Source: an uncultured Hyphomicrobiales bacterium
GTDB lineage: Bacteria; Pseudomonadota; Alphaproteobacteria; Rhizobiales; Devosiaceae
Assembly: GCA_903842455.1 (NCBI GenBank)
Contig: CAIMLX010000094.1
Location: forward strand, 62,001-126,000
DNA length: 64,000 nucleotides
Direction of reading: 5' to 3'
Each line of letters begins with the position of its first letter. The first letter of the stretch is position 1. The notes beneath the pieces were generated by a model. The model made no database searches, was not told the DNA's origin, and saw only the letters and a program-made list of their open reading frames with translations. Below are positions 1-64,000 of the stretch, in pieces. The translations under genes were made by a program, and so were the position numbers.

Positions 1-102
1 GTCACTCCGAAAACTGCCTTCGGTTTAGGCAGCGCAGTTCAGATTGGGGCTTTCCTTCCGTGTCGTTTGACGCTTAGCTGAGCATATACCTCGGGGGCCG
101 TT

Positions 103-492
103 GTGCATAAGTCGCTTTCACCAAGCTCCATTCATCCGCCATTCGCGCCTTACAGCCCCGGTATCGAGGTCAGTTCACGCTCGCGTTTCGTCTTCGTTTC
201 CGGCCAGTTGGGCATCGACAAGGACGGCGTTGTTCCGCCCGATGCCGCCGGTCAGGCCCGCGTCGTCTTCGACAATATCAGGGCGATTCTCGGCGAGGCC
301 GGAATGGGACTCAAGGATATCGTGAAGCTCAACGCCTACGTCACCGGCCGCCAGCACATGCGCGGCTACATGGACGTGCGCAACGCGCTGTTCGCGGAGC
401 CGTATCCGGCCTCCACCCTGATGATCGTCGGTGGCTTCACCCGCGAAGAATTCGTCGTCGAGATCGAAGCGATCGCCGCTTCGCCCGGCTGA
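103..492 (+). CDS. RidA/YjgF family protein
   Basis: A 129-residue protein of the RidA/YjgF/UK114 fold, whose best known members hydrolyse reactive enamine/imine intermediates in the cytoplasm. The family core is visible: FVSGQLG near residue 32, the central helix with DNIRAILGEAG, and the C-terminal VEIEAIA strand. The start is GTG with only a weak purine stretch upstream. At the position of the substrate-binding arginine of E. coli RidA (motif PARS) this protein reads PAST, so it belongs to a subfamily without the classical deaminase arginine. It is the first gene of the ergothioneine-type cluster and lies 17 bases before the creatininase-like gene, so it is probably cotranscribed. Its substrate is unknown. 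Confidence 0.9.
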   Translation: MHKSLSPSSIHPPFAPYSPGIEVSSRSRFVFVSGQLGIDKDGVVPPDAAGQARVVFDNIRAILGEAGMGLKDIVKLNAYVTGRQHMRGYMDVRNALFAEPYPASTLMIVGGFTREEFVVEIEAIAASPG

Positions 493-509
493 AACTGCAG
501 AGACCTGAC

Positions 510-1304
510 ATGACCTACCGCAAGATCTGGTGGAACGACTTTTCCGCCTTCGACTTCCACGGCCTCGATCCGAACAGGACGATCGCGGTGTTCCCGACCG
601 CTGCCGTCGAGCAGCACGGCCCGCATCTTCCTCTGGGTACGGATACGATCATCAACCAGGGTCACCTCGACCTGCTGGTCGAGCGGGTGCCGAAGGACCT
701 CGACATCCGTATCCTGCCGGTGCAGGCGATCGGCAAATCCAACGAGCACATCTGGCAGACCGGCACGCTGAGCCACACCGCCACCAACCTCATCGATGCA
801 TGGACGCAGATCGGGCTCGAGATCGCCCGGGCGGGGATTAAGAAGGTGGTGTTTGTCAATTCGCACGGTGGCAACGTCTCGATCCTCGACATCGTGGCGC
901 GCGAGCTGCGGGTGAAGGCCGGCATGCTGGCAGTGAAGACCGGCTGGAGCCAGTATTGGCCCAAGGATATCTACTCCGACATCGAGAACCGCCACGGCAT
1001 CCACGGCGGCGACAGCGAGACCTCGGTGGTGATGCACCTGCGCCCCGAACTGGTGAACCTCGACAAGCTGCAGGATTATCCTTCCGTCGCGGCGCGCGAC
1101 GAGCAGGCCTACAAGTACATGCGGCCGACGGGGCCGACGAGCTATGCTTGGATCGCCAGCGATATCCACCCGCTCGGCGCGGCGGGCCAGGCGCATCTGG
1201 GCACGGCCGACAAGGGCCGGGTCACGGTGGAGACTGCAGTCGACGCGTTCATCGAACTGTTGCGCGAGGTCGAGCGCTATCCGTTGCCGGGGGCCGAGCG
1301 CTAG
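510..1304 (+). CDS. creatininase family amidohydrolase
   Basis: A 264-residue member of the creatininase/creatinine amidohydrolase family, metal-dependent cytoplasmic enzymes that open cyclic amides or cleave related C-N bonds. The metal-site segments are visible: VEQHGPHLPLGTD near residue 33, NSHGGN near residue 117 and GIHGGDSETS near residue 163. The length matches the family. It sits between the ridA-like gene and the lyase gene on the same strand with short gaps. True creatininase is one possibility, but the neighbours are enzymes of thiohydantoin/hydantoin chemistry, so a cyclic intermediate or analogue of ergothioneine breakdown is an equally good guess. This step is not part of the published five-step pathway. 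Confidence 0.88.
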   Translation: MTYRKIWWNDFSAFDFHGLDPNRTIAVFPTAAVEQHGPHLPLGTDTIINQGHLDLLVERVPKDLDIRILPVQAIGKSNEHIWQTGTLSHTATNLIDAWTQIGLEIARAGIKKVVFVNSHGGNVSILDIVARELRVKAGMLAVKTGWSQYWPKDIYSDIENRHGIHGGDSETSVVMHLRPELVNLDKLQDYPSVAARDEQAYKYMRPTGPTSYAWIASDIHPLGAAGQAHLGTADKGRVTVETAVDAFIELLREVERYPLPGAER

Positions 1305-1345
1305 CTCCCATTGCATGGTGCGGCGCAGCCCGGTAATTGCGGGGC

Positions 1346-2899
1346 ATGCATCAGCACCCCCCGACGCTCGAGCTTATTCTTCTCAACGGAAAGCCGATGA
1401 GTTTTCGATCGCTCGCCCGTATCGGCCAGCGAGCCGCCACCCTGGTGCCCGATGACGAGGCGATGCGGCGGGTGGACGCGGCGCGGAAGGTCGTGGACGA
1501 CAAGATCGCCCGGGGGGAGCCGGTCTACGGCACCACCACCGGCGTCGGTGCAATGAAGGATGTCGAGTGGTCGCCCGAGGAGATGGAGACCTTCAACATG
1601 GGTCTTGTCCGCGCCCATCACTTTGGCACCGGCGCGCCGTTTCCGAACTCGATCGTGCGCAACGCCATGGCCATTCGCGCCAACACCGCGCTGACCGGCC
1701 GTGTGGGTTGCTCGCGCGAACTGGTCGAGGCGTATCTCAACCTGCTGTCGAAGGACGTGGTGCCCGTCGTCCGGCGCACCGGCTCGATCGGCACAGCCGA
1801 TATCGGTCTGATGGGCCAGATCGGCGCGGTGCTGACCGGCGTGGGCGAGGCGGTGTACCAGAACCGCCGCATGTCGGCAGAGGCAGCGCTGTCCGAAGCC
1901 GGGCTGAAGCCGGTGCGGATGCAGGCGCGCGACAGCCTCGCCTCGATCTCGGTGAACGCCGTGGGCTTTGCCGCGGCGGCCGAAGCGACCCGCTCCGCCG
2001 CCTCGGCGCTGCGCATGCTGCTCGCGACCGGCCTCACCACGGCCGGAGCGCTCGGCGCTTCGCGCGACCCCTGGAAGGCCGTGGCGCATGTCGGCACCGA
2101 GCGCGAGGCCGAGATCGGCTCGTGGCTCTACCGCAACGCCATGGGCTGGGACTGGCCCAATGCGACACATATCCAGGATCCGCTGAGCCTCAGGATGATG
2201 CCGCAGGTGTTCGGCGCGACATTCGGCACCCTGCTGGTGGCGGGCCAGACCATTCTCGCCGCTACCGGGCGCACCGACGACAACCCGGTCGTGGTCGACA
2301 ACCAGGTGCTGACCTCGGGTGGTTCGCTGCCGCTCGACGTGACGATCTACCTGCAGACGGCGCAGCTCGCGATGGCGCATGCCGCCCGCAACTCGTTCAA
2401 CCGCTGCGTGCTGCTGGCCAACGGCGCGCGCCGCGACCTGCCGATCAACCTCGTGCCGCGCGGCGCCATCGCCACCGGCTTCGGCCCGATCATCAAGCTC
2501 GCCGGCGAACTTTTTGCCCGGGCGCTAAGCATGTCTGTGCCGGTCTCCGCCCAGTCACTGGTGGTCGCTGCCGGCCTCGAGGACGAGGCGGCGTTCCTGC
2601 CGCTTGTCGTCGAGCGGTTCGAACGCCAGGTGCGCGCGCTGCGCCGCCTCGCGGCGCTCGAAGGGTTGCTGGCGGCGCAGGCGATGGACATTCACGGCGA
2701 CCGTCCGTCGGGCGTTCCGCATCTTATCTACGAAAAAGTGCGCGGCCACGCCGAGTTCTACCGGGTCGATCGGCCGCTCTCGTCGGAGGTCGAGGCGATC
2801 GAAAATGACCTGGGGTCGGAACAGACCATGGCTGAATTGATTTCCCACTCGCCCCTGCCTGCGCTGGACGAGTTTTTCGCGCTTGGCCCGGTCACTTAG
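1346..2899 (+). CDS. ergothionase-like (histidine ammonia-lyase superfamily, no MIO triad)
   Basis: A 517-residue protein aligning end to end with histidine ammonia-lyase. The mobile-loop tyrosine is kept (VYGTTTGVG, Tyr61). The MIO-forming Ala-Ser-Gly is replaced by Thr-Ala-Asp (residues 150-152, context GSIGTADIG), and the catalytic tyrosine of QDPYSLR is Leu (QDPLSLR, Leu280). A true HutH cannot work this way. Ergothionase is a HAL relative that eliminates trimethylamine from ergothioneine by acid/base catalysis, and the downstream genes encode every later step. The assignment therefore rests on homology plus context. I chose ATG 1346; a TTG nine bases upstream is possible. A related trimethylammonium-histidine lyase is the main alternative. 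Confidence 0.75.
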   Translation: MHQHPPTLELILLNGKPMSFRSLARIGQRAATLVPDDEAMRRVDAARKVVDDKIARGEPVYGTTTGVGAMKDVEWSPEEMETFNMGLVRAHHFGTGAPFPNSIVRNAMAIRANTALTGRVGCSRELVEAYLNLLSKDVVPVVRRTGSIGTADIGLMGQIGAVLTGVGEAVYQNRRMSAEAALSEAGLKPVRMQARDSLASISVNAVGFAAAAEATRSAASALRMLLATGLTTAGALGASRDPWKAVAHVGTEREAEIGSWLYRNAMGWDWPNATHIQDPLSLRMMPQVFGATFGTLLVAGQTILAATGRTDDNPVVVDNQVLTSGGSLPLDVTIYLQTAQLAMAHAARNSFNRCVLLANGARRDLPINLVPRGAIATGFGPIIKLAGELFARALSMSVPVSAQSLVVAAGLEDEAAFLPLVVERFERQVRALRRLAALEGLLAAQAMDIHGDRPSGVPHLIYEKVRGHAEFYRVDRPLSSEVEAIENDLGSEQTMAELISHSPLPALDEFFALGPVT

Positions 2900-2998
2900 C
2901 ACGCCGGGGAATAGATTTCCGTCGGCGTTCGTATACTTTAGCCGACCAATTCCACACTGAGGGTCAAACTGCCGGTGCGGGACAACAAGGAGACCATC

Positions 2999-3907
2999 AT
3001 GCTTTCGAAGAAACTGCTCGGCGCCGCTGCGGTGCTGGCCTTCACGGTGACCGCGGCCAATGCCCAGGTCGTCGTCTCCTCCAAGATCGATACCGAGGGC
3101 GGGCTGCTCGGCAACATCATCAGCCAGGTGCTGCAGGCCAACGGCATTGCCGTGACCGAGAAGATCCAGCTCGGTGGCACCCCGGTGGTGCGCGAGGCGA
3201 TCACCGCCGGCCAGATCGACATCTACCCCGAATATACCGGCAACGCCGCGTTCTTCTTCAACAAGGCCGACGATCCGCTCTGGAACGACGCCGCCAAGGC
3301 CTACGAAGAGGCCAAGAAGCTCGACTACGACGCAAACAAGATCGTCTGGCTCGCGCCCGCTCCGGCCAACAACACCTGGGCCGTCGCCGTCCGCAAGGAC
3401 ATCGCCGACGCCAATTCGCTGACGACCTTCACCGAGCTCGGCGCCTACATCGCCGGCGGTGGCGAGATCAAGCTGGCGGCCTCGGCCGAGTTCGTCTCCT
3501 CGCCGGCCGCCCTGCCGAAGTTCCAGGAGGTCTATGGGTTCACCCTGAAGCCCGAGCAGCTGGTGACGCTCTCTGGTGGTGATACTGCGGCGACCATCGC
3601 TGCGGCCGCCCAGCAGACCAACGGCGTCAACGCCGCCATGGTCTACGGTACCGACGGCGGTATTGCTCCCTCGGGCCTCGTCGTCGTCGCCGACGACAAG
3701 GGCGTGCAGCCGGTCTACGAGCCCGCCCCGATCATCCGCGAGGCAGTGCTGCAGGCCAACCCGCAGATCGAAGAACTGCTAAAGCCCGTATTCGCCAAGC
3801 TCGACCTCGTCACCCTGCAGGACCTGAACGGCCGCATCCAGGTCGGCGGTGAAGCCGCCAAGGACGTCGCCATCGACTGGCTGACGACCAACGCCTTCCT
3901 GAAGTAA
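2999..3907 (+). CDS. betaine-type ABC transporter substrate-binding protein (OsmF/OpuC-like)
   Basis: A 302-residue periplasmic binding protein of the OsmF/YehZ-OpuCC family, which binds trimethylammonium compounds. A Sec signal peptide ending near ANA-Q (about residue 22) precedes the mature domain. Typical segments include LGGTPVVREAITAGQIDIYPEYTG near residue 60 and the C-terminal LNGRIQVGG. ATG 2999 is preceded by AAGGAG at 2986-2991, so I prefer it to a start 24 bases upstream. The permease and ATPase genes follow. Given the flanking ergothioneine-degradation enzymes, the likely ligand is ergothioneine or another histidine betaine; the OpuC family is known to contain ergothioneine importers (EgtUV). 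Glycine betaine or choline remain alternatives. Confidence 0.88.
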   Translation: MLSKKLLGAAAVLAFTVTAANAQVVVSSKIDTEGGLLGNIISQVLQANGIAVTEKIQLGGTPVVREAITAGQIDIYPEYTGNAAFFFNKADDPLWNDAAKAYEEAKKLDYDANKIVWLAPAPANNTWAVAVRKDIADANSLTTFTELGAYIAGGGEIKLAASAEFVSSPAALPKFQEVYGFTLKPEQLVTLSGGDTAATIAAAAQQTNGVNAAMVYGTDGGIAPSGLVVVADDKGVQPVYEPAPIIREAVLQANPQIEELLKPVFAKLDLVTLQDLNGRIQVGGEAAKDVAIDWLTTNAFLK

Positions 3908-4003
3908 TCCGCCCTTTCATGGCATCCATTTTGGGGGTGGGCAGTTACTCTGCCCGCCCCTAATGTTTTAAAATGCTTGAGCACAACCTCCCATCACCCA
4001 CGA

Positions 4004-4104
4004 TGTCATCCCGGCGACGGCCGGGATCCAGCCTGAGCGGCTGGCTGCTCGGTCGCAGCGGTGGAGAGCCCTCAGGATGGGCCCCGGCCTTCGCCGGGGT
4101 GACA
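4004..4104. repeat. intergenic palindromic repeat, family A copy 1
   Basis: A long imperfect palindrome begins TGTCATCCCGGCG and ends CGCCGGGGTGACA, with inner arms CCGGGATCC and GGGCCCCGG. It lies between the binding-protein and permease genes of the importer. Copies occur at 6998-7087 and, more divergent, at 55218-55297. It resembles a REP-type element; folding of the transcript could attenuate read-through or protect the upstream mRNA. Confidence 0.75.
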
Positions 4105-4130
4105 GTGGCCGTCGAGACGGAGTGCCTCCA

Positions 4131-5312
4131 ATGAGCACTGTCGCGGCGACCGGCTCCCCCCGCATTGCCGTCGACAAGCTCGGGGTGCTCATTGCCCTGA
4201 TCGCGGCTGTGGCGGCGTTGATGCCGTTCGCGGCTTTCCGGGCCAATCGGATCGTCGTAGGCATCAGCAAGGGAATATTCGAGGCGCTGCCGTTATGGGA
4301 GGCGGTGCTCGTTGCCCTGGCGCTAGTCGCGGCTATCCTCGTCGCGTTGCTGAGGACGCCGAGGCTCTGGCGCCTCTTCGCCAGCCTCGCGATGCTGGCC
4401 GTGCTGTTCGTGGCGATCGGCCATTCGGCAAGTTTCCTCACGCCCGAGGGGGACAGGCTGGCCCGTGTCTCGCCGGGGGCGGGTTTCTGGCTGGCTGTGT
4501 TCGCGTTCGCTCTCCTCGCCGCCGACAGCTTTACCCGACTGAAGCTGGCGCCCTGGCTGCGCATCGTCACGCTGCTGCTGGTGGCGGGGGCGATTGCGCT
4601 GCTGCTCTGGTCCGGCGCCTGGAACGACTTGTCCATCCTTCGCGAATACGCCAATCGCGCCGAGGCGTTCTGGCGCGAGGGACAGACGCACATCGCCCTG
4701 GCGCTCGGCTCGCTGGCCGCGGCAACGGTGGTCGGAATCCCGCTCGGTGTCGTCTGCCACCGCGTCGATGGCCTGCGCGCGGTGGTGCTGAACGTGTTGA
4801 ACGCGCTGCAGACAATCCCCTCCATTGCCCTGTTCGGCCTGCTGATTGCGCCACTCGCCTGGGTGGCGGCCAATGTGCCCGGCGCCTCTGCCATCGGCAT
4901 ATCAGGCATTGGCGCGGCGCCGGCGATGGTGGCGCTGTTCGCCTACTCACTGCTGCCGGTGGTCGCCAATACGGTGGTCGGGCTCGAAGGCGTGCCTCCG
5001 GCCGCCACCGACGCGGCGCGCGGCATGGGCATGACCAACTGGCAGCGGCTGGCCAAGGTCGAGTTTCCGCTGGCCTTTCCGGTGATCCTGACCGGCATCC
5101 GCATCGTGCTGGTGCAGAATATCGGCCTTGCCACCATTGCCGCGCTGATCGGCGGCGGCGGCTTCGGCGTGTTCGTGTTCCAGGGGGTGGGCCAGACCGC
5201 CATGGATCTGGTGCTGCTCGGCGCCGTTCCCACCGTGGCGCTGGCCTTCGCCGCCGCCGTCATCCTCGATGCCATTGTCGAGATGGTCTCCACCGGAGCT
5301 CGCCCAGCATGA
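4131..5312 (+). CDS. ABC transporter permease (YehY/OpuCB-like)
   Basis: A 393-residue inner-membrane permease of the betaine/osmoprotectant importer family. The N-terminal ~190 residues carry several extra hydrophobic segments, as in YehY. The C-terminal BPD_transp_1 domain contains the EAA loop region (DAARGMGMTNWQRLAKVEFP) that docks onto the ATPase. I chose ATG 4131; upstream in-frame codons run into the palindromic repeat. The stop overlaps the ATPase start (ATGA), so the two are translationally coupled. It should form a heterodimeric channel with the permease at 6244-6984 for the same ligand as the binding protein. Confidence 0.88.
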   Translation: MSTVAATGSPRIAVDKLGVLIALIAAVAALMPFAAFRANRIVVGISKGIFEALPLWEAVLVALALVAAILVALLRTPRLWRLFASLAMLAVLFVAIGHSASFLTPEGDRLARVSPGAGFWLAVFAFALLAADSFTRLKLAPWLRIVTLLLVAGAIALLLWSGAWNDLSILREYANRAEAFWREGQTHIALALGSLAAATVVGIPLGVVCHRVDGLRAVVLNVLNALQTIPSIALFGLLIAPLAWVAANVPGASAIGISGIGAAPAMVALFAYSLLPVVANTVVGLEGVPPAATDAARGMGMTNWQRLAKVEFPLAFPVILTGIRIVLVQNIGLATIAALIGGGGFGVFVFQGVGQTAMDLVLLGAVPTVALAFAAAVILDAIVEMVSTGARPA

Positions 5313-6247
5313 TCGAGATCGATGCTCTCACCAAGGACTACCTCGACCTTACCGTGGTGGACCACGTGTCGATGCGGATCGACGACGGCGACATTGCCGT
5401 CATTGTCGGCACCTCGGGCTCCGGCAAGACCACCCTGCTGCGCATGATCAACCGGCTGATCGAGCCCACTTCGGGGTCGGTGAAGATCGACGGCAAGGAC
5501 ACACGGTCTGTCCCGGCGCACCTGCTGCGGCGCGAAATCGGCTACGCCATCCAAGGCCACGGCCTCTTTCCGCACCGCACCGTGGGGCAGAACATCGCCA
5601 CCGTGCCGGTGCTTATGGGCTGGGAAAAGCCGCGCATCGCCGCCCGCGTCGAAGAACTGCTCGAGCTGTTCCAGCTGCCCGCCGACCAGTTCCGCGATCG
5701 CCTGCCGTCCGAGCTGTCGGGCGGACAGCAGCAGCGTGTCGGCGTGGCCCGCGCGCTGGCCGCCGAGCCGAAGCTGCTGCTCATGGACGAGCCGTTCGGC
5801 GCGCTCGATCCGATCATCCGCGCCAAGGCGCAGGCCGACCTCGTCGGTATCCAGAAGCGGTTCGGCACCACCATCGTGCTGGTGACCCACGACATGGAGG
5901 AGGCGATCCACCTCGGCACGAGGATCGCCGTGATGGACCAGGGCAAGCTGCTGCAATACGCGACACCGGCCGAAATCGTGGTGAAACCCGCGACCGACTT
6001 CGTTGGCGAACTGCTGGGTTCGGGCGATCGCGCCTTCCGATTGCTCGGTCTTCGGCGCATCGGCGACTTTGTCGAGCCGGGCGAGGCCTCAGGGGCGCCG
6101 GTTTCGGCCGAGCAGACGCTCCGCGATGGCCTCGAGGAGGCGCTGTGGTCCGGCCGCGCGGTTCTGCCGGTGGTGGACGGCGCCGGCAAGCCGGTCGGCC
6201 GACTGACACTCGCCACGCTGCAGCGGCTGGGGGCGCGGCCGCAATGA
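5309..6247 (+). CDS. ABC transporter ATP-binding protein (YehX/OpuCA-like)
   Basis: A 312-residue ATPase of the glycine-betaine/proline class. Visible are Walker A GTSGSGKTT near residue 36, the Q-loop region IQGHGLFPHRT, the signature LSGGQQQRV near residue 134, Walker B LLLMDEPFGALD, and the switch histidine in VTHDMEEA. After about residue 235 there is a C-terminal extension with one CBS-like half (AVLPVVDGAGKPVGRLT), typical of OpuA/ProV-type ATPases. It overlaps both neighbours by four bases (ATGA at 5309 and at 6244), so the two permeases and the ATPase form one coupled unit that energises uptake in region 1. Confidence 0.9.
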   Translation: MIEIDALTKDYLDLTVVDHVSMRIDDGDIAVIVGTSGSGKTTLLRMINRLIEPTSGSVKIDGKDTRSVPAHLLRREIGYAIQGHGLFPHRTVGQNIATVPVLMGWEKPRIAARVEELLELFQLPADQFRDRLPSELSGGQQQRVGVARALAAEPKLLLMDEPFGALDPIIRAKAQADLVGIQKRFGTTIVLVTHDMEEAIHLGTRIAVMDQGKLLQYATPAEIVVKPATDFVGELLGSGDRAFRLLGLRRIGDFVEPGEASGAPVSAEQTLRDGLEEALWSGRAVLPVVDGAGKPVGRLTLATLQRLGARPQ

Positions 6248-6984
6248 AGATCGGGCTGATCGTCAGGCTCGTCGTTCTGGTGCTGCTGGTGGCCTTCGTG
6301 GTGTCGCCCGCGAGCTTCGAGTGGGCCTTCCTGCCGCTCACCAAGAACAACCAGCCCGCGATCTACACCCAGAACACGCTGCTCAGCCTGACCCTGAGCC
6401 ACCTGACCTTCGTCGCGATCGCGACCGTCGCCTCTACCCTTGTGGCCGTAGGGCTGGCGATCGTGGTGACGAGGCCGTTCGGTGCTGAGTTCCTGCCGCT
6501 GAGCCGCTCGCTCGCCAATATCGGGCAAACCTTCCCGCCGGTGGCTGTGCTGGCGCTCTGCGTGCCGATCCTAGGGTTCGGGGCCGGGCCGACGCTGGTG
6601 GCACTGTTTCTCTACGGCCTGCTGCCGATTTTCGAGAACGCCCTCACCGGGCTGACGACGCTGCCGCCATCTGTGAACGAGGCGGCGCGCGGAGTCGGCA
6701 TGACCGGCCGGCAGCGGCTGTTGGGGGTGGAACTCCCGCTGGCGACCCCGGTGATCCTCGCCGGCATCCGGTTGTCCGTGGTGATTTCGGTGGCGACAGC
6801 CACGATCGGCTCGACCGTTGCTGCGAGCACGCTGGGCGAGGTGATCATCGCCGGGCTGCTGAGCAACAATGTCGCCTTCGTGCTGCAGGGCGGCCTGGTG
6901 GTGGGCGTCATGGCCGTGCTGATCTACGATGCGCTCTCGGCGCTGGAGCGGGTGCTGATGGCAAGGACGGGGCAGAGGCGATAA
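6244..6984 (+). CDS. ABC transporter permease (YehW/OpuCD-like)
   Basis: A 246-residue inner-membrane permease with about six hydrophobic segments and a BPD_transp_1 EAA loop (NEAARGVGMTGRQRLLGVELP near residue 140). It starts inside the stop of the ATPase gene (ATGA), so it is translationally coupled. It is shorter than its partner at 4131-5312, matching the YehW/YehY pairing. With the binding protein and ATPase it completes a four-gene importer of the betaine class placed in the middle of the catabolic cluster. A palindromic repeat follows directly and separates it from the hydantoinase gene. Confidence 0.88.
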   Translation: MKIGLIVRLVVLVLLVAFVVSPASFEWAFLPLTKNNQPAIYTQNTLLSLTLSHLTFVAIATVASTLVAVGLAIVVTRPFGAEFLPLSRSLANIGQTFPPVAVLALCVPILGFGAGPTLVALFLYGLLPIFENALTGLTTLPPSVNEAARGVGMTGRQRLLGVELPLATPVILAGIRLSVVISVATATIGSTVAASTLGEVIIAGLLSNNVAFVLQGGLVVGVMAVLIYDALSALERVLMARTGQRR

Positions 6985-6997
6985 CCTTTGAGTAGGG

Positions 6998-7087
6998 TGT
7001 CATCCCGGCGCATCCCGGGATCCAGCCTGAGGCGTCGCGGCGATATGCGGGCCGATCAGGATGGGCCCCGGCCTTCGCCGGGGTGAC
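6998..7087. repeat. intergenic palindromic repeat, family A copy 2
   Basis: A second copy of the element at 4004-4104: TGTCATCCCGGCG at the left, GGATGGGCCCCGGCCTTCG at the right, with a different loop. It fills the gap between the last permease gene and the hydantoinase gene of the same operon. Confidence 0.75.
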
Positions 7088-7115
7088 CTCGAGTTTGTGG
7101 AGGCGTTGACGGCGC

Positions 7116-8459
7116 ATGTCTGATTTCGATCTCGTCCTCTCCGGCACCGTGGTCTTGCCTTCGGCCGTCATTGAGGGTGGCTATGTCGCGGTGCGGGATG
7201 GCAAGGTGGTGCATGTGGGCGAGGGCGGGCCGCCGCATGGGCACGAGCAGCACGATTTCGGCAAGGGCCTGATCCTGCCTGGGGCCATCGATGCGCAGGT
7301 GCATTCGCTGAGCCAGAAGGACCAGGAGGATTTCATCTGGTCGACCCGCTCGGCGGCGGCGGGTGGCGTCACTACCATCGTCGACATGCCCTATGACGAG
7401 GGCAATGTCGTCAACTCGGCCGAGGCGGTGCGGCAGAAAGTGGCGCATGCCAGCCCGCAGGCGCGGGTGGACTTTGCGCTTTATGGCACGATCGATCCGG
7501 CCGAGGGCGCGAGCCGGATTGCCGAGCAGGCGGAGGCGGGGGTCGCGGCGTTCAAGTTCTCGACCTTCGGCACCCACCCGACGCGGTTTCCACGCATTTC
7601 GCCGCCGCTGCTGGCGGAGGCTTTCGCCGAGGTGGCAAAGACCGGGCTGACCGCCGGTGTGCACAATGAGGACGACGAGTTCGTGCGCGCCGCGATGGAC
7701 AAGGTGAAGGCCGCAGGCATCACCGACTGGCGGGCGCATGCGATGAGCAGGCCGCCGCTGGCCGAGTTGCTGGCGACGCTGCAGGTCTACGAGACCGGCG
7801 TCGCCACCGGGGCGGCGGCGCATATCGTCCACTGCTCGCTGAGCCGCGGCTACGATATCGCGGCGGACTATCGGGCGCGCGGCTTCCACGCCTCGATCGA
7901 GTGCTGCATCCACTATCTCGTGCTCGACGAGGAGAACGATGTGAAGCGGTTGGGCGGCAAGGCCAAGATCAACCCGCCGATCCGCCCGCGCGCCGAGGTG
8001 GAGGCGCTGTGGCGTCAGGTGGCGGCGGGCAATGTGACGCTGGTCTCGACCGATCATGTGAGCTGGTCGGAGGACCGCAAGACTAACCCCGACATGCTGG
8101 CCAACGCCTCGGGCGTGCCGGGGCTGGAGGCGATGGTGCCGCTGTTCGTCAAGGGGGCGCTGGAGCGGGGTGTGCCCTTGACCTGGGCGGCAAAGCTGCT
8201 GGCGGCGAACCCGGCGAAGCATTTCCGCCTTGCGCAGAAGGGCGCGCTCGAAGCCGGGAAGGATGCCGACATCACCGTGCTGGTCGACCGGCCGGTGGTC
8301 TACGACGCGGCGCGCTCGGGACACAACGTGGTCGGCTGGTCGCCGTATAACGGCATCACGCTGCCCTGGACGGTGGCGGGGACGTGGTTGCGCGGCAAAC
8401 AAGTGTTCGATGGGACCGATGTGGCCGAGCCCGGGGCAGGGCGCTGGGTGCGGCCGTGA
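7116..8459 (+). CDS. dihydropyrimidinase/hydantoinase-type amidohydrolase
   Basis: A 447-residue metal-dependent cyclic amidohydrolase related to dihydropyrimidinase, hydantoinase and allantoinase. In the proposed pathway it opens hydantoin-5-propionate to N-carbamoyl-glutamate. Visible are the metal-binding strand GAIDAQVH (residues 57-63), the lysine segment AFKFST for the bridging carbamylated lysine, VHNEDD, HIVHCSLSRG and the aspartate in STDHVSWS. The first histidine of the usual HxH pair is glutamine (Gln61), which may alter the metal site or mark a subfamily. Its stop overlaps the GTG of the M20 hydrolase (GTGA), as expected for consecutive steps. Confidence 0.85.
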   Translation: MSDFDLVLSGTVVLPSAVIEGGYVAVRDGKVVHVGEGGPPHGHEQHDFGKGLILPGAIDAQVHSLSQKDQEDFIWSTRSAAAGGVTTIVDMPYDEGNVVNSAEAVRQKVAHASPQARVDFALYGTIDPAEGASRIAEQAEAGVAAFKFSTFGTHPTRFPRISPPLLAEAFAEVAKTGLTAGVHNEDDEFVRAAMDKVKAAGITDWRAHAMSRPPLAELLATLQVYETGVATGAAAHIVHCSLSRGYDIAADYRARGFHASIECCIHYLVLDEENDVKRLGGKAKINPPIRPRAEVEALWRQVAAGNVTLVSTDHVSWSEDRKTNPDMLANASGVPGLEAMVPLFVKGALERGVPLTWAAKLLAANPAKHFRLAQKGALEAGKDADITVLVDRPVVYDAARSGHNVVGWSPYNGITLPWTVAGTWLRGKQVFDGTDVAEPGAGRWVRP

Positions 8460-9694
8460 CCCATAACCTGCCGACCAGCGAGGCCCGGATCGCCGAGGAC
8501 ATCGCGGCGCTGGCCGAGATCACCGAGCCGGGGCGGCCGTACACGCGCCGCGCCTTCACCCCGATGTTCTTGCGCGGGCGGGAGTGGCTGGTGCGGCGGT
8601 TCGAGGCGGCGGGGCTCGAGACGCGGATCGATGCGTCTGGCAACCTGATCGGGCGGCGGCGTGGCACCGTGGGCGGCCGGACCATCATGCTCGGCTCGCA
8701 TTCAGACACCGTGCCGGATGGTGGGCGGTTCGACGGGATTGCCGGGGTGTCGGCGGCGCTGGAGGTGGCGCGGGCGCTGCAGGACCAGCGGATCGAGCTG
8801 AAGCACGATCTGGAGATCGTCGACTTCCTGGCCGAGGAGGTGTCGATCTTCGGCGTCTCCTGCATCGGCAGCCGGGGGATGGCCGGGGTGCGGCCGGCGG
8901 AGTGGCTGGACCGCAAGGTCGATACGCTGAGCCTGCGACAGGGCATCGCCGAGGTTGGCGGCAATCCGCAGCTGCTGGAGAAGCGCGAGGACATCGCAGC
9001 GTTCCTCGAACTGCATATCGAGCAGGGGCCGGTGCTGGAGGACGGGCATCTCGACATTGGCGTAGTGACGGCGATTGCCGGGATCACGCGGATCGAGATC
9101 GTTGTCAACGGCCGGGCCGACCATGCCGGGACAACCCCGATGGGGTCGCGGCAGGATGCGCTGGTGGGGGCCGCCTGGCTGGTGCTGGGTATCCAGCGGC
9201 TGGCGACGGCCCGCGCCGCCGGACCGACGCATTTTGCCGCGACGGTAGGCGAGTTCTCGATCGAGCCGGGGGCGGCCAATGTCGTGCCGGCGCGGGCGCG
9301 GCTGCTGATCGATGCGCGGGCCGAGGACCGGGCGGTGATGCTGGATTTCGCCGGGGCGCTCGAAGCGCTCGTGGCGCAGGTGGCGGCCGACACGGGGCTG
9401 CGCATCGACATGCCGGTTACCATTTCCGACAATTTGCCCACGCCTTGCGACCCGCTCGTGCTTGATACGCTCGATGTGGCAGCCGTGGCCGTGGGGGCGC
9501 GCCAACGCCGGATGGCGTCCGGCGCCGGACACGACACGGCGTGGATGGCGCGGGTGACCAAGGCGGCGATGATCTTCATTCCCTGCCTCGGCGGCCGCAG
9601 CCATACGCCGGACGAATTTGCCGAGATGGCAGACGTGGCACTCGGTGCCGCAGTGCTGCTGGAAGCGGTCAAGCGTTTGGACAAGGACTTGTAG
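8456..9694 (+). CDS. M20 family carbamoyl-amino acid/allantoate amidohydrolase
   Basis: A 412-residue zinc hydrolase of the beta-ureidopropionase/allantoate amidohydrolase/N-carbamoyl-L-amino acid hydrolase group. Metal ligands are visible in GSHSDTVPDGGRFDG, LAEEVSIFG, HIEQGPVLE and the C-terminal GGRSHTPDE. The dimerisation domain carries GRADHAGTTPM. The GTG start at 8456 overlaps the upstream stop; longer in-frame starts would lie inside the hydantoinase gene. In this context the substrate is probably N-carbamoyl-L-glutamate, giving glutamate, CO2 and ammonia, the last step of ergothioneine breakdown. Allantoate hydrolysis is less likely because no allantoin genes are nearby. Confidence 0.87.
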   Translation: MTHNLPTSEARIAEDIAALAEITEPGRPYTRRAFTPMFLRGREWLVRRFEAAGLETRIDASGNLIGRRRGTVGGRTIMLGSHSDTVPDGGRFDGIAGVSAALEVARALQDQRIELKHDLEIVDFLAEEVSIFGVSCIGSRGMAGVRPAEWLDRKVDTLSLRQGIAEVGGNPQLLEKREDIAAFLELHIEQGPVLEDGHLDIGVVTAIAGITRIEIVVNGRADHAGTTPMGSRQDALVGAAWLVLGIQRLATARAAGPTHFAATVGEFSIEPGAANVVPARARLLIDARAEDRAVMLDFAGALEALVAQVAADTGLRIDMPVTISDNLPTPCDPLVLDTLDVAAVAVGARQRRMASGAGHDTAWMARVTKAAMIFIPCLGGRSHTPDEFAEMADVALGAAVLLEAVKRLDKDL

Positions 9695-9695
9695 C

Positions 9696-10826
9696 ATGGG
9701 TCGTATTCTCACCGAGAAGGATGTGGAGCCGGCGGTGAAAGGCGGCTCCGTCTATGCCGCAGGCGGTGGTGGCTGGGCCGACCATGGTCGCATGCTCGGC
9801 TACGCAGCCGTGTCGATCGGCAAGCCTGAACTGGTCGATATCGAGGAACTGGAACCGCGCGACTGGGTGGCGACCTCCGCTGCCATCGGCGCCCCGGCTT
9901 CGACCACGGCGTGGGAAATGCAGGGCCGTGATTATGTCAAAGCCGTCGAACTGCTGCAGGAGGCGCTGGGTGAGCCGCTCGCCGGGCTGATGATCGGGCA
10001 GAATGGCAAGAGCTCGACGCTGAACGCCTGGTTGCCGGGTGCCATCCTCGGCACCAAGGTGGTCGACGCTGTGGGCGATATCCGCGCCCATCCGACCGGC
10101 GACATGGGCTCGATCGGCATGGCCTCGTCGCCCGACCAGTCGATCCAGACGGCGGTGGGCGGCAACCGCAGCGAGAACCGCTACATCGAGCTCGTGACCC
10201 GCGGCGCGACCGCGAAGATTTCGCCGATCCTGCGCACGGCGTCGGACATGTCGGGCGGCTTCATCGCCTCGTGCCGCAATCCGGTGCGGGCGAAGTATGT
10301 CAGGCGGAACGCGGCCCTGGGTGGGATTTCGCTGGCGCTGGAACTGGGCGAGGCCATCATCAAGGCCGAGGCCAAGGGCGGCTCGGCGGTCATCGACGCC
10401 ATAGTCAAGACCACCGGCGGCTCGATCCTCGCCAAGGGGACGGTGACGCAGAAGGACCTCGTCTACACCAAGGAAGCCTTCGATGTCGGCCGTTTCGTGC
10501 TGAACGAGGGCGACAAGGCGATCACCATCCACACCATGAACGAGTACATGGCGGTGGACGATGCCGGCGGCACGCGCCTCGCGACGTTCCCCGACGTGAT
10601 CACCACGCTCGACGCCTCGGGCACGCCGCTGTCGGCGGGGCAACTGCGGGTAGGGATGTTCGTTTTCATCCTCCACGTCAGCAAGAAGATCATCCCGCTC
10701 TCGACCTCGGTGATCGAGCCGGCGGTGTTCCCGCCGGTTGAAAAGGCGCTGGGGATCGACCTTGCGACCTACGCGCTCGATGGCATCAAGCCGCGCAAGA
10801 AGGGCGGCGTGAAGGGCTGGGAGTGA
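9696..10826 (+). CDS. DUF917 family thiohydantoin desulfurase
   Basis: A 376-residue DUF917 protein. The family includes S-methyl-thiohydantoin desulfurase, and the ergothioneine pathway uses a new enzyme type that desulfurises a thiohydantoin. Visible family features are the N-terminal AAGGGGWADHG loop (about residues 18-28) and a glycine-rich C-terminal domain with ATFPDVITTLD. The start is ATG one base after the M20 stop. The proposed reaction removes sulfide from 5-oxo-2-thioxo-imidazolidine propionate to give hydantoin propionate, linking the lyase/hydratase half to the hydrolase half. Many databases label DUF917 proteins as hydantoinase subunits; the pathway context favours desulfurase. 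Confidence 0.8.
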   Translation: MGRILTEKDVEPAVKGGSVYAAGGGGWADHGRMLGYAAVSIGKPELVDIEELEPRDWVATSAAIGAPASTTAWEMQGRDYVKAVELLQEALGEPLAGLMIGQNGKSSTLNAWLPGAILGTKVVDAVGDIRAHPTGDMGSIGMASSPDQSIQTAVGGNRSENRYIELVTRGATAKISPILRTASDMSGGFIASCRNPVRAKYVRRNAALGGISLALELGEAIIKAEAKGGSAVIDAIVKTTGGSILAKGTVTQKDLVYTKEAFDVGRFVLNEGDKAITIHTMNEYMAVDDAGGTRLATFPDVITTLDASGTPLSAGQLRVGMFVFILHVSKKIIPLSTSVIEPAVFPPVEKALGIDLATYALDGIKPRKKGGVKGWE

Positions 10827-10855
10827 TCGCATCGGTGCGCTAGAACCATCGCATC

Positions 10856-12523
10856 ATGCCCAAACCCAATCCTCGTCATCCGAATTTTCCCATTCCGTCA
10901 GGCCCGGTGCTGCGCGCCAAGGGGTGGCGGCAGGAGGCGCTTTTGCGCCTGCTCGAGAACGTGCTGAGCGTCGGGGAGGACCCCGATAACCTCGTGGTAT
11001 ATGCGGCACTGGGCAAGGCGGCGCGGAATTGGGCGGCGCATCGGCAGATCGTTCAGACGCTGACCACGATGGAGGAGGATCAGACGCTGATCATCCAGTC
11101 GGGCAAGCCGATCGGGCTGCTGCAGACGCATGTGAACGCGCCGCTCGTCATCATGGCCAACTGCAACATCGTTGGGCAGTGGGCCAGGGCCGAGGTGTTT
11201 TACGAGCTGGAAAAGCAGGGGCTGATCGCCTGGGGCGGGCTCACGGCGGGCGCCTGGCAGTATATCGGCTCGCAGGGGGTGATCCAGGGCACCTACGAGA
11301 TCTTCATGCGCATCGCCGAGAAGCGCTTCGGCGGCTCGCTGGCCGGACGGTTCATCCTCACCGCCGGGATGGGCGGCATGGGCGGGGCGCAGCCGCTGGC
11401 CGGGCGGATGGCGGGGGCGGCGATCCTAGATGTCGACGTCGATCCGGCGCGGGCCGAGCGGCGGAAGGCCATCGGCTATCTCGAGGAGATTGCGCCCGAC
11501 CTCGATACGGCGCTGGCGATGATCGAGGCGGCGGTGAAGGAGAAGCGCGCGACGTCGGTCGGGCTCGTCGCCAATGCGGCTGACGTGTACCCGGAGATTT
11601 TGCGGCGCAGCATCATTCCCGACATCGTCACCGACCAGACCAGCGCGCATGACCTCGTTTATGGATACGTGCCGCGTGGCATGTCCCTTGAGCAGGTGAA
11701 GCGGCTGCGGGTGGACGGGCAGGGGCAGTTGATGGCGGCGAGCCGCGCCTCGATCGCCGAGCATGTGCGGGCGATGCTGGGTTTTCAGGCGGCGGGCGCC
11801 GAGGTGTTCGACAACGGCAACCTGATCCGCACGCAGGCCAAGCAGGCCGGGGTGGAGAACGCCTTCGACATTCCGATCTTCACCGAGGCCTACCTGCGGC
11901 CGCTGTTCGCGCGGGCCATCGGGCCGTTCCGCTGGATGGCGCTGTCGGGCGAGCCGGCGGACATTTCGCGGATCGACGACCTGGTGCTGGAGATGTTCCC
12001 GGACAACAAGATCGTCACCAACTGGATCACGCTTGCGCGCCACCACATCCCGTTCGAGGGTCTGCCGGCGCGCATTGCCTGGCTGGGGCATGGCGAGCGG
12101 ACGGCTCTGGCGCTGCGGGTGAACGAACTGGTGCGCTCGGGCGAACTCCAGGGGCCGGTCGCGTTCTCGCGCGACCACCTCGATGCCGGGGCGATGGCAC
12201 ACCCCAACATCATGACCGAGAACATGAAGGACGGCTCGGACGCCATCGCCGACTGGCCGCTGCTCGATGCCATGCTGCTCACCGCCTCGATGGCCGACCT
12301 CGTGGTGATCCACTCGGGCGGCGGCGGTTACGCCGGATACATGACCTCGGCCGGTGTCACTCTGGTGGCGGACGGCACGTCGGCGGCGGATGTGCGGCTT
12401 CGGATGGCGCTGACCAATGACACGGCGCTGGGCGTGATGCGCTACGCCGATGCCGGGTACGAGGACGCGAAGGACGAGGCCCAGAAGAAGGGCCTCGCCT
12501 GGTTCGATCTCAGCGCAGGCTAG
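10856..12523 (+). CDS. thiourocanate hydratase-like (urocanase family)
   Basis: A 555-residue NAD-dependent hydratase colinear with urocanase (HutU). The C-terminal signature region is present but altered: urocanases read ARICWLG, this protein reads ARIAWLG (Ala408), so the conserved active-site cysteine is absent. The histidine-rich glycine loop reads HSGGGGYAGY instead of the urocanase form. RDHLDAG and GVMRYADAGYE are kept. Thiourocanate hydratase is a close urocanase relative with features that separate it from HutU, and the lyase at 1346 would supply thiourocanate. The gene follows the DUF917 gene by 29 bases. Its TAG shares CTAG with the convergent yejA stop. Confidence 0.8.
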   Translation: MPKPNPRHPNFPIPSGPVLRAKGWRQEALLRLLENVLSVGEDPDNLVVYAALGKAARNWAAHRQIVQTLTTMEEDQTLIIQSGKPIGLLQTHVNAPLVIMANCNIVGQWARAEVFYELEKQGLIAWGGLTAGAWQYIGSQGVIQGTYEIFMRIAEKRFGGSLAGRFILTAGMGGMGGAQPLAGRMAGAAILDVDVDPARAERRKAIGYLEEIAPDLDTALAMIEAAVKEKRATSVGLVANAADVYPEILRRSIIPDIVTDQTSAHDLVYGYVPRGMSLEQVKRLRVDGQGQLMAASRASIAEHVRAMLGFQAAGAEVFDNGNLIRTQAKQAGVENAFDIPIFTEAYLRPLFARAIGPFRWMALSGEPADISRIDDLVLEMFPDNKIVTNWITLARHHIPFEGLPARIAWLGHGERTALALRVNELVRSGELQGPVAFSRDHLDAGAMAHPNIMTENMKDGSDAIADWPLLDAMLLTASMADLVVIHSGGGGYAGYMTSAGVTLVADGTSAADVRLRMALTNDTALGVMRYADAGYEDAKDEAQKKGLAWFDLSAG

Positions 12524-14382
12524 TTCCCCGCCGCGCCGGTCTTGGCTGCCTTCGCCTCGTCGTACCACCACACCGTCGGGAAGCCGATGCTGAACTCGGG
12601 CAGCGTCTCGGGGTGGCTGAAGCGGTCCCAGCGGGCGATGCGCGAGCGGCGGAGGGTGTAGGTGGGCGTGACGAAGTGGTGGGCGAGCAGCACGCGGTCG
12701 AGGGCGCGGGTTGCGGCGATGATCGTCTCGCGGTCGTCGGCGAAGATGATCTTGTCGATCAGCGCGTCGATGCCCGGGTCGGAGATCCCGGCATAGTTCG
12801 AGCTGTCGTTCTGCGCGGCGGCCTCCGAGCCCCAGTAGAAGCGTTGCTCGTTGCCCGGCGACAGGCTCTGCGCCCAGCCCGAATACATCATGTCGAAGTC
12901 GCGATTGCGGACGCGCTCGATATACTGCGCGCTGTCGACGGTGCGGATGGTGACGTTCATCCCCAGCCGCTTGAGGTTGGTGGTGAAGGCGGTGGCGATG
13001 GGCTCGATCACCGGGCCGTTAAGCAGGATTTCGAAGGTGACGGGCTGGCCCGCCGGGTCCATCAACTGGCTGCCGTTGAGGACGTATCCAGCCGTGGTGA
13101 GGATCTCGTTGGCGGTGCGCAGGTTGGCGCGGAGCTTGGTGGGATCGCCCGAGACCGGGTTCTCGTACGCTGTGGTGAACACTTTTTCCGGCACGAGGTC
13201 CTTGACCGAGTTCAGGATTTCGAGCTCCTCGCCTTCCGGCAGGCCTGTCGATGCGAGTTCGGTGCCGTAGAAGAACGAGTTGACGCGGTCGTACTGGCCG
13301 AAGAAGCGCAGCTTGTCGAGTTCCTCGAAGTCGAAGGCGTAGAGCATCGCCTCGCGCAGTGCCTCGTTCTGGAAGATCGGACGGCGGAGGTTGGGGATGA
13401 AGCCGACGAGGATGCCGCTGTCGCGATAGGTGTTCTCGAACATCTCCTTGATCACCCGGCCATCCTGGACCGCCGGGAAATCGTAGTTGTTCTGCCAGCG
13501 GATGGCGACGTTCTCGTCCCACCAGTCGAACTGGTCGGCCTTGAACGCCTCGAACTCGGCCGTGTCGTCGCGGTAATACTCGTACTTGATGGTCTGGATG
13601 TTGTTGGTGCCGACGTTAAAGGGTTCAGTCAGGCCCCAGTAGTTCGGATCGCGCTCATAGGTGATGGAGACGCCGGCGTTGAAGCTCGCGAGCTTGTAGG
13701 CGCCCGAGCCCAGCGGCGGCTCGAGGGTCGAGCGCCCGATGTCGCGAGTGTTGCCGCTCGCATCGGTGCCTTCCCACCAGTGCTGCGGCAGCACCATGAC
13801 CTGGCCGACGATGTTGGGGAGCTCGCGGTTGCCGGTCTGGTCGAAGCTGAAGGTGACTTCGCCCGGGGCGGTCTCCTCGACCTTGGTGACGTTGGCGTAG
13901 TAGTTCGCCATGTTGGGGTTGAGTTCGATCGACTTGTTGAACGACCAGACGACGTCGTCCGCCGTGATGGGCTTACCGTCCGCCCATTTGGCGCGCGGGT
14001 TCATCCGGAAGGTCACCGACGAGTAGTCGTCGGGGTAGGTGAAGGCCTCGGCGAGCTGGCCGTAGGAGGTCGAGGTTTCGTCGAGCGACGGGGTCATCAG
14101 CGTGTCGAACAGCAGCCCGATGCCATCACCCGCTTCGCCCTGCGGCAGGATCGGGTTGAAGGTATCGAAGCCGCCCATCGAGCTGAGCCTGACCAGCCCG
14201 CCGACCGGTGCGTCGGGGTTCACGTAGTCGAACTGCTTGAAGCCCTCAGGATATTTCACCTCGCCCAGCAGCGAGCTGCCGTGGTGCCAGACGCGCGTAT
14301 CCCGGGCGCTGGCGGGCGCGACGGCGAGGAGGACGGCCATGGCGAGGGCCGAGAACTTGGTGAACAGGCGGGTCGGCTGCAT
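12520..14382 (-). CDS. yejA: peptide ABC transporter substrate-binding protein YejA
   Basis: A 620-residue periplasmic solute-binding protein of family 5 (oligopeptide/microcin C type). A signal peptide ends near residue 26 (APASA-RD). Family motifs include the YPEGFKQFDYVNPDAP opening, WADGKPITADDVVWSF near residue 135 and LGSGAYKL near residue 223. It is the last gene of a yejB-yejE-yejF-yejA operon; in E. coli yejA comes first. It should deliver small peptides or peptide antibiotics to YejBE. The start has hydrophobic and basic N-terminal residues as expected for export. It converges tail to tail with the urocanase-like gene and overlaps it by four bases. Confidence 0.9.
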   Translation of the reverse strand: MQPTRLFTKFSALAMAVLLAVAPASARDTRVWHHGSSLLGEVKYPEGFKQFDYVNPDAPVGGLVRLSSMGGFDTFNPILPQGEAGDGIGLLFDTLMTPSLDETSTSYGQLAEAFTYPDDYSSVTFRMNPRAKWADGKPITADDVVWSFNKSIELNPNMANYYANVTKVEETAPGEVTFSFDQTGNRELPNIVGQVMVLPQHWWEGTDASGNTRDIGRSTLEPPLGSGAYKLASFNAGVSITYERDPNYWGLTEPFNVGTNNIQTIKYEYYRDDTAEFEAFKADQFDWWDENVAIRWQNNYDFPAVQDGRVIKEMFENTYRDSGILVGFIPNLRRPIFQNEALREAMLYAFDFEELDKLRFFGQYDRVNSFFYGTELASTGLPEGEELEILNSVKDLVPEKVFTTAYENPVSGDPTKLRANLRTANEILTTAGYVLNGSQLMDPAGQPVTFEILLNGPVIEPIATAFTTNLKRLGMNVTIRTVDSAQYIERVRNRDFDMMYSGWAQSLSPGNEQRFYWGSEAAAQNDSSNYAGISDPGIDALIDKIIFADDRETIIAATRALDRVLLAHHFVTPTYTLRRSRIARWDRFSHPETLPEFSIGFPTVWWYDEAKAAKTGAAGN

Positions 14383-14402
14383 GATGGCCTCCGTTCGGGG
14401 AC

Positions 14403-16028
14403 TTATGGGCTGGAGCTTAGCGTGGCGGTGGTCTGCGTCAAAGCGGCTGCGAGCAGCGCGCGGGTATAGTCGGATTTCGGGGCGGCGAAGACGTCGCGCG
14501 CCGCGCCGTGCTCCACCACCTTGCCGTCGCGCATCACCATGATGTGGTTGGCGAGCGCCCGGACGACGCGGAGGTCGTGCGAGATGAACAGGTAGGTGAG
14601 ACCGTGGCGGCGCTGCAGGTCGCGCAGCAGGTCGACAACCTGCGCCTGCACGGAGACGTCGAGCGCCGAGGTCGGTTCGTCGAGGACGACGAACTTTGGT
14701 TCGAGCACCATGACGCGCGCGATGGCGATGCGCTGCCGCTGGCCGCCACTGAACTCGTGCGGGTAGCGGTGGCGGTCGGCCGGCTCGAGGCCGACTTCGG
14801 TCAGCGCCTTGACGACTCGGGCGTCGCGCTCGGCAGCAGTCAGTTTCGGCTCGTGGACGCCGAGGCCTTCGCTGATGACTTCAGCCACCGACATGCGCGG
14901 GCTGAGCGAGCCGTAGGGGTCCTGGAACACCATCTGCAGGTTCCTGCGCAGCGGGCGCATGGCGCTGGAGTTGAGGTCGCTGATCGCCTGGCCGAGATAG
15001 CCGATGCGGCCCTCGGACTTGACCAGCCGGAGCACGGCGCGGCCGAGCGTGGTCTTGCCGGAGCCGCTCTCGCCGACGACGCCCAGCGTCTGGCCGCGCG
15101 GTATCGACAGCGCGACATCGTCGACGGCCTTGATGTAGCCGACGGTGCGGCGGAGCAGGCCGCGCTTGATCGGGAACCAGACTTTCAGGGCCTCGGTGGT
15201 AACGATCGGCTCGACCTCCGGGCCGGGCGGCAACGGCTCGCCGCGCGGTTCGGCGGCCAGCAGCTTCTGCGTGTATGGGTGCTGCGGGGCGGTGAAGATG
15301 GTTTCGGTGGGGCCGGATTCGACGATCAGGCCCTCGGTCATCACGTGCACGGTCTCGGCCATCTTGCGGACGATGGCGAGGTCGTGGGTGATGAACAGGA
15401 TGGCGAGGCCCCGGCTTTTCTGCAGCGATTGCAGCAGGTCGAGCACCTGGGCTTGCACCGTGACATCGAGGGCGGTGGTAGGCTCGTCGGCAATCAGCAG
15501 GTCGGGTTCGTTGGCGAGCGCCATGGCGATCATCACGCGCTGCCGCTGGCCGCCCGAGAGTTGGTGCGGATAGTCGGCGAGGCGGGTCTCGGCGTTCTGG
15601 ATGCCCACCTCCTTGAGGAGTTCGATCGTGCGGGTGCGTGCATCGGCCCGGCTCATGCCGCGGTGGACGATGAGGGCCTCGGAGACCTGCTTTTCGACGG
15701 TGTGGAGCGGGTTGAGGGAGCTCATCGGCTCCTGGAAGATCATCGAGATGCCATTGCCGCGGACGGCACGCAGAGCGGGGGCGGCGGCGTTCAGCAGGTC
15801 TTCGCCCTTGAACGCGATGCGGCCCTTCGGGTGGCTGGCGGGCGGGTAGGGCAGGAGGCGGAGGACCGACAGGGCGGTGACCGACTTGCCCGAGCCGCTT
15901 TCGCCTACGAGGGCCACGGTCTGGCCCGGCGCGATGGTGAAGCTGACGCCGCGGACGGCGTGGATCACCCGCTCCTCGGTGGTGAAATCGACATGCAGGT
16001 CTTCGACGCTGAGGATGGGCTCGGTCAT
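14403..16028 (-). CDS. yejF: peptide ABC transporter dual ATPase YejF
   Basis: A 541-residue protein with two ATPase domains in one chain, as in YejF. Domain 1 has Walker A GESGSGKS near residue 41, signature LSGGQRQR and DEPTTALD. Domain 2 has GESGSGKTT near residue 320, FSGGQRQR and DEPTSALD. Both carry switch histidines (ITHDLAIV, ISHDLRVV). It overlaps the yejE stop (ATGA). It powers the inner-membrane peptide importer. The terminal residues look complete; 20 bases separate its stop from the yejA start. Confidence 0.92.
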   Translation of the reverse strand: MTEPILSVEDLHVDFTTEERVIHAVRGVSFTIAPGQTVALVGESGSGKSVTALSVLRLLPYPPASHPKGRIAFKGEDLLNAAAPALRAVRGNGISMIFQEPMSSLNPLHTVEKQVSEALIVHRGMSRADARTRTIELLKEVGIQNAETRLADYPHQLSGGQRQRVMIAMALANEPDLLIADEPTTALDVTVQAQVLDLLQSLQKSRGLAILFITHDLAIVRKMAETVHVMTEGLIVESGPTETIFTAPQHPYTQKLLAAEPRGEPLPPGPEVEPIVTTEALKVWFPIKRGLLRRTVGYIKAVDDVALSIPRGQTLGVVGESGSGKTTLGRAVLRLVKSEGRIGYLGQAISDLNSSAMRPLRRNLQMVFQDPYGSLSPRMSVAEVISEGLGVHEPKLTAAERDARVVKALTEVGLEPADRHRYPHEFSGGQRQRIAIARVMVLEPKFVVLDEPTSALDVSVQAQVVDLLRDLQRRHGLTYLFISHDLRVVRALANHIMVMRDGKVVEHGAARDVFAAPKSDYTRALLAAALTQTTATLSSSP

Positions 16029-17197
16029 GAGCGACCCGCGAAGGTCTTGCGCGGATCAAAGGCGTCGCGGACGCCCTCGCCGATGAAGACAAAGAGCAGC
16101 AGGATGAGGGAGATAACGCCGAAGGCGGTGAGGCTCAGCCACGGCGCGAACAGGTATTGCTTGCCCTGGTTGAGCAGGTTGCCGAGCGATGGGGTGCCGG
16201 GCGGCATGCCGAGGCCGAGATAGTCGAGCGAGGTCAGCGTCGCCACCGAGCCGCCGGCGATGAACGGCATGAAGGTCAGGGTGGCCACCATGGCGTTTGG
16301 GAACAGGTGGCGGAACATGATCTGCCAGTTGGTCAGCCCCAGCGCCCGGGCGGCAGCGACATATTCGAGGTTGCGGGCGCGCAGGAATTCGGCGCGGACG
16401 ATTCCGACAAGTGCGGTCCAACTGAAGAGGATCAATATAAAGAGCAGCACCCAGAAGCCGGGCACCAGCACGCTCGACACTATCAGCAGCACGTAAAGCG
16501 TGGGCATGGTGCCCCAGATGTCGAGCAGGCGCTGGCCGATCAGGTCGATCCAGCCGCCGAAATAGCCCTGCACGGCGCCGATGATGACGCCGATGATCGA
16601 ACTGGCAATGGTCAGCAGGATGCCGAATGTCACTGAGATGCGGAAGCCGTAGAGCACGCGGGAGACGACGTCGCGGCCCTGATCGTCGGTGCCGAGCCAG
16701 TGGTAGTTGCCGATCGTCTTGCAGCCTGGGTCGTCGACCCCGGCCGGGTAGCGCGAGCAGCGGGTTTCGTCGTCGAGCATCCAGGAGGGCGCGGCGGGGG
16801 CGCTGGTGCCGAGCGACTCGTCGACCGTGGCGCCGCCATAGCGGATCAGCGGCCAGACTATCCAGCCATTGGCGTTGATCTCGTCGGCGATGAAGGGGTC
16901 GCGGTAGATGGTCTCGGCGAGGAAGCCGCCGAACTTGGTCTCGGGGTAGGCGACGACGACGGGGAACAGCAGTTCGCCCTTGTAGGAGACCATCAGCGGC
17001 CGGTCGTTGGCGATTAGCTCGGAAACGAAGGTCAGGATGAACAGCACGAGAAACAGCCAGAGCGACCAGACGGCGCGCTTGTTGGCAGCGAAGGTGTGGA
17101 CTCGGCGCTGGTTGATCGGCGACAGCAGCGGGGCGGAGCGCGCCGCGTCGGCGGGCGCGAAGGCGATGAGCGGAGGACGGAGGGCGCCGATCAGCAT
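16025..17197 (-). CDS. yejE: peptide ABC transporter permease YejE
   Basis: A 390-residue inner-membrane permease of the DppC/YejE type. An N-terminal membrane segment (about residues 43-62) is followed by a long periplasmic loop typical of YejE, then the BPD_transp_1 domain with LGTDDQGRDVVSRVLYG and the EAA loop (AARALGLTNWQIMFRHLFP). The ATG at 17197 overlaps the yejB stop; longer in-frame readings would run into yejB and are not credible. It pairs with YejB to form the peptide channel. Confidence 0.9.
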   Translation of the reverse strand: MLIGALRPPLIAFAPADAARSAPLLSPINQRRVHTFAANKRAVWSLWLFLVLFILTFVSELIANDRPLMVSYKGELLFPVVVAYPETKFGGFLAETIYRDPFIADEINANGWIVWPLIRYGGATVDESLGTSAPAAPSWMLDDETRCSRYPAGVDDPGCKTIGNYHWLGTDDQGRDVVSRVLYGFRISVTFGILLTIASSIIGVIIGAVQGYFGGWIDLIGQRLLDIWGTMPTLYVLLIVSSVLVPGFWVLLFILILFSWTALVGIVRAEFLRARNLEYVAAARALGLTNWQIMFRHLFPNAMVATLTFMPFIAGGSVATLTSLDYLGLGMPPGTPSLGNLLNQGKQYLFAPWLSLTAFGVISLILLLFVFIGEGVRDAFDPRKTFAGRS

Positions 17198-18306
17198 CAG
17201 ACGTTTCGGCTTTCGAAATCGATGCGCGGATCGATCCACATGTACATCAGGTCGGAGACGAGGTTGATCACTAGGCCGAGCAGCGAGAAGATGTAAAGCG
17301 TTGCAAACACAACGGAATAGTCGCGGTTGAGCACCGACACGTAGCCCAGCAGGCCAATGCCATCGAGCGAGAAGATGGTCTCGATCAGCAGCGAGCCGCC
17401 GAAGAAGGCGCCGATGAAGGCGGCTGGGAAGCCGGCGATCACCAGCAGCATGGCGTTGCGGAAGACGTGGCCGTAGAGCACGCTTCGCTCGGTGAGGCCC
17501 TTGGCCCGGGCGGTGGTGACGTACTGTTTGCGGATTTCGTCGATGAACGAGTTCTTGACCAGCAGCGTCGAGGTGGCGAAGGCGCCGACGGCCATGGCGA
17601 TGATCGGCAGGGTGATGTGCCAGGCGTAGTCGAGGATCTGCTCGTGCCAAGGCAGGCTGGCCCAGTTCTCCGAGACGATGCCGCGCAGCGGGAAGATGTT
17701 CCAGAAGCTGCCGCCGGCAAACAGCACGATCAGCAGCACGGCGAGCAGGAAGGACGGGATCGAGTAGCCGACCACCAGCACCACCGAGGTCCACACGTCG
17801 AAGCGGCTACCGTCCTTCATCGCCTTGGCGATACCTAGGGGGATGGAGATGAGATAGCTGAGCAAGGTCATCCACAGCCCCAGCGTGATCGAGACCGGCA
17901 GCTTCTCCTTGATCAGGTCGATGACCGAGATGTCGCGGTAGTAGCTCTGGCCGAAATCGAAGCGCAGGTAGTTCCACAGCATGGTGAAGAAGCGCTCGAC
18001 CGGCGGCTTGTCGAAGCCGAACTGCTTCTCGATCCGCTCGAGGATTTCCGGCCTGAGCCCGCGGCTGCCGCGATAGCTGGCGCCCTCGGCGCTGTCGGAG
18101 GACCTGACGACGTTCTGCCCGGCGAAGTCACCCTCGCTGGAGCCGGTGACGGCCTGGGTGGCGGAGACGCTCTGGTTCTGCATCTGGGCGATCATCTGCT
18201 CGACCGGCCCGCCGGGGGCGAACTGCGCGATGACGAAAGTCAGGAGCATGATGCCGAACAGGGTCGGGACCATCAGCAGGATACGTCGGACGATATAAGC
18301 GCCCAA
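17197..18306 (-). CDS. yejB: peptide ABC transporter permease YejB
   Basis: A 369-residue inner-membrane permease of the DppB/YejB type. It begins with the classical MGAYIVRRILLMVPTLFG helix read from a TTG start, supported by a GGAG ribosome site about eight bases upstream. The C-terminal domain has the EAA loop (TTARAKGLTERSVLYGHVFRN). About 100 residues between the first helix and the core form the periplasmic insert seen in YejB. It is the first gene of the transporter operon, 86 bases downstream of the isomerase gene at 18393-19250, so cotranscription from further upstream is possible. Confidence 0.9.
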   Translation of the reverse strand: MGAYIVRRILLMVPTLFGIMLLTFVIAQFAPGGPVEQMIAQMQNQSVSATQAVTGSSEGDFAGQNVVRSSDSAEGASYRGSRGLRPEILERIEKQFGFDKPPVERFFTMLWNYLRFDFGQSYYRDISVIDLIKEKLPVSITLGLWMTLLSYLISIPLGIAKAMKDGSRFDVWTSVVLVVGYSIPSFLLAVLLIVLFAGGSFWNIFPLRGIVSENWASLPWHEQILDYAWHITLPIIAMAVGAFATSTLLVKNSFIDEIRKQYVTTARAKGLTERSVLYGHVFRNAMLLVIAGFPAAFIGAFFGGSLLIETIFSLDGIGLLGYVSVLNRDYSVVFATLYIFSLLGLVINLVSDLMYMWIDPRIDFESRNV

Positions 18307-18392
18307 TGGCGTCTCCGGGAACTGGCAGAAGTTCGTAGCCTAGCAACGGCCTAGTGTGGCCACGAATGTGACGTTTCACCAACAGTTGAATG

Positions 18393-19250
18393 TCAGGGGC
18401 GGTGCACGAAGCTGACCCCGGCCACATCGCCGAAGCCGAAGACGCGGTCGCGGGCGAGGGCGTACTCCTCGGGCTTGAGGTGTTCGAGCAGCAGCGGGAC
18501 GTCCGGCAGGCGGGCGAGTTCGGTGAGGTAGGTGCGGTAGTCGAGGTTGCCGTCGCCGATCTGCACCTCGTCGAGATGCAGCGCGGCGGTCTCATGCAGC
18601 GTGATGTCCTTGGCGTGGCAGGAGACGATCCACGGGCCAAGCTTCTGAAAACACTCGCGGATCAGCCCGCCGGTATCGAAATACGTGCGCGGGGTCATCA
18701 CCAGGTTGACTGGGTCGAGATGCGCCGCGAACTCCGGCCGGTCGACGGCGCGGATCAGTTCGAGATAGCTGTCGGCGCTGTCGGGGACCGTCGCCTGCAT
18801 CATTTCGAGCGCGAACTTGGCGCGCTTCGGCTTCACGGTGTCGATCAGATAGCGGACGGTTTCGACAGCTGCATCAATGGCTTGCGGGCCAAGATTGCGG
18901 GCGTCGAGGCCGTGGCGGGTGCCGTGGGCGAACGAGCCGATGAAGCTAACCGCGCAGCGCGCACCGACCGCGTCGGCAAGCGCGAGGCACTGCGCGGCGT
19001 AGTCGAGTTCGGCCCGGCGCTTGACCGGATCAGGGTCGATCAGGTTGCGCCAGATGCCGACTTCGGCCAGCGTAACATCCTGTTCGGAAAATGCTTTCTC
19101 CCAGGACGCCAGCGTTTGGGCGTCGGCACCGATGAGCGAGGCGGGAACGTAGGCGGCCGAATAGCCGAAGGCGCGGTGGGCGCGGGCGAAAGCGTAAGGA
19201 TCATCGCTGCCGACGGGAAACCCGTGGCCGCCGAGACGGATGGCGGCCAT
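18393..19250 (-). CDS. sugar phosphate isomerase/epimerase (TIM barrel)
   Basis: A 285-residue AP_endonuc_2 TIM-barrel protein of the xylose-isomerase-like epimerase group. Barrel strands and metal-site segments are visible: KFALEMMQAT near residue 140 (glutamate ligand), HLDPVNLVM, SCHAKD near residue 215, and LLEHLKPEEY near the end. The start at 19250 overlaps the stop of the dehydrogenase gene upstream (ATGA), so the two act as a pair, probably in sugar or sugar-acid metabolism. The substrate cannot be read from sequence. Upstream in-frame codons lie inside the dehydrogenase gene and are not part of the protein. Confidence 0.8.
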   Translation of the reverse strand: MAAIRLGGHGFPVGSDDPYAFARAHRAFGYSAAYVPASLIGADAQTLASWEKAFSEQDVTLAEVGIWRNLIDPDPVKRRAELDYAAQCLALADAVGARCAVSFIGSFAHGTRHGLDARNLGPQAIDAAVETVRYLIDTVKPKRAKFALEMMQATVPDSADSYLELIRAVDRPEFAAHLDPVNLVMTPRTYFDTGGLIRECFQKLGPWIVSCHAKDITLHETAALHLDEVQIGDGNLDYRTYLTELARLPDVPLLLEHLKPEEYALARDRVFGFGDVAGVSFVHRP

Positions 19251-20107
19251 CAGACGTGGTTCTTCCAGCTGTATTGCGGGTTGTAGTCGAGCAGGCGACG
19301 CGCCTTGTCGATGCTGAGCAGGGTGCCGTTCTGGGTGAGTTCGCGCTTGTGCGGCACGTTGGGGAACACCTCGGCCATCAGCGATGGGTTCGAGCGCTGC
19401 ATGACGGTATCGGCATTGGCGATGATGAAGGCCTCGAAGCCCTTGAACTCGGCCTCGATACCGCGCCGCACCGCCTGCGCCCCGTCGCGCGCGTCGATAT
19501 AGCCCCAGAGGTTCCACTTGCGCTTCGAGCTATCGGCATCGAATGAGGGGAAGGCCTTGTAGTCCTCGATATCCATGACGTTGGAGAAGCGCAGGCCGAC
19601 GATCTTGAGGTCGGGATCCCAGCGGCAGAACTGCGCGGCAATGGTTTCATCGACCAGCTTGCCTAGCGAATAGGCGGTCTCAGGGCGCGGATAGTATTCC
19701 TCGTCGACGGGCGCGTAGGGCGGCGGATTGTCGAAGGGCAGGCCCAGCACCGTCTCGCTGGAGGCGAAGACGACGTGCTTCACCCCGGCGATGCGGCACG
19801 CCTCGAACACATTGTAACTGCTGTTAACATTGTTCGCGAAGGTCTTCGCGTTCGGCTGCAGGCCCGGCGCCGGGATGGCGGCGAGATGGACCACGGCGTC
19901 GAACGGGCCTTTGCGCTCATCGACCGAGCCGGTGACCAGCTGGACGACCTGGCCGAAATCGGTGAGGTCGGCGCGCACGAACGGGCAGATCGCCTCGCGC
20001 GGCGGCGCCTGGTCGACGTTGAGGACGTCGTAGCCGTTGGTGACCAGATCCTTGAGCACGGCGCGGCCGAGCTTGCCGCTGCCACCGGTGACCAGAACTT
20101 TCGCCAT
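19250..20107 (-). CDS. NAD-dependent epimerase/dehydratase (extended SDR)
   Basis: A 285-residue Rossmann-fold extended short-chain dehydrogenase. TGGSGKLG at residue 7 binds NAD(P), DAVVHLAAIPAP is the second nucleotide-site strand, and YSLGK near residue 145 supplies the catalytic tyrosine and lysine. It is coupled by a four-base overlap to the isomerase downstream. Such pairs occur in uronate or sugar-acid pathways and next to transporters, so it may process a sugar imported elsewhere. Uronate dehydrogenase is one family possibility. Confidence 0.82.
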   Translation of the reverse strand: MAKVLVTGGSGKLGRAVLKDLVTNGYDVLNVDQAPPREAICPFVRADLTDFGQVVQLVTGSVDERKGPFDAVVHLAAIPAPGLQPNAKTFANNVNSSYNVFEACRIAGVKHVVFASSETVLGLPFDNPPPYAPVDEEYYPRPETAYSLGKLVDETIAAQFCRWDPDLKIVGLRFSNVMDIEDYKAFPSFDADSSKRKWNLWGYIDARDGAQAVRRGIEAEFKGFEAFIIANADTVMQRSNPSLMAEVFPNVPHKRELTQNGTLLSIDKARRLLDYNPQYSWKNHV

Positions 20108-20359
20108 TGCCTCACTCCTCCGCTTTTCGGTGACCCTAGCACGCCAAGAGCCAAGGTAAATCAGCCTGTTGGGTGGGGGATAAGTCGGCCCGCCGGATAA
20201 GTTCCCGCCTTGAATGACAAATGAATAGCGACGTCACGGCCGGTTCAACGGCTCGGTCGCAATCTCTTTTCAAGCGTCACAGAGGGTCGATCGACCCCTG
20301 ACATCCCAGGAGACTATTCGGCGGCCCAGACACCCGCCGCAACCCATCAGGAGAACGAA

Positions 20360-20776
20360 ATGCACAAGCTGTTTCTCGCCTTCGCGGCCGTAGCGACCAT
20401 GACTTCGGTTTCCGCCTTCTCTGTTGTGCCCGCAGCGGCGCAGTCCACCAACTGCCTGACCCATGTCTGCAAAGACACGCCCAAGGGCGGATCGACCATC
20501 AGCTGCGACAGCCAGCTGGGGCACCTGCGTCAGGTCATGAAGCCCGAAGTCGCGGGCATCGACGACAACTATCGCGTCTGGGTCACCGAACTCTGCCCGT
20601 CTTTCGGCATGCTGCGTTCGGAGGGCAACGCCGCCTATCTCCGCACCACGATTGCCGACAACGACGTGCTGGTGGAGATGCTTGGCCGCAAGGACTACCG
20701 GCCCGAAGACGTGTTCGCCGTACAGATGATGGGCGACGACACGATCAACCTCTACGTCCACCGTTTCGAACGCTGA
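20360..20776 (+). CDS. small exported cysteine-containing protein, unknown
   Basis: A 138-residue protein I do not recognise. A clear signal peptide ends near AAAQ-S (residue 28). The mature part has cysteines in a short N-terminal cluster (TNCLTHVCKD, ISCDSQ) and one in TELCPSF, suggesting disulfides in the periplasm. AGGAG lies ten bases before the ATG. The gene stands alone with a strong terminator (20807-20834) just downstream. An unrelated small exported SH3 protein gene follows. Confidence 0.7.
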   Translation: MHKLFLAFAAVATMTSVSAFSVVPAAAQSTNCLTHVCKDTPKGGSTISCDSQLGHLRQVMKPEVAGIDDNYRVWVTELCPSFGMLRSEGNAAYLRTTIADNDVLVEMLGRKDYRPEDVFAVQMMGDDTINLYVHRFER

Positions 20777-20806
20777 GGCGTTCGGGCACACACGAAGATT
20801 GTGGCA

Positions 20807-20834
20807 GGGCGGATGCTTCGGCATCTGCCCTTTT
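20807..20834 (+). terminator. rho-independent terminator
   Basis: A perfect-to-G:U 10-bp stem GGGCGGATGC / GCATCTGCCC closed by the stable TTCG tetraloop and followed by TTTT. It lies 31 bases after the stop of the exported-protein gene. Confidence 0.85.
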
Positions 20835-21000
20835 GCCTTTTCGGGGCCACGGAGATGAACACGACCTGACCGTTTCGAATGAACGGCGCCTGTCGGAGGA
20901 ATGAACACTTTCTGAATGCGGGTCTCAGGGTCGGTTCAAGGCGAGGGGGGCATAACCAGGACAACAGATCGAACACCCGTCCCCAGAAAGGATGCCCCAA

Positions 21001-21342
21001 ATGAACCGCCACCAGGAAAAGCTGCTGATTGCCACCCTCGCTGGTCTGGTCATCGCAGGAGCCGCCAGCTTCGCCATCCAGCCCGCGCTCGCCGCCGGCT
21101 ACCAGGTCGACAGCCCTGCCCAGATCACCGGCGTCAAGAAGTGGGACACCCTCAACGTCCGCCTCTGGCCTGCCTCGTACTCGCAGAAGGTCGGCGAGTT
21201 CGAACCCAAGAGCTCGGTCTGGGTCGAGCGTTGCATCGTCAGCCCGCAGGGTGGTTCGGACTGGTGCCTCGTTCAGCAGCACTACGTTGAGGGCTGGGTG
21301 AATGCCAGCTTCCTCGAGTTCGCCTACGACTGGGACATCTGA
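21001..21342 (+). CDS. exported SH3-domain protein
   Basis: A 113-residue protein with a signal peptide ending near ALA-AGYQ, followed by a single bacterial SH3-like domain: LNVRLWPASYSQKVGEF, a cysteine pair (ERCIVS and DWCLVQ) and the closing EGWVNASFLEF. Such domains often bind peptidoglycan peptides in the periplasm. I chose ATG 21001 because GAAAGG at 20986-20991 is well spaced for it and too close for the ATG at 20992. The gene is monocistronic, with a hairpin and T-run after it. Confidence 0.75.
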   Translation: MNRHQEKLLIATLAGLVIAGAASFAIQPALAAGYQVDSPAQITGVKKWDTLNVRLWPASYSQKVGEFEPKSSVWVERCIVSPQGGSDWCLVQQHYVEGWVNASFLEFAYDWDI

Positions 21343-21422
21343 TTTTTTCTCTCCGGGTCCGGTGGCATGCAAGCGCCGGATCTCCTCCCGACTGCCGACT
21401 GACCTCCAACACGTTGACTTAC

Positions 21423-21462
21423 GGGCTCGCGAGCGTTCCAAGGAACCTCAGGGCCCTTTTTT
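21423..21462 (+). terminator. probable terminator after SH3 gene
   Basis: Outer arms GGGC and GCCC enclose an inner stem GAGCGTTCC / GGAACCTC; six T residues follow at 21457-21462. It ends just before the asparaginase start, so it may also sit in that gene's leader. Confidence 0.55.
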
Positions 21463-21479
21463 CTTGTCGGAACAGTTTC

Positions 21480-22490
21480 ATGGACGCCAATCCCATCCTC
21501 GTCGAGCAGACCCGCGGCGAGTACGTCGAGAACCGGTACCGCGGCGCCTTCGTCATCGCCGACGCAGAGGGCAACGTGATCGCGGCGGGCGGGGACATTG
21601 CGCGACCAGTGTTTCCGCGCTCGGCCATCAAGTCGATGCAGGCGCTGGCGATGGTCAGCTCGGGGGCGCTTGACCGGTTTGCCCTCAGCGACGAGCAACT
21701 GGCTCTGGCCTGTGCCAGCCACCATGGCGAACAGGTGCATGTGACCAAGGTGGCCGGGTTCCTGACCCATCTGGGACTGTCGAGCCAGGACCTCGAATGC
21801 GGCACGCATCCGCCCACCAACGGCAAGGCGCGCGAGACCCTGCGGGCGGCCGGCATGCAGCCGACGGCGCTGCACAACAACTGTTCGGGCAAGCACTCGG
21901 GCATGCTGAGCGTGGCGCAGGCGCTGGGCGTGGACCCCGCTGGCTATGTCGAGCGCGAGCACCCGGTGCAGGTGGCGGTGCGCGCCGCCATCGAGGCGGT
22001 GATCGGCACGCCGCTGAGCGTCGACCTCTGCGGCCGCGACGGCTGTTCGATCCCCACATGGGCGGCGCCGCTCAAGAGTTTTGCGCAGGGTTTTGCGAAG
22101 ATGGCGACGGGGCAGGGGTTGTCGCCCGAACTCCGCACGGCAGCCCGGCGGATCTTCGACGCGGCGACCGCCAACCCGCTGCTGGTGGCCGGAACCGGCC
22201 ATTTCGATACCCTGGTGATGGAGGCGTTCCGCGGCCGGGTGATGCAGAAGGGTGGCGCCGAGGGCGTGCAGTGCGGCGCCATCCGCGACAAGGGCTGGGG
22301 CTATGCGGTGAAGTGCGATGACGGCAACATGCAGGCAAGCGTGGTGATGATCGCCAACCTGCTGCTGCGATTCGCTTCGCCGGACGAGGCGCAGGCCGAC
22401 CTGCTCGGGACTTTCGCCCGCCAGGTGGTGGAGAACGTACGCGGCTTCGAGGTCGGCGAGATGCGGGCCACGGGGGAAATTGCGGCCTGA
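21480..22490 (+). CDS. asparaginase (rhizobial/thermolabile type)
   Basis: A 336-residue asparaginase of the class first described in Rhizobium etli, unrelated to the E. coli enzymes. It hydrolyses asparagine to aspartate and ammonia in the cytoplasm. Family motifs are visible: PRSAIKSMQALAMV near residue 43 (Ser and Lys of the Ser-x-x-Lys site), CASHHGE near residue 79, NNCSGKHSGML near residue 131 and RDGCSIPTWA. I chose ATG 21480; longer readings cover the terminator region. The ribosome site is weak. No obvious operon partner. Confidence 0.88.
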   Translation: MDANPILVEQTRGEYVENRYRGAFVIADAEGNVIAAGGDIARPVFPRSAIKSMQALAMVSSGALDRFALSDEQLALACASHHGEQVHVTKVAGFLTHLGLSSQDLECGTHPPTNGKARETLRAAGMQPTALHNNCSGKHSGMLSVAQALGVDPAGYVEREHPVQVAVRAAIEAVIGTPLSVDLCGRDGCSIPTWAAPLKSFAQGFAKMATGQGLSPELRTAARRIFDAATANPLLVAGTGHFDTLVMEAFRGRVMQKGGAEGVQCGAIRDKGWGYAVKCDDGNMQASVVMIANLLLRFASPDEAQADLLGTFARQVVENVRGFEVGEMRATGEIAA

Positions 22491-22563
22491 ACCCAAGGGG
22501 TTGGGTGGGGGCGGCGTCGAATTGGGCGGGGCGCCTCGGGGCGTCGGTTTGGGAGAGCATATC

Positions 22564-23343
22564 TTGCGTCTTGCGATAGTGGCGATGGTGCTGGCGGCGA
22601 TCGTGGGTCCGGCCGCGGCGGGGCAGGCCTATACCGCGCCGGCCGTGCGCCTGGCTGAGGCGCTGGAGCCGCCGGCGGACCTGCGTGCCGACGCCATCGC
22701 GCTGCTGAAGGCGGTGCGGGCCGGTGACCTCGATGCGGTGGGCGGCTTCATCGCGCCAAAGGTGACGATCGTTTCGGCTGCCATCGACATGTCGCTGCCG
22801 CGGCATACCGAAGTGGTCGACGTCTCGCGGGGCGGGCGGGCGGCCGTGGCCGGACTTGGCCCGCATACCGGCGGTGACTGGGACCTGCCGCCCGACGTCG
22901 ATGTCACCAGCTTTCTCGCCGACATGGAACTAGACTATATCGAGGGCGCGCTCACCGACGGCCAGCCCTGGGGGCTCGATCCGAAGCTGCCCGGCACGAT
23001 CTGTACCTATGGGTACCACGAGTTCGACCCGGGCGAGGTCAAGCAGGCGGCGGCGAAGCTGGGTGTCGACGGCACGAGCTTCGTGATGGTCGACGAGGGC
23101 GAACCGGTGCTCGACAAGCCGAATGGCCGGACGCTGGCGACGCTCTCCGCCGGGCGCCTCTACGCCCTCGACTACGACACCGACGCGCCGACGGACTGGA
23201 TCGCCCTGCACCTGCCGGAGGGCGGCACAGGCTTCATCGCGGTGGGCGAGAACGGGCTGCAAAAACCCTATGCGGCGGGCATCTGCTTCAAGAAGTCCGG
23301 TGGCAGCTGGAAGATTGTGGGGCAGGCGAGCACGGGGTTGTAG
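22564..23343 (+). CDS. exported hypothetical protein
   Basis: A 259-residue protein without a family I recognise. I chose TTG 22564 because GGGAGAG stands about eight bases upstream and the reading then starts with a signal peptide (MRLAIVAMVLAAIV, cleavage near GPAAAG-Q). The mature protein has an N-terminal helical stretch (LRADAIALLKAVRAGDLDAV) and a C-terminal half with TICTYGYHEF and GICFKKSGGSWKIVGQAS, which looks like an SH3-like or DUF-type fold with one cysteine each. It starts 73 bases after asparaginase and may be cotranscribed. Confidence 0.6.
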   Translation: MRLAIVAMVLAAIVGPAAAGQAYTAPAVRLAEALEPPADLRADAIALLKAVRAGDLDAVGGFIAPKVTIVSAAIDMSLPRHTEVVDVSRGGRAAVAGLGPHTGGDWDLPPDVDVTSFLADMELDYIEGALTDGQPWGLDPKLPGTICTYGYHEFDPGEVKQAAAKLGVDGTSFVMVDEGEPVLDKPNGRTLATLSAGRLYALDYDTDAPTDWIALHLPEGGTGFIAVGENGLQKPYAAGICFKKSGGSWKIVGQASTGL

Positions 23344-23538
23344 TCAGAGGTGCAGGTCGCTGCCGGCGTCCTTGAGGATGCCGTTCGCCGTATGACGCTT
23401 CACGAGGTTGCGCGGGACGATCAGCAGCCGGCCAGCGGAGTTGATCCAGCGCTCGTGCGAGCCCTTGGAGTTTCGCTGGTACGCGAAGCCGAGTCGGCGG
23501 AGTTCCTTGACGACCAGCTTGTAGTAGCCGTCGACCAA
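23344..23538 (-). CDS. hicA: HicA-like toxin
   Basis: A 64-residue HicA-type double-stranded-RNA-binding-fold mRNA interferase candidate. It reads VDGYYKLVVKELRRLGF, then SKGSHERW with the catalytic histidine in the usual GSH context, and ends with RHTANGILKDAG. The TTG start lies one base after the stop of the upstream antitoxin-like gene (TGA-A-TTG), so translation is coupled. The antitoxin-first order is less usual for hicAB but fits DUF1902-type pairs. Upstream in-frame codons belong to the partner gene. Confidence 0.75.
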   Translation of the reverse strand: MVDGYYKLVVKELRRLGFAYQRNSKGSHERWINSAGRLLIVPRNLVKRHTANGILKDAGSDLHL

Positions 23539-23539
23539 T

Positions 23540-23788
23540 TCAGCTCGCCTTGGCCAACTGCTTTTCGATGATGATCGCCGGAACAAGGTCGCGCAGCGGC
23601 GTGGTCGCGAGGTCGGCTTCAGTCAGGTGGTTGGCGACGATCAGGTCGGGCGCGACATCCATCAACGCCTCCTCGAACGCCTCGAAGGTCGGTGCTTCCA
23701 GGTGGAGCCCGATGATGTTGCTGTCCGAGTAGAAGAGGCTTTCCGCTGGGTCCCAGACAGCGCGGACATAGAAGCTGCGGTTTGTCAT
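23540..23788 (-). CDS. HicB-like antitoxin (DUF1902)
   Basis: An 82-residue DUF1902/HicB-like protein. It has the RNase-H-like partial fold opening SFYVRAVWDPAESLFYSDSNIIGLHLEA and the PDLIVANHL segment. It lacks an obvious DNA-binding domain. It is the upstream partner of the HicA-like gene and should neutralise it. A promoter would lie in the 68-base gap before the convergently placed beta-helix gene, but I cannot define one. Confidence 0.72.
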   Translation of the reverse strand: MTNRSFYVRAVWDPAESLFYSDSNIIGLHLEAPTFEAFEEALMDVAPDLIVANHLTEADLATTPLRDLVPAIIIEKQLAKAS

Positions 23789-23856
23789 GGTGGCTGCCTT
23801 GTGCGCGATCGGCCCTTATTCAAGCCACAGGCGCCCATCGAAGTCACGAAGTTTGC

Positions 23857-25170
23857 TCACGCCCCCGCCCGGTTGCCGCTGATGCTGACGTGGGGGTATC
23901 TCGCCGCGTCGCGGGCGAGGTCGGTGCTGACGACCTGTTCCCATTCCATGCCGACGATGGCGTGATCGAGGGCGGTGATGATGTTGCCGGCGATCGCCAC
24001 AGGCCCAGCCTCATCGACGACCGAGACGCCGATGCCGGTGTTGACGGCGGAGAGCACGTTGTCGGCGATGACGACGTTGCGCAGAAACCGGCCGTTGCCG
24101 GCGCGGATGCCGGTGCCGACGACCGAATAGACGGTATTGCCGGTAACGGTGGTTTCGGCTTCGGCATAGATGCCGATGGGCCTGGTATCCGGGTTGACCG
24201 CCGAGGCGGCGCGGATGTTGCGCACGATGTTGCCGGTGACGGTGGCGACCTGACCGGACTGGTCCATGTTGGTGACCGAGATGCCGAGCGCCGCGCCATC
24301 GACGATGTTGTCGGCGATGATCGAGCCGGTGAAGGCGAACTCCGAAAAGATCGCCACTTCGCCCGAGTTGCGGCAAAGGTTTCCAGAGACGACGACATTG
24401 TTGGTGGCGTTGAGGCGGATGGCGGTGAAGGCGCAATCGGCGATGCGGTTGTTGGCGATCAGCACATCGTCGCAGCGGAAGACGTTGATGCCGTTGCCGT
24501 TCTGGCCGTTGCCGCCATTGCTGGCGCCGACCCCGGAGATCGAGTTGCCGATGATGGTGGACGAGCCGCGGCGGCTGGCATTGCCCCAGATCAGGATACC
24601 GCCATTGCCGCAGCCGGCGATGCGGTTGCCGGAAATGGTGAGCCCGCGACTGTCGAGCGAAAAGATCGCGGCGAGGCCGTTGCCGAGAAAGTCGCAGCCG
24701 TCGATGCGCGCTGCCGCATCGTGGATGGCGATGCCGCTGGCCTTGCCGCCGGTGAAGGCGCAATCGGTAAGGGTGACGTGATCGCTGGCCTCGATCTCGA
24801 GCAACCCGGCCTCGGCGCCCTCCGGGCCGCCATTGCCATGGCCGAAGGTGATGCCCTCGAAACGCACATGCGCGCTGCCGGCGATGCGGGCGACCGGCGC
24901 CGCACCGGTGGCGGCGAGGGTGGTAGTGCCGGGAATGCCGGTGACAAGGAGGTTGGAGGGTACCTGCAGGTTCTGCGCGTAGTAGGTGCCGGGCGGGAGG
25001 AACAGCGGCCGGCCCTCGGCGGCGGCGCGGAACAAGGCGTCCTGCAGGGCTCCGGATTGATCGTCCGGGGTCCCCGGGTTGAGTTCGGGGACGATCGCTT
25101 GCGCGCGCGCCGGTGAGGCGAAGGCGAGGGCGGCAAGACCGGCGAGGAGGTGACGGCGGTTGGGTCGCAT
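23857..25170 (-). CDS. Tat-exported right-handed beta-helix repeat protein
   Basis: A 437-residue protein with a twin-arginine signal (MRPNRRHLLAGLAALAFASP, cleavage near ARA-Q). The rest is a parallel beta-helix made of repeated rungs such as NNVVVSGNLCRNSG, TTVTGNTVYSV and GPVAIAGNIITAL. It matches the TIGR03808 type of Tat-translocated repeat proteins found in Rhizobiales, function unknown; the fold suggests polysaccharide binding or lysis in the periplasm. ATG 25170 is the only start giving the Tat motif. It diverges from the DUF853 gene. Confidence 0.82.
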   Translation of the reverse strand: MRPNRRHLLAGLAALAFASPARAQAIVPELNPGTPDDQSGALQDALFRAAAEGRPLFLPPGTYYAQNLQVPSNLLVTGIPGTTTLAATGAAPVARIAGSAHVRFEGITFGHGNGGPEGAEAGLLEIEASDHVTLTDCAFTGGKASGIAIHDAAARIDGCDFLGNGLAAIFSLDSRGLTISGNRIAGCGNGGILIWGNASRRGSSTIIGNSISGVGASNGGNGQNGNGINVFRCDDVLIANNRIADCAFTAIRLNATNNVVVSGNLCRNSGEVAIFSEFAFTGSIIADNIVDGAALGISVTNMDQSGQVATVTGNIVRNIRAASAVNPDTRPIGIYAEAETTVTGNTVYSVVGTGIRAGNGRFLRNVVIADNVLSAVNTGIGVSVVDEAGPVAIAGNIITALDHAIVGMEWEQVVSTDLARDAARYPHVSISGNRAGA

Positions 25171-25300
25171 GCGGCTCAGAATAGCCGCAGGACGGTTAAT
25201 GCCGGCTGACTCGCGCGGCGACCGGCGGGAGTGGCTTGGTTGTCGGGCTCGCGCTGCCCGGCTATAGCATGGGCCCCGATTTCGAATCCCGGTGCGGCCG

Positions 25301-26803
25301 ATGCCCATGCTTCTCGACGACAAGCTCTTTCTCGGCACCAGCACGCGGCCGGAATACCTGTTCCACAAATATGGCAACCGGCACGGGCTGGTGACGGGTG
25401 CGACCGGCACCGGCAAGACGGTGACGTTGCAGGTGCTGGCCGAGGGCTTTTCGGCGATCGGCGTGCCGGTGTTCGCCGCCGACATCAAGGGCGACCTCAG
25501 CGGCATGGCCGCGATGGGGGAAATGCTTGGCTGGCAGGTGAAGCGGGCCGAGGAAATCGGCTTCGACGACTATACGGCGGGCAAGTCGCCCGTGATCTTT
25601 TGGGACCTGTTCGGCAAGCAGGGGCACCCGGTTCGCACCACGGTTTCCGAGATGGGGCCGCTGCTGCTGAGCCGCATCCTCGACCTCAACGATACGCAGG
25701 AAGGCGTGCTGAACATCGCCTTCAAGTATGCCGACGATAACGGCCTGCTGCTGCTCGACCTCAAGGACCTGCGGGCGCTGCTGGTGGAAGTCGCCGGCAA
25801 TGCGCAGCAGATCTCGGTGGCCTACGGCAACGTGGCGAGCCAGAGCGTCGGCGCGGTGCAGCGGGCGCTGCTGGTGCTGGAGCAGCAGGGCGGCGACAGC
25901 TTCTTCGGCGAAAAGGCGCTGGAGATCTCCGACCTGATGCGGACGGCGCCCGATGGGAAGGGCATCGTCTCGATCCTCGCGGCGGACGAACTGATGCGCT
26001 CGCCCCGGCTCTACGCGACGTTTCTGCTGTGGCTCTTGAGCGAGTTGTTCGAGGTGCTGCCCGAAGTGGGCGACGCCGACAAGCCGCGGCTGGTGTTCTT
26101 TTTCGATGAGGCCCACCTGCTGTTCGACGATGCGCCCAAGGCGCTGGTCGACAAGGTGGAGCAGGTGGTGAAGCTGGTGCGCTCGAAGGGCGTCGGCGTC
26201 TATTTCGTGACGCAGAACCCGGTCGATATTCCCGACGCGGTGCTGGCGCAGCTGTCCAACCGGGTGCAGCACGCGCTGCGCGCCTATACGCCGAAGGAAC
26301 AGAAGGCTGTGCGGGCCGCCGCCGACTCCTTCCGCCCCAACCCGGAGTTTTCCACCGAAGAGGTGATCACCCAGATGGGGGTGGGCGAGGCGCTGGTATC
26401 GGTGCTGGAGGACAAGGGCATTCCCTCGATCGTCGGGCGGACGCTGATCCGGCCGCCCTCGGGCAAGGTTGGCCCGCTGACGCCGGAGGAGCGCCGGGCG
26501 CTGATCGTGAGTTCGCCGGTCGCCGGGCAGTACGACACCGTGATCGACCGCGAGTCGGCGTTCGAGGTGCTGCAGAAAAAGGCGAACGCTGCACAGGAAG
26601 AGGCAGCGCGGCAGAAGCATGCCGAGATGGCGGAAAAGCAGCGCGAGGCGCAGGCGCGGGCGGAGAGGGCCCCGGCGCCGCGGCGCTCGACCCGCGCTTC
26701 GCCGGTGGAGGCTGCGATGACCTCGATGGCCCGCTCGGTGGCGACGAGCCTCGGGCGGGCGCTGGTGCGCGGCATCCTCGGGAGCCTGACCCGTGGCCGC
26801 TGA
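25301..26803 (+). CDS. DUF853/YjgR family HerA-like ATPase
   Basis: A 500-residue P-loop ATPase of the YjgR/DUF853 family, relatives of HerA helicases. Walker A GATGTGKTVT lies near residue 33 and Walker B VFFFDEAHLLF near residue 266; VYFVTQNPVDIPD is a sensor-type segment. The C-terminal ~60 residues form a charged coiled coil (KKANAAQEEAARQKHAEM). I chose ATG 25301; a GTG nine bases upstream is possible. Cellular role is not established. It overlaps the next gene by 11 bases. Confidence 0.88.
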   Translation: MPMLLDDKLFLGTSTRPEYLFHKYGNRHGLVTGATGTGKTVTLQVLAEGFSAIGVPVFAADIKGDLSGMAAMGEMLGWQVKRAEEIGFDDYTAGKSPVIFWDLFGKQGHPVRTTVSEMGPLLLSRILDLNDTQEGVLNIAFKYADDNGLLLLDLKDLRALLVEVAGNAQQISVAYGNVASQSVGAVQRALLVLEQQGGDSFFGEKALEISDLMRTAPDGKGIVSILAADELMRSPRLYATFLLWLLSELFEVLPEVGDADKPRLVFFFDEAHLLFDDAPKALVDKVEQVVKLVRSKGVGVYFVTQNPVDIPDAVLAQLSNRVQHALRAYTPKEQKAVRAAADSFRPNPEFSTEEVITQMGVGEALVSVLEDKGIPSIVGRTLIRPPSGKVGPLTPEERRALIVSSPVAGQYDTVIDRESAFEVLQKKANAAQEEAARQKHAEMAEKQREAQARAERAPAPRRSTRASPVEAAMTSMARSVATSLGRALVRGILGSLTRGR

Positions 26804-27347
26804 CGCAACCCCGACCCTCGCCGTCTTCGCCTCGGACAAGGGGCCGGGCGACGCCGAGCGCGCGTCGCTGATGTCGGATGCCGGGACGATCCTGGCGCGG
26901 CACGGGGCGCGGATCGTTTGCTTGGCCGACGGGGCGCTCGAGGCGATCCCGCTGATCACGGCGGCACGGGCGGCGGGCGGCGACGTGCTGATCCTCGCCG
27001 ATGACGGCTTCGCTGCGCCGCCAGCGCTCGCCGACGTAGCGGTGGAGCGGATCGACGACCCCGAGGCACGGCTGAAGCGCATGGGCGAACTGGCGCAGGT
27101 GTTCGTCGGGCTACCGGGCTCACTCGCCTCGACCGCGACGCTCTACCGGGCCTGGGTGTGCGCGGGCGCCGGGGCGAGCCGCAAGCCGGTGGTGCTGCTG
27201 AACCGCAACCGCGCCTTCGAGGCGATGCGCGGCATGGCAGCGGATATCCTCAGCCACTCGGTGCCGCACTCTGACCGGCTGGTGACGTTCACCGACAATG
27301 TCGAGGACCTTTGGAACAAGGTGAGCTGGGCGCTGAGCTTGCGGTGA
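26793..27347 (+). CDS. LOG/SLOG-like Rossmann protein
   Basis: A 184-residue protein resembling the LOG/lysine-decarboxylase-like fold: an N-terminal strand TLAVFASDKG, a middle ADDGFAAPP, and VFVGLPGSLASTATLYRAW near residue 98, which stands where LOG proteins have PGGxGTxxE. That motif is degraded, so nucleotide-hydrolase activity is doubtful. The GTG start lies within the end of the DUF853 gene, indicating coupling to it. Possible role in sensing or binding a nucleotide; this is inference. Confidence 0.6.
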   Translation: MAADATPTLAVFASDKGPGDAERASLMSDAGTILARHGARIVCLADGALEAIPLITAARAAGGDVLILADDGFAAPPALADVAVERIDDPEARLKRMGELAQVFVGLPGSLASTATLYRAWVCAGAGASRKPVVLLNRNRAFEAMRGMAADILSHSVPHSDRLVTFTDNVEDLWNKVSWALSLR

Positions 27348-27387
27348 GACAGCCCTTCGCCCGCTGGCAAGAGCGAAGGACTGGTCG

Positions 27388-27588
27388 TCAAGCCGCCTGC
27401 GCTTCGGCACCTGTGAGGGGTGCCAATGGCCTCGGTCGACGAGCCGCAGCGGCGGGCGTCAGGGGATCGTCGTCGTCATCGTCGTCGTTGTATTTGAACC
27501 ACTGGCGCCGCTGCTGGACATGGCGCAAATTGCCAAGCTCAAGGTCTCGACTGTCATATTCGTCAGAAGGGTAGAACGTCCTGCTCAT
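27388..27588 (-). CDS. small acidic-tract protein downstream of hsp20
   Basis: A 66-residue protein beginning MSRTFYPSDEYDSRDLELGN, then a basic/aromatic stretch RRQWFKYN, a run of seven aspartates and an Ala/Pro/Arg-rich tail. ATG 27588 has GAGAGG seven bases upstream, which is why I accept it. It follows hsp20 on the same strand, after a hairpin at 27608-27629. I recognise no family. It may be a heat-inducible or read-through product of the hsp20 transcript. Confidence 0.5.
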   Translation of the reverse strand: MSRTFYPSDEYDSRDLELGNLRHVQQRRQWFKYNDDDDDDDPLTPAAAARRPRPLAPLTGAEAQAA

Positions 27589-27607
27589 CTGCCTCTCCCG
27601 CAAAATG

Positions 27608-27629
27608 CCCCCCGGCGGTTGCCGGGAGG
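27608..27629 (-). terminator. hairpin between hsp20 and downstream small gene
   Basis: On the minus strand, CCTCCCGGC-AACC-GCCGGGGGG is followed by CATTTT. It looks like a weak terminator or attenuator after hsp20, limiting expression of the 66-residue gene. Confidence 0.55.
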
Positions 27630-27652
27630 CGATTGCTCCTTAGGTCTGAAGA

Positions 27653-28132
27653 CTATGCCGCGGCCTTGGTGTCCTGCTCCAGCCGCTTCTGCGGCTGGGT
27701 GGACTCAACGCCGGTCCTTGGAGCTTCTCCGATGGCGATGCGCCGGGGCTTGAGTTGCTCGGGCACCTCGCGAACCAGATCGATCTGAAGCAGGCCGTTG
27801 TCGAGCGAGGCGCCGGTCACCTTGACGTGGTCGGCAAGGCTGAAGGTCTGCTTGAAGTTGCGATTGACCAGGCCGCGGTGAAGATAACCCTGCTGCTGCG
27901 CCTCGCTCACCTCGCGGGAGCCGCTGACAACGAGGGTAGTCCCTTCCTGGGTCAGCTCGATCTCCTCGGTCGAGAAGCCGGCAACCGCCATGCTGATGCG
28001 GTACTTGTCGTCGCCGAGCTTTTCGATGTCGTAAGGAGGCCAGTCCGGCCGGATACTGCTGTCGAGCATGTCGAACATGCGGTCGAAGCCGACGGTCGAG
28101 CGATAGAGGGGTGTGAAGTCGAAGGTTCTCAT
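27653..28132 (-). CDS. Hsp20/IbpA family small heat-shock protein
   Basis: A 159-residue small heat-shock chaperone that holds unfolding proteins in oligomers. The IbpA-type start MRTFDFTPLYRSTVGFDRMFDML is followed by the alpha-crystallin domain (YRISMAVAGFSTEEIELT to LDNGLLQIDLVREVPE). I chose ATG 28132 over the GTG six bases upstream because GGAG lies about nine bases before it. The C-terminal tail keeps a short basic/IxI-like RRIAIGE. Expression is probably controlled by the RpoH-type promoter and the ROSE-like leader described separately. Confidence 0.92.
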   Translation of the reverse strand: MRTFDFTPLYRSTVGFDRMFDMLDSSIRPDWPPYDIEKLGDDKYRISMAVAGFSTEEIELTQEGTTLVVSGSREVSEAQQQGYLHRGLVNRNFKQTFSLADHVKVTGASLDNGLLQIDLVREVPEQLKPRRIAIGEAPRTGVESTQPQKRLEQDTKAAA

Positions 28133-28226
28133 AGCCACATTCTCCGTAGAGCAACATAGATACGAGGGACGACCGGGTTGGGGCCGCCCCCATTCAGCCA
28201 GCCCTTTGCGGCGACTGGCAGAAACG
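28133..28226 (-). ncRNA. probable ROSE-type RNA thermometer in hsp20 leader
   Basis: The untranslated leader of about 90 bases ends TTGCTCTACGGAGAATG just before the start codon. TTGCT can pair with the Shine-Dalgarno GGAGA across a short loop, the arrangement of the last hairpin of ROSE elements in rhizobial small heat-shock genes. An upstream G/C-rich stem (GGGGGCGGCCCC region) is also present. The length fits the class. Structure is inferred by eye only. Confidence 0.55.
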
Positions 28227-28254
28227 ATTTAGGAGGGGTTCCTGCGACGTCAAG
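28227..28254 (-). promoter_or_regulatory. RpoH (sigma-32) type promoter of hsp20
   Basis: On the minus strand CTTGAC (28254-28249) is followed by CCTAAAT (28233-28227). CTTG-N17-CCTAAAT matches the alphaproteobacterial heat-shock consensus CTTG-N17/18-CYTATNT with one mismatch. It lies about 95 bases before the hsp20 start, giving room for the ROSE-like leader. Confidence 0.6.
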
Positions 28255-28261
28255 AGAAGGT

Positions 28262-28290
28262 ACGGCGAGTCGATGCAATCAACTCGCCGT
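28262..28290 (-). terminator. terminator hairpin after response regulator gene
   Basis: A 9-bp perfect stem ACGGCGAGT / ACTCGCCGT with an 11-base loop, 21 bases beyond the response-regulator stop and just upstream of the hsp20 promoter. There is no long T-run, so termination strength is uncertain. Confidence 0.6.
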
Positions 28291-28310
28291 GAGCAGGACA
28301 TTGGAACGGC

Positions 28311-28829
28311 TTAGTGCTGCGGCAGCGGCCGGTCCTGCGTCCACAAGGGGATGACGTTTGTGGCGCCGCCGAAGTCCGGCTTCGCTGCAGGCTTCGGCAC
28401 CATGCGCCGCAACGTCTGGTGAATCGACGTCTGCACCGCAGCGTGTTGACGCATGCGCGATTGCACGCGTTCGAGCAGGTACCTTGGCGACATCGGCTTG
28501 ACGATGACTTCGTCGATGCCGGCCTTGATGCAGAGGGTCTTGGTTTCAGGGGTGACCGAGGAGGCGAGCGCGATGACCTGGAAGTTCGGGTTCTCGATGG
28601 CGTCGTCGTCGCGCAGGTCGCGGGTGACGAGGTCGGCGCGGGCGTTCTCGGCGTCGAAGTCGGTGACGACCAGATCGACCGGGGCGATGCGCATGTAGAC
28701 GTTGAGCGCCAGCTCCGACTCGAAGGGGCGGACCCGGAAGCTCGGGACCGAGGCGAGGACCATCGTCAGAATCGAGCTCAGCGCCGGATTGGCGACGAGG
28801 ACGGCGATGGTCTTGTGCGGCTGGGCCAA
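28311..28829 (-). CDS. single-domain response regulator
   Basis: A 172-residue CheY-like receiver protein. The opening TIAVLVANPALSSILTMVL lacks the usual acidic pair, but the phosphoacceptor is present in DLVVTDFD (about residue 57) and the conserved lysine in DEVIVKPMSP (about residue 114). About 45 residues follow the receiver without a DNA-binding domain. The TTG start has GGAG nine bases upstream. No histidine kinase is adjacent, so its partner is unknown. The missing acidic pair makes normal phosphorylation uncertain. Confidence 0.75.
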   Translation of the reverse strand: MAQPHKTIAVLVANPALSSILTMVLASVPSFRVRPFESELALNVYMRIAPVDLVVTDFDAENARADLVTRDLRDDDAIENPNFQVIALASSVTPETKTLCIKAGIDEVIVKPMSPRYLLERVQSRMRQHAAVQTSIHQTLRRMVPKPAAKPDFGGATNVIPLWTQDRPLPQH

Positions 28830-28874
28830 GGCGGCGCTCCAGTGGTTAACAAAGTGTTACCATCGGAGGGCGGG

Positions 28875-28915
28875 CAGCAACAAGGCCCGGTATCGCGAAA
28901 CACCGGGCCTTGCTG
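28875..28915 (-). terminator. rho-independent terminator after sod
   Basis: A strong 11-bp stem CAAGGCCCGGT / ACCGGGCCTTG (28881-28891 with 28902-28912), flanked by further GCAG/CTGC pairing. It lies 26 bases past the superoxide dismutase stop. Confidence 0.75.
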
Positions 28916-28938
28916 CAAATAATGGTGCCTGACGAAGC

Positions 28939-29538
28939 TTACTTGGCCTCGTTGTAGAGCTTCTCGACATATTCCCAGTTGATCAGGTTGTCGACGAACG
29001 CTTCGAGGTACTTCGGGCGGGCATTGCGGTAGTCGATGTAGTAGGAGTGCTCCCACACGTCGACGCCGAGGATCGGCTTGGCGCCAGTGACGAGCGGCGA
29101 CTCGCCGTTCGGGGTCTTGGCGATGACGAGCTTGCCATCCTTGACCGCGACCCAGGCCCAGCCGGAGCCGAACTGCGTGGTGCCGGCAGCGATGAAATCG
29201 GCCTTGAACTTGTCGTAGCCACCGAGGTCGGAATCGACGGCGGCCTGCAGGCCGGCGGGCAGCGACTTGCCACCGCCATTGGGCTTCATCCAGTTCCAGA
29301 AGTGCAGGTGGTTGTAGTGCTGGCCGGCATTGTTGAAGAGGCCGGCGTTCTTGCCGTAGCTCTCCTTCACGATCTCTTCGAGGCTTTTGCCCTCGAGACC
29401 GGAGTCCTTCAGCAGGTTGTTGCCGTTGGTGACATAGGCCTGGTGGTGCTTGTCGTGGTGGTACTCGAGCGTCTCCTTGCTCATGTACGGGCCGAGAGCG
29501 TCATAGGCGTAGGGCAGGGCGGGAAGTTCGAAAGCCAT
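28939..29538 (-). CDS. sodB: superoxide dismutase (Fe/Mn)
   Basis: A 199-residue iron/manganese superoxide dismutase, which dismutates superoxide to hydrogen peroxide and oxygen. Metal ligands are visible: His in LEYHHDKHHQAYV near residue 27, His in HYNHLHFWNWM near residue 77, and Asp/His in GVDVWEHSYYIDY near residue 160. GAGWAW-type aromatic segment GSGWAWVAV is present. No signal peptide, so cytoplasmic. ATG 29538 follows a GGAGG-like stretch. It is monocistronic with its own terminator. Confidence 0.95.
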   Translation of the reverse strand: MAFELPALPYAYDALGPYMSKETLEYHHDKHHQAYVTNGNNLLKDSGLEGKSLEEIVKESYGKNAGLFNNAGQHYNHLHFWNWMKPNGGGKSLPAGLQAAVDSDLGGYDKFKADFIAAGTTQFGSGWAWVAVKDGKLVIAKTPNGESPLVTGAKPILGVDVWEHSYYIDYRNARPKYLEAFVDNLINWEYVEKLYNEAK

Positions 29539-29679
29539 TCTGGATGCCTCCTGAGGGGGTGGTCTTGAGGATGTTGGCCGCTGGGCTAAGCCGATATAGG
29601 CGCTTTGGCGTGGCGCGCCAATGACGGCTTTGGAAGGATTATGCCAAAGCGGGGGGATTGGGGGAATGAAGTGGCGGGG

Positions 29680-29951
29680 CTATTCGTCAAACAGGTCGGC
29701 GTGGCTGCCGGTTCGGATCAGGTGCAGTGCGTCGCCTTCGACGTAGTAGATGAGCAGCCAGTCAGGCTCGATATGGACATCCCGCATGCCCGACCACTCG
29801 CCTTTCAGGCGTGATCACGGTACTTCGCCGGCAGTTGTTGCTGATCGAGCAGTAGAAGTACCAAAGCTCGGAGCATTGACATGTCCTTGCCGCGCTTTTC
29901 GGCACGCTTTGCGTCTCGCCGAAACTGCGCGCCATCGACAGCCAGCAGCAT
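29680..29951 (-). pseudogene. yafQ-family toxin gene broken by a frameshift
   Basis: Read in two frames this is a complete YafQ-type mRNA interferase. Frame one gives MLLAVDGAQFRRDAKRAEKR, GKDMSMLRAL and LPAKYRDHA, then stops at 29805-29807. Frame two continues at once with LKGEWSGMRDVHIEPDW, LLIYYVEGDALHLIRTGSH and ADLFDE. The join is exactly where functional toxins read KYRDHxLKG; one base is missing near 29805-29812. The catalytic C-terminal half is therefore lost (the intact part is 48 residues). It starts one base after the RelB-like stop, in the usual antitoxin-toxin order. Confidence 0.85.
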
Positions 29952-29952
29952 C

Positions 29953-30222
29953 TCAGATGCCCAGATCCTTGAACAATTCGTCGGCGTTCTTGTAGCGCTT
30001 GACCTTGCCGGCCTTGTGATCTGCGATGGCTTTTCGCGTGGTCTTGTTGGGTACCGATACCTCGAAAGGCAACCTACCTTCCTCCGCTACGCGCAAGAAG
30101 GTGAGGCGGATCAGGTCAGACGCGCTGAGGCCCATCCGTTCCAGCGCCTCAATGGCCTTGTCCTTGGTGTCAGCGGGAATACGCGCCCGCACTACTGCAT
30201 CAGCTTCATCGCCAATCTCCAT
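29953..30222 (-). CDS. RelB/DinJ-family antitoxin
   Basis: An 89-residue RelB/DinJ-type ribbon-helix-helix antitoxin. The N-terminal DNA-binding part is visible in VVRARIPADTKDKAIEALERMG followed by LSASDLIRLTFLRV, and the C-terminal KNADELFKDLGI would wrap the toxin. Its partner gene downstream is frameshifted, so this is an orphan antitoxin that may still repress its own promoter (30231-30259) or cross-neutralise other toxins. Confidence 0.85.
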   Translation of the reverse strand: MEIGDEADAVVRARIPADTKDKAIEALERMGLSASDLIRLTFLRVAEEGRLPFEVSVPNKTTRKAIADHKAGKVKRYKNADELFKDLGI

Positions 30223-30230
30223 ACAGTAAA

Positions 30231-30259
30231 AATGTAGCGCTGATGTAGCTACACGTCAA
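30231..30259 (-). promoter_or_regulatory. relB promoter with palindromic operator
   Basis: On the minus strand TTGACG (30259-30254) and TACATT (30236-30231) are separated by 17 bases, a good sigma-70 fit. The spacer contains the perfect palindrome TGTAGCTACA (30244-30253), and TGTAGC recurs at 30233-30238, which suits a ribbon-helix-helix repressor. The -35 box overlaps the stop codon of oligopeptidase B. The predicted start site is at about 30223, leaving almost no leader before ATG 30222. Confidence 0.6.
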
Positions 30260-32337
30260 GGTTGCGCCAAACCCATGCACTGCAGCGCAAACGCATAGCT
30301 CAGCCCCGTTTCCTTCAGCGCGTCGAAGCGGCCCGAGGCGCCGCCGTGGCCGGCGCCCATGTTGGTCTTGAGATAGAGGGGTGCATCGCCGGTCTTGGTG
30401 GCGCGGAGTTTGGCGACCCACTTGGCGGGTTCCCAGTAGGTGACGCGGGGGTCGGTGAGGCCGGCGATGACGAGGAGCGGGGGGTAGGGTTTCGCTTCTA
30501 CCTGCTCGTAGGGGGCGTAGCTGGCGATGCGGTCGTAGGCGGCCTTGTCGGTGATGGGGTTGCCCCATTCGGGCCACTCGGGCGGGGTGAGGGGCAGCGT
30601 GTCGTCGAGCATGGTGTTGAGCACGTCGACGAACGGCACTTCGGCGAGGATTCCGGCCCAGAGGTCGGGGCGGAGGTTGGCGACGGCGCCCATCAGGAGG
30701 CCCCCGGCCGAACCGCCTTCGGCCACGATCCGGCCCTTTGAGGTATAGCCGAGGTCGACCAAGGTTTCGGCGGCGGCGATGAAATCGGTGAAGGTGTTGG
30801 CTTTGTGCTCGCGGCGGCCGTTGCGATACCAGGCGTAGCCCTTGTCCATGCCGCCGCGGACATGGGCGGTGGCGTAGACGACGCCGCGATCGACCAGCGA
30901 CAGCTTTGAAACCGAGAAGCCGGCGGGCATGGCGATGCCGTAGGCGCCGTAGCCGTAGAGCAGGGTGGGGGCGGTGCCGTCGAGCTTGAGGCCCTTCCTG
31001 TAAAGGAGCGTGATCGGGACCCGCTCGCCATCGGTTGCGGTGGCGAAGATGCGCTTTGTCTCGTAGTCCGCCGGGTTGTGGCCCGATGGGACGACCTGCT
31101 CCTTCAGGAGCGTGCGCTCGCCGGTGGCGAGGTCGAGGTCGTAGGTGCGCGACGGGGTGGTAGGCGACGAATAGGTGAAGCGGATGGTGGTGGTGTTAAA
31201 CTCGAAGCCGGCCGACATGCCGAGCGAGTAGGCCTCCTCGTCGAACTTCACGGTCCATTCCTTGGCGGTATCGAGGTCGCGGACCACGATGCGCGGCAGG
31301 CCCTCGAAGCGCTCGAGGCGGATGAGGTGGTGCTGGAGCAGGATGATGTCGAGGATGAGCACCCCCGGAGTGTGCGGGACCAGGTCGATCCAGTGCTCGG
31401 CATCGGGCGTGGCGACGGGCGCGGTGACGATCTTGAAGTCCTCGGCGCCGTCGGCGTTGGTGAGGATGTAGAAGGTACCGTCGCGCTCCTCGATGTCGTA
31501 TTCGCGGTCGGTGAGGCGGGGCGAGATCAGGCGCGGGGCGTCGCCAGTCTTCGTGTCGATGACCCAGAACTCGGATGTCTGGTGGTCGTGCGCGTCGATG
31601 ACGATGTGGCTTCGGCTCAGGGTTTCGTCGACGCCGACGAAGAAGCCGGGATCGGCCTCCTCGTAGATGATCTCGTCGTCGGCCTGTGGCGTGCCCATGA
31701 GGTGACGGCGGACGCGGTACGGGCGGTGGTTGTCGTCGTACTCGGTGTAATAGACGGCCGAGCTGTCGGCTGACCAGACGCCGCCACCGGCGATGTCTTC
31801 CAGCACTTCGTCGCTGTCCTTGCCGGTCGCGAGGTCGCGGAAGCGCAGGGTGTAGAACTCGCTGCCCTGCCGGTCGGCGCTCCAGGTGAGGATGCGGTGG
31901 CTCAGATCGTGGTCGCCGCCGCCGAAGCCGAAATACTCGGTGCCTTCGGCCTCGATGTTGCAGTCGAGCAGGATTTCCTCCGGGCCTCCGTCGCGGGGGG
32001 TCCGGACGAGGATGGGGTACTGCTTACCCTCTTCCATGCGCGAATTGTAGGCGAACGGGCCGTCCTTCTCGGGCAGGCCGGTGTCGTCCTCTTTGATGCG
32101 GCCGCGAATCTCGCGGTAGATCTTGTCGACCAGCGCCGCCTGCGGGTCCTCGAGCAGTTCCTTGGTGTAGGCGTTTTCGGCTTCGAGATAGGCGCGGATA
32201 TCGGCAGGGAGCGTCTCCGGCTCCTGCATCACCTGCTGCCAGTTGTCGGCGCGGAGCCAGTGGTACGGGTCCTGCCGCGTGATGCCATGGTTGGTAACGG
32301 CATGCTGGCGGCGGTCGGCGACGGGCGGAGTGGGCAT
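30256..32337 (-). CDS. ptrB: oligopeptidase B (S9A prolyl oligopeptidase family)
   Basis: A 693-residue cytosolic serine peptidase that cleaves short peptides after basic residues. An N-terminal beta-propeller (about residues 75-410) precedes the alpha/beta hydrolase domain. The catalytic triad is visible: Ser in EGGSAGGLLMG near residue 527, Asp in GLTDPRV near residue 611, His in GAGHGGASG near residue 650. The length and the HGI-x-RQDPYHWLR opening match PtrB. It stands alone; its 3' end carries the promoter of the antitoxin gene. Confidence 0.93.
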   Translation of the reverse strand: MPTPPVADRRQHAVTNHGITRQDPYHWLRADNWQQVMQEPETLPADIRAYLEAENAYTKELLEDPQAALVDKIYREIRGRIKEDDTGLPEKDGPFAYNSRMEEGKQYPILVRTPRDGGPEEILLDCNIEAEGTEYFGFGGGDHDLSHRILTWSADRQGSEFYTLRFRDLATGKDSDEVLEDIAGGGVWSADSSAVYYTEYDDNHRPYRVRRHLMGTPQADDEIIYEEADPGFFVGVDETLSRSHIVIDAHDHQTSEFWVIDTKTGDAPRLISPRLTDREYDIEERDGTFYILTNADGAEDFKIVTAPVATPDAEHWIDLVPHTPGVLILDIILLQHHLIRLERFEGLPRIVVRDLDTAKEWTVKFDEEAYSLGMSAGFEFNTTTIRFTYSSPTTPSRTYDLDLATGERTLLKEQVVPSGHNPADYETKRIFATATDGERVPITLLYRKGLKLDGTAPTLLYGYGAYGIAMPAGFSVSKLSLVDRGVVYATAHVRGGMDKGYAWYRNGRREHKANTFTDFIAAAETLVDLGYTSKGRIVAEGGSAGGLLMGAVANLRPDLWAGILAEVPFVDVLNTMLDDTLPLTPPEWPEWGNPITDKAAYDRIASYAPYEQVEAKPYPPLLVIAGLTDPRVTYWEPAKWVAKLRATKTGDAPLYLKTNMGAGHGGASGRFDALKETGLSYAFALQCMGLAQP

Positions 32338-32762
32338 ACGAAACCTCGTTTGTTGTCCGCCGTGTAGCAGGATTGGTCGGGCCGAGCGAGCCGGGCGGAT
32401 GGGGAGGGGCTGCTGGAGTCGGCGATGCGGGCGCTCAGGATCCCAGTTGCCAAGATATCCACAGATGAAGCGACCACGTTGAAAGCGGTTCTGGCCAGTC
32501 CTCCGGCGCTGCCACCTGCCACCCTGTTGCAGCCTCTGCTGGTGGTTGGAGCCTGCAGTGTCAGGCAGTTGACGAAAGTTGTAACCACTATTGCGCAGAT
32601 TGACGCAGGCGCTGAATTGGCCGGACCACTACTTCGAGAAACATAAAGTTACTCAAATGTCAGATTACAGCTGTTGCGTTCGATGCAAAATCCCCCTAGA
32701 CCACCAGTCAATGGTAAGGACTCCACGGCCTCGCCTTGACCTCCAGAACTAAAGGACCCGAA
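32338..32762. other. intergenic region between ptrB and mucR
   Basis: No convincing gene. A possible 73-codon reading exists but lacks a ribosome site and conserved features. The last 120 bases are AT-richer than their surroundings (32640-32700), fitting a MucR-type autoregulatory target and the mucR promoter; I cannot place exact boxes. Confidence 0.4.
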
Positions 32763-33188
32763 ATGACAGAACTGAATGGCGCCAGCGCCGCCGCTGACAA
32801 CGATCTCATCGATCTCAGCGCGGACATTGTCTGCGCATATGTTAGCCACAATGCGCTGAGCGTCACCGACCTGCCGCGGCTGATCGCCGATGTGCACACC
32901 GCCCTGCGCGGTCTGCAGTCGCCGGTTGCGGTGGTCGCCACCGAAGAGCAGAAGCCGGCGGTTGCCGTCCGCAAGTCGGTCGCGCCGGATTACATCATCT
33001 GCCTTGAAGACGGCAAGAAGTTCAAATCGCTGAAGCGCCACCTGCGCACGCACTACAATCTCTCGCCGGAAGAATACCGCGAGAAGTGGGGCCTGCCGAC
33101 CGACTACCCGATGGTTGCACCGAACTACTCCGCAACCCGTTCGCGCCTCGCCAAGGACAACGGCCTGGGCCGCAAGGCGCTGGCCTGA
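32763..33188 (+). CDS. mucR: MucR/Ros family transcriptional regulator
   Basis: A 141-residue zinc-finger regulator of the MucR/Ros family, a nucleoid-associated repressor of many surface, motility and cell-cycle genes in alphaproteobacteria. The DNA-binding core is clear: [18 protein letters not shown], then [18 protein letters not shown]. The zinc ligands would be the Cys in CLEDG, the Asp next to it and the two histidines RHLRTH. ATG 32763 has AAAGGA about nine bases upstream. It is monocistronic and is expected to bind AT-rich DNA, including its own upstream region. Confidence 0.93.
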
Positions 33189-33355
33189 TCGCCGGGCGCC
33201 GAGGGCGGGGTATTCCTGCCTGAAGCGCTGGCCAGACTGGAATGAAGCACCGGCTGCTCCCTGAACGGGGGGCGGCCGGTTCGCTTTCCGGGCCTGCTTC
33301 GCACCTGCGGCTGCTGCCTGTCCGGAAGTTATCCCCGCTGGATTCGTCGCATCGT

Positions 33356-33373
33356 ATAGGAATACTATCCTAT
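33356..33373. promoter_or_regulatory. palindrome upstream of the DnaA-C-like gene
   Basis: ATAGGA-ATACTA-TCCTAT is a perfect 6-bp inverted repeat with a 6-base centre, 19 bases before the next start codon. It overlaps the likely -10 region and is a natural operator candidate. Confidence 0.5.
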
Positions 33374-33391
33374 CACGGTGGAGGCGCAGAG

Positions 33392-33802
33392 ATGCGACAG
33401 GGGGCAGTGCGGAGCGAGGGGCGGGCGGAGTGGCATCCGAGGGTACTGGCAGATCCGCCGCCGGTACTGGAATGCGAGCCACGCCGTCGCGACCGCGCCG
33501 GGTGGTGCCTGCTTCGGTTTGTCGCGGCGGCGCGCAGCGTGCCGACCCGGCAACTGCTGTTGCCCAGCCGGGGCGAGGCCGAGGTAGCGCTGGCCCGCCA
33601 ACTGGCAATGTACCTGATGCACGTGGTGCTGGGGCGGCTCTACCAGGATGTCGGCCGGTTCTTCGGTCGCGACCGCACCACGGTGTCTTATGCCTGCGCG
33701 CTCATCGAGGACTTGCGCGACGATCCGGAGTTCGACGCCGAAGTGAGCCGGCTCGAGCGGCGGCTGGCAATGCGGCGGGAGGTGAAGCATGCGCGTGCGT
33801 AA
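33392..33802 (+). CDS. DnaA C-terminal-like HTH protein
   Basis: A 136-residue protein whose middle resembles the DNA-binding domain IV of DnaA: LARQLAMYLMHVVLG near residue 66, then DVGRFFGRDRTTVSYA and CALIEDLRDDPEFD. It lacks the ATPase domain. Such short helix-turn-helix proteins are common in Rhizobiales. ATG 33392 has GTGGAGG about eight bases upstream; longer readings add a sequence without conservation. It overlaps the DUF6456 gene by 14 bases, so the two are coupled. Possible role: transcription regulator reading DnaA-box-like sites. Confidence 0.8.
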   Translation: MRQGAVRSEGRAEWHPRVLADPPPVLECEPRRRDRAGWCLLRFVAAARSVPTRQLLLPSRGEAEVALARQLAMYLMHVVLGRLYQDVGRFFGRDRTTVSYACALIEDLRDDPEFDAEVSRLERRLAMRREVKHARA

Positions 33803-34556
33803 GCCGGTCCTGCGGTTCGTCCGCGCGTTGCTGTCATCGGGGGAAGCGGAGCGGGAGCCCGAGGGGTTTCGCGTCGCCACGCCGGGGGGAGCGGTGCTGC
33901 TTCCGGCCGAGGAGGTGAGGGCGCTGCAGGCGGATGGCGTCGTTGGTGGCGACGCGCGGCGGGTCGTGGCGCTGACCGGCACGGCGCAGTGGCTGAAGCG
34001 GCAGATGCAAGAGGCCGATGCGTTTGCCGCGCAGCACCGTGAGGAGGTGAAGGGTTCGGAGGGCGTGGCGCTGAACCTCGCCGAGAGCCCGCTGGCGCTG
34101 CTGGCGGCGGCCTCGGGTGGCGAGCCGGCGTTCCTCGCGCGGCATCAGGTGGAGGCCGGCGAGCGCGTCCGCCGGCTGGTCGAGCGCGCCCGGCTCAATC
34201 CGCGGCTGACGATGAGCTACTCGGCCGCGCGGGTGGCGGGGGGCAAGGGGGCTGGCCATGCGGGCGAGATGAGCGACATTGCGGCCGATGCCCGCAAGGC
34301 GCTGGCCCGCCTGCACGAGGCGCTGCCGCGCGACTGCGCCGAGGTGGTGCTCGACGTGTGCGGGCTCGAGAAGGGCCTGCAGCAGGTGGAGACCGAACGC
34401 GGCTGGCCGCGCCGCAGCGCCAAGCTGGTGCTCCGCATCGGGCTTGACCGGCTGGCGGAGGTGTGGGGGATGGGTGCGGTGGCCGTGGGCCGCGAGGGAC
34501 GGAACAGGGCGTGGATGGACGGCGCACGCGTGGCGCTTGGATTGCCCTGCGAGTGA
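33789..34556 (+). CDS. DUF6456 family protein
   Basis: A 255-residue protein with a C-terminal DUF6456-like domain: ESPLALLAA, HQVEAGERVRRLVERARLNPR near residue 118, then LPRDCAEVVLDVCGLEKGLQ and a terminal RIGLDRLAEVWG. These proteins look like DNA-binding helix-turn-helix modules related to DnaA-C-type partners. It starts within the end of the preceding gene, a pairing common in Rhizobiales. Function unproven; a joint regulatory complex is the likely inference. Confidence 0.75.
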   Translation: MRVRKPVLRFVRALLSSGEAEREPEGFRVATPGGAVLLPAEEVRALQADGVVGGDARRVVALTGTAQWLKRQMQEADAFAAQHREEVKGSEGVALNLAESPLALLAAASGGEPAFLARHQVEAGERVRRLVERARLNPRLTMSYSAARVAGGKGAGHAGEMSDIAADARKALARLHEALPRDCAEVVLDVCGLEKGLQQVETERGWPRRSAKLVLRIGLDRLAEVWGMGAVAVGREGRNRAWMDGARVALGLPCE

Positions 34557-34973
34557 TCAGGCCGCGAGGGCCTTCGCCTCCGAGCGGATGCGGTTGACCA
34601 TGGCGACGAGGCCGTTGCTGCGCTGCGTGGTGAGGTGCTCGCGCAGGTGCAGGTCGTCGAACACCTGGATGGCGTCGACGTCGGCGACCTCGTTGGCCGG
34701 GCGGCCTGAATAGAGCGCGACGAGGATGGCGACGAGGCCGCGGACGATCATGGCATCGGATTCGCCGCGATAGACGAGGTGCGCGCCATCGTGGTTGGAC
34801 ACCAGCCACACCTGCGACACGCAGCCATGTACCCGCGTCTCGGCGTTCTTCTCGTTGTCATCGAGCGGCGGCAGCGCTTGGCCCAGCTCGATGATGTAGC
34901 GATAGCGCTCCTCCCAGTCGTCGAGGAAGGCGAGGTTTTCGGCGATGTCGAGGAAGGCTTGCGGGTGGCTCAT
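34557..34973 (-). CDS. sufE: SufE family sulfur-transfer protein
   Basis: A 138-residue SufE-type protein, which accepts persulfide sulfur from the SufS cysteine desulfurase for Fe-S cluster assembly. The active-site cysteine is in VHGCVSQVWL near residue 50; other family parts are the IELGQALPPL opening and LREHLTTQRSNGL near the end. ATG 34973 gives the family length. The rest of the suf operon is not here, as is usual for stand-alone sufE. It converges with the DUF6456 gene; the stops abut. Confidence 0.92.
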   Translation of the reverse strand: MSHPQAFLDIAENLAFLDDWEERYRYIIELGQALPPLDDNEKNAETRVHGCVSQVWLVSNHDGAHLVYRGESDAMIVRGLVAILVALYSGRPANEVADVDAIQVFDDLHLREHLTTQRSNGLVAMVNRIRSEAKALAA

Positions 34974-35161
34974 GGGGGTTAGATAGGCGATCGCGGTGGG
35001 AATGTCAGGTGGGGGTGGTCTGTGCGATCGCGGGAGCACGCCCGAGGTTGGGCGTGGGATAAACCGCCAAGCGCAGGTGTCTACTGAGATTGTTCGGCGA
35101 CGCCGGGGAACAGAGGCAACTGGGGCTAGGTTACTGTTATGACACTGACTGGAGCCTTGAC

Positions 35162-35290
35162 ATGGATTTTCTCGGCTATTTGCTTTTCGGCATTCTCCTC
35201 GCAATTGCCTTCTCGCCAAAGTGGCTAGGGGAATGGCTAGCCAAGGTGCGAAACGCATTCGATGCCAACAGACAGCGCTCGCTGCCTTAG
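35162..35290 (+). CDS. small membrane protein candidate
   Basis: A 42-residue reading, MDFLGYLLFGILLAIAFSPK, followed by a basic tail. One hydrophobic helix; GGAG lies about eight bases before the ATG. It stands alone between sufE and a gene-poor stretch. No known family. I report it because the ribosome site and helix are convincing, but it could be chance. Confidence 0.4.
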   Translation: MDFLGYLLFGILLAIAFSPKWLGEWLAKVRNAFDANRQRSLP

Positions 35291-35746
35291 CCCGCCACGA
35301 TTTTCTCCAGGTGCGATGTGCGGAAGGCCGCAATGGGGTCGATTGCCACGCCCTAAGCAAAGTCGGCAGGCGCAACCGAGGACGATCACGCACTACGCCC
35401 CTGTGGGCTACCTATACCAACAAACGAGGTGAGGCCGTGGGTGCTCGGGTCTGTTGCTCCCGCCTCCGCCTGCCGGCACCTTCTCCTCAGGCCAAGGCCA
35501 CCGCATGTGGCCTGTGTGGGCCGCTGGCCCTCCCTCCCCCTTGCGGGGAGGGATTGAGGGTGGGGGTCGTCGATTGGTGCAGGCCGTCGCCGGTGCGGGG
35601 CCCGCTGCAGTTCCCAGGCTGGAAAAAGAAGAACCCGGCGAGGAGGTGGAATCTCCCGCCGGGTTCAAGCACGAGGCAGCGAAGCCTCGTACCGAGTGTC
35701 ATTTAGGCGTCATGGAGCGCCGGCGCAAGGGGGATCGGGCTGACGA
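35291..35746. repeat. gene-free stretch with family B palindromic repeat
   Basis: No credible gene. At 35529-35577 the sequence CCCTCCCCCTTGCGGGGAGGG is followed by ATTGAGGGTGGGGG, a family B element also seen at 60464-60600 and, in longer form, at 41912-42052, 59335-59498 and 63117-63260. A further GGCGGGA/TCCCGCC pairing (about 35636-35661) may be a terminator. Confidence 0.55.
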
Positions 35747-36073
35747 TCAGGCCGGGCGGGAGAATTTCGTCGGGGCGAGGAACTGGCTCGCGACGTTGGC
35801 GAGGATGGGGCCATCGGCCTCGGAGGCGTTCTTTGCGGCGATCCACTCGGGGTCGGCGACGAAGGCGTTCCAGCGGGTTTCCCGGTCCGCCATCGAGGCC
35901 CAGCGGATCATGTAGGTGAGGTCGTTGTTGCTCTCCCCGATCAGCGTGGTCCAGAAGCCGGCCTGCTCGATGCCATGCTTGTCCCACAGCTTCAGGGTAT
36001 CGTTCTCGAAGCGCCGGATCAGCGCCGGCAGGCGGCCGGGCAGGCAGTTGTAGACGCGCAGTTCGTAGATCAT
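35747..36073 (-). CDS. NIPSNAP family protein
   Basis: A 108-residue NIPSNAP-type ferredoxin-like (dimeric alpha/beta barrel) protein: it opens MIYELRVYNCLPGRLPALI, has GFWTTLIGESNNDLTYMIRW in the middle and a conserved RETRWNAFVADPEW. The family has no agreed enzymatic role in bacteria. ATG 36073 is preferred since the 12 upstream codons are not conserved in the family. Monocistronic. Confidence 0.85.
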   Translation of the reverse strand: MIYELRVYNCLPGRLPALIRRFENDTLKLWDKHGIEQAGFWTTLIGESNNDLTYMIRWASMADRETRWNAFVADPEWIAAKNASEADGPILANVASQFLAPTKFSRPA

Positions 36074-36304
36074 GTGGGGTCTCTCGGTTGTCGCAAGCGG
36101 TTGGAGCATGCCGAGGCCAGCCGGGCAATTCTCAAAACGAGCGGGCGGCGCGCGCTTCAGCCGATCGCGTGGGAGCGTCCGAAAGTCTACGCCTTGCGCG
36201 GTGGACAGCTCAGGCGAGTTAACACTATCGCAACTGCCGTAGGGCCTAGCTCGCTTCTAGCGTCACGAACCGGTTGTTTTCAGCTACTGCATATAGGGGC
36301 ATAC

Positions 36305-36511
36305 GTGCACCCACATGGTTTACTTGAGTTTCTCAAAGAGCTGTTCAGAGGGGGCAATAGTCCCCAGGATGCCGCCGAGTGGTTCGCTGACACCGATCTG
36401 TCGCCCTCGCAGGTCGCCGATGAGGCGGCCAGGGTCCGGGAGCTGATCGATCGCCTGCGGGAGCAGGACGCCGACTCGGTGGTGGCTGGCTGTGTGCAGG
36501 GAACTCGATGA
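36305..36511 (+). CDS. hypothetical small helical protein or N-terminal fragment
   Basis: A 68-residue GTG-initiated reading: HGLLEFLKELFRGGNSPQDA, then VADEAARVRELIDRLREQDA. It looks like real helical protein, with GGGG five bases before the start. Its end overlaps the PilZ gene start by 20 bases in another frame. It may be a separate coupled gene or the N-terminal part of the PilZ protein separated by a frameshift. I do not recognise it. Confidence 0.4.
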   Translation: MHPHGLLEFLKELFRGGNSPQDAAEWFADTDLSPSQVADEAARVRELIDRLREQDADSVVAGCVQGTR

Positions 36512-37439
36512 CCTTATCGACGCCCTCGCCAACTTTGATTGCGTGCTCTTCGCCAAATCGATCGAGGGGCTCCACAATGCCTTGAGCGACATCAAGCAGG
36601 CGACGATCATCGTTCCCGTGCACTTCCAGACGCTCGCGCTGCGCCAGCCCGAGTTTCTCGAGATTGCCGCGACCCTGCCGCTGCCTTATCGCCGCTTCGT
36701 GCTGCTCGACCTCCTCGGCGTCCCCACCGCCGCCACGAATCGCGACCTGCTTGCGGCCCTGGTGACCGGTCGCAGCATATCGGACCGCATCGTGCTGCAG
36801 ATGTCCCCCGCCGATCGGCGATTGGACGACGCGGCGCGCAGGCTGATCTGGGGCGCGTCCACGACCTTGAGCGACCTCGACCACGAAGACCCCCTGGTTG
36901 CCGGCGAACTGAAGCGCTTCGCGCAGCTGTGCGCCGAGCATGGGCTGACCAGCGTCGCGTACGGCGCCAACACGATCGGGAAGGCAATCGCCGTTGTGGA
37001 GGCGGACTTTGACTACGTCGGCGGGACCGCTGTGGCGTCGACCAACGCCGCTCCACGGTCGCATGCCAGGTTTACCCCGTTGTTCGGCGATGTCCTTCCC
37101 AAGCCGGGCAGCTTCGACCGCACCGCCGGCGTGCGCGACCATGCCCGCTTTGCCCCGCTCGATCCCAACTCCACTGTCACCTTGCCGAACGGCGAGCGGC
37201 ACGCTTGCCGGATCCCCAACGTCTCGGCTTCGGGCGCGGTGGTGCTTTGCGCCATCGAGGCGAAGGTCGGAGACTACCTGGTTGTCGGCTCCATCCCGGC
37301 GCAGGTGGTGCGGTTGACCGACCGCGGCTTTGCGGTGCGCTTCCTCGAAGTGCAGCAGCGCTCGGCCGTCGAGATCGCGCTGCTGACGCCGATCGAAGGC
37401 GACAAGCTGCTGCAAAGCCTGCGGCTGCTGACGACCTGA
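36492..37439 (+). CDS. degenerate EAL-like plus PilZ domain protein
   Basis: A 315-residue protein. The first ~190 residues resemble an EAL domain without its catalytic motifs: LKRFAQLCAEHGLTSVAYGA near residue 138 stands where EAL proteins have the VAEGVE strand, and DFDYVGGT replaces the DxxQGY segment. Residues ~210-300 look like a PilZ domain (ARFAPLDPNSTVTLPNGERH, CRIPNVSASGAVV). This suggests a c-di-GMP binding rather than degrading protein. The start is GTG without a clear ribosome site. Assignment is by pattern only. Confidence 0.6.
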   Translation: MCRELDDLIDALANFDCVLFAKSIEGLHNALSDIKQATIIVPVHFQTLALRQPEFLEIAATLPLPYRRFVLLDLLGVPTAATNRDLLAALVTGRSISDRIVLQMSPADRRLDDAARRLIWGASTTLSDLDHEDPLVAGELKRFAQLCAEHGLTSVAYGANTIGKAIAVVEADFDYVGGTAVASTNAAPRSHARFTPLFGDVLPKPGSFDRTAGVRDHARFAPLDPNSTVTLPNGERHACRIPNVSASGAVVLCAIEAKVGDYLVVGSIPAQVVRLTDRGFAVRFLEVQQRSAVEIALLTPIEGDKLLQSLRLLTT

Positions 37440-37763
37440 TCAGGGTCGTCTCAGGAGCTCAAGGAGCTTGACCGCAAGCCAGGTCAGGACCCAGGCGGCG
37501 CCGGCTGCCGCAAGGGTGAGGACGGTGTCGGTGATCGCCTCGGTGAGCTTGAAGCCCTGACCGGAAGCGATGTCGAAATAGGCGTCGAGCCCCTCGTTGA
37601 GGAACTGGAAGGCGACGACCGTGAGGAAGGCGAGTGCCGGCCGGCGAAGGATGGTGAAGGCCACCGCGAAGATCAGCAGCGCCAACACCACGTGCAGCGC
37701 ATTGGGGCCAAGTCCGGTGGCGTCGAGGAGAATCTGCTTCAGGTCAGTCCACATTCCGATCAT
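37440..37763 (-). CDS. small integral membrane protein
   Basis: A 107-residue protein with three hydrophobic segments: NALHVVLALLIFAVAFTIL, ALAFLTVVAFQFLNEGLDAY and TVLTLAAAGAAWVLTWLAVKL. No family recognised with certainty. Two in-frame ATG codons (37763, 37754) are possible. It converges with the PilZ gene; their stops abut. Confidence 0.65.
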   Translation of the reverse strand: MIGMWTDLKQILLDATGLGPNALHVVLALLIFAVAFTILRRPALAFLTVVAFQFLNEGLDAYFDIASGQGFKLTEAITDTVLTLAAAGAAWVLTWLAVKLLELLRRP

Positions 37764-37919
37764 TGAGCATGAAGCCGGCAATCAGGCCAGCCCGCACCGG
37801 CCGGAGCCCCTTCCCACCAGGACCGCACAAGAAGAAACCGGAAGCGCGGGGCAGCGCGCTTCCGGTTAGCCAGGGATCGCTTGGAGTAGCGTCGGGGGAA
37901 GTGACGCGAACCCTGGTGG

Positions 37920-38207
37920 TCAGCCCATCCGATCGGGCCGCGGTCGGGGGATCGGGGCCAGGATGGAGGCGTCGGGTGAAGCCTCGGTGGATGGGAGTGG
38001 CGTGGGCGACAGCACGGCGAGCGCCGCCTTGCCGTCGGGGCATTCGAGGAACGAGCACTCCCTGAGGACATGCTCGACGAGGGCCTTCTGGCCGATGGCG
38101 ACAGCTGCCTGCGAAGCGTGGCCGAAGTCTCGCCCCAGATCGCCATCCTTGGGCGCGATGATGACGAACATCACCGTGAGCCAGAATGCGGACCTCAGGA
38201 AAAACAT
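37920..38207 (-). CDS. DUF5330 family protein
   Basis: A 95-residue protein with an N-terminal membrane or signal segment (MFFLRSAFWLTVMFVIIAPK) and two cysteines (RECSFLECPDG) in the exported part. This matches the DUF5330 proteins of Rhizobiales, function unknown. ATG 38207 is preferred to a TTG 18 bases upstream. The C-terminal 25 residues are proline-rich. Confidence 0.7.
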   Translation of the reverse strand: MFFLRSAFWLTVMFVIIAPKDGDLGRDFGHASQAAVAIGQKALVEHVLRECSFLECPDGKAALAVLSPTPLPSTEASPDASILAPIPRPRPDRMG

Positions 38208-38499
38208 GGACTTGACGCTCCCCAATGGCGGTTCACCGGCAGTTCGCTGCCTGTTGAAGACGATACTGGCCCGGCCCGCTTAAGCCCGGTTTGGAAGTTT
38301 CGATAAAATTAGAGGCAAATGCCGCCGACCCGAACGCCGCTCCAGCAGGGTCGCGGGCAACGAAGTGTTTACGCTACTGCCAGAAACCCCCCGCGCAAAC
38401 CTGTGCAGAGGGGGCGCAAGGGCCGCGGGAGGGTTCCGCTTAAACCTGTCTTAGGCGTTGGAGTGGAATGTCCTGACCAACAATAAGGGCGGCAGAGTA

Positions 38500-40323
38500 G
38501 TGAGTTCGAGTATGCGTAGCCTGCGGTCCTGGCTCGAGGGTAAATGGCGTCAGCGCCAGTCGAGCAATTCAGGCGGGCGGCCCGAGGCCATCCGCCGCAA
38601 GGCCATCGCGACCAATGCCTCGATCGTCCTCGCCATCAGCCTGATCGGCCTGCCCGGCGGGCTCTACCTGCTGGTGCAGGGCACGTTGCTCCCCTTCGTG
38701 ACGGCCATGATCGGCACCGCCACCGGCATGATGGCGGTCGTGCTCTGCCAGCGCGGCCAATTCGAGCGTGCGGCTGCGACGCAGGTCTACGCCACCCTGT
38801 TGATCGGCTTCCTGCTGACTGTCGCCGACCCCGGGCTCGCCGATTTCGGCCTTGCCGTAGGGCTGCTCGGGCCGGTGCACGCGAGCCTGCTGACCCGCAC
38901 GCCGGTGAAGAAGCGGGCCTGGGCGATCCTCGTCGTCGTGGTGGCCGCGGGCGTCGCGTCGCACCAGGGCGTGCTGGTCTGGCCCGAGGCGCTCCGCGCC
39001 GAGTTCGCGCTGATGGGCGCGCTGACATTCGCGATTGCCGCTGGTCTCATCGCCTACTCGGCCAACCGGCTGAACTCGGTGTTCGAGGTCTACGAGAAGG
39101 CGCAGATCAACGCCTACAAGCACCTGATCGAGCATGTGCAGGACGCGGTGATGCGCTTCGGCGCCGATGGCAGCGTGCTGTTCGTATCGCGCTCGGCCGA
39201 GCGGCTGTTCGGCTGCCGCCGCTTCGAGCTAACCGGCTCGGGGCTGCTCGAGCGCATCCATGTGATGGACCGTCCCGCCTACCTGACCGCCTTCGCCGAA
39301 GCCAATGGCGATGGGCTGACGCGTCGGGTGGAGATCCGCATGCGCTTCGACGATCCCGAATCGGGAGCAGTGCCGAAGTTCATCTGGGTCGAGGCGTCGC
39401 TTTCGCCGGTGGTCGATGCGGAAAGCGCCGAGACCCGCCACGAGGTCGTGGTGCTGCTGCGCGACGTGACCGAACGCCACGACCGCGAGATCGAACTCCA
39501 CCGCGCCCGCAAGGCAGCCGAGGAGGCCTCGATCGCCAAGTCGCGCTTCCTCGCGACGATCGGGCACGAACTGCGCACGCCGCTGAACGCCATCGTCGGG
39601 TTCTCCGAGATGATGACCTCGGGCGTGGTCGGCGACCTCACCCCGCAGCACAAGGAATATGCGACGCTGATCCACCAGTCGGGCCACCACCTGATCGATG
39701 TGGTGAAGATGCTTCTCGACATGTCGCGGCTCGAGGCTGGCAAGTTCGAACTGCAGACCGAGCCGTTCATGCCCGACATGCTGGTCGAGCCGTGCTTCAA
39801 GATGGTCGACGCCATGGCCCGCGAGAAGTCGATCCGGCTGATGAGCGATATCCCCCGCACCTTGCCGATGCTGGTGGCGGACGAGCGCGTGTGCCGGCAG
39901 ATCCTGATCAACCTGCTGTCGAACGCCATCAAGTTTTCGCACGAGCGCTCGGTGATCACGCTGGAGATGCGCCGGCAGGGCCGGTTCGTCGCCATCGTCG
40001 TGACCGACAGCGGCATCGGCATGGGCGAGGAATCGGTGAAGCGCCTCGGCGAGCCGTTCTTCCAGGCACAGGGCGGGCTGGCGCGCCGCTACGAGGGGAC
40101 CGGGCTCGGGCTCTCGATCGTCAAGGGACTGGTGGAACTGCATGAAGGTGAGATGCACGCCAGCTCGTCGCCGGGCGAAGGAACTGTGATGACCGTTTTG
40201 CTGCCGATAAACGGTCCGGAAACCAAGGTGGAGGAAACTGCATCTGTCACGCCTCTCCATCGGGAACCGGCGCAGCAGCAAATGCCCACATGGTCCGCAG
40301 ACGAAAGAAAAAGAGCCCTATGA
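38500..40323 (+). CDS. PAS-domain sensor histidine kinase (DivJ/PleC-like)
   Basis: A ~607-residue membrane histidine kinase. Five to six hydrophobic segments (about residues 35-190) are followed by a PAS domain (VQDAVMRFGADGSVLFVSRS), a HisKA domain with the phosphoacceptor in FLATIGHELRTPLNAIVGFS, and an HATPase with N-box LINLLSNAIKFS, G1 DSGIGMG and G2 GTGLGLSIVKG. The H-box resembles the DivJ/PleC cell-cycle kinases. The start is uncertain (GTG 38500, ATG 38512 or TTG 38458). Its stop overlaps the peptidoglycan-binding gene (ATGA). No response regulator is adjacent. Confidence 0.85.
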   Translation: MSSSMRSLRSWLEGKWRQRQSSNSGGRPEAIRRKAIATNASIVLAISLIGLPGGLYLLVQGTLLPFVTAMIGTATGMMAVVLCQRGQFERAAATQVYATLLIGFLLTVADPGLADFGLAVGLLGPVHASLLTRTPVKKRAWAILVVVVAAGVASHQGVLVWPEALRAEFALMGALTFAIAAGLIAYSANRLNSVFEVYEKAQINAYKHLIEHVQDAVMRFGADGSVLFVSRSAERLFGCRRFELTGSGLLERIHVMDRPAYLTAFAEANGDGLTRRVEIRMRFDDPESGAVPKFIWVEASLSPVVDAESAETRHEVVVLLRDVTERHDREIELHRARKAAEEASIAKSRFLATIGHELRTPLNAIVGFSEMMTSGVVGDLTPQHKEYATLIHQSGHHLIDVVKMLLDMSRLEAGKFELQTEPFMPDMLVEPCFKMVDAMAREKSIRLMSDIPRTLPMLVADERVCRQILINLLSNAIKFSHERSVITLEMRRQGRFVAIVVTDSGIGMGEESVKRLGEPFFQAQGGLARRYEGTGLGLSIVKGLVELHEGEMHASSSPGEGTVMTVLLPINGPETKVEETASVTPLHREPAQQQMPTWSADERKRAL

Positions 40324-41564
40324 CGGCAGCATCCTTTGCGCACCTGCCTTTGCAGGTCGGCGGCGTCGCACTGGCCCACGCGGGCCGGGCGGCGCTCTGG
40401 GTTATCTCGCGCTATATGCGCTCCCCCCTCACCAACTCCGCGATCCTGGCGCTGGTGGTCACCTCCGCCATGGCGGGGTCGAACGCGCTCTACGGCCAGC
40501 AGGCCCGGCACCCCTCGCCGCTGTTCAACCCGCTCGCCGGCCAGCAGGCCGAAGTCGAGCCGGTCGTGCCTGCGGTCAAGCCCGAAGGCCTCGGCAAGAA
40601 GCCGCTGCTGATGGGGACGCCCAAGGCGGTCGTAAAGCCCACGCTGGTCGATACGACTCCCGGGCCGATCGGCAACGCCGAGGTGTTCGAGATCCAGCGC
40701 AAGCTCGAGATGCTGAAGCTGTTCACCGGCACCATCGATGGCTACTACGGCCCGCAGACGGCCCGGGCGATCAGGAAGTTCGAGGAAGTGCAGGGGCTGA
40801 AGCCGGTCGGAGAGCTGACGTCCGATATCGTCGAGCGAATCAAGAACGCTCCGCTTTCGGTTGCCGATCCGGCGCCGGAGCCGGCTGCTGTCGTCGCCCA
40901 GCCTGCCGCCGAGGAGAAGGCAGCGGTGACGATCACGCTGCCGAAGGTTGTGGCCCCGAAGGTCGAGAACCCATTGCCGGCGGCCCTGCCTGCCGCTGCG
41001 GCGGAAGAGCCGGTGAAGCCGCAGGGCCTCGCGCTCCTGGCCGAGCCTGCACCGCTCGAGCTGACCACCGGATCGATCGGCACACCGAAGAACGAAGGCC
41101 CGACAGTGCTCGGCCGGCCGCTGCCAGAAACGCCGGGCGAGGCGCTGGAAATGGCGGCGGAAACCGCCGGCGAGGCGATCGAAACGATCATCTCGGGGGT
41201 CCAGACGGTCGCCATGACCAAGCCCGGCAGCGCGACCCCGTTTGCGGTCGAAAACCCGCAGGTCGGCGTGCCGCTGCTGATCGACGACGAACCGCAGAAG
41301 GCGGGCACGATCGTAGCGGTGCTCGATACGCCGGCGACGCCGCAGGAAGTGGCGCCGGTCTCGGTCAACGACCCGGTGACGGTCGCCAAGGTGCAGCGCG
41401 GGCTCGGGAGCCTCGGCTTCCTGCACGGCCCCGCCGACGGCGTGGCGGGCGAAGCGACAGCCAAGGCGATCCGGAACTTCGAGGTCTACTTCAACTACAC
41501 GGTGACCGGCCGCATCAGCCCCGAGCTGCTCGATTTGCTCGTCGAGAACGGAGCCTCTATCTAG
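40320..41564 (+). CDS. peptidoglycan-binding domain protein
   Basis: A 414-residue protein with an N-terminal membrane anchor (LTNSAILALVVTSAMAG near residue 45) and two peptidoglycan-binding (PG_binding_1) repeats: EIQRKLEMLKLFTGTIDGYY near residue 125 and KVQRGLGSLGFLHGPADGVA near the end. An Ala/Pro/Glu-rich linker of ~180 residues joins them. ATG 40320 overlaps the kinase stop, so the two genes are translationally coupled, suggesting a link between wall state and kinase signalling. The linker is low complexity. Confidence 0.82.
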   Translation: MTAASFAHLPLQVGGVALAHAGRAALWVISRYMRSPLTNSAILALVVTSAMAGSNALYGQQARHPSPLFNPLAGQQAEVEPVVPAVKPEGLGKKPLLMGTPKAVVKPTLVDTTPGPIGNAEVFEIQRKLEMLKLFTGTIDGYYGPQTARAIRKFEEVQGLKPVGELTSDIVERIKNAPLSVADPAPEPAAVVAQPAAEEKAAVTITLPKVVAPKVENPLPAALPAAAAEEPVKPQGLALLAEPAPLELTTGSIGTPKNEGPTVLGRPLPETPGEALEMAAETAGEAIETIISGVQTVAMTKPGSATPFAVENPQVGVPLLIDDEPQKAGTIVAVLDTPATPQEVAPVSVNDPVTVAKVQRGLGSLGFLHGPADGVAGEATAKAIRNFEVYFNYTVTGRISPELLDLLVENGASI

Positions 41565-41568
41565 AGGC

Positions 41569-41901
41569 ATGTTCCGAACTGACATCTGGGTCGCCGGCTT
41601 CGTGCGGCGACACAACGACATTGGCCACATCTGCGTGATCACCCGGCGTGGCGACCCCATTGCCGGGCAGATCTTCGTGGCGGTCGATCACCTCAACGGC
41701 ACCGAGTCGCTGTATGTGCCCGCGCCCATGAGTGCGCGCGGGGACGACACCGAGAGCCGGCTGTTCTCGCTGCGGCTCGACAAGGCGGAGCCGCTGGCGG
41801 TGCGCGACCGCATCCTCCGCGAGGAGGACTTCGACCCCGACTTGTGGGTGGTATCACTGGAGATGCGCGGCGGGGAGACGGGGCTGGAGCTGGCGGGGTA
41901 G
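41569..41901 (+). CDS. DUF1491 family protein
   Basis: A 110-residue DUF1491 protein: WVAGFVRRHNDIGHICVITRR at the start, GDPIAGQIFVAVDHLNG, and REEDFDPDLWVVSLEMR near the C-terminus. The family is restricted mainly to alphaproteobacteria and has no assigned function. It follows the peptidoglycan-binding gene by four bases, so the three genes from 38500 form an operon. A family B repeat lies just after it. Confidence 0.85.
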   Translation: MFRTDIWVAGFVRRHNDIGHICVITRRGDPIAGQIFVAVDHLNGTESLYVPAPMSARGDDTESRLFSLRLDKAEPLAVRDRILREEDFDPDLWVVSLEMRGGETGLELAG

Positions 41902-41911
41902 GGGCTGAACT

Positions 41912-42052
41912 GCCCCTCACCCGGTCGCTTCGCGACCACCCTCTCCCTCAAGGGGAGAGGGGAAACAGCGAGTCTTCCGCGGGATCAGAGCACTGGCTCC
42001 CTTCTCCCCTTGAGGGAGAAGGTGGCGAGCGCAGCGAGACGGATGAGGGGAC
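41912..42052. repeat. family B palindromic repeat
   Basis: Left part CCCCTCACCCGG and CTCTCCCTCAAGGGGAGAGG, right part CTTCTCCCCTTGAGGGAGAAG and GGATGAGGGG, together an inverted repeat of about 140 bases. It separates the DUF1491 gene from the convergent DUF2336 gene. Confidence 0.75.
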
Positions 42053-42054
42053 GA

Positions 42055-43191
42055 TCAGCTCGCCCTTGCGCCGATGCGAGCCAGCGCTTCGATGGCTTGA
42101 TCGACGACCGGGTTGCGTTCGCGCACCTGGGGGACGGGGATGCGGCGGCGGTCGACGGCGCGGAACTCCGGCTTGGTCATGTCGAGCAGGTTCACCTCGC
42201 CGCGCCAGGCGCTCATCAGGAACGCGGTGGCATCGACCGAGACGGTCTCGAACATCCGCGAGAACTGGGCCAGCGCCTTGGAGCGGTCCTCGTCGTGCGA
42301 GGTGGCGTGGATGAGCACCTTGAGACCCTCATGCGCGTCGCAGCCGAAGGCGCGCAGCACCACGAACAGCGCGGCCCCCGAGGTGTCGTGCGCGATCTGG
42401 CCGCAGCGCACTTCGTCGAGGCCGGTGATCTGGTGCAGCAGGCGGGTAACCTCGGGGCGGCGGTTTTCGCTGAACAGCTTCATCAGGGCCTTGGTCAGTT
42501 CGGCCGTGGCGACGGAGAGCTGCTCGAGCGTGCGCTTGATCGGGGCAGACGGTGTCTTGCGGTCGACGAAGGCGGCGATCACCTTGATCCGGTCGGTCTC
42601 GCCGAGGTCGAAGAAGGCGGGAGCGAGAAGAGCGGCATCGAAGTCTTCGCGTGCCGCGAGCGACCAGGCGACCTGGTGGTCCATCTGGGCGGAGCGGGCG
42701 AGGGCGGAGAGGTAGGGGCCGCGCGGCACGATGGCCGTGTTGGTGGCAAGCGCGCGGTAGACCTTGCGGCTGTTCATCTGGAACAGCTTGGCGAGAACGG
42801 CGGCCGAAAGGTCGGCGCGGCGGGCGAGGGCGGCGCCGAGCATCACGTCATTGGCCGAGATGACCTTGAGCATGGTTTCTTCGGAGAGTTTTGGAGCGCT
42901 GACGAGGAAATCGCCGAGGTCGTCGCCGAGATGGCGGACGACGAGTTCCTCGAGTTCGGGGGAGAGGTTCTCCGACCGGCCGAGCGTCGCGGCGGCCTTT
43001 GCCCGGGCGGCAGGGGCAGCCGCCGGAAAGAGACGCTGCGCGAGGGCGGCGAACTGTTCCATTTCGGCACTGGTGGGGCGGCCACGCCGGGCAAATGCGT
43101 CGCAGGCGGCGCAGAGCAGCGTGTTGGTACGGTCGATCCCGCCTGTCTCGATGAGCAGCTGGAACGTCTCGTAAGGCTGGAAACCTATCAT
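42055..43191 (-). CDS. DUF2336 family protein
   Basis: A 378-residue, almost entirely helical protein of the DUF2336 family, found in alphaproteobacteria and built of HEAT-like repeats. Visible parts are LGDDLGDFLVSAPKLSEETM near residue 88, LAKLFQMNSRKVYRAL, and a terminal VRERNPVVDQAIEALARIG. ATG 43191 removes a 21-codon upstream extension without family likeness. Function unknown; it stands alone. Confidence 0.82.
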   Translation of the reverse strand: MIGFQPYETFQLLIETGGIDRTNTLLCAACDAFARRGRPTSAEMEQFAALAQRLFPAAAPAARAKAAATLGRSENLSPELEELVVRHLGDDLGDFLVSAPKLSEETMLKVISANDVMLGAALARRADLSAAVLAKLFQMNSRKVYRALATNTAIVPRGPYLSALARSAQMDHQVAWSLAAREDFDAALLAPAFFDLGETDRIKVIAAFVDRKTPSAPIKRTLEQLSVATAELTKALMKLFSENRRPEVTRLLHQITGLDEVRCGQIAHDTSGAALFVVLRAFGCDAHEGLKVLIHATSHDEDRSKALAQFSRMFETVSVDATAFLMSAWRGEVNLLDMTKPEFRAVDRRRIPVPQVRERNPVVDQAIEALARIGARAS

Positions 43192-43374
43192 TATTGTGCC
43201 CCGAACGCCCCGGTGACTCAGTGGGGACGCCTCAGGACGATCATTTCCAGACAATCGTTAGCGAACTGTTAACCTTGAGGAACTCTTAATGCTCGCACGG
43301 GCACAGTGCGTCGCGCCCGGGCTCCGGTCGGCATTGTGCTGCCCGGAACTCTGCCCATCCCATGGGAGGCTCGG

Positions 43375-43557
43375 TTGGGGAATATCGTTCAACTACCAAA
43401 GCGCGGACGCAGCGCCAAACCTGCCGGCCCGGGGGCAACCACCCACGAGCCAGCCGAGGTCATCCTATTCACCGGGGTACGCTATGAGCGGAACGACACG
43501 CCAGGGCTGCCCACCAAACCGGCCGGCGCGACGACGGGCAAGCGCCGCCGCGGCTAG
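43375..43557 (+). CDS. small conserved-looking protein with TTG start
   Basis: A 60-residue protein beginning (M)GNIVQLPKRGRSAKPAGPGA and containing EVILFTGVRYERND, a compact strand-like motif I take as real coding sequence. GGGAGG lies five bases before the TTG. It overlaps the next gene's start by 74 bases in another frame. The RBS and the Val-Ile-Leu-Phe-Thr-Gly motif are the evidence; function unknown. Confidence 0.5.
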   Translation: MGNIVQLPKRGRSAKPAGPGATTHEPAEVILFTGVRYERNDTPGLPTKPAGATTGKRRRG

Positions 43558-44347
43558 CTGGCTGACGGCCGCGATCCTTGCCTTGATGCCGGTTGCGCCT
43601 GTCCATGCCCAGCAGCTCGGCGATTTCGGTCGCATGGAGCGCAACTTCCTCAACGACGAAGTGCTGCCGCTGCTCGACAAGAACCGCAGGGGCATGAACG
43701 GCCGCCCGCTCGATGGCTTCAACCTCACGGATGAAGAAGTGGAGATGCGCGACCGCGTCTGGCGCTTTCTCGTTGCCCCGCACGCCAAGGACTGGGCCTG
43801 GCCCTATGGCGCCGAGCTCCGTCCGGCCAAAGCCGGTGGCGGGACAGAAAAGCAGGTCGGCAAGTACTATCGCTGGCTGACGGGCGAACGCTACGCCTCC
43901 TCCCGCGTACGCTACAACACCATGGCCGAGCATGTCGGGGCCGACATCGCGACATTGCCGACGACGTTTCACTCGATCTGCGCGGTGATCCAGGTGGACC
44001 GACAGCGGGGCGTGGCGATTGCGGAGATCGCCGGTCTCGGGCCTGAAATGCTGGCGCGGGTGGACAAGCGCGACCGCGAGAATGCCACCTTCATCCAGCA
44101 CTTCGTGCTGGCGCTCAACTTTCGCTACCAGTCCTACCAGTATGCGCTCGACCACTTCCTCGTCGAGACACCGCACCAGGAGGCGCTGCGGGTGGACACC
44201 GCGCTGACCGGGCTTGTGGTGTGGGTCGAGCGCGCCAACGCGCACGACTTCTGCGGCGATAGCTGGTCCGCGCATGGCGGGGGCGAGACAGCCCTGCCGG
44301 GACGCGTGCTGCTCGATCCCCCGGACGAAGGGCCATACCGCAAGTAG
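43484..44347 (+). CDS. exported hypothetical protein
   Basis: A 287-residue protein with a long arginine-rich signal peptide (cleavage near VHAQ-Q, residue 42). The mature part is rich in aromatic and charged residues: NFLNDEVLPLLDKNRRGMNG, DRVWRFLVAPHAKDWAW, VGKYYRWLTGERYASSRVRY and YQYALDHFLVETPHQEALRV. No family recognised; its alphaproteobacterial look and export point to a cell-envelope role. ATG 43484 gives the only plausible signal peptide. Confidence 0.65.
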   Translation: MSGTTRQGCPPNRPARRRASAAAASWLTAAILALMPVAPVHAQQLGDFGRMERNFLNDEVLPLLDKNRRGMNGRPLDGFNLTDEEVEMRDRVWRFLVAPHAKDWAWPYGAELRPAKAGGGTEKQVGKYYRWLTGERYASSRVRYNTMAEHVGADIATLPTTFHSICAVIQVDRQRGVAIAEIAGLGPEMLARVDKRDRENATFIQHFVLALNFRYQSYQYALDHFLVETPHQEALRVDTALTGLVVWVERANAHDFCGDSWSAHGGGETALPGRVLLDPPDEGPYRK

Positions 44348-44439
44348 TGGCGTTAACTGTTCATTGACCATGACCGCAGATCGCGCGCATCCCGCAAGGG
44401 GGCGTGTCCATTGCATTTGTATCAAATACGAGGCGTACG

Positions 44440-44664
44440 ATGTCCCAGACCAACGAGCACCTGCCTGACCACTATGTCGCCGAATTCCTCGACCTGGCGA
44501 CGTCGGCCCATGTCTATTTCGAGCTGATCAACGACCGGCTGACCATGCGTGCGGTTAACCCGCAATGGGAGATGTGGCGGCCGTTCCGTCACCTGCTCGA
44601 CGAGATCGGCGCAAGGCGGATCGAGCAGTACCTGCGCGACAACCGCGGGCACACGACGCACTGA
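44440..44664 (+). CDS. hypothetical small protein
   Basis: A 74-residue cytoplasmic-looking protein: HLPDHYVAEFLDLATSAHVY, FELINDRLTMRAVNPQWEMW and DEIGARRIEQYLRDN. Purine-rich GAGG precedes ATG 44440 by seven bases. It follows the exported-protein gene by 92 bases and converges with the DUF1254-like gene. No family recognised. Confidence 0.55.
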   Translation: MSQTNEHLPDHYVAEFLDLATSAHVYFELINDRLTMRAVNPQWEMWRPFRHLLDEIGARRIEQYLRDNRGHTTH

Positions 44665-44668
44665 ATTC

Positions 44669-45217
44669 TCAGACGGCGAGGTTGCCGCACCTGAGCCCCG
44701 CCAGCGACTTCTCGTAGCGCGCCCGCATGGCCGGATGGGGTGGGGCGAGGCGGATGACGACCATCAGTTCGTCTTGCTGCGCCTCGACGATGAGAAGGCC
44801 GGCGGCGACGTCCAGCTTCTGCTCGGCGAGCAGGCGGGTCTGCGCCGGGTTGAACAGCCCCAGGTCGAGCAGGTTGCTGGTGCTGTCGCGGTTGGTGGTC
44901 GAGTAGACCACCGTACCGTTGCGGCCATAGACGGCGATCGACCAGAAGGCCTGTGGCAGCGCGCCGGCGACCGTGCCCGGCCCCTTGCGCAGGTCGACGG
45001 TGCAGACGGCATAGGCAAGCTCGGGGTCGAGCCGCAACGGATTGGGCTCGCCTGCGGTGACGGCAGCAAGGACGCGGGTGCCCTCGTTCGGCCCGAGCGC
45101 AGCCACGCGATCCCATGCCGCGGTGGCCGAGAGGGCCGGTAGCATCAGGATTACCACGATGTGGATGATGCCGCCGAGCACAAGGCCGGCGAAGATCCAT
45201 AAGCCGGTGCGGATCAT
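44669..45217 (-). CDS. DUF1254-like membrane-anchored protein
   Basis: A 182-residue protein with an N-terminal membrane helix (LWIFAGLVLGGIIHIVVILM) and a soluble part with ELAYAVCTVDLRKGPG, FWSIAVYGRNGTVVYSTTNR and GLLIVEAQQDELMVVIRLAP. This resembles the N-terminal DUF1254 part of proteins usually fused to DUF1214; here the two parts are separate coupled genes. It overlaps the DUF1214 gene (ATGA). Function unknown; likely periplasmic. Confidence 0.7.
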   Translation of the reverse strand: MIRTGLWIFAGLVLGGIIHIVVILMLPALSATAAWDRVAALGPNEGTRVLAAVTAGEPNPLRLDPELAYAVCTVDLRKGPGTVAGALPQAFWSIAVYGRNGTVVYSTTNRDSTSNLLDLGLFNPAQTRLLAEQKLDVAAGLLIVEAQQDELMVVIRLAPPHPAMRARYEKSLAGLRCGNLAV

Positions 45218-45792
45218 GCGCAGGCCTCGCGGATGATCGAGGGCAGGGCGGCGACATTGGCCCCGGCGCCCGAGAGGCTGGACGGGTCGTACAGCGTCAG
45301 GACGAGGTCGAACGGGCCCTCACCGGCGATTTCCAGCCAGTTGCGTGGCGCCAGAGACCTGGACACGTAGAGTTCGACCGAGCCGTCCGGGGCGCGCGAC
45401 AGCCGGCCGCTGTGGAAATCGGTCGGCCCGCCCGGCCGGGTAACCGGCGCACCGGTATCGGGCGCCACCGGCACCAGTGTCCAGAAGCGGGCGGGCGGCG
45501 TGGTGCCGTCGATGCGGTAGCGGCAGTTGCGGTCGAGCCGGCGGTTGTCGCTGTCGAGCGTAGCGGTGAACTGCAGGCCCTCGGATGCGCCGAGTTCAAG
45601 CGAGCCGGAGCGCGCGATATAGGCGCGGGTGTAGGGGTCGGGGCCGGGGACGCCAACGTCTCGCCACGCCTGCCATGGTCCGATCTCGACCGCCCCGAGC
45701 AGGCGGCCGTCGTTGAGCGCGTACCAGCTCAGCCCGAAGCCGGTGCCGAGCGCAACCGTGATCATCAGCGCGAGGTGGATGAGGAAGCGCAA
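45214..45792 (-). CDS. DUF1214 family protein
   Basis: A 192-residue DUF1214 protein with an N-terminal membrane helix (LIHLALMITVALGTGFGLSW). DUF1214 features include YTRAYIARSGSLELGASEGL, the RLDRNCRYRIDG strand and a closing NWLEIAGEGPFDLVLTLYDP. The TTG start stands one base after the PBP1A stop, so translation is coupled to it and to the DUF1254-like gene. This places the pair in a cell-wall operon, though its role is unknown. Confidence 0.8.
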   Translation of the reverse strand: MRFLIHLALMITVALGTGFGLSWYALNDGRLLGAVEIGPWQAWRDVGVPGPDPYTRAYIARSGSLELGASEGLQFTATLDSDNRRLDRNCRYRIDGTTPPARFWTLVPVAPDTGAPVTRPGGPTDFHSGRLSRAPDGSVELYVSRSLAPRNWLEIAGEGPFDLVLTLYDPSSLSGAGANVAALPSIIREACA

Positions 45793-45793
45793 G

Positions 45794-47968
45794 CTACATT
45801 GCGCCTGTGGCGACGGGGAAGGCCTCGAGTTCGGCCGCCTGAGCCGCGGGCACCGCCGGCGACGTGCCGAGCGCGTCCTGCAGCCGGCGCGCCACATCGA
45901 GCAGCTTCTGTGCCGCTTCGGGCTTGAGCCCCGGCGGACGTTCGGGCTGCAACGCATCCGGAGCGGTCGGAGTGGCGTTGGCGATGACGAACGGCGCGGG
46001 CTCGAAATCGACGCCGTCGACCGGCTTGATCTCAATATTGGTGTGCGCATACGCCATGAACTTCTGCCAGGCGACGGTGGGCAGGGTGCCGCCGGTGAGA
46101 TCGTTGGTGGCCTCGTAGTTGTCGTTGCCGAACCAGACGGCCGCCACGTAGTTGCCGGTGAAGCCGCAGAACCACGCGTCGCGGTAGGACGAGGTGGTGC
46201 CGGTCTTGCCGACGGACGGCACGCCTTCGATCTGGGCGCGGCGGCCGGTGCCGCTCTCGACCACGGCGCGCATCATGCGGTTCATGTACTGGACGGTCCG
46301 CTCGGAGACGACGCGCTCGCGGTTGGCGTCGGGATCGGCGTCGAACAGTTCGTCGCCGCCCGTGGTGGTGATGCGGGTGATGCCGAAGGCCGGGGTCTTG
46401 TAGCCGTGATTGGCGAAGGCTGCATAGGACGAGGCCATGTCGATGACGCTGACTTCGGCGGCGCCCAGCGCCAGCGAGCGGGTCACCGGGAAATCGTTGC
46501 GGATGCCGATCTTGCGGGCGAAGTCGGCGATCGGCTGGCGGCCGGTCTTGATCGAGAGGTTGACCGGGACCGTGTTGATCGACTGCTGGAACGCCGAGAT
46601 CAGGCTGATGCGGCCAACCTGGTTGCGCGAGTAGTTCTGCGGGCACCAGTTGCCGATGCACTGGGTGGCGCCCGATACGACGGTGTCGGGGTCGTATTCG
46701 GGGATCATCTCGAAGGCGGTGGCGTAGTCGAACAGCTTGAACGACGAGCCCGGCTGCCGGTTGGGGACGATTGAGCGGTTGAACTGGCTCTTGCCGTAGT
46801 CGACGCCGCCGACCATGGCGCGGATCGACCCGTTGGGTTCGAGCACGACCATGGCGGCCTGCTCGACATTGTACTGCTCGCCCTGTTCGCGCACCACTGA
46901 AGTCACGGCATCCTCGGCATAGGACTGCAGCACCGGATCGATGGTGGTGCGGACCACGAAGCTGTTCGAGGTGGTGTCGGTGGTCGCGATGAGCGTCTTG
47001 GTTTCCTCGAAGGCGTAGTCGAGGAAGTAGTTGGGCGAGTTCGCCTCATGCGAGCGATCGACCGGCGTCGCCGGGTTGCGGCGGGCCGCGGTGACCTGGC
47101 CCTCGGTGAGGTAGCCGGCATCGACGAGGTTGGAGAGCACCAGGTTGGCGCGGCCGCGCGCGGCAGCCAGATCGACATGCGGCGCGTACTTGGTCGGCGC
47201 CTTGAACATGCCCGCCAGCATCGCCGACTCGGCGAGGTTCACGTCGGTGACCTTCTTGCCGAAGTAGAACTCGGCGGCCGCGGCGACGCCGAAATTGCCG
47301 CCGCCCATATAGGCGCGGTCGAAATAGAGCTTGAGGATCTCGTCCTTGGAGTAGTGCCACTCGAGCCAGATGGCGAGGAAGGCTTCCTTGATCTTGCGCT
47401 CGAGCGTGCGCTCGGAGGTGAGGAACAGGTTCTTGGCCAACTGCTGGCTGAGCGACGAGCCGCCCTGGGTGGAGCTGTCGCCCTGGGCGTTCGAGAGGAG
47501 CGCGCGCAGCGTGCCGATGGGGTCGATGCCCCAGTGCTCGTAAAAACGCCGGTCCTCGGTGGCGAGCGTCGCCTTGACGAAAGACTCGGGCAACTGGGCC
47601 AGCGGCACGGAATCGTCGGAGCGGATGCCGCGGCGGCCCACCTCGTTGCCGTAGCGATCGAGGAACACCACCGAGATGTCCTCGGCCTTGTTGAAGCGGC
47701 CGGAGACCGTGGCATCGAAAGCCGGCAGCGCCAGCGCTGTCATCAGCACGAGGCCGATGGCTCCGAAGGTCAGCCCGTCGGACACCGTCTCGACAAAGAA
47801 GCGCTTGATCCCGCTGACGCGGAAGCGGGAGAAGAAATCCTCGACCGACGTGTACCAGCGGCCGAGCTCCTGCCAGAAATCATAGAGGGCGGAATCGAGC
47901 CAGGCGTCTGCCGCCAGCATGCCCGACTTCTTCCGCCGCTTTTCCTTGTGGTAGAACGGATCCTGCAC
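45794..47968 (-). CDS. bifunctional penicillin-binding protein 1A
   Basis: A 724-residue class A penicillin-binding protein that polymerises and cross-links peptidoglycan. After a membrane anchor (about residues 58-80) comes the glycosyltransferase domain with EDRRFYEHWGIDP and GGSSLSQQLAKNLFL. The transpeptidase domain has the active serine in PGSSFKLF, then QSINTV and GKTGTTSS. The GTG at 47968 has GGAG eight bases upstream and yields the typical start VQDPFYHKEKRRKK, so I prefer it to a start 36 codons further out. First gene of an operon with DUF1214 and DUF1254 proteins. Confidence 0.92.
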   Translation of the reverse strand: MQDPFYHKEKRRKKSGMLAADAWLDSALYDFWQELGRWYTSVEDFFSRFRVSGIKRFFVETVSDGLTFGAIGLVLMTALALPAFDATVSGRFNKAEDISVVFLDRYGNEVGRRGIRSDDSVPLAQLPESFVKATLATEDRRFYEHWGIDPIGTLRALLSNAQGDSSTQGGSSLSQQLAKNLFLTSERTLERKIKEAFLAIWLEWHYSKDEILKLYFDRAYMGGGNFGVAAAAEFYFGKKVTDVNLAESAMLAGMFKAPTKYAPHVDLAAARGRANLVLSNLVDAGYLTEGQVTAARRNPATPVDRSHEANSPNYFLDYAFEETKTLIATTDTTSNSFVVRTTIDPVLQSYAEDAVTSVVREQGEQYNVEQAAMVVLEPNGSIRAMVGGVDYGKSQFNRSIVPNRQPGSSFKLFDYATAFEMIPEYDPDTVVSGATQCIGNWCPQNYSRNQVGRISLISAFQQSINTVPVNLSIKTGRQPIADFARKIGIRNDFPVTRSLALGAAEVSVIDMASSYAAFANHGYKTPAFGITRITTTGGDELFDADPDANRERVVSERTVQYMNRMMRAVVESGTGRRAQIEGVPSVGKTGTTSSYRDAWFCGFTGNYVAAVWFGNDNYEATNDLTGGTLPTVAWQKFMAYAHTNIEIKPVDGVDFEPAPFVIANATPTAPDALQPERPPGLKPEAAQKLLDVARRLQDALGTSPAVPAAQAAELEAFPVATGAM

Positions 47969-48104
47969 CGAACGCTCCGTTGGCCGCCGCTCACAGTGTT
48001 GCGCCTTGAATCTGAGCAGATCGTGGCGCATTGGCAAGACGTTCGCTTCGATATGATCAGCGGACGCTTTGCGCAAGCGTGCGAAGCGTCAAACAGGGAA
48101 CGGC

Positions 48105-48560
48105 ATGGCTTTCTGGGAAGAAAAGACGCTCGAGGAAATGACCGAGGTGGAGTGGGAATCGCTCTGCGACGGCTGCGGGCGCTGCTGCCTGATGAAGCTC
48201 GAGGACGAGGATACCGGCGATATCTACGTGTCGGACGTGCGCTGCCAGCTGCTCGACGGCGAGAGCTGCAAGTGCTCGGACTATCCGAACCGGCTGAAGG
48301 TGGTGCCCGACTGCATCAAGCTGACGCCGGAAAACGTGCGGACGATCGCGTGGATTCCGACAACCTGTGCCTACCGGCGCATTGCCGAAGGCAAGGGACT
48401 GGCCTGGTGGCACCCGCTTGTTTCAGGCGACCCGGAGTCGGTGAAACTGGTCGGCGTGTCGGTGCGCGGCCGCACGGTCCCCGAGCAATCGGTGAAGCCC
48501 GGCGAGTGGGAAGACCACGTCGCCGACTGGCCCAACTGGGAGCCGCCGGAGAAAATCTAG
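48105..48560 (+). CDS. YcgN family cysteine-cluster protein
   Basis: A 151-residue YcgN/UPF0260 protein with a cysteine-rich core suited to a metal or Fe-S site: CDGCGRCC near residue 24, [17 protein letters not shown] near residue 52, VVPDC and TTCAYRR. The family lacks a proven function. ATG 48105 has AGGGAA upstream. Its TAG shares a CTAG with the stop of the convergent Fic gene. It diverges from PBP1A through a 136-base gap that must hold both promoters. Confidence 0.88.
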
Positions 48561-49141
48561 CTGCGGGCAAAGGCCAACAGGGCCGCGATGTCGTGATTGT
48601 CGGCCGCGCGCAGCGCCTTGATGTAGGTGGATCGTACCGGACCGGCAGCGAGCAGGCTAGACCGTCCCCAGGTGAAGACCGGGCGACCCAACTGCTCCGC
48701 CACCAAGTCGGCCATCAACCTGGTGTGCCGGCCGTTGCCGTTCGGAAAGGGGTGTATCTGGACGAGGCGGTGGTGCACCATCACGGCGATCTCGTCCGGT
48801 TGGAATGGCCGGGAGTCCATCCAGTACTGGGCAGTGTCGAGGTGCTCCCGCAGGGCAACCGAGATCTGGTGCGGCGCCACGCCTATGTTGGTCGCGCGAC
48901 GGCGATAGCTGCCAGCCCAGGACCAGACTTCACCGAACATCGAACGGTGCAGGGCCTTGATGAAAGCCTCGCTCAACATAGAACGCCGTCGCGTCCGCCG
49001 TGCCCACACAAGTCCGGCAAGAATGTTCGCCTGCTCGGCCTCATCGAGTTCGGCCCGAGTTGTGATCCAGCTCTGCCGCAGCCCGGCGAGTTCCTCCGGT
49101 CCGAGTGGCGTTGCCCCTGGCGGGTCGTTTCCCTTCAGCAC
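48557..49141 (-). CDS. Fic/DOC family protein (mobile mystery protein B)
   Basis: A 194-residue Fic-domain protein, likely an AMP- or nucleotide-transferase. The full active motif [12 protein letters not shown] is present (about residue 128). The N-terminal part [20 protein letters not shown] matches mobile mystery protein B (TIGR02613 type), and its partner upstream matches protein A, so this is the A/B module. The GTG start lies two bases after the partner's stop. An inhibitory SxxxE/N helix is not obvious. The target is unknown. Confidence 0.85.
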
Positions 49142-49143
49142 CG

Positions 49144-49599
49144 CTACTCGTCCCAGAGGTCCCGATCCCGAAGGTGCTGGGAGACATAATCCTCGACCAG
49201 TTGATCGCGATCGACGGTGGTTACACGCTGATCCTCGAGCAACATGGTTTGATCGACGCGGGACAGCGCGACGGTGGCCTTGCGCCTTGCCCGATCCTGA
49301 ACCAGTTGCTCCAGCGGGCGGTTGGGCACCAGCGCATACACCAGCGTGCAATCGAGAGCTGCGGCAGCCTTGCGCAAGGTATCGAGACGAATGGTGCCCA
49401 TGGCCTCCGATGTCTCAGCGCCCTCGATACTCTGCGAAGTCAGTCCCATACGGTGACCGAGCTGGACAGCCGTCATGCCCAGACTGTCACGTATAGCGCG
49501 CAGCCAGCCTCGCGGCGGCGGCGTCATGTCGGCGGACCGCAGCGGCATGAGCTTTTCGTCGAGGCGTCGACGGGCAGTTTTTCTAGCAAGGCTCAGCAT
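49144..49599 (-). CDS. HTH regulator/antitoxin (mobile mystery protein A)
   Basis: A 151-residue helix-turn-helix protein of the mobile mystery protein A type. The conserved opening GWLRAIRDSLGMTAVQLGHR (about residue 31) is followed by MGLTSQSIEGAETSEAMGTI, then TLRKAAAALDCTLVYALVPN. It is the upstream partner of the Fic gene and probably binds the three CCAG-N8-CTGG sites at 49642-49721. ATG 49599 gives the family length but lacks a good ribosome site. Confidence 0.85.
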   Translation of the reverse strand: MLSLARKTARRRLDEKLMPLRSADMTPPPRGWLRAIRDSLGMTAVQLGHRMGLTSQSIEGAETSEAMGTIRLDTLRKAAAALDCTLVYALVPNRPLEQLVQDRARRKATVALSRVDQTMLLEDQRVTTVDRDQLVEDYVSQHLRDRDLWDE

Positions 49600-49633
49600 C
49601 TGGTCTGACCACGCAGTTTGAAAAGGTAGCTCC

Positions 49634-49662
49634 AATATAGACCAGGTTACAGCCTGGATCAA
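49634..49662 (-). promoter_or_regulatory. promoter of the mobile mystery module
   Basis: On the minus strand TTGATC (49662-49657) and TATATT (49639-49634) are 17 bases apart, a good sigma-70 match. The first CCAG-N8-CTGG operator fills the spacer, so a bound repressor would block RNA polymerase directly. Confidence 0.7.
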
Positions 49663-49721
49663 TTTTGAAAAAACCAGACTGAAATCTGGAGAAAGACACA
49701 AAAATCCAGGCGACAGCCTGG
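49642..49721. promoter_or_regulatory. three CCAG-N8-CTGG operators at 32-bp spacing
   Basis: Inverted repeats CCAGGTTACAGCCTGG (49642-49657), CCAGACTGAAATCTGG (49674-49689) and CCAGGCGACAGCCTGG (49706-49721). Starts are exactly 32 bp apart, about three helical turns, so three repressor dimers would sit on the same DNA face. Confidence 0.8.
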
Positions 49722-50236
49722 AAAATGGGATGCGTGCAAGGCCCGCCAACAAGCGGCTAGGACGCGCCCTAGAGCCGTCGGCGGCGGCTGGCCGTGGACC
49801 TGCCACTCGCCGAACCAGCGCTTCGCCGCCTCAAGCCGGTGGTTGGAATCCGACATGAGGGGGGGGCGCCTGCAGTCAGAAGAAACAATGTCGTGGCACC
49901 GCGGGGACTAGGGGCGCGGGAGGGGCGGCGCAACCGCCACTATCGTAGTAGCAGCACTGTTTTACCGGCCGCGCCGGCCACTCAGGCTGTGTTCACGGCT
50001 TCGTGATAATAAAAATGAGCATCGTCGTCGTCGGGGAATAAGGCAGCTGCGTTCTGCTTGAACGGCTGACAATCAAAGCAAGTCAGGATTGTTGCCGTAT
50101 TTGGCCGGGGTTCCCGCCACCTTCCTGAACGGTGGATGAACGCCGACGTTACTCAGGATTCAGGCGCGCAGTCCATATAGGTCACCAGAACCTCAAGACC
50201 CGAACAGACCCACATCTCTCAAGAAGGGAATCGCTC
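49722..50236. other. gene-free stretch
   Basis: No gene I can support. A minus-strand reading starting near 49856 runs into the operators and has no conserved features. Segment 49860-50130 contains no clear promoter or repeat. The DUF2147 gene's ribosome site (AAGAAGGGA) is at the right end. Confidence 0.4.
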
Positions 50237-50614
50237 ATGACTCTCGGCAAGAACCTCGCACTCGGCATCATGGCCCTGACACTCGCCGCCGCCCCCTCGT
50301 TCGCCCTCGCCGCCGACCCCACCGGCATCTGGCAGGCCAATGACGGCAAGAGCCGCTACCACATCACCAACTGCTCCGCCGACGCCCTGTGCGCGCGCCT
50401 GATCTGGCTGCGCGACAAGGACGACAAGAACATCGGCTACCTCAACCAGGTCATCGTCCAGGGCACGCTGTCGGCTGAGAACAAGTGGACCGGCACGGTC
50501 AAGCAGGGCGGCGACACCTACGCCGGCACCATGATCCTGACCGGCGAGGACAGCCTCAAGGTCAACGGTTGCAAGGGCGTCTTCTGCCAGACCGTCCGCC
50601 TCAGCCGCGTCTGA
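50237..50614 (+). CDS. DUF2147 family exported protein
   Basis: A 125-residue exported protein. Signal peptide to about residue 24 (cleavage near ALA-ADP). The mature part has the DUF2147 hallmarks PTGIWQANDGKSRYHITNC, LCARLIWLRDKDDKN and a C-terminal CKGVFCQTVRLSRV, with two conserved cysteine pairs. The fold is a small beta-barrel; function is unknown in most species. ATG 50237 follows AAGAAGGGA. A strong terminator follows at 50659. Confidence 0.85.
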   Translation: MTLGKNLALGIMALTLAAAPSFALAADPTGIWQANDGKSRYHITNCSADALCARLIWLRDKDDKNIGYLNQVIVQGTLSAENKWTGTVKQGGDTYAGTMILTGEDSLKVNGCKGVFCQTVRLSRV

Positions 50615-50658
50615 CCCCAAGACCGCATAGGCAGCTCTCAAGAACTGCCGAACTGGAG

Positions 50659-50692
50659 ATCCCGCGTGAGACCGCCTCGCGCGGGATTTTTT
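50659..50692 (+). terminator. rho-independent terminator
   Basis: Stem ATCCCGCG / CGCGGGAT (50659-50666 with 50680-50687) followed by six T residues. It lies 45 bases after the DUF2147 stop. Confidence 0.9.
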
Positions 50693-51144
50693 GCGTCCTG
50701 AGTTTCGCGGGGGGCGCCGGGTAGGGAGAGGTCGCTCCCGTCGCCGCATGGTCGAAGCCTCCCTGGCACCAGGAGGCGCTGTCGCAATCGGCGTACGACA
50801 TCGCATTACTCACGCTGAGGGCGGGTGTGAGCGCGCGTCGGGTGGTTACTCCGGTCCAGTGATCGCGGGGGCCACTGTGACCTCATTGCCGATATTCCCT
50901 TGCCTTCGCGGGCATCAGCGTTCATCAAGGCCATCTCGACGGACCCGGCATTGCCGGGTGGCTTCTCCTGGCGCCGATCCCCAGGCAAAAACTAGCCCGC
51001 TCGCGCGCCACCGCGCGATCGTGAGCAGTCCTTCGATGCCAATCCTCATGCAAGACGACCGATCGTCATTGTGGTCGCCCAGTCTGGTCCGGTCCGGTTC
51101 GGCCGAGGCCGCGACCTCTCCTCTCCGTTTCGAAGGCTTATTCG
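50693..51144 (+). other. long structured upstream region of the SulP gene
   Basis: No gene I can support in these 450 bases. Several stems are visible: CCCGGC-ATT-GCCGGG at 50944-50958, a following CCTGG/CCAGG pair, and repeated GGTCCGGTCCGG-like bases near 51088. This could be a regulatory leader; alphaproteobacteria carry a structured RNA (sul1) upstream of some sulfate transporters, but I cannot confirm a match by eye. Confidence 0.35.
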
Positions 51145-52632
51145 ATGAATGACGTGATTGCCCGGATGCGATCCGAATGGTTCGGCAATGTCCGCGGCGA
51201 TGTGCTGGCGGGAACCGTTGTGGCGCTGGCGCTGATCCCCGAGGCCATCGCCTTTTCCATCATTGCCGGCGTCGATCCGCAGATCGGGCTCTACGCGTCA
51301 TTCTCCATCGCGGTGATCATTGCGTTCGTGGGTGGCCGGCCCGGCATGATTTCGGCCGCTACCGCGGCCACTGCGGTGCTGATGGTGACGCTGGTGAAGG
51401 ACCACGGCCTGCAATATCTCCTCGCAACGACGGTCCTGGCTGGGCTGCTGCAGATCGGCATGGGGCTGATGAAACTGGGCAGGCTCATGCAGTTCGTGTC
51501 GAAATCGGTGATGACCGGCTTCGTCAACGCGCTGGCGATCCTCATCTTCCTCGCGCAACTGCCCGAACTGATCAACGTCACCTGGCTGACCTACGTCATG
51601 GTCGCGGCGGGTCTTGCGATCATCTACCTGTTCCCGCGCCTCACCCGGGCGGTGCCTTCGCCGCTGGTCTGTATCGTCGTCCTGACCGCGCTGTCGATGC
51701 TGCTGGGCCTCGATGTCCGCACTGTCGGCGACATGGGCGAACTGCCGTCGACGCTGCCGATGTTCCTCATTCCGCAGATCCCGCTGAACTTCGAAACGCT
51801 CGCGATCATCTTCCCCTACGCCGCGGCGGTAGCGGTGGTCGGGCTGCTGGAATCGCTGATGACGGCGCAGATCGTCGATGATTTGACCGACACCAAGTCG
51901 GACAAGAACCAGGAATGCATCGGGCAGGGCATCGCCAATACGGCGACCGGCTTCATCGGCGGCATGGCCGGCTGCGCCATGATCGGCCAGTCGATCATCA
52001 ACGTGAAGTCGGGCGGCCGCGGGCGGCTCTCGACCTTCATCGCCGGGGCGCTGCTGCTGTTCCTCATCCTGGTGCTGGGCGATCTGGTGCGGCAGATTCC
52101 GATGCCCGCGCTGGTTGCCATCATGATCATGGTGTCGATCGGCACATTCTCGTGGGTGTCGCTGAAGAACCTCGTCACCCACCCGCGGTCATCCTCGGTG
52201 GTGATGGTCGCCACGGTGGTCACCGTGGTCTACACGCACAGCCTGGCCCTCGGCGTGCTGATCGGCGTGCTGCTCTCCGGCATCTTCTTTGCATGGAAGA
52301 TTTCGCAACTCTTTGCGGTGTCGTCGGTGCTGTCGGCGGACGGGCGTGAGCGCGTCTACACGGTGCGGGGGCAAATCTTCTTTGCCTCGGCCGACAAGTT
52401 CTCCAATGCCTTCGATTTCAAGGAAGCGCTGGAGCGGGTCACGATCGATGTCAGCGACGCCCATATCTGGGACATCTCGAGCGTGCAGGCCCTCGACATG
52501 GCGGTGCTGAAGTTCCGCCGCGAGGGCGCCGACGTGAAGATCATCGGCATGAACGAAGCCAGCGAGACCATCGTCGACAAGCTGGCCATCCACGACAAGC
52601 CCGGGGCGATGGATCGCCTGATGGGACACTGA
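51145..52632 (+). CDS. SulP family anion transporter with STAS domain
   Basis: A 495-residue inner-membrane transporter of the SLC26/SulP family, moving sulfate, bicarbonate or another anion. About ten to twelve membrane segments run from [20 protein letters not shown] to [21 protein letters not shown]-terminal STAS domain covers about residues 405-490 ([15 protein letters not shown], then [20 protein letters not shown]). The ion cannot be told from sequence. It is monocistronic with a 450-base leader. Confidence 0.88.
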
Positions 52633-52665
52633 GGGAGGATTGCCCCGCCGGTAATGCCGATACGG

Positions 52666-53235
52666 CTAGTTGCCGTCGCGGGCGATATCGCTGCCGGCCG
52701 GGGTCAGCACGAGGAGTTCACCGTCTGTGCCAGCGGTGACGCGCTGCAGCAGGCCGTGCCGGATGGCTTCGTTGACGGATTCGGGATCGACCGCCACGTC
52801 CTCGGCCTCGCCACCCTTCTGATCGAGCCAGATGAGAAGCGCCATGGCGTCCACCGAGAGACGCGAGCGTTGGGCTTTGGTCGATGCGGACTTGAACATG
52901 GTGGCGTAATCTGCGGCGACCAAGGTCGCCAGCTGTGCTCCGATTTCGGGTAGGCGGCGCTGCAGGGCAAGTTCGAGCAACAGGTGATCGATGGTCGCGC
53001 CCAGCTGGCGGGCCTCCTTTTCGATGCCCAGGTAGATGTAGTCGAGGCTGGTGCCCGTCTGCTCGGCGACCTGGATGCAGTAGGTCATCGGCATGATGTT
53101 CTTGACCCGCCACTGCACCAGGGCAGGCGGGGTGATGCCGAGGTAACGGGCAAGCGCGGCGTCGGTTTCCGTCGCGGTGAGCTGCTTTATTCGCGCGATG
53201 ATGTCGAAGCTCGACGGCTTGGTGAACTTGGGCAT
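52666..53235 (-). CDS. phage CI-repressor-like HTH protein
   Basis: A 189-residue regulator with an N-terminal phage CI-type helix-turn-helix: FDIIARIKQLTATETDAALA, then RYLGITPPALVQWRVKNIMP. No LexA-type protease domain follows; residues 70-189 are helical with a possible winged part near the C-terminus (GLLQRVTAGTDGELLVLTPA). It sits 259 bases before the GTA cluster and is divergent from it, so it may control the cluster. This role is inference from position only. Confidence 0.75.
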   Translation of the reverse strand: MPKFTKPSSFDIIARIKQLTATETDAALARYLGITPPALVQWRVKNIMPMTYCIQVAEQTGTSLDYIYLGIEKEARQLGATIDHLLLELALQRRLPEIGAQLATLVAADYATMFKSASTKAQRSRLSVDAMALLIWLDQKGGEAEDVAVDPESVNEAIRHGLLQRVTAGTDGELLVLTPAGSDIARDGN

Positions 53236-53493
53236 GGTGTGAGACGATCCTCACCTCCGATTTTCATGATGACAACGATACCCGGTATCAGCACTTAACG
53301 GCAGAGAAAAGACAAAGCCGCTGAATTACTTCTGCTATCTGAGTTAAGCGGTTAACGAGCTATCGCTCCTGATCCCGTCGTTTGCTCGACGGAAATGTGC
53401 AGCCTTCATCGTAACCATCTGATCTGGCTGCGGTTTCAAACAAAGCGATATCCGACTTATTCTCGCGTGACGGGGATCGGGTAGGTTTGGGGC

Positions 53494-53952
53494 ATGGTCG
53501 AAGAAGTGGGTGACGAGGGCGGGGAACTCGATGAGGTGGCGCGTTGGGTGCGCATTCGCGCCGACTATGATGATGGCATGCTGCTGGCCGAGATCCTGGT
53601 AAAGCACGGCATCTCGTCGTCGCAGCTGAGCGCCCGCATCAACAAGGAAGTCTGGCCGCGGCGCAATCGCAGCCGCGTCGTCGACCGGCCGATGATCATC
53701 ACCCGGATGTTCCGGGTGCTTGAGCGTCAGGTGGTGGACCTTGAACTGGAGATGGTGGACATGGCGCGAGGCGGGACACGCTCGGGCGACAAGGAAGTCG
53801 TGCTGCTGGGCAAGCTGGCAAGCACGCTGGGCAAGCTGATGGCGTTCGATGCCCTGGCAGGCGCGGGTCGCCGTACCAAGGCAAGAACCCGGCAGATGAC
53901 CGACGTTCATCACAAGCTGATCGAGCGCATCGAGCAGTTGAAGCGTGCCTAG
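53494..53952 (+). CDS. GTA small terminase (gp1-like)
   Basis: A 152-residue protein directly upstream of the large terminase, in the position and size class of GTA gp1/TerS. Helical stretches ADYDDGMLLAEILVKHGISS near the start and LERQVVDLELEMVDMARGGT in the middle resemble DNA-recognition and oligomerisation helices. TerS proteins of GTAs lack pac-site specificity and package random host DNA. It overlaps the large terminase by eight bases (GTG start inside its end). Confidence 0.72.
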   Translation: MVEEVGDEGGELDEVARWVRIRADYDDGMLLAEILVKHGISSSQLSARINKEVWPRRNRSRVVDRPMIITRMFRVLERQVVDLELEMVDMARGGTRSGDKEVVLLGKLASTLGKLMAFDALAGAGRRTKARTRQMTDVHHKLIERIEQLKRA

Positions 53953-55190
53953 CGAGGAAGCGGAGTGGGTTGTCCAGCTCGACGAGGACAAGGCATCCGA
54001 CACATTCTACGACTGGGAAAACTGGGTTCATGACCAGCAGAGGCCCCCCGACGGAGAATGGACGACCTGGGTGCTACTGGGTGGTCGCGGTGCCGGCAAG
54101 ACGATGGCCGGTGCTCAGTGGGTTCGAGGTCTGGCCATGGCGGGTGTGACGCCGATTGCGCTGGTCAGCCAGAGCATGATCGAGGGCATCGAGGTGATGG
54201 TGCGGGGGCCATCCGGCGTGCTGGCAGTCCACCCGCCCGAGGACCGGCCGGTGCTCACTGGCCACGCCCTGCACTGGATGAATGGCGTCGAGGCAATGGT
54301 GCTGGGCGCCTCCGATCCGGAGCGGTTTCGTGGGCCGCAGTTCGCTGCCGCCTGGTGCGATGAGCTCGGGAAATGGAGCAATGCCGAGGCGGCCTGGGAC
54401 ATGCTGCAGTTCGGGCTACGGCTCGGCGATCGGCCGCGACAACTGGTGACCACGACGCCGCGGCCGACCAAGCTGCTGAAACGGCTGCTGGCCGAGCCGG
54501 GCACCAAGTCCACGAGAATGCCGACCAAGGTGAACTGGAAGCACCTTGCGCCGCGGTTTCTGGGCGAGGTGGTGGGGCGATACCAGCATTCCGTGCTGGG
54601 GCGGCAGGAGCTCGAGGGGGAGCTGATCGAGGATTTGCCCGATGCGCTGTGGAGCCGGGGCATGTTTCGGCGCGACGAGGGCACTGGTCGCGAGCGCACT
54701 GTGGTGGCGGTCGATCCGCCGGTGACCGGGCACAAGCGTTCCGATCGCTGCGGCATCGTGGTGGCGGCGCGGCGTGGGGATGAGGCGGTGGTGCTGGCGG
54801 ACCTGAGTTTCGGACCGGCGCATCCCGATGCCTGGGCACGGCGGGCGGTGGCGGCGTTCCACGAGTTCGAAGCGGACTGCATCGTCGCCGAGACCAACCA
54901 GGGCGGCGACATGGTGCGGGCGGTGATTGCGCAGGTGGATCGCGAGGTGCCGGTGCGCGAGGTGCGGGCGCGGCAGGGCAAGTGGGTGCGGGCCGAACCG
55001 GTGGCGGCGCTCTACGCCAGCGGGCGGGTGGCGCATGCTGCGGGGCTGACGGCGCTCGAGGACGAAATGTGCGCCTTTGGCGCGGACGGGCTCAGCGAGG
55101 GGCACTCGCCCGACCGGGGGCGATGCGCTGGTGTGGGCGCTGACGGAGCTGATGCTGAAGCGGGGAGAGCCGCGGGTGCGCAGCGTGTAG
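53945..55190 (+). pseudogene. GTA large terminase (gp2-like), frameshifted near the C-terminus
   Basis: A ~415-residue large terminase that packages DNA into GTA heads. The ATPase part has Walker A GGRGAGKTMAG near residue 45 and Walker B WCDELGKW near residue 139; the nuclease part begins VVAVDPPVTGHKRSDRCG near residue 257. Family members end HSPDRxDALVWALT. Here the frame breaks after HSPDRG: a run of five G at 55116-55120 holds one base too many. Dropping one restores GDALVWALTELMLKRGEPRV and a TAG at 55188-55190. As written, translation runs on in a wrong frame across the portal gene, losing the last catalytic aspartate region. A sequencing error is possible. Confidence 0.82.
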
Positions 55191-55217
55191 GACGCGGTGC
55201 CAACAACACCCCCGACG

Positions 55218-55297
55218 TGTCATCCCTGCGAAAGCAGGGACCCACGTCATCAGCTGCGCCGATATCGAGTTGGGTCCCTGCTTTCGCAGGGATGACA
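55218..55297. repeat. intergenic palindromic repeat, family A copy 3 (variant)
   Basis: TGTCATCCCTGCGAAAGCAG at the left pairs with CTGCTTTCGCAGGGATGACA at the right, with inner GGGACCC/GGGTCCC. The outer TGTCATCC/GGATGACA matches the repeats at 4004 and 6998. It lies between terminase and portal genes. Confidence 0.75.
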
Positions 55298-55355
55298 GCG
55301 TTGAGGAGCGGGGACCATCAGTGGCCCGCCCGCTGGCAAGTTCTTGGAGATTTCG

Positions 55356-56504
55356 ATGCCCAACTGGTTCACCCGTCTGACTGGCGGGGTGGCGGCGCCT
55401 GCGGAACGCAAGGCGATGCAGAGTTTTGTGTCGATGGCGGCACTGGGGGAGGCGAGCTGGAGCCGGCGGGGGTTTGTGAGCCTGGCCGGGGCGGGGTTCA
55501 TGAAGAACCCGGTGGTGTATCGCTGCGTGCGCATGGTGGCGGAGGCCGCGACCCGCGTGCCGCTGGTGGTGGAGGAGGGCGGGCGGAAGCTCGCCGAGCA
55601 TCCGCTGTCGGCGCTGCTGGCGCGGCCGAACCCGCGGATCGGCGGGGCGGAGCTGCTGGAGCAGGTTTATGCCTACCTGCTGACGGCGGGGAACGCCTAT
55701 CTCGAGGCGGTGTCGCTCGATGGCGAGGTGAAGGCGATTTACGCCCTGCGGCCGGATCGGGTGCGGGTGGCGCTGGGGCGCGACGGGCATCCGGTGGGCT
55801 ATGGGTATACGGCGGGCGGGCGGACGCGGCAGTTGAGCCTCGAGGCGCGGCCGGTGGCGGACGTGCTGCACCTGGGGCTGTTCCATCCGCTCGACGATCA
55901 CTACGGCATGGCGCCGCTCGAGGCGGCGGCGCAGAGCCTCGATATCCACAACGCTGCCGCGGACTGGAACAAGGCGCTGCTCGACAATGCGGCGCGGCCG
56001 AGCGGGGCGCTGATCTACACGGCAGATACCGGGCTGACCGAGGCGCAGTTTTCGCGGCTGAAGGGCGAGCTCGAGGCGAATTTTCAGGGCGCCAGCAATG
56101 CCGGCCGGCCGCTGGTGCTGGAGGGCGGGCTGGACTGGAAACCGATGGCGCTGTCTCCGGCGGAACTGGATTTCGTGGAGCTGAAGAACGCGGCGGCGCG
56201 GGAGATCGCGCTGGCCTTCGGCGTGCCGCCGCAGCTGCTGGGGATACCGGGCGACAACACCTACACCAACTACGCCGAGGCCAACCGGGCGTTCTGGCGG
56301 AGCACGGTGATCCCGCTGGTGATGCGGGTGGCGGATGATTTGAGCTTCTGGCTGGGGGCCGGGTTCGGCGGGGTGAAGCTCGTGGCCGATGTCGATGGCG
56401 TCGAGGCGCTGGCCGAGGATCGCGCGGCGCTGTGGGCGCGCGTGGGTGGCGCCGAGTTTTTGTCTGACGCGGAGAAGCGGGGGATGCTGGGGGTTGGGAC
56501 GTAG
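55356..56504 (+). CDS. GTA portal protein (gp3-like, HK97 family)
   Basis: A 382-residue HK97-type phage portal protein, the dodecameric channel at the head vertex. Typical segments are NPVVYRCVRMVAEAATRVPL near residue 51, AYLLTAGNAYLEAV near residue 107, and IALAFGVPPQLLGIPGDNTY near residue 287. ATG 55356 has GGAGA eight bases upstream and is preferred over a TTG 12 bases before. It should contact the terminase during packaging. The next genes, at 56509 and 56871, are not standard GTA genes. Confidence 0.9.
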   Translation: MPNWFTRLTGGVAAPAERKAMQSFVSMAALGEASWSRRGFVSLAGAGFMKNPVVYRCVRMVAEAATRVPLVVEEGGRKLAEHPLSALLARPNPRIGGAELLEQVYAYLLTAGNAYLEAVSLDGEVKAIYALRPDRVRVALGRDGHPVGYGYTAGGRTRQLSLEARPVADVLHLGLFHPLDDHYGMAPLEAAAQSLDIHNAAADWNKALLDNAARPSGALIYTADTGLTEAQFSRLKGELEANFQGASNAGRPLVLEGGLDWKPMALSPAELDFVELKNAAAREIALAFGVPPQLLGIPGDNTYTNYAEANRAFWRSTVIPLVMRVADDLSFWLGAGFGGVKLVADVDGVEALAEDRAALWARVGGAEFLSDAEKRGMLGVGT

Positions 56505-56508
56505 AGCG

Positions 56509-56871
56509 ATGGTGATGATGTCCAACGCGCGCGCCTTGCTTGTCGTTGTTCGGTTGGCCACGCTCGAACTGAAGCTCGGAACGTTGCTTCGCTCGCTTGA
56601 GCGACGCTACAACGCTGACCAGCCACGTGTACCAGCAGGGAGCCCGAAGGGTGGACAGTGGACATCTATCGGCGGTTCACGGGGCGCAGTACGGATAAGA
56701 GCAGCGCTTGCGGCGAAGCTGCTGACTCAGCGGGTTGGGGTAGGTGATGACAGAATGATCAGGCACTGCATCTACCACGACTATTTCGGCAGGCAGTTCG
56801 GACAGGAGCAGGATGCCGCCAAGGTCTGCCCGCCAACGCTTACGGTTCCACCATACTATGGTCCGCTCTGA
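56509..56871 (+). CDS. unknown protein with PAGSPxGGQW motif, in GTA cluster
   Basis: A 120-residue protein. The N-terminal half is hydrophobic/helical (ARALLVVVRLATLELKLGTL), then RRYNADQPRVPAGSPKGGQW, a motif often seen in phage/GTA-linked proteins ahead of variable C-terminal domains. The C-terminal part has HCIYHDYFGRQFGQEQDAAK and two cysteines. It begins five bases after the portal stop and its TGA overlaps the next ATG (TGATG). It is absent from the standard RcGTA gene order. Could be a cargo or effector; function unknown. Confidence 0.55.
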   Translation: MVMMSNARALLVVVRLATLELKLGTLLRSLERRYNADQPRVPAGSPKGGQWTSIGGSRGAVRIRAALAAKLLTQRVGVGDDRMIRHCIYHDYFGRQFGQEQDAAKVCPPTLTVPPYYGPL

Positions 56872-57209
56872 TGCGCCTCATTACGAATATTGCGGCCAGG
56901 GACCACGCCTTGCAGGCACTTCACCAGCAGCGGGACAAATTCAAGCCGCGTTTGGTTGGCGAAGTGTTTGCGCTGTTCTACAGCCCCAGTTTCATCAACC
57001 AGGACGGAACAACGGTCGCGGGGTTTTTCCCCGGATACATGGTTGGGTCTCAGTCCCCGGTCGGGCTCGGTGACCACTGGGCAATGGCTCGGCTTCCAGA
57101 TGGGTTGGAATTCCTGTTCATGCCGAAGTTTGTCCCCGACCACAGAACGGTCCTGATCGACCTGGCAAGCAACGTGTTCGTCATTTTTTCGATACGGCAG
57201 GCCGTTTGA
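56871..57209 (+). CDS. unknown coupled protein in GTA cluster
   Basis: A 112-residue protein that begins on the stop of the preceding gene. It reads RDHALQALHQQRDKFKPRLV, then EVFALFYSPSFINQDGTTVA and DHWAMARLPDGLEFLFMPKF. It looks like a compact alpha/beta fold, with base composition lower in GC than the flanking GTA genes. The tight coupling to the gene at 56509 suggests a two-protein unit, for example effector and immunity or chaperone. No family recognised. Confidence 0.55.
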   Translation: MRLITNIAARDHALQALHQQRDKFKPRLVGEVFALFYSPSFINQDGTTVAGFFPGYMVGSQSPVGLGDHWAMARLPDGLEFLFMPKFVPDHRTVLIDLASNVFVIFSIRQAV

Positions 57210-57271
57210 ATCGGAGCCCCGGCTTCTGAGGAGAAGGACAAGCCGGGCCACCCATACATGCGGAGACCATC

Positions 57272-57460
57272 ATGGACGAGCTCACGAAATCGGTCGTGAC
57301 GCGCGGGGACCTTGCGCATCTGGCGCTGTTCCTCTGGGCGAGCGGGGCGACCGGGTTGGTGGTGTGGAGCCTCAGGGAACTGGTGGCGGCCAATCGGCGG
57401 TTCGATGATTTCGTCAAGGAAATCACGCAGCTCAATCAACTGTTTCGGCGGGAGAAGTGA
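57272..57460 (+). CDS. small membrane-segment protein at GTA g3.5 position
   Basis: A 62-residue protein with one hydrophobic stretch (LAHLALFLWASGATGLVVWS) and a charged helical tail (RFDDFVKEITQLNQLFRREK). Small genes occupy this place (g3.5) between portal and protease in GTA clusters, but I see no firm homology. GGAG-type purines precede ATG 57272. Confidence 0.6.
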   Translation: MDELTKSVVTRGDLAHLALFLWASGATGLVVWSLRELVAANRRFDDFVKEITQLNQLFRREK

Positions 57461-57462
57461 TC

Positions 57463-57588
57463 TTGGGGAGCAAGAAGGGGTCTGACCATAGTCAGCAGGT
57501 GTTCCGGCAGTTTGCCTGGAACCTGGCGGGGACGCTGGCGAAGCCGGCGGGGCAGGCGCAGAAGCCGCGCCCGGCGGTGAAGCGCTGA
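57463..57588 (+). CDS. very small basic protein coupled to prohead protease
   Basis: A 41-residue reading from TTG 57463: (M)GSKKGSDHSQQVFRQFAWN, then LAGTLAKPAGQAQKPRPAVK. GGAGAAG lies six bases upstream and its TGA overlaps the protease ATG (TGATG). The coupling and ribosome site make it likely translated. Function unknown; it may only deliver ribosomes to the protease start. Confidence 0.45.
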   Translation: MGSKKGSDHSQQVFRQFAWNLAGTLAKPAGQAQKPRPAVKR

Positions 57589-58073
57589 TGGGGACGATAC
57601 CGATCGACGCCGATGGGCGGTTCGCCGGCTATGCGAGCGCCTTCGGGCGGCTGGATGACGCGGGCGACATCGTGATGCCGGGGGCGTTCGGCAAATCGCT
57701 GGCACGGCGCGGGGCGAACACGCTCCGGATGCTGTTCCAGCATGATGCCAAGGAGCCCATCGGCAACTGGGAAGTGGCCCGCGAGGACGGTTACGGCCTG
57801 TGGGTCGAGGGGCGGCTGGTGCCGGGGGTGCCGCGGGCCGATGCGCTGCGGGCGCTGATCGAGCGCAGGGCGATCGACGGGCTATCGATTGGCTTTCGCA
57901 CGGTGCGGGCGACCCGTGATGCGGGGACCGGGCACCGGCGGCTCTGGGCGGTGGAGCTGTGGGAGATCTCCGTCGTGACGTTTCCGATGCTGGCTGAAGC
58001 CAGGATCGCGGCTGCGGCGCCGGAGCCGCTGAACCGGTCGCTGGCGGCGGCCATTTCGCTTCTGAAGCACTAA
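57588..58073 (+). CDS. HK97 family prohead protease (GTA gp4-like)
   Basis: A 161-residue serine protease that matures the capsid. Family motifs are visible: GRFAGYASAFGRLDDAGDIV near the start, the catalytic histidine in MLFQHDAKEPIG near residue 52, and the serine in DGLSIGFRTV near residue 103. It precedes the capsid gene by ten bases, the standard order. It is expected to cleave the N-terminal scaffold part of the major capsid protein. Confidence 0.9.
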   Translation: MGTIPIDADGRFAGYASAFGRLDDAGDIVMPGAFGKSLARRGANTLRMLFQHDAKEPIGNWEVAREDGYGLWVEGRLVPGVPRADALRALIERRAIDGLSIGFRTVRATRDAGTGHRRLWAVELWEISVVTFPMLAEARIAAAAPEPLNRSLAAAISLLKH

Positions 58074-58083
58074 AGGAAAATCG

Positions 58084-59316
58084 ATGACCGATACTGTGAC
58101 CGACCGCCTTGAAAACAAGGCGGCAGCGGGCGTTGGCGCGCGCGATACGGAAGGCATGTTCGCCGAGTTCATGGGGGCGTTCGAGGAGTTCAAGCGCACC
58201 AATGACGGGCGCCTCGCCGAACTGGAGCGTCGCGGCTCGGCCGATGCGCTGACCGAGGAGAAGCTGGGGCGGCTGAATACCGCGCTCGACGGCGCCAAGG
58301 CGGCGATGGACCGCGTGGCGCTGGAGCGTTCGCGTCCGGCGCTCGAGGCGGGGCGTCCCGAGGCCGGCGACGAGTACAAGGAGGCGTTCTCGGCCTATGT
58401 GAAGCGCGGCGAGGAGAAGGCGCTGTCGATCGGCTCGAACCCCGATGGCGGCTACCTGGTGCCGAGTGAGACGGAGAGCGAGATCACGCGGCGGCTGACG
58501 GCGGTGTCGCCGATCCGCGCGATTGCGTCGGTGCGGGCGGTGTCGTCGAGCGTCTACAAGAAGCCGGTGTCGCTGACCGGGCCGGCGACGGGCTGGGTGG
58601 CGGAGACCGGGGCGCGGACCGAGACCGGTTCGCCGACCATCGATGCGCTCGATTTCCCGACGGCCGAGCTTTACGCCATGCCGGCGGCAACGGCGGCGTT
58701 TCTCGATGACGCGGCGGTGGATGTCGGCGCCTGGCTGGCCGAGGAGGTGAACGCCGCGTTTGCCGAGCAGGAGACGGCGGCGTTCGTCAACGGCAACGGC
58801 ACCAACAAGCCCAAGGGCTTCCTGCAGGAAACGCAGGTGGCCGAGGGCAGCTGGATCTGGGACCGCATCGGGTACCTCGCCACCGGGGTGAGTGGTGCCT
58901 GGCCCACCGATGACCCGTCCGACAAGCTGATCGACCTCGTCTACACGCTGAAGGCCGGCTACCGGCAGAACGCCAGCTGGGTGATGAACCGCAAGACCCA
59001 GGGCGCGGTCCGCAAGTTCAAGGATGCCGACGGCAACTACCTGTGGCAGCCGGGCGTGGCGGCCGGGGCCAAGGCGACGCTGCTCGGCTTCGAACTGGTG
59101 GAGGCCGAGGACATGCCGGATATCGCGGCTGCCGCGACGCCGGTGGCGTTCGGCGATTTCCGCCGCGGCTATCTGGTGGTGGATCGCACCGGGGTGAACG
59201 TGCTGCGCGACCCCTATACGGCCAAGCCCTACGTGCTGTTCTACACGACCAAACGCGTGGGCGGCGGCGTGCAGGATTTCGACGCGATCAAGCTGCTGAA
59301 GTTCTCGGCGTCGTAA
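58084..59316 (+). CDS. HK97-fold major capsid protein (GTA gp5-like)
   Basis: A 410-residue HK97-type capsid protein. The first ~115 residues form a coiled-coil delta domain (FAEFMGAFEEFKRTNDGRLA) likely removed by the protease. The core begins near ALSIGSNPDGGYLVPSETES; other family pieces are PATGWVAETGARTETGSPTI, NGNGTNKPKGFL, SWVMNRKTQGAVRKFKDADG and FGDFRRGYLVVDRTGVNVL. It shows strong likeness to GTA capsids of alphaproteobacteria. Confidence 0.93.
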   Translation: MTDTVTDRLENKAAAGVGARDTEGMFAEFMGAFEEFKRTNDGRLAELERRGSADALTEEKLGRLNTALDGAKAAMDRVALERSRPALEAGRPEAGDEYKEAFSAYVKRGEEKALSIGSNPDGGYLVPSETESEITRRLTAVSPIRAIASVRAVSSSVYKKPVSLTGPATGWVAETGARTETGSPTIDALDFPTAELYAMPAATAAFLDDAAVDVGAWLAEEVNAAFAEQETAAFVNGNGTNKPKGFLQETQVAEGSWIWDRIGYLATGVSGAWPTDDPSDKLIDLVYTLKAGYRQNASWVMNRKTQGAVRKFKDADGNYLWQPGVAAGAKATLLGFELVEAEDMPDIAAAATPVAFGDFRRGYLVVDRTGVNVLRDPYTAKPYVLFYTTKRVGGGVQDFDAIKLLKFSAS

Positions 59317-59334
59317 GCCGAGGGTTCGGCTCCA

Positions 59335-59498
59335 TCGCCTTCTCCCCCTGTGGGAGAAGGTGCCCGAAGGGCGGATGAGGGGTGGGTAACGCCGCGCTGC
59401 CGCCTATCGCTCCGCTCCTGGCGCGCATCGCACGCGATGCGTGACCCCTCATCCGGCGCTTCGCGCCACCTTCTCCCACAAGGGGAGAAGGGGAGGGG
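59335..59498. repeat. family B palindromic repeat after capsid gene
   Basis: CCTTCTCCCCCTGTGGGAGA and GGGCGGATGAGGGGTGGG at the left pair with CCCCTCATCC and CACCTTCTCCCACAAGGGGA at the right. The arms enclose about 60 bases. It fills the spacer between capsid and connector genes. Confidence 0.75.
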
Positions 59499-59535
59499 CG
59501 GCATCGCGCCGGCTTCATTTCCAAGGACATTTCCG

Positions 59536-60111
59536 ATGATTTCCTACCTTCTCGCGGGACCCGCGGAGGAGCCGGTTTCGCTTGCCGAGGCCAAGGCGTT
59601 CCTGCGGCTCGATGCGGACGATGATGACGGGCTGGTTCTGACGCTGGTGTCGGCGGCGCGGTTGCATGTCGAGAGCATCACCGGGCGGGCGCTGGTGACC
59701 CAGAGCTGGCGGCTGGTGCTCGATGCCTGGCCGGCGGACGGGGTGGTGGCGCTGCCGGTGTCGCCGCTGGTGAGCCTGACCTCGATCACGGCGTTCGACG
59801 AGCAGGGCGACGACCACCTGGTGCCGCTGGCGCAGTTCGAGGCGCCGACGGCGGTGACGCCGGCGCGGCTGATCCTGCCGCGGACGGTGGATGGCATGCC
59901 GGTGCTGCGCGAGCGGTTCGGCATCGAGATCGACTATGTCGCGGGGTTCGGCGCGGCGATCGACGTGCCGTCCGACCTGAAGCGCGGCGTGCTGGCGCTG
60001 GTGGCGCACTGGTTCGAGCACCGCGACGCCGTGATGGTAGCGGGTTCGGGCGCGGTGATCCCGCCGGGGTTCGGGCAGATGCTATCGCCATACCGGCAGG
60101 TGCGGCTGTGA
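59536..60111 (+). CDS. GTA head-tail connector (gp6-like)
   Basis: A 191-residue head-tail connector of the phage gp6/GTA gp6 type. It opens AEEPVSLAEAKAFLRLDADD, followed by LTLVSAARLHVESITGRAL and a conserved RERFGIEIDYVAGFG near residue 130. ATG 59536 has AAGGA ten bases upstream; longer readings are repeat sequence. Its end overlaps the next gene (GTGA). It forms the adaptor ring under the portal. Confidence 0.85.
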   Translation: MISYLLAGPAEEPVSLAEAKAFLRLDADDDDGLVLTLVSAARLHVESITGRALVTQSWRLVLDAWPADGVVALPVSPLVSLTSITAFDEQGDDHLVPLAQFEAPTAVTPARLILPRTVDGMPVLRERFGIEIDYVAGFGAAIDVPSDLKRGVLALVAHWFEHRDAVMVAGSGAVIPPGFGQMLSPYRQVRL

Positions 60112-60443
60112 ACGCCCCGATGCTGGGGGCGCTGACGGACCGGGTGTCGCTGCAGCGGCGGGTCGATACGTCGGAGCTCGAGGGCGGGGTGACGCACATG
60201 TTCATGACGGTGAGTTCGCTGTGGGCGCGGGTGCGGTCGCTTTCGGCGCGGCTGGCGGTGGCCGGCGATGGGCGGACGGCGGAGGCGAGCCACTCGGTGG
60301 TGGTGCGGTTTCGGACGGACGTGGCGGTGGGCGACCGGTTCGGCTGGCGCGGGCGGTGGCTCGAGGTGGTGGGGGTCGTCGATATGGACGGGCGGCGGAC
60401 CTGGCTCAGTTGCACGTGCCAGGAGCGGGGGATGGCGGGATGA
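60108..60443 (+). CDS. GTA head-tail adaptor (gp7-like)
   Basis: A 111-residue phage head-tail adaptor/head-closure protein: LTDRVSLQRRVDTSELEGGV near the start and VGDRFGWRGRWLEVVGVVDM near residue 74, the SPP1 gp16-like beta-barrel pattern. The GTG start overlaps the connector stop. Size and place fit gp7 in GTA clusters. Confidence 0.82.
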   Translation: MNAPMLGALTDRVSLQRRVDTSELEGGVTHMFMTVSSLWARVRSLSARLAVAGDGRTAEASHSVVVRFRTDVAVGDRFGWRGRWLEVVGVVDMDGRRTWLSCTCQERGMAG

Positions 60444-60463
60444 GGGACCTTTTCGTGGCGCCG

Positions 60464-60600
60464 ACCCCCACCCCAACTGCGCTGGTCGGCAAGCCGACGA
60501 GCTGCGCTACCTTCCCCACAAGGGGGAGGGGGACCAGCGGCACATTGCAATCCACATCGCCTCCCTCCCCCTTGTGGGGAGGGATTGAGGGTGGGGGTGG
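60464..60600. repeat. family B palindromic repeat (short form)
   Basis: CTTCCCCACAAGGGGGAGGG and CTCCCTCCCCCTTGTGGGGA form facing arms, flanked by CCCCACCCC at the left and GGGTGGGGGT at the right. It separates the adaptor and tail-completion genes. Confidence 0.75.
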
Positions 60601-60609
60601 CAACGCGCC

Positions 60610-60999
60610 ATGACCCATCCGATTATTGCACTGCAGGCCGCGCTTGTTGCGGCGCTGAAGGATGATCCCGGCCTCGCCGATGTCGGTGTGTTCGATGCGC
60701 CGGGGCGGGGGGCGGTGGTACCGTATCTGGTGATCGCGCGGCATGACCTGTTGCCGCGTGACGGCGATGATGCGCCCGGCTTCGAGCATCGCGTGGCGGT
60801 GCATTGCTGGGCGGCGGATCCGAGCCGCAAGGCGGCGCTGGCGCTGGCCGAGCTTGTGGTGGCGGTGGCCGAGGGGCTTACGGCGTCAGGGGTGCGGGTG
60901 ACGCACCGGACGCATGAGCGCACCGACACGGCGATCGATCTCGAGACCCGGCAGGCCCGGGCGGCCGTGACGCTGAAGTTTTTCACTGAACCCGATTGA
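60610..60999 (+). CDS. DUF3168 tail-completion protein (GTA gp8-like)
   Basis: A 129-residue DUF3168 protein, a tail terminator/completion factor. It begins HPIIALQAALVAALKDDPGL and shows VPYLVIARHD and HRVAVHCWAADPSRKAALAL; DLETRQARAAVTLKFFTE closes the domain. This is the usual gene between head-closure and tail-tube proteins in GTAs and siphophages. Confidence 0.87.
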   Translation: MTHPIIALQAALVAALKDDPGLADVGVFDAPGRGAVVPYLVIARHDLLPRDGDDAPGFEHRVAVHCWAADPSRKAALALAELVVAVAEGLTASGVRVTHRTHERTDTAIDLETRQARAAVTLKFFTEPD

Positions 61000-61011
61000 T
61001 GAGGACCTGAC

Positions 61012-61425
61012 ATGGCGGCCCAGAGCGGCAAGGACATGCTGTTGAAGCTCGACCAGACAGGGTCGGGCAGTTTCGTGACGGTGGCGGGGCTGCGCACGCG
61101 GAGCCTCGCGTTCAACGCGGCGGCGATTGATGTGACGGATGCCGAGAGCGCCGGGCGGTGGCGCGAGCTGCTGGCGGGCGGCGGGATCAAGCGCGCGGCG
61201 GTGGCGGGCTCGGGGATTTTCAAGGATGCGAGTTCGGACGCGACGATCCGCGCGCTGTTCTTTGCCGGGACGATCCGCAACTGGCAGCTGATCCTGCCGG
61301 ATTTCGGCACGGTGGAAGGGCCGTTCCAGATCGTGGCGCTGGAGTTTTCGGCGGACCACGCCGGCGAGGTGACGTTCGAACTGGCGCTGGAGAGCGCCGG
61401 GCAGCTGGGGTTCAGCGCGGCTTAG
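61012..61425 (+). CDS. major tail tube protein (GTA gp9-like, TP901-1 family)
   Basis: A 137-residue phage major tail protein of the TP901-1 type. Characteristic parts are GKDMLLKLDQTGSGSFVTVA, the DVTDAESAGRWRELLAGGGI segment and GPFQIVALEFSADHAGEVTF. It forms the tail tube. Its last 14 bases overlap the end of the antisense ParE gene, marking the left junction of the toxin-antitoxin insertion. Confidence 0.9.
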   Translation: MAAQSGKDMLLKLDQTGSGSFVTVAGLRTRSLAFNAAAIDVTDAESAGRWRELLAGGGIKRAAVAGSGIFKDASSDATIRALFFAGTIRNWQLILPDFGTVEGPFQIVALEFSADHAGEVTFELALESAGQLGFSAA

Positions 61426-61729
61426 CCCTGGCTGGCCAGGTTCCCGGCAGCCACTCGCGGGACGTGTGGATGACGCGCAGGATGTTAAGGACGCCGGGTT
61501 CCTCGTCGACTTCGTAGGCGATGATGTAGCGCAACTCCGGCAGCGACTTCTCATAGGTATGGGAGACACGGCCGGGCCTGCCGGTAGCATGCGTTCCCAA
61601 CCTGTTGCCGGCAACCTCGATCCGCTCGATCAGCCGGCGCGCGAACGCGGGGTCAGACTCCGCGACGAACTCGAACACGTCGCCCAGATCGTCAACCGCG
61701 TCGATCGACCAGGCAACGCGCCTGTTCAT
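61412..61729 (-). CDS. parE: ParE/RelE-family toxin
   Basis: A 105-residue ParE-type toxin: AVDDLGDVFEFVAESDPAFA, then RRLIERIEVAGNRLG, the conserved GRPGRVSHTYEKSLPELRYI and the terminal ILRVIHTSREWLPG. ParE toxins act on DNA gyrase; RelE-type ones cleave mRNA. The start overlaps the antitoxin stop (ATGA). It runs opposite to the GTA genes, between gp9 and gp10, and its stop lies inside the tail-tube gene. Confidence 0.85.
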   Translation of the reverse strand: MNRRVAWSIDAVDDLGDVFEFVAESDPAFARRLIERIEVAGNRLGTHATGRPGRVSHTYEKSLPELRYIIAYEVDEEPGVLNILRVIHTSREWLPGTWPARAKPR

Positions 61730-61998
61730 GCCGACCGCTTCCTATTGCGTGCTTCGACTGCATCGACCCGCTTTCTGAGGATCGCCATGGCTTCGTCATG
61801 CGGAACGGTGCGGCCAGCTCGGACGTCCTCAAGGCCTCGCATGATACCTTCGACGGCATCAAGCTCGCTGTCGGCGTATTCCCTCAGTGCGTCGGCGGCT
61901 ACGTAGGATCGGCTGCGATCGGTGAGTTTCGCGATGCGATCAAGTTTATCGCGGACGTCCGGGGGAATGCGGACGGTGATCGTCGTGGTCTCGGCCAT
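61726..61998 (-). CDS. parD: ParD/CopG-type ribbon-helix-helix antitoxin
   Basis: A 90-residue antitoxin. The ribbon-helix-helix domain is clear: TTTITVRIPPDVRDKLDRIA followed by KLTDRSRSYVAADALREYA. The C-terminal half (ILRKRVDAVEARNRKRS) would bind the toxin. ATG 61998 has AGGAG about five bases upstream, so the longer reading is not used. It likely represses its own promoter through the ACACA repeats at 62018-62052, which also touch the ribosome site of the next GTA gene. Confidence 0.87.
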   Translation of the reverse strand: MAETTTITVRIPPDVRDKLDRIAKLTDRSRSYVAADALREYADSELDAVEGIMRGLEDVRAGRTVPHDEAMAILRKRVDAVEARNRKRSA

Positions 61999-62017
61999 GA
62001 TGGTCTCCTGACTTTGT

Positions 62018-62052
62018 ACACAAGCTAACACAACCGAACACACCTGAACACA
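62018..62052. promoter_or_regulatory. four ACACA repeats at 10-bp spacing (parDE operator)
   Basis: ACACA occurs at 62018, 62028, 62038 and 62048, a perfect 10-bp (one helical turn) direct-repeat array. This suits cooperative binding of ribbon-helix-helix dimers. It ends against the AGGAGG ribosome site of the gene at 62064. Confidence 0.75.
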
Positions 62053-62063
62053 GGAGGCGACGC

Positions 62064-62378
62064 ATGGCCAATGCGCAGCGCGGGGAAATCTGCGCGGTTT
62101 TCGAGGGCGAGACCCGGGTGCTGTGCCTGACGCTGGGGGCGCTGGCGGAGCTGGAGGCGCGGCTCGGGGCCGGGGACCTGGTGGGGCTGTCGGAGCGGTT
62201 TTCGTCGGGGCGGGTGACGGCGCGGGATCTCACCGCGATCATCGGGGCGGGGCTGCGCGGGGGTGGCAATGCCATCACCGACGACGACCTGGCACGGATG
62301 AGTATCGAAGGCGGGCTGAAGGGCGCGGCGGAGATTGCGGCGCGGCTGCTGCGCGCGACGTTCGGGGAGACGGCATGA
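62064..62378 (+). CDS. GTA tail assembly chaperone-type protein (gp10-like)
   Basis: A 104-residue protein of the GTA gp10 family: RGEICAVFEGETRVLCLTLG, ALAELEARLGAGDLVGLSER and a C-terminal GLKGAAEIAARLLRATF. The family (Phage_TAC_11 type) occurs with tape-measure genes. Strong AGGAGG ribosome site. The stop overlaps the next gene (ATGA), the usual two-gene chaperone arrangement. Confidence 0.85.
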   Translation: MANAQRGEICAVFEGETRVLCLTLGALAELEARLGAGDLVGLSERFSSGRVTARDLTAIIGAGLRGGGNAITDDDLARMSIEGGLKGAAEIAARLLRATFGETA

Positions 62379-62563
62379 AGGCTTTTCCGTGGGATGAGGC
62401 GATGCGGCTGGGGTTCGGGGTGCTGCGGCTTTCGAGCAAGGAGTTCTGGGGGCTGACGCCTCGGGAACTGGCGGCGGCGTTCCAAGGGGTGAGCGGTCGT
62501 GCTCGCGGCGGGGCGCCGGGGCGGGATGCGCTTGCGGGATTGATGGCGGCGTTTCCGGACTAG
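62375..62563 (+). CDS. phage tail assembly chaperone (rcc01693/Phage_TAC_6-like)
   Basis: A 62-residue protein typical of the small gene after gp10 in GTAs: FPWDEAMRLGFGVLRLSSKE, then FWGLTPRELAAAFQGVSG. It starts within the preceding stop. It probably joins gp10 as the second chaperone for tape-measure folding. Confidence 0.88.
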   Translation: MKAFPWDEAMRLGFGVLRLSSKEFWGLTPRELAAAFQGVSGRARGGAPGRDALAGLMAAFPD

Positions 62564-62570
62564 GCGCAGA

Positions 62571-63098
62571 ATGGCTGAGATGTTCGAGGGGCTCTCCGAT
62601 GTGTCGGTGGAGCTCGAGCGGATCGGGGACCTGGCCGATGGTGTCGGCAAGGCGCTGAGCCGGGCGTTTCGCGGTGCGGTGCTGGATGGCAAGTCGCTGA
62701 ACTCGGTGCTCGGCGAGGTGGCGCGGAGCTTTGCCGATATTGCGCTGAAGGCGGCCTTGCAGCCTGTGGGGGCGCTGGTGTCGTCGGCGGTCGAGGGGTT
62801 GTTCACGGCGACCAATCCGGCGCTTGCGGTAAAACCGTTCGCCAAGGGCGGGGTGCTGGCGGCGCCGACCTATTTCGGCCTGGGGCAGGGGCTGGGACTG
62901 GCCGGCGAGGCTGGGGCCGAAGCGATATTGCCGCTGGCGCGTGGAAGCGATGGCCGGCTCGGCGTGGCCGGGGGCGGCGGGGCGGTGAACGTGACGTTCA
63001 ACGTGACGGCAAGCGATGCGCGGAGCTTCGCGGCGAGTGAGGCGGAGATTTCCGCGATGCTGCTGCGGGCGGTGAAGCGGGGGACGCGGGGGAGCTAG
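62571..63098 (+). CDS. short tape-measure protein (GTA gp11-like)
   Basis: A 175-residue tape-measure-type protein. The short helical N-terminus (LERIGDLADGVGKALSRAF) leads to SLNSVLGEVARSFADIALKA, then FAKGGVLAAPTYFGLGQGLG and GEAGAEAILPLARG, the C-terminal features of phage tape measures. The very small size fits the short GTA tail. GTA gp11 proteins are of similar length. Confidence 0.87.
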   Translation: MAEMFEGLSDVSVELERIGDLADGVGKALSRAFRGAVLDGKSLNSVLGEVARSFADIALKAALQPVGALVSSAVEGLFTATNPALAVKPFAKGGVLAAPTYFGLGQGLGLAGEAGAEAILPLARGSDGRLGVAGGGGAVNVTFNVTASDARSFAASEAEISAMLLRAVKRGTRGS

Positions 63099-63116
63099 CG
63101 TCTAAGCGCGTTCAAC

Positions 63117-63260
63117 ATCGCCTTCTCCCCTTGTTGGGAGAAGGTGGCGGCAGCCGGATGAGGGGTGGGTTCAAGTGCCACTCGCTCGGGCGTTGTGCTG
63201 CAGTCGACCACCCCTCATCCGCCCTTCGGGCACCTTCTCCCACAAGGGGAGAAGGCGATG
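63117..63260. repeat. family B palindromic repeat after tape measure
   Basis: CGCCTTCTCCCCTTGTTGGG and GGATGAGGGGTGGG at the left face CCACCCCTCATCCGCC and CACAAGGGGAGAAGGCG at the right. Same structure as 59335-59498. Confidence 0.75.
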
Positions 63261-63299
63261 TGGCGCGGACGGCGACTTGAATAACCGAGGAGAACACCG

Positions 63300-63926
63300 A
63301 TGGCATTTCACGCAGTGCGGTTTCCGCTCGACGTTGCGCTTGGTGCGCGGGGTGGGCCGGAGCGGGCTACGGATGTTGTAACGCTGGCGAGCGGACGCGA
63401 GGAGCGGAACAGCCGGTGGGCGCATGCGCGGCGGCGGTACAATGCCGGGTATGGGGTGAAGTCGCGGGCCGACATGCTGGCCGTGCTGGCGTTTTTCGAG
63501 GAGCGGCGGGGGCGGTTTCATTCGTTCCTGTGGCGGGACGGACTGGACTATTCGTCGAACGGCACGGTGACGCCGACGGCGCTGGACCAGGCGATCGGGG
63601 TTGGCGACGGCGTTGAGGTTTCGTTCAGCTTAACAAAACGTTACGGGGCGAGCTTCGACCCCTACCTGAGACCCATCGCCAAGCCGGTTGCCGGCTCGGT
63701 GCTGGTGGCGGTGGCGGGCGCCTCCCTCGCCGCCGCCGATTTTTCCGTCGATGCGACGACGGGCATGGTGACGCTGGATGTGGCGCCGGGCGTCGGCGCG
63801 GCGGTGACGGCGGGGTTTTTGTTCGACGTGCCGGTGCGGTTCGATACCGACCGGCTGGATGTCGAGCTGACCAGTTTCGATGCGGCCGAGGCGCCGAATA
63901 TTCCACTGATCGAGGTGCGGGAATGA
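63300..63926 (+). CDS. DUF2460 distal tail protein (GTA gp12-like)
   Basis: A 208-residue DUF2460 protein, the GTA distal tail component. Family parts: FHAVRFPLDVALGARGGPER at the start, the WAHARRRYNAGYGVKSRADM segment, FEERRGRFHSFLWRDGLDYS and a closing FDVPVRFDTDRLDVELTSFD. It overlaps the next gene (ATGA). Confidence 0.92.
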   Translation: MAFHAVRFPLDVALGARGGPERATDVVTLASGREERNSRWAHARRRYNAGYGVKSRADMLAVLAFFEERRGRFHSFLWRDGLDYSSNGTVTPTALDQAIGVGDGVEVSFSLTKRYGASFDPYLRPIAKPVAGSVLVAVAGASLAAADFSVDATTGMVTLDVAPGVGAAVTAGFLFDVPVRFDTDRLDVELTSFDAAEAPNIPLIEVRE

Positions 63927-64000
63927 GGGTGCTGGAGGCGGGCATCGCCGCGCACCTCGCGTCTGGCGCGACGACGCTGGCGACGTGCTGGCGGATCGAG
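63923..64000 (+). CDS. DUF2163 tail hub protein (GTA gp13-like), partial
   Basis: The first 26 residues (MRVLEAGIAAHLASGATTLA, then TCWRIE) match the opening of DUF2163 proteins, where the cysteine of the CW pair is conserved. It starts on the DUF2460 stop and runs off the window. The order DUF2460-DUF2163 is the GTA norm, followed by a cell-wall peptidase and a large host-specificity protein outside the window. Confidence 0.8.
   Translation, partial: MRVLEAGIAAHLASGATTLATCWRIE

Follow-up and report, generated by a model that had tools for sequence, protein, structure and literature searches.

The window examined here, a 64,000-nucleotide stretch of DNA from an uncultured, soil-type Hyphomicrobiales bacterium of the family Devosiaceae, most likely a Devosia, encodes nine co-oriented genes that very probably constitute a catabolic module for ergothioneine with its own importer, predicted from the sequences to end in trimethylamine, sulfide, and glutamate (Table 1). 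The block comprises a lyase, a four-gene OsmF-type ABC importer, ErtD, ErtE, a desulfurase, and a hydratase, with intergenic gaps of -4 to 223 bp; no regulator was recognized in the open reading frame lists. A preliminary description had drawn the cluster wider, from 103 to 12523. A check of the open frames found eleven that are co-oriented in that interval, so the block itself is real, but the RidA and creatininase family genes at 103-1304 are only neighbors and the module spans 1337-12523. The family assignments made at that time agree with a Pfam scan covering ten of the eleven proteins (all but the hydratase) and with an NCBIfam scan.

Table 1. Genes of the putative ergothioneine module and its two neighbors, in window coordinates.
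Feature	Position	Strand	Basis or remark
RidA	103-492	+	Neighbor, outside the module
Creatininase family	510-1304	+	Neighbor, outside the module
MIO-less lyase, ergothionase-like	1337-2899	+	PF00221; called from a TTG start, with a possible alternative ATG at 1346
OsmF-type substrate-binding protein (SBP) of importer	2975-3907	+	NF049931
Importer permease 1	4131-5312	+	PF00528; synteny
Importer ATPase	5309-6247	+	PF00005
Importer permease 2	6244-6984	+	PF00528; synteny
ErtD, putative hydantoin-5-propionate amidohydrolase	7116-8459	+	NF058538
ErtE, putative N-carbamoyl-L-glutamate amidohydrolase	8456-9694	+	NF058540
Putative thiohydantoin desulfurase (former DUF917, now S-Me-THD)	9696-10826	+	NF058529; PF06032 + PF20906
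Putative thiourocanate hydratase	10856-12523	+	NF058530; tree position outside HutU

The genes, their families, their active-site signatures, and their synteny were observed directly; what each protein acts on, and in which sequence, we infer from the names of the curated families together with the published route. The OsmF-type ABC importer would take up ergothioneine, from which the MIO-less lyase would eliminate trimethylamine to leave thiourocanate. The urocanase-family enzyme would hydrate thiourocanate to thiohydantoin propionate, the S-Me-THD enzyme would strip the sulfur as sulfide to give hydantoin-5-propionate, and ring opening by ErtD would produce N-carbamoyl-L-glutamate, which ErtE is expected to convert to glutamate, ammonia, and CO2. 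This breakdown pathway is already known, and the window locus is a well-preserved member with importer genes attached. The Ert (ergothioneine utilization) route is reportedly known from Burkholderia sp. HME13, and its models for thiourocanate hydratase, thiohydantoin desulfurase, ErtD, and ErtE are all matched here, in addition to the lyase. No dedicated paper on the thiourocanate, desulfurase, and ErtD side of the route was found in the openly licensed (CC0/CC BY/CC BY-SA) literature.

The same order of nine genes occurs in seven relatives, one of them from another genus of the family (G024), and extends to two more families of the class, represented by G080 and G302. A lyase scan of a one-genome-per-species collection returned 269 stretches with lyase relatives, not all of which need be ergothionases. 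We examined the best 80 of the 269, whose genera include Devosia, Rhizobium, Martelella, Salinarimonas, and others, and treated the 68 loci longer than 21 kb as a full-length set. Among these 68 (best 80 of 269), the nine genes are in the exact window order in 19 and all present in any order in 21; all five enzymes are present in 58, and the lyase has none of the other four enzymes within ∼10 kb in 7. Because composition and order recur among the full-length loci drawn from the best 80 of 269, the gene block is not a product of chance. Such a recurring, syntenic route for breaking down ergothioneine in bacteria of soil and roots would bear on which organisms consume this fungal antioxidant outside the gut. 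One source (PMC13405746) counts ergothionase in few genera only, as against the 269 stretches with lyase relatives found here, even if not every one of these encodes an ergothionase.

Every enzyme of the block other than the lyase passes a curated NCBIfam cut-off for the ergothioneine route. The hydratase scores 1025.8 bits against the thiourocanate hydratase model NF058530 (cut-off, 930), and a tree separates 19 hydratases from 7 HutU rows with split support of 100/100, the window hydratase lying outside HutU. The desulfurase reaches 584.3 bits with NF058529 (cut-off, 440), and four further paralogs in the genome all fall below that cut-off, the best at 115 bits. ErtD passes NF058538 (766.8 bits; cut-off, 600) and fails a second model, NF058539 (383.4 bits; cut-off, 650). 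ErtE passes NF058540 (576.9 bits; cut-off, 520) and scores higher still, at 629.2 bits, against a generic Zn-hydrolase model (cut-off, 486). These curated models name all four proteins as ergothioneine-route enzymes, in line with how the hydratase, desulfurase, and two hydrolases had first been read. The initial assignment of the desulfurase to DUF917 likewise holds (NF058529 and PF06032), but its presentation as a new enzyme type was wrong, since the family is already called S-Me-THD in Pfam and thiohydantoin desulfurase in NCBIfam.

Unlike the other four enzymes, the lyase has no curated NCBIfam family. It belongs to the HAL/PAL family (PF00221; 295.3 bits in Pfam) and is most likely ergothionase-like, with a predicted conversion of ergothioneine to thiourocanate and trimethylamine. 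Its closest PDB sequence match is the Treponema denticola ergothionase 6s7j (187 bits), the next being a HutH (148 bits), and Foldseek places chains of 6s7j at ranks 1 to 3 (rank 1 TM, 0.84/0.88) with HutH close behind. We scored MIO absence as loss of the Ala-Ser-Gly triad, which is missing from the lyase (GSIGTAD, versus GSVGASGD in the HutH of the same genome). Residues Tyr64, Lys74, Lys387, and Glu415 match the Tyr/Lys/Lys/Glu set of the T. denticola enzyme and are shared by all 24 aligned rows; the genome's own HutH has the triad and carries nonmatching residues at both lysine columns. The study of the T. denticola ergothionase is said to have found four residues essential, which we take to be Tyr53, Lys63, Lys383, and Glu411 of the 6s7j chain. 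According to PMC13405746, ergothionase has no MIO cofactor.

A first lyase tree held three HutH-like rows, two of them (L170 and L171) without the Ala-Ser-Gly triad; a second was rebuilt with true HutH rows, leaving out redundant rows and the long-branched L072, and it divides 11 ergothionase-like rows from 7 HutH rows with split support of 100/99. The alphaproteobacterial clade of the window lyase forms a deep, separate long branch in this unrooted tree, and when the tree is drawn with a midpoint root the HutH side also holds the T. denticola/Burkholderia pair; identity to lyases of these two types is 27 to 30%. The earlier view of the enzyme as a HAL-like, trimethylamine-eliminating lyase gains from the missing MIO triad, the retained Tyr/Lys/Lys/Glu set, and the best PDB match, and the trees leave it standing, as neither the lyase nor the hydratase groups with the true HutH or HutU rows, a separation that is fully supported in each case. 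One locus, L070, has an MIO-bearing lyase adjoining a desulfurase and a hydratase; that lyase was too short for the length filter of the first tree and counts among the HutH rows of the second.

Other substrates for the cluster have to be weighed. Degradation of S-methyl-ergothioneine instead of ergothioneine would employ the same protein families, and the S-methyl models do match the hydratase (NF058531; 745.9 bits) and the desulfurase (NF058532; 282.1 bits), but both proteins fail the S-methyl cut-offs (880 and 450) and pass those of the thione models. Elsewhere in the class a more distant hydratase/desulfurase pair exists (L074; 51% and 35% identity), and a second branch is therefore separable from the window pair. 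Ergothioneine sulfonate, which would lose sulfite upon hydration, is the substrate of a route reportedly published for Agrobacterium radiobacter; such a route should have no need of a thiohydantoin desulfurase, yet this enzyme occurs in 61 of the 68 full-length loci (best 80 of 269) and exceeds its cut-off here. On the NCBIfam model scores we rejected both branches, either of which would be a very improbable function for the locus. A diverged histidine utilization (hut) operon could explain why the hydratase exceeds the loose cut-off of the HutU model TIGR01228 (695.3 bits versus 375), but the lyase falls far short of both HutH models (223.1 versus 539.15 and 245.1 versus 524), and the genome encodes a true HutH and a true HutU on another contig, over their model cut-offs. 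Together with the missing MIO triad and the trees, which set lyase and hydratase apart from HutH and HutU, the HutH model scores led us to reject this scarcely credible explanation in favor of ergothioneine catabolism. For EgtD, the methyltransferase of ergothioneine synthesis, the genome gave no match, a search without a positive control given that 14 control genomes also gave no match over the cut-off.

The substrate of the importer is less firmly indicated. Its SBP passes the OsmF equivalog model NF049931 (493.2 bits; cut-off, 400), and the best NCBIfam model for its ATPase is ProV-type (272.8 bits, below the cut-off of 326.6). The SBP shares a superfamily with EgtU of Firmicutes (95.5 bits to 7txl), for which PMC9732360 gives Gly244 and Phe293 as invariant; the window protein has Asp and Tyr there and so departs from the EgtU pocket. 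Among 15 EgtU-derived sites it keeps K242, I243, T275, N339, E375, Y419, and Y443, and the remainder are changed (G244→D, T274→G, F293→Y, T296→N, Y337→A, and Y341→W, plus R379→S and D381→A, both near an alignment gap). The comparison with EgtU at these 15 sites does not show ergothioneine specificity, and because the pocket resembles that of other OsmF proteins and not EgtU, it is gene position and synteny that suggest ergothioneine as the substrate. The preliminary description of the importer as suited to a histidine betaine is accordingly borne out by gene position and not by the binding-site residues.

A general osmoprotectant system for glycine betaine or choline, located in the operon by coincidence, is a real but minority possibility. 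It would fit the OsmF name that NCBIfam gives the SBP, the identity at all 15 sites, bar one Gly/Ala difference, with 5teu, 4nd9, and the stand-alone Sinorhizobium meliloti OsmF, and a tree in which the cluster SBPs do not form a single common clade. The eight rows labeled "free" in that tree are five plasmid rows with checked neighborhoods, Escherichia coli OsmF, and two presumed to be free, 5teu and 4nd9. Against this, all four importer genes are in the block in 24 of the 68 full-length loci (best 80 of 269), a genome search with the window SBP found no second OsmF-type SBP at E ≤ 0.001, and in Ochrobactrum (L075) the importer genes adjoin the lyase in the opposite direction, so that the linkage exists in more than one arrangement. 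The OsmF (YehZYXW-type) four-gene layout stands alone in five plasmid loci (L083 and L166 to L169), where no homolog of any module enzyme occurs within 6 kb, whereas the window copy lies inside a catabolic operon. The module points to a candidate for ergothioneine uptake among proteins whose present names refer to glycine betaine. We know of no assayed member of the window lyase's clade. A broader joint proposal, which we make tentatively and hold to be rather unlikely as a whole, is that the lyases of alphaproteobacteria form their own lineage of MIO-less trimethylamine lyases, one that came independently to the same catalytic residues, and that the alphaproteobacterial OsmF-type importers annotated for glycine betaine truly import ergothioneine, a thio-histidine betaine, through a pocket unlike that of EgtU.

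RidA and the creatininase belong with a divergent neighboring operon and not with the ergothioneine module, and we rejected them as pathway parts. In G001 they lie divergently at the block's far end and adjoin the neighboring ABC/deaminase operon (L033 and L039). They were not seen next to the G024, G080, or G302 block; coverage upstream of the lyase was ∼1.1 kb for G080 and ∼1.6 kb for G302. They lie near the block in six Devosia relatives, and both genes occur in 3 of the 68 full-length named loci and in 6 of the 80 overall (best 80 of 269), all six titled Devosia. Their position in G001, the failure to see them in the sequence covered beside the other three blocks, and their rarity among the best 80 of 269 loci argue against membership.

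Compared with known systems, the window lyase has in common with the T. denticola ergothionase its fold, the loss of the MIO triad, and the Tyr/Lys/Lys/Glu set, but the two share 27% identity and lie on separate branches. The SBP is a separate gene in the window and is fused to the permease in the Firmicutes locus L082. Burkholderia arboris (L078), which stands in for strain HME13, has homologs of all five enzymes, with identities to the window proteins of 43% for ErtD, 45% for ErtE, and 30% for the lyase. Judged by eye, its lyase frame has a signal-peptide-like start, whereas no such leader was seen in the window lyase, and an MFS-type frame adjoins that lyase where the window has a built-in ABC importer; a LysR-type frame, also recognized by eye, lies between the two halves of the B. 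arboris locus.

The window is part of contig C94 in a 4.56-Mb genome, and its nine-gene block (1337-12523) consists of genes in the same direction with intergenic gaps of -4 to 223 bp by ORF reading. The order is lyase, substrate-binding protein (SBP), permease, ATPase, permease, ErtD, ErtE, desulfurase, and hydratase, and a RidA and a creatininase-family gene lie upstream of the lyase. The preliminary description called this region an ergothioneine-type catabolic cluster, and its sequence reading is sound: four enzymes exceed NCBIfam cutoffs for the ergothioneine route, and the lyase is ergothionase-like in its residues and its best solved relative. The pathway is already known, and the block adds to it a member that carries its own importer genes. 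Its two widest intergenic gaps hold identical copies of a 28-base palindromic unit, part of a longer repeat, with no further copies elsewhere in the window at ≤3 mismatches (0 expected).

Features of the window, its genome, and the compared loci
Feature	Location	Positions	Strand	Contents or source
RidA, creatininase	window	103-1304
Lyase	window	1337-2899
SBP	window	2975-3907
Permease	window	4131-5312
ATPase	window	5309-6247
Permease	window	6244-6984
ErtD	window	7116-8459
ErtE	window	8456-9694
Desulfurase	window	9696-10826
Hydratase	window	10856-12523
Palindromic unit	window	4076-4103; 7060-7087
Divergent operon	L005, just upstream of window	5773-11960	minus	SBP, ATPase, permease, cytosine-deaminase-family protein, FAD oxidase, NAD(P)H oxidoreductase
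S-Me-THD paralogs, two pairs	C45; C131	28353-30427; 22855-24911		own genome (G000)
Annotated histidine ammonia-lyase without MIO triad	L170; L172; L173; L174	5989-8496; 5977-8484; 5989-8497; 5989-8496		four Rhizobium plasmids
ErtD-ErtE-desulfurase-hydratase block	L079; L080; L084	7203-12805; 7351-12809; 7347-12761		Paracoccus aminophilus; Thalassospira marina; Neorhizobium
Lyase with desulfurase and hydratase	L070	7562-12606

The equivalog models matched were thiourocanate hydratase (1025.8 bits; cutoff, 930), thiohydantoin desulfurase (584.3; 440), ErtD (766.8; 600), and ErtE (576.9; 520), although a generic Zn-hydrolase model scores higher on ErtE than its own (629.2 versus 576.9 bits). The S-methyl models were reached by neither the hydratase (745.9; cutoff, 880) nor the desulfurase (282.1; 450). 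Because the hydratase score clears the cutoff of the more permissive HutU model as well (695.3; 375), a tree was needed to tell the two families apart, and in it 19 thiourocanate hydratase rows separate from 7 HutU rows with 100/100 support. The assignment of the desulfurase to DUF917 holds, but not its presentation as a new enzyme type, as Pfam already names the former DUF917 domains S-Me-THD. The genome's other S-Me-THD paralogs score far below the thiohydantoin desulfurase cutoff. Dihydropyrimidinase-type enzymes carry a metal-binding His-x-His where ErtD has Gln-x-His (within residues 57-65); this Q-x-H occurs in 83 of 84 aligned rows, the sole exception being a paralogous dihydropyrimidinase in locus L081.

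The lyase exceeds no NCBIfam cutoff and misses the HutH models widely (e.g., 223.1 versus 539.15). Its closest solved relative by sequence is the Treponema denticola ergothionase (187 bits, versus 148 for the second-ranked match, a HutH), which also ranks first against the predicted structure (mean pLDDT, 83), with HutH close behind. Low-confidence parts of the model include the active-site loops (66-75, 149-153, and 405-418), and it is therefore uninformative on the pocket. In the alignment, Thr-Ala-Asp replaces the MIO-forming Ala-Ser-Gly, and Tyr64, Lys74, Lys387, and Glu415 align to Tyr53, Lys63, Lys383, and Glu411 of the 6s7j chain, which we take to be the catalytic set of ergothionase. 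These four are invariant in all 24 rows (the window and 23 hand-chosen members of the 80 loci examined). The triad is present in the genome's own HutH, in which different residues occupy both lysine columns; this HutH and HutU lie on contig C102 and exceed the hut cutoffs (702.5 and 956.7 bits). A caveat is that the window lyase is 27 to 30% identical to the T. denticola and Burkholderia-type lyases and that, in an unrooted tree, the alphaproteobacterial clade branches separately and deeply.

We hypothesize that ergothioneine, the putative substrate, would be imported, lose trimethylamine through the MIO-independent lyase, and then be hydrated by the hydratase; the desulfurase would release sulfide, and ring opening followed by decarbamoylation would yield glutamate. 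The published ergothioneine route has its steps in this order, and our scheme draws on family names and on that route. One paper confirms the first step and the MIO-less nature of ergothionase and gives precedents in Burkholderia, Treponema, and Agrobacterium (PMC13405746). A search without a positive control found no match to EgtD of ergothioneine synthesis in the genome; ergothioneine would therefore be of outside origin.

The window SBP exceeds the OsmF model cutoff, and a search with it found no second OsmF-type copy in the genome. We mapped 15 EgtU sites, as named in PMC9732360, onto 48 OsmF-type rows, a set with some duplicates: the window and other ergothioneine clusters supply 44, and the remaining four are Sinorhizobium meliloti, 5teu, 4nd9, and Escherichia coli OsmF. 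Cluster rows vary only at 274 and 381, a range that also covers S. meliloti, 5teu, and 4nd9; E. coli OsmF is further off (Thr274, plus EgtU-like Arg379 and Asp381). EgtU differs from all cluster rows at 244, 274, 293, 296, 337, 341, 379, and 381. Cluster SBPs form no single clade: those of Salinarimonas join a stand-alone Paracoccus SBP (98/92), and S. meliloti, S. sojae, 5teu, and 4nd9 group separately (98/96). For five OsmF operons located on plasmids, the flanking 6 kb encode none of the pathway's five enzymes. From these comparisons, either such OsmF proteins may generally take ergothioneine or this may be a broad betaine importer recruited by position. Of the betaine importer first described, the OsmF type is retained, but we infer ergothioneine uptake from synteny, and the residues at eight of the 15 EgtU sites differ. 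The importer and the lyase split deserve bench tests, the overall interest being modest.

RidA and creatininase, originally counted within the cluster, probably belong with the divergent operon. They adjoin it in Devosia, and genome G001 keeps both with it at a distance from the lyase, for which reason we rejected them as module members. They occur in 3 of the 68 loci counted below. The operon's cytosine-deaminase-family protein scores 551.2 bits (NCBIfam cutoff, 403), and its SBP, NMT1-like by eye, has no NCBIfam match.

The hydratase exceeds its cutoff in 10 of 41 genomes, own included; the nine-gene block is contiguous in seven of the other nine and interrupted by contig ends in two (L028 and L032). 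In the class sample, the desulfurase passes in 5 of 385 genomes, own included. Two genomes from two further families (G080 and G302) keep the full order at 37 to 78% identity, G055 has only lyase, desulfurase, and hydratase within a 20-kb stretch, and in G126 the desulfurase/hydratase pair has a MIO-bearing lyase next to it. Lyase relatives are encoded in 269 stretches of genome_contigs, of which the best 80 were examined; among these, 68 exceeding 21 kb were counted, using own-set identity thresholds and stop-to-stop ORFs. There the desulfurase is present in 61, hydratase and ErtE in 60 each, ErtD in 59, and all five enzymes in 58; all four importer genes occur in 24, the complete nine in 21 (19 in strict order), and the lyase alone in 7. 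Importer genes were not found in the stretches of the Rhizobium loci among these best 80.

Related arrangements occur elsewhere. In the four Rhizobium plasmid lyases, GSIGAAD replaces the MIO triad; GFATVQK (Lys383 column) and VED (Glu411 column, by alignment in L170) are kept, and the Lys63 column is not. Their neighbors include an SBP of the quaternary-amine type (annotated as such on three of the four plasmids) together with CoA-transferase, SDR, and MaoC genes. These four enzymes may act as trimethylamine lyases on a different aromatic betaine. No lyase was found in the 17- to 21-kb stretches around the L079, L080, and L084 blocks, which could scavenge thiourocanate made by others; a TRAP transporter lies near the first two. 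Finally, the L070 lyase, which has an intact ASG triad and groups with HutH, adjoins a thiohydantoin desulfurase and a thiourocanate hydratase, possibly a route from 2-thiohistidine.
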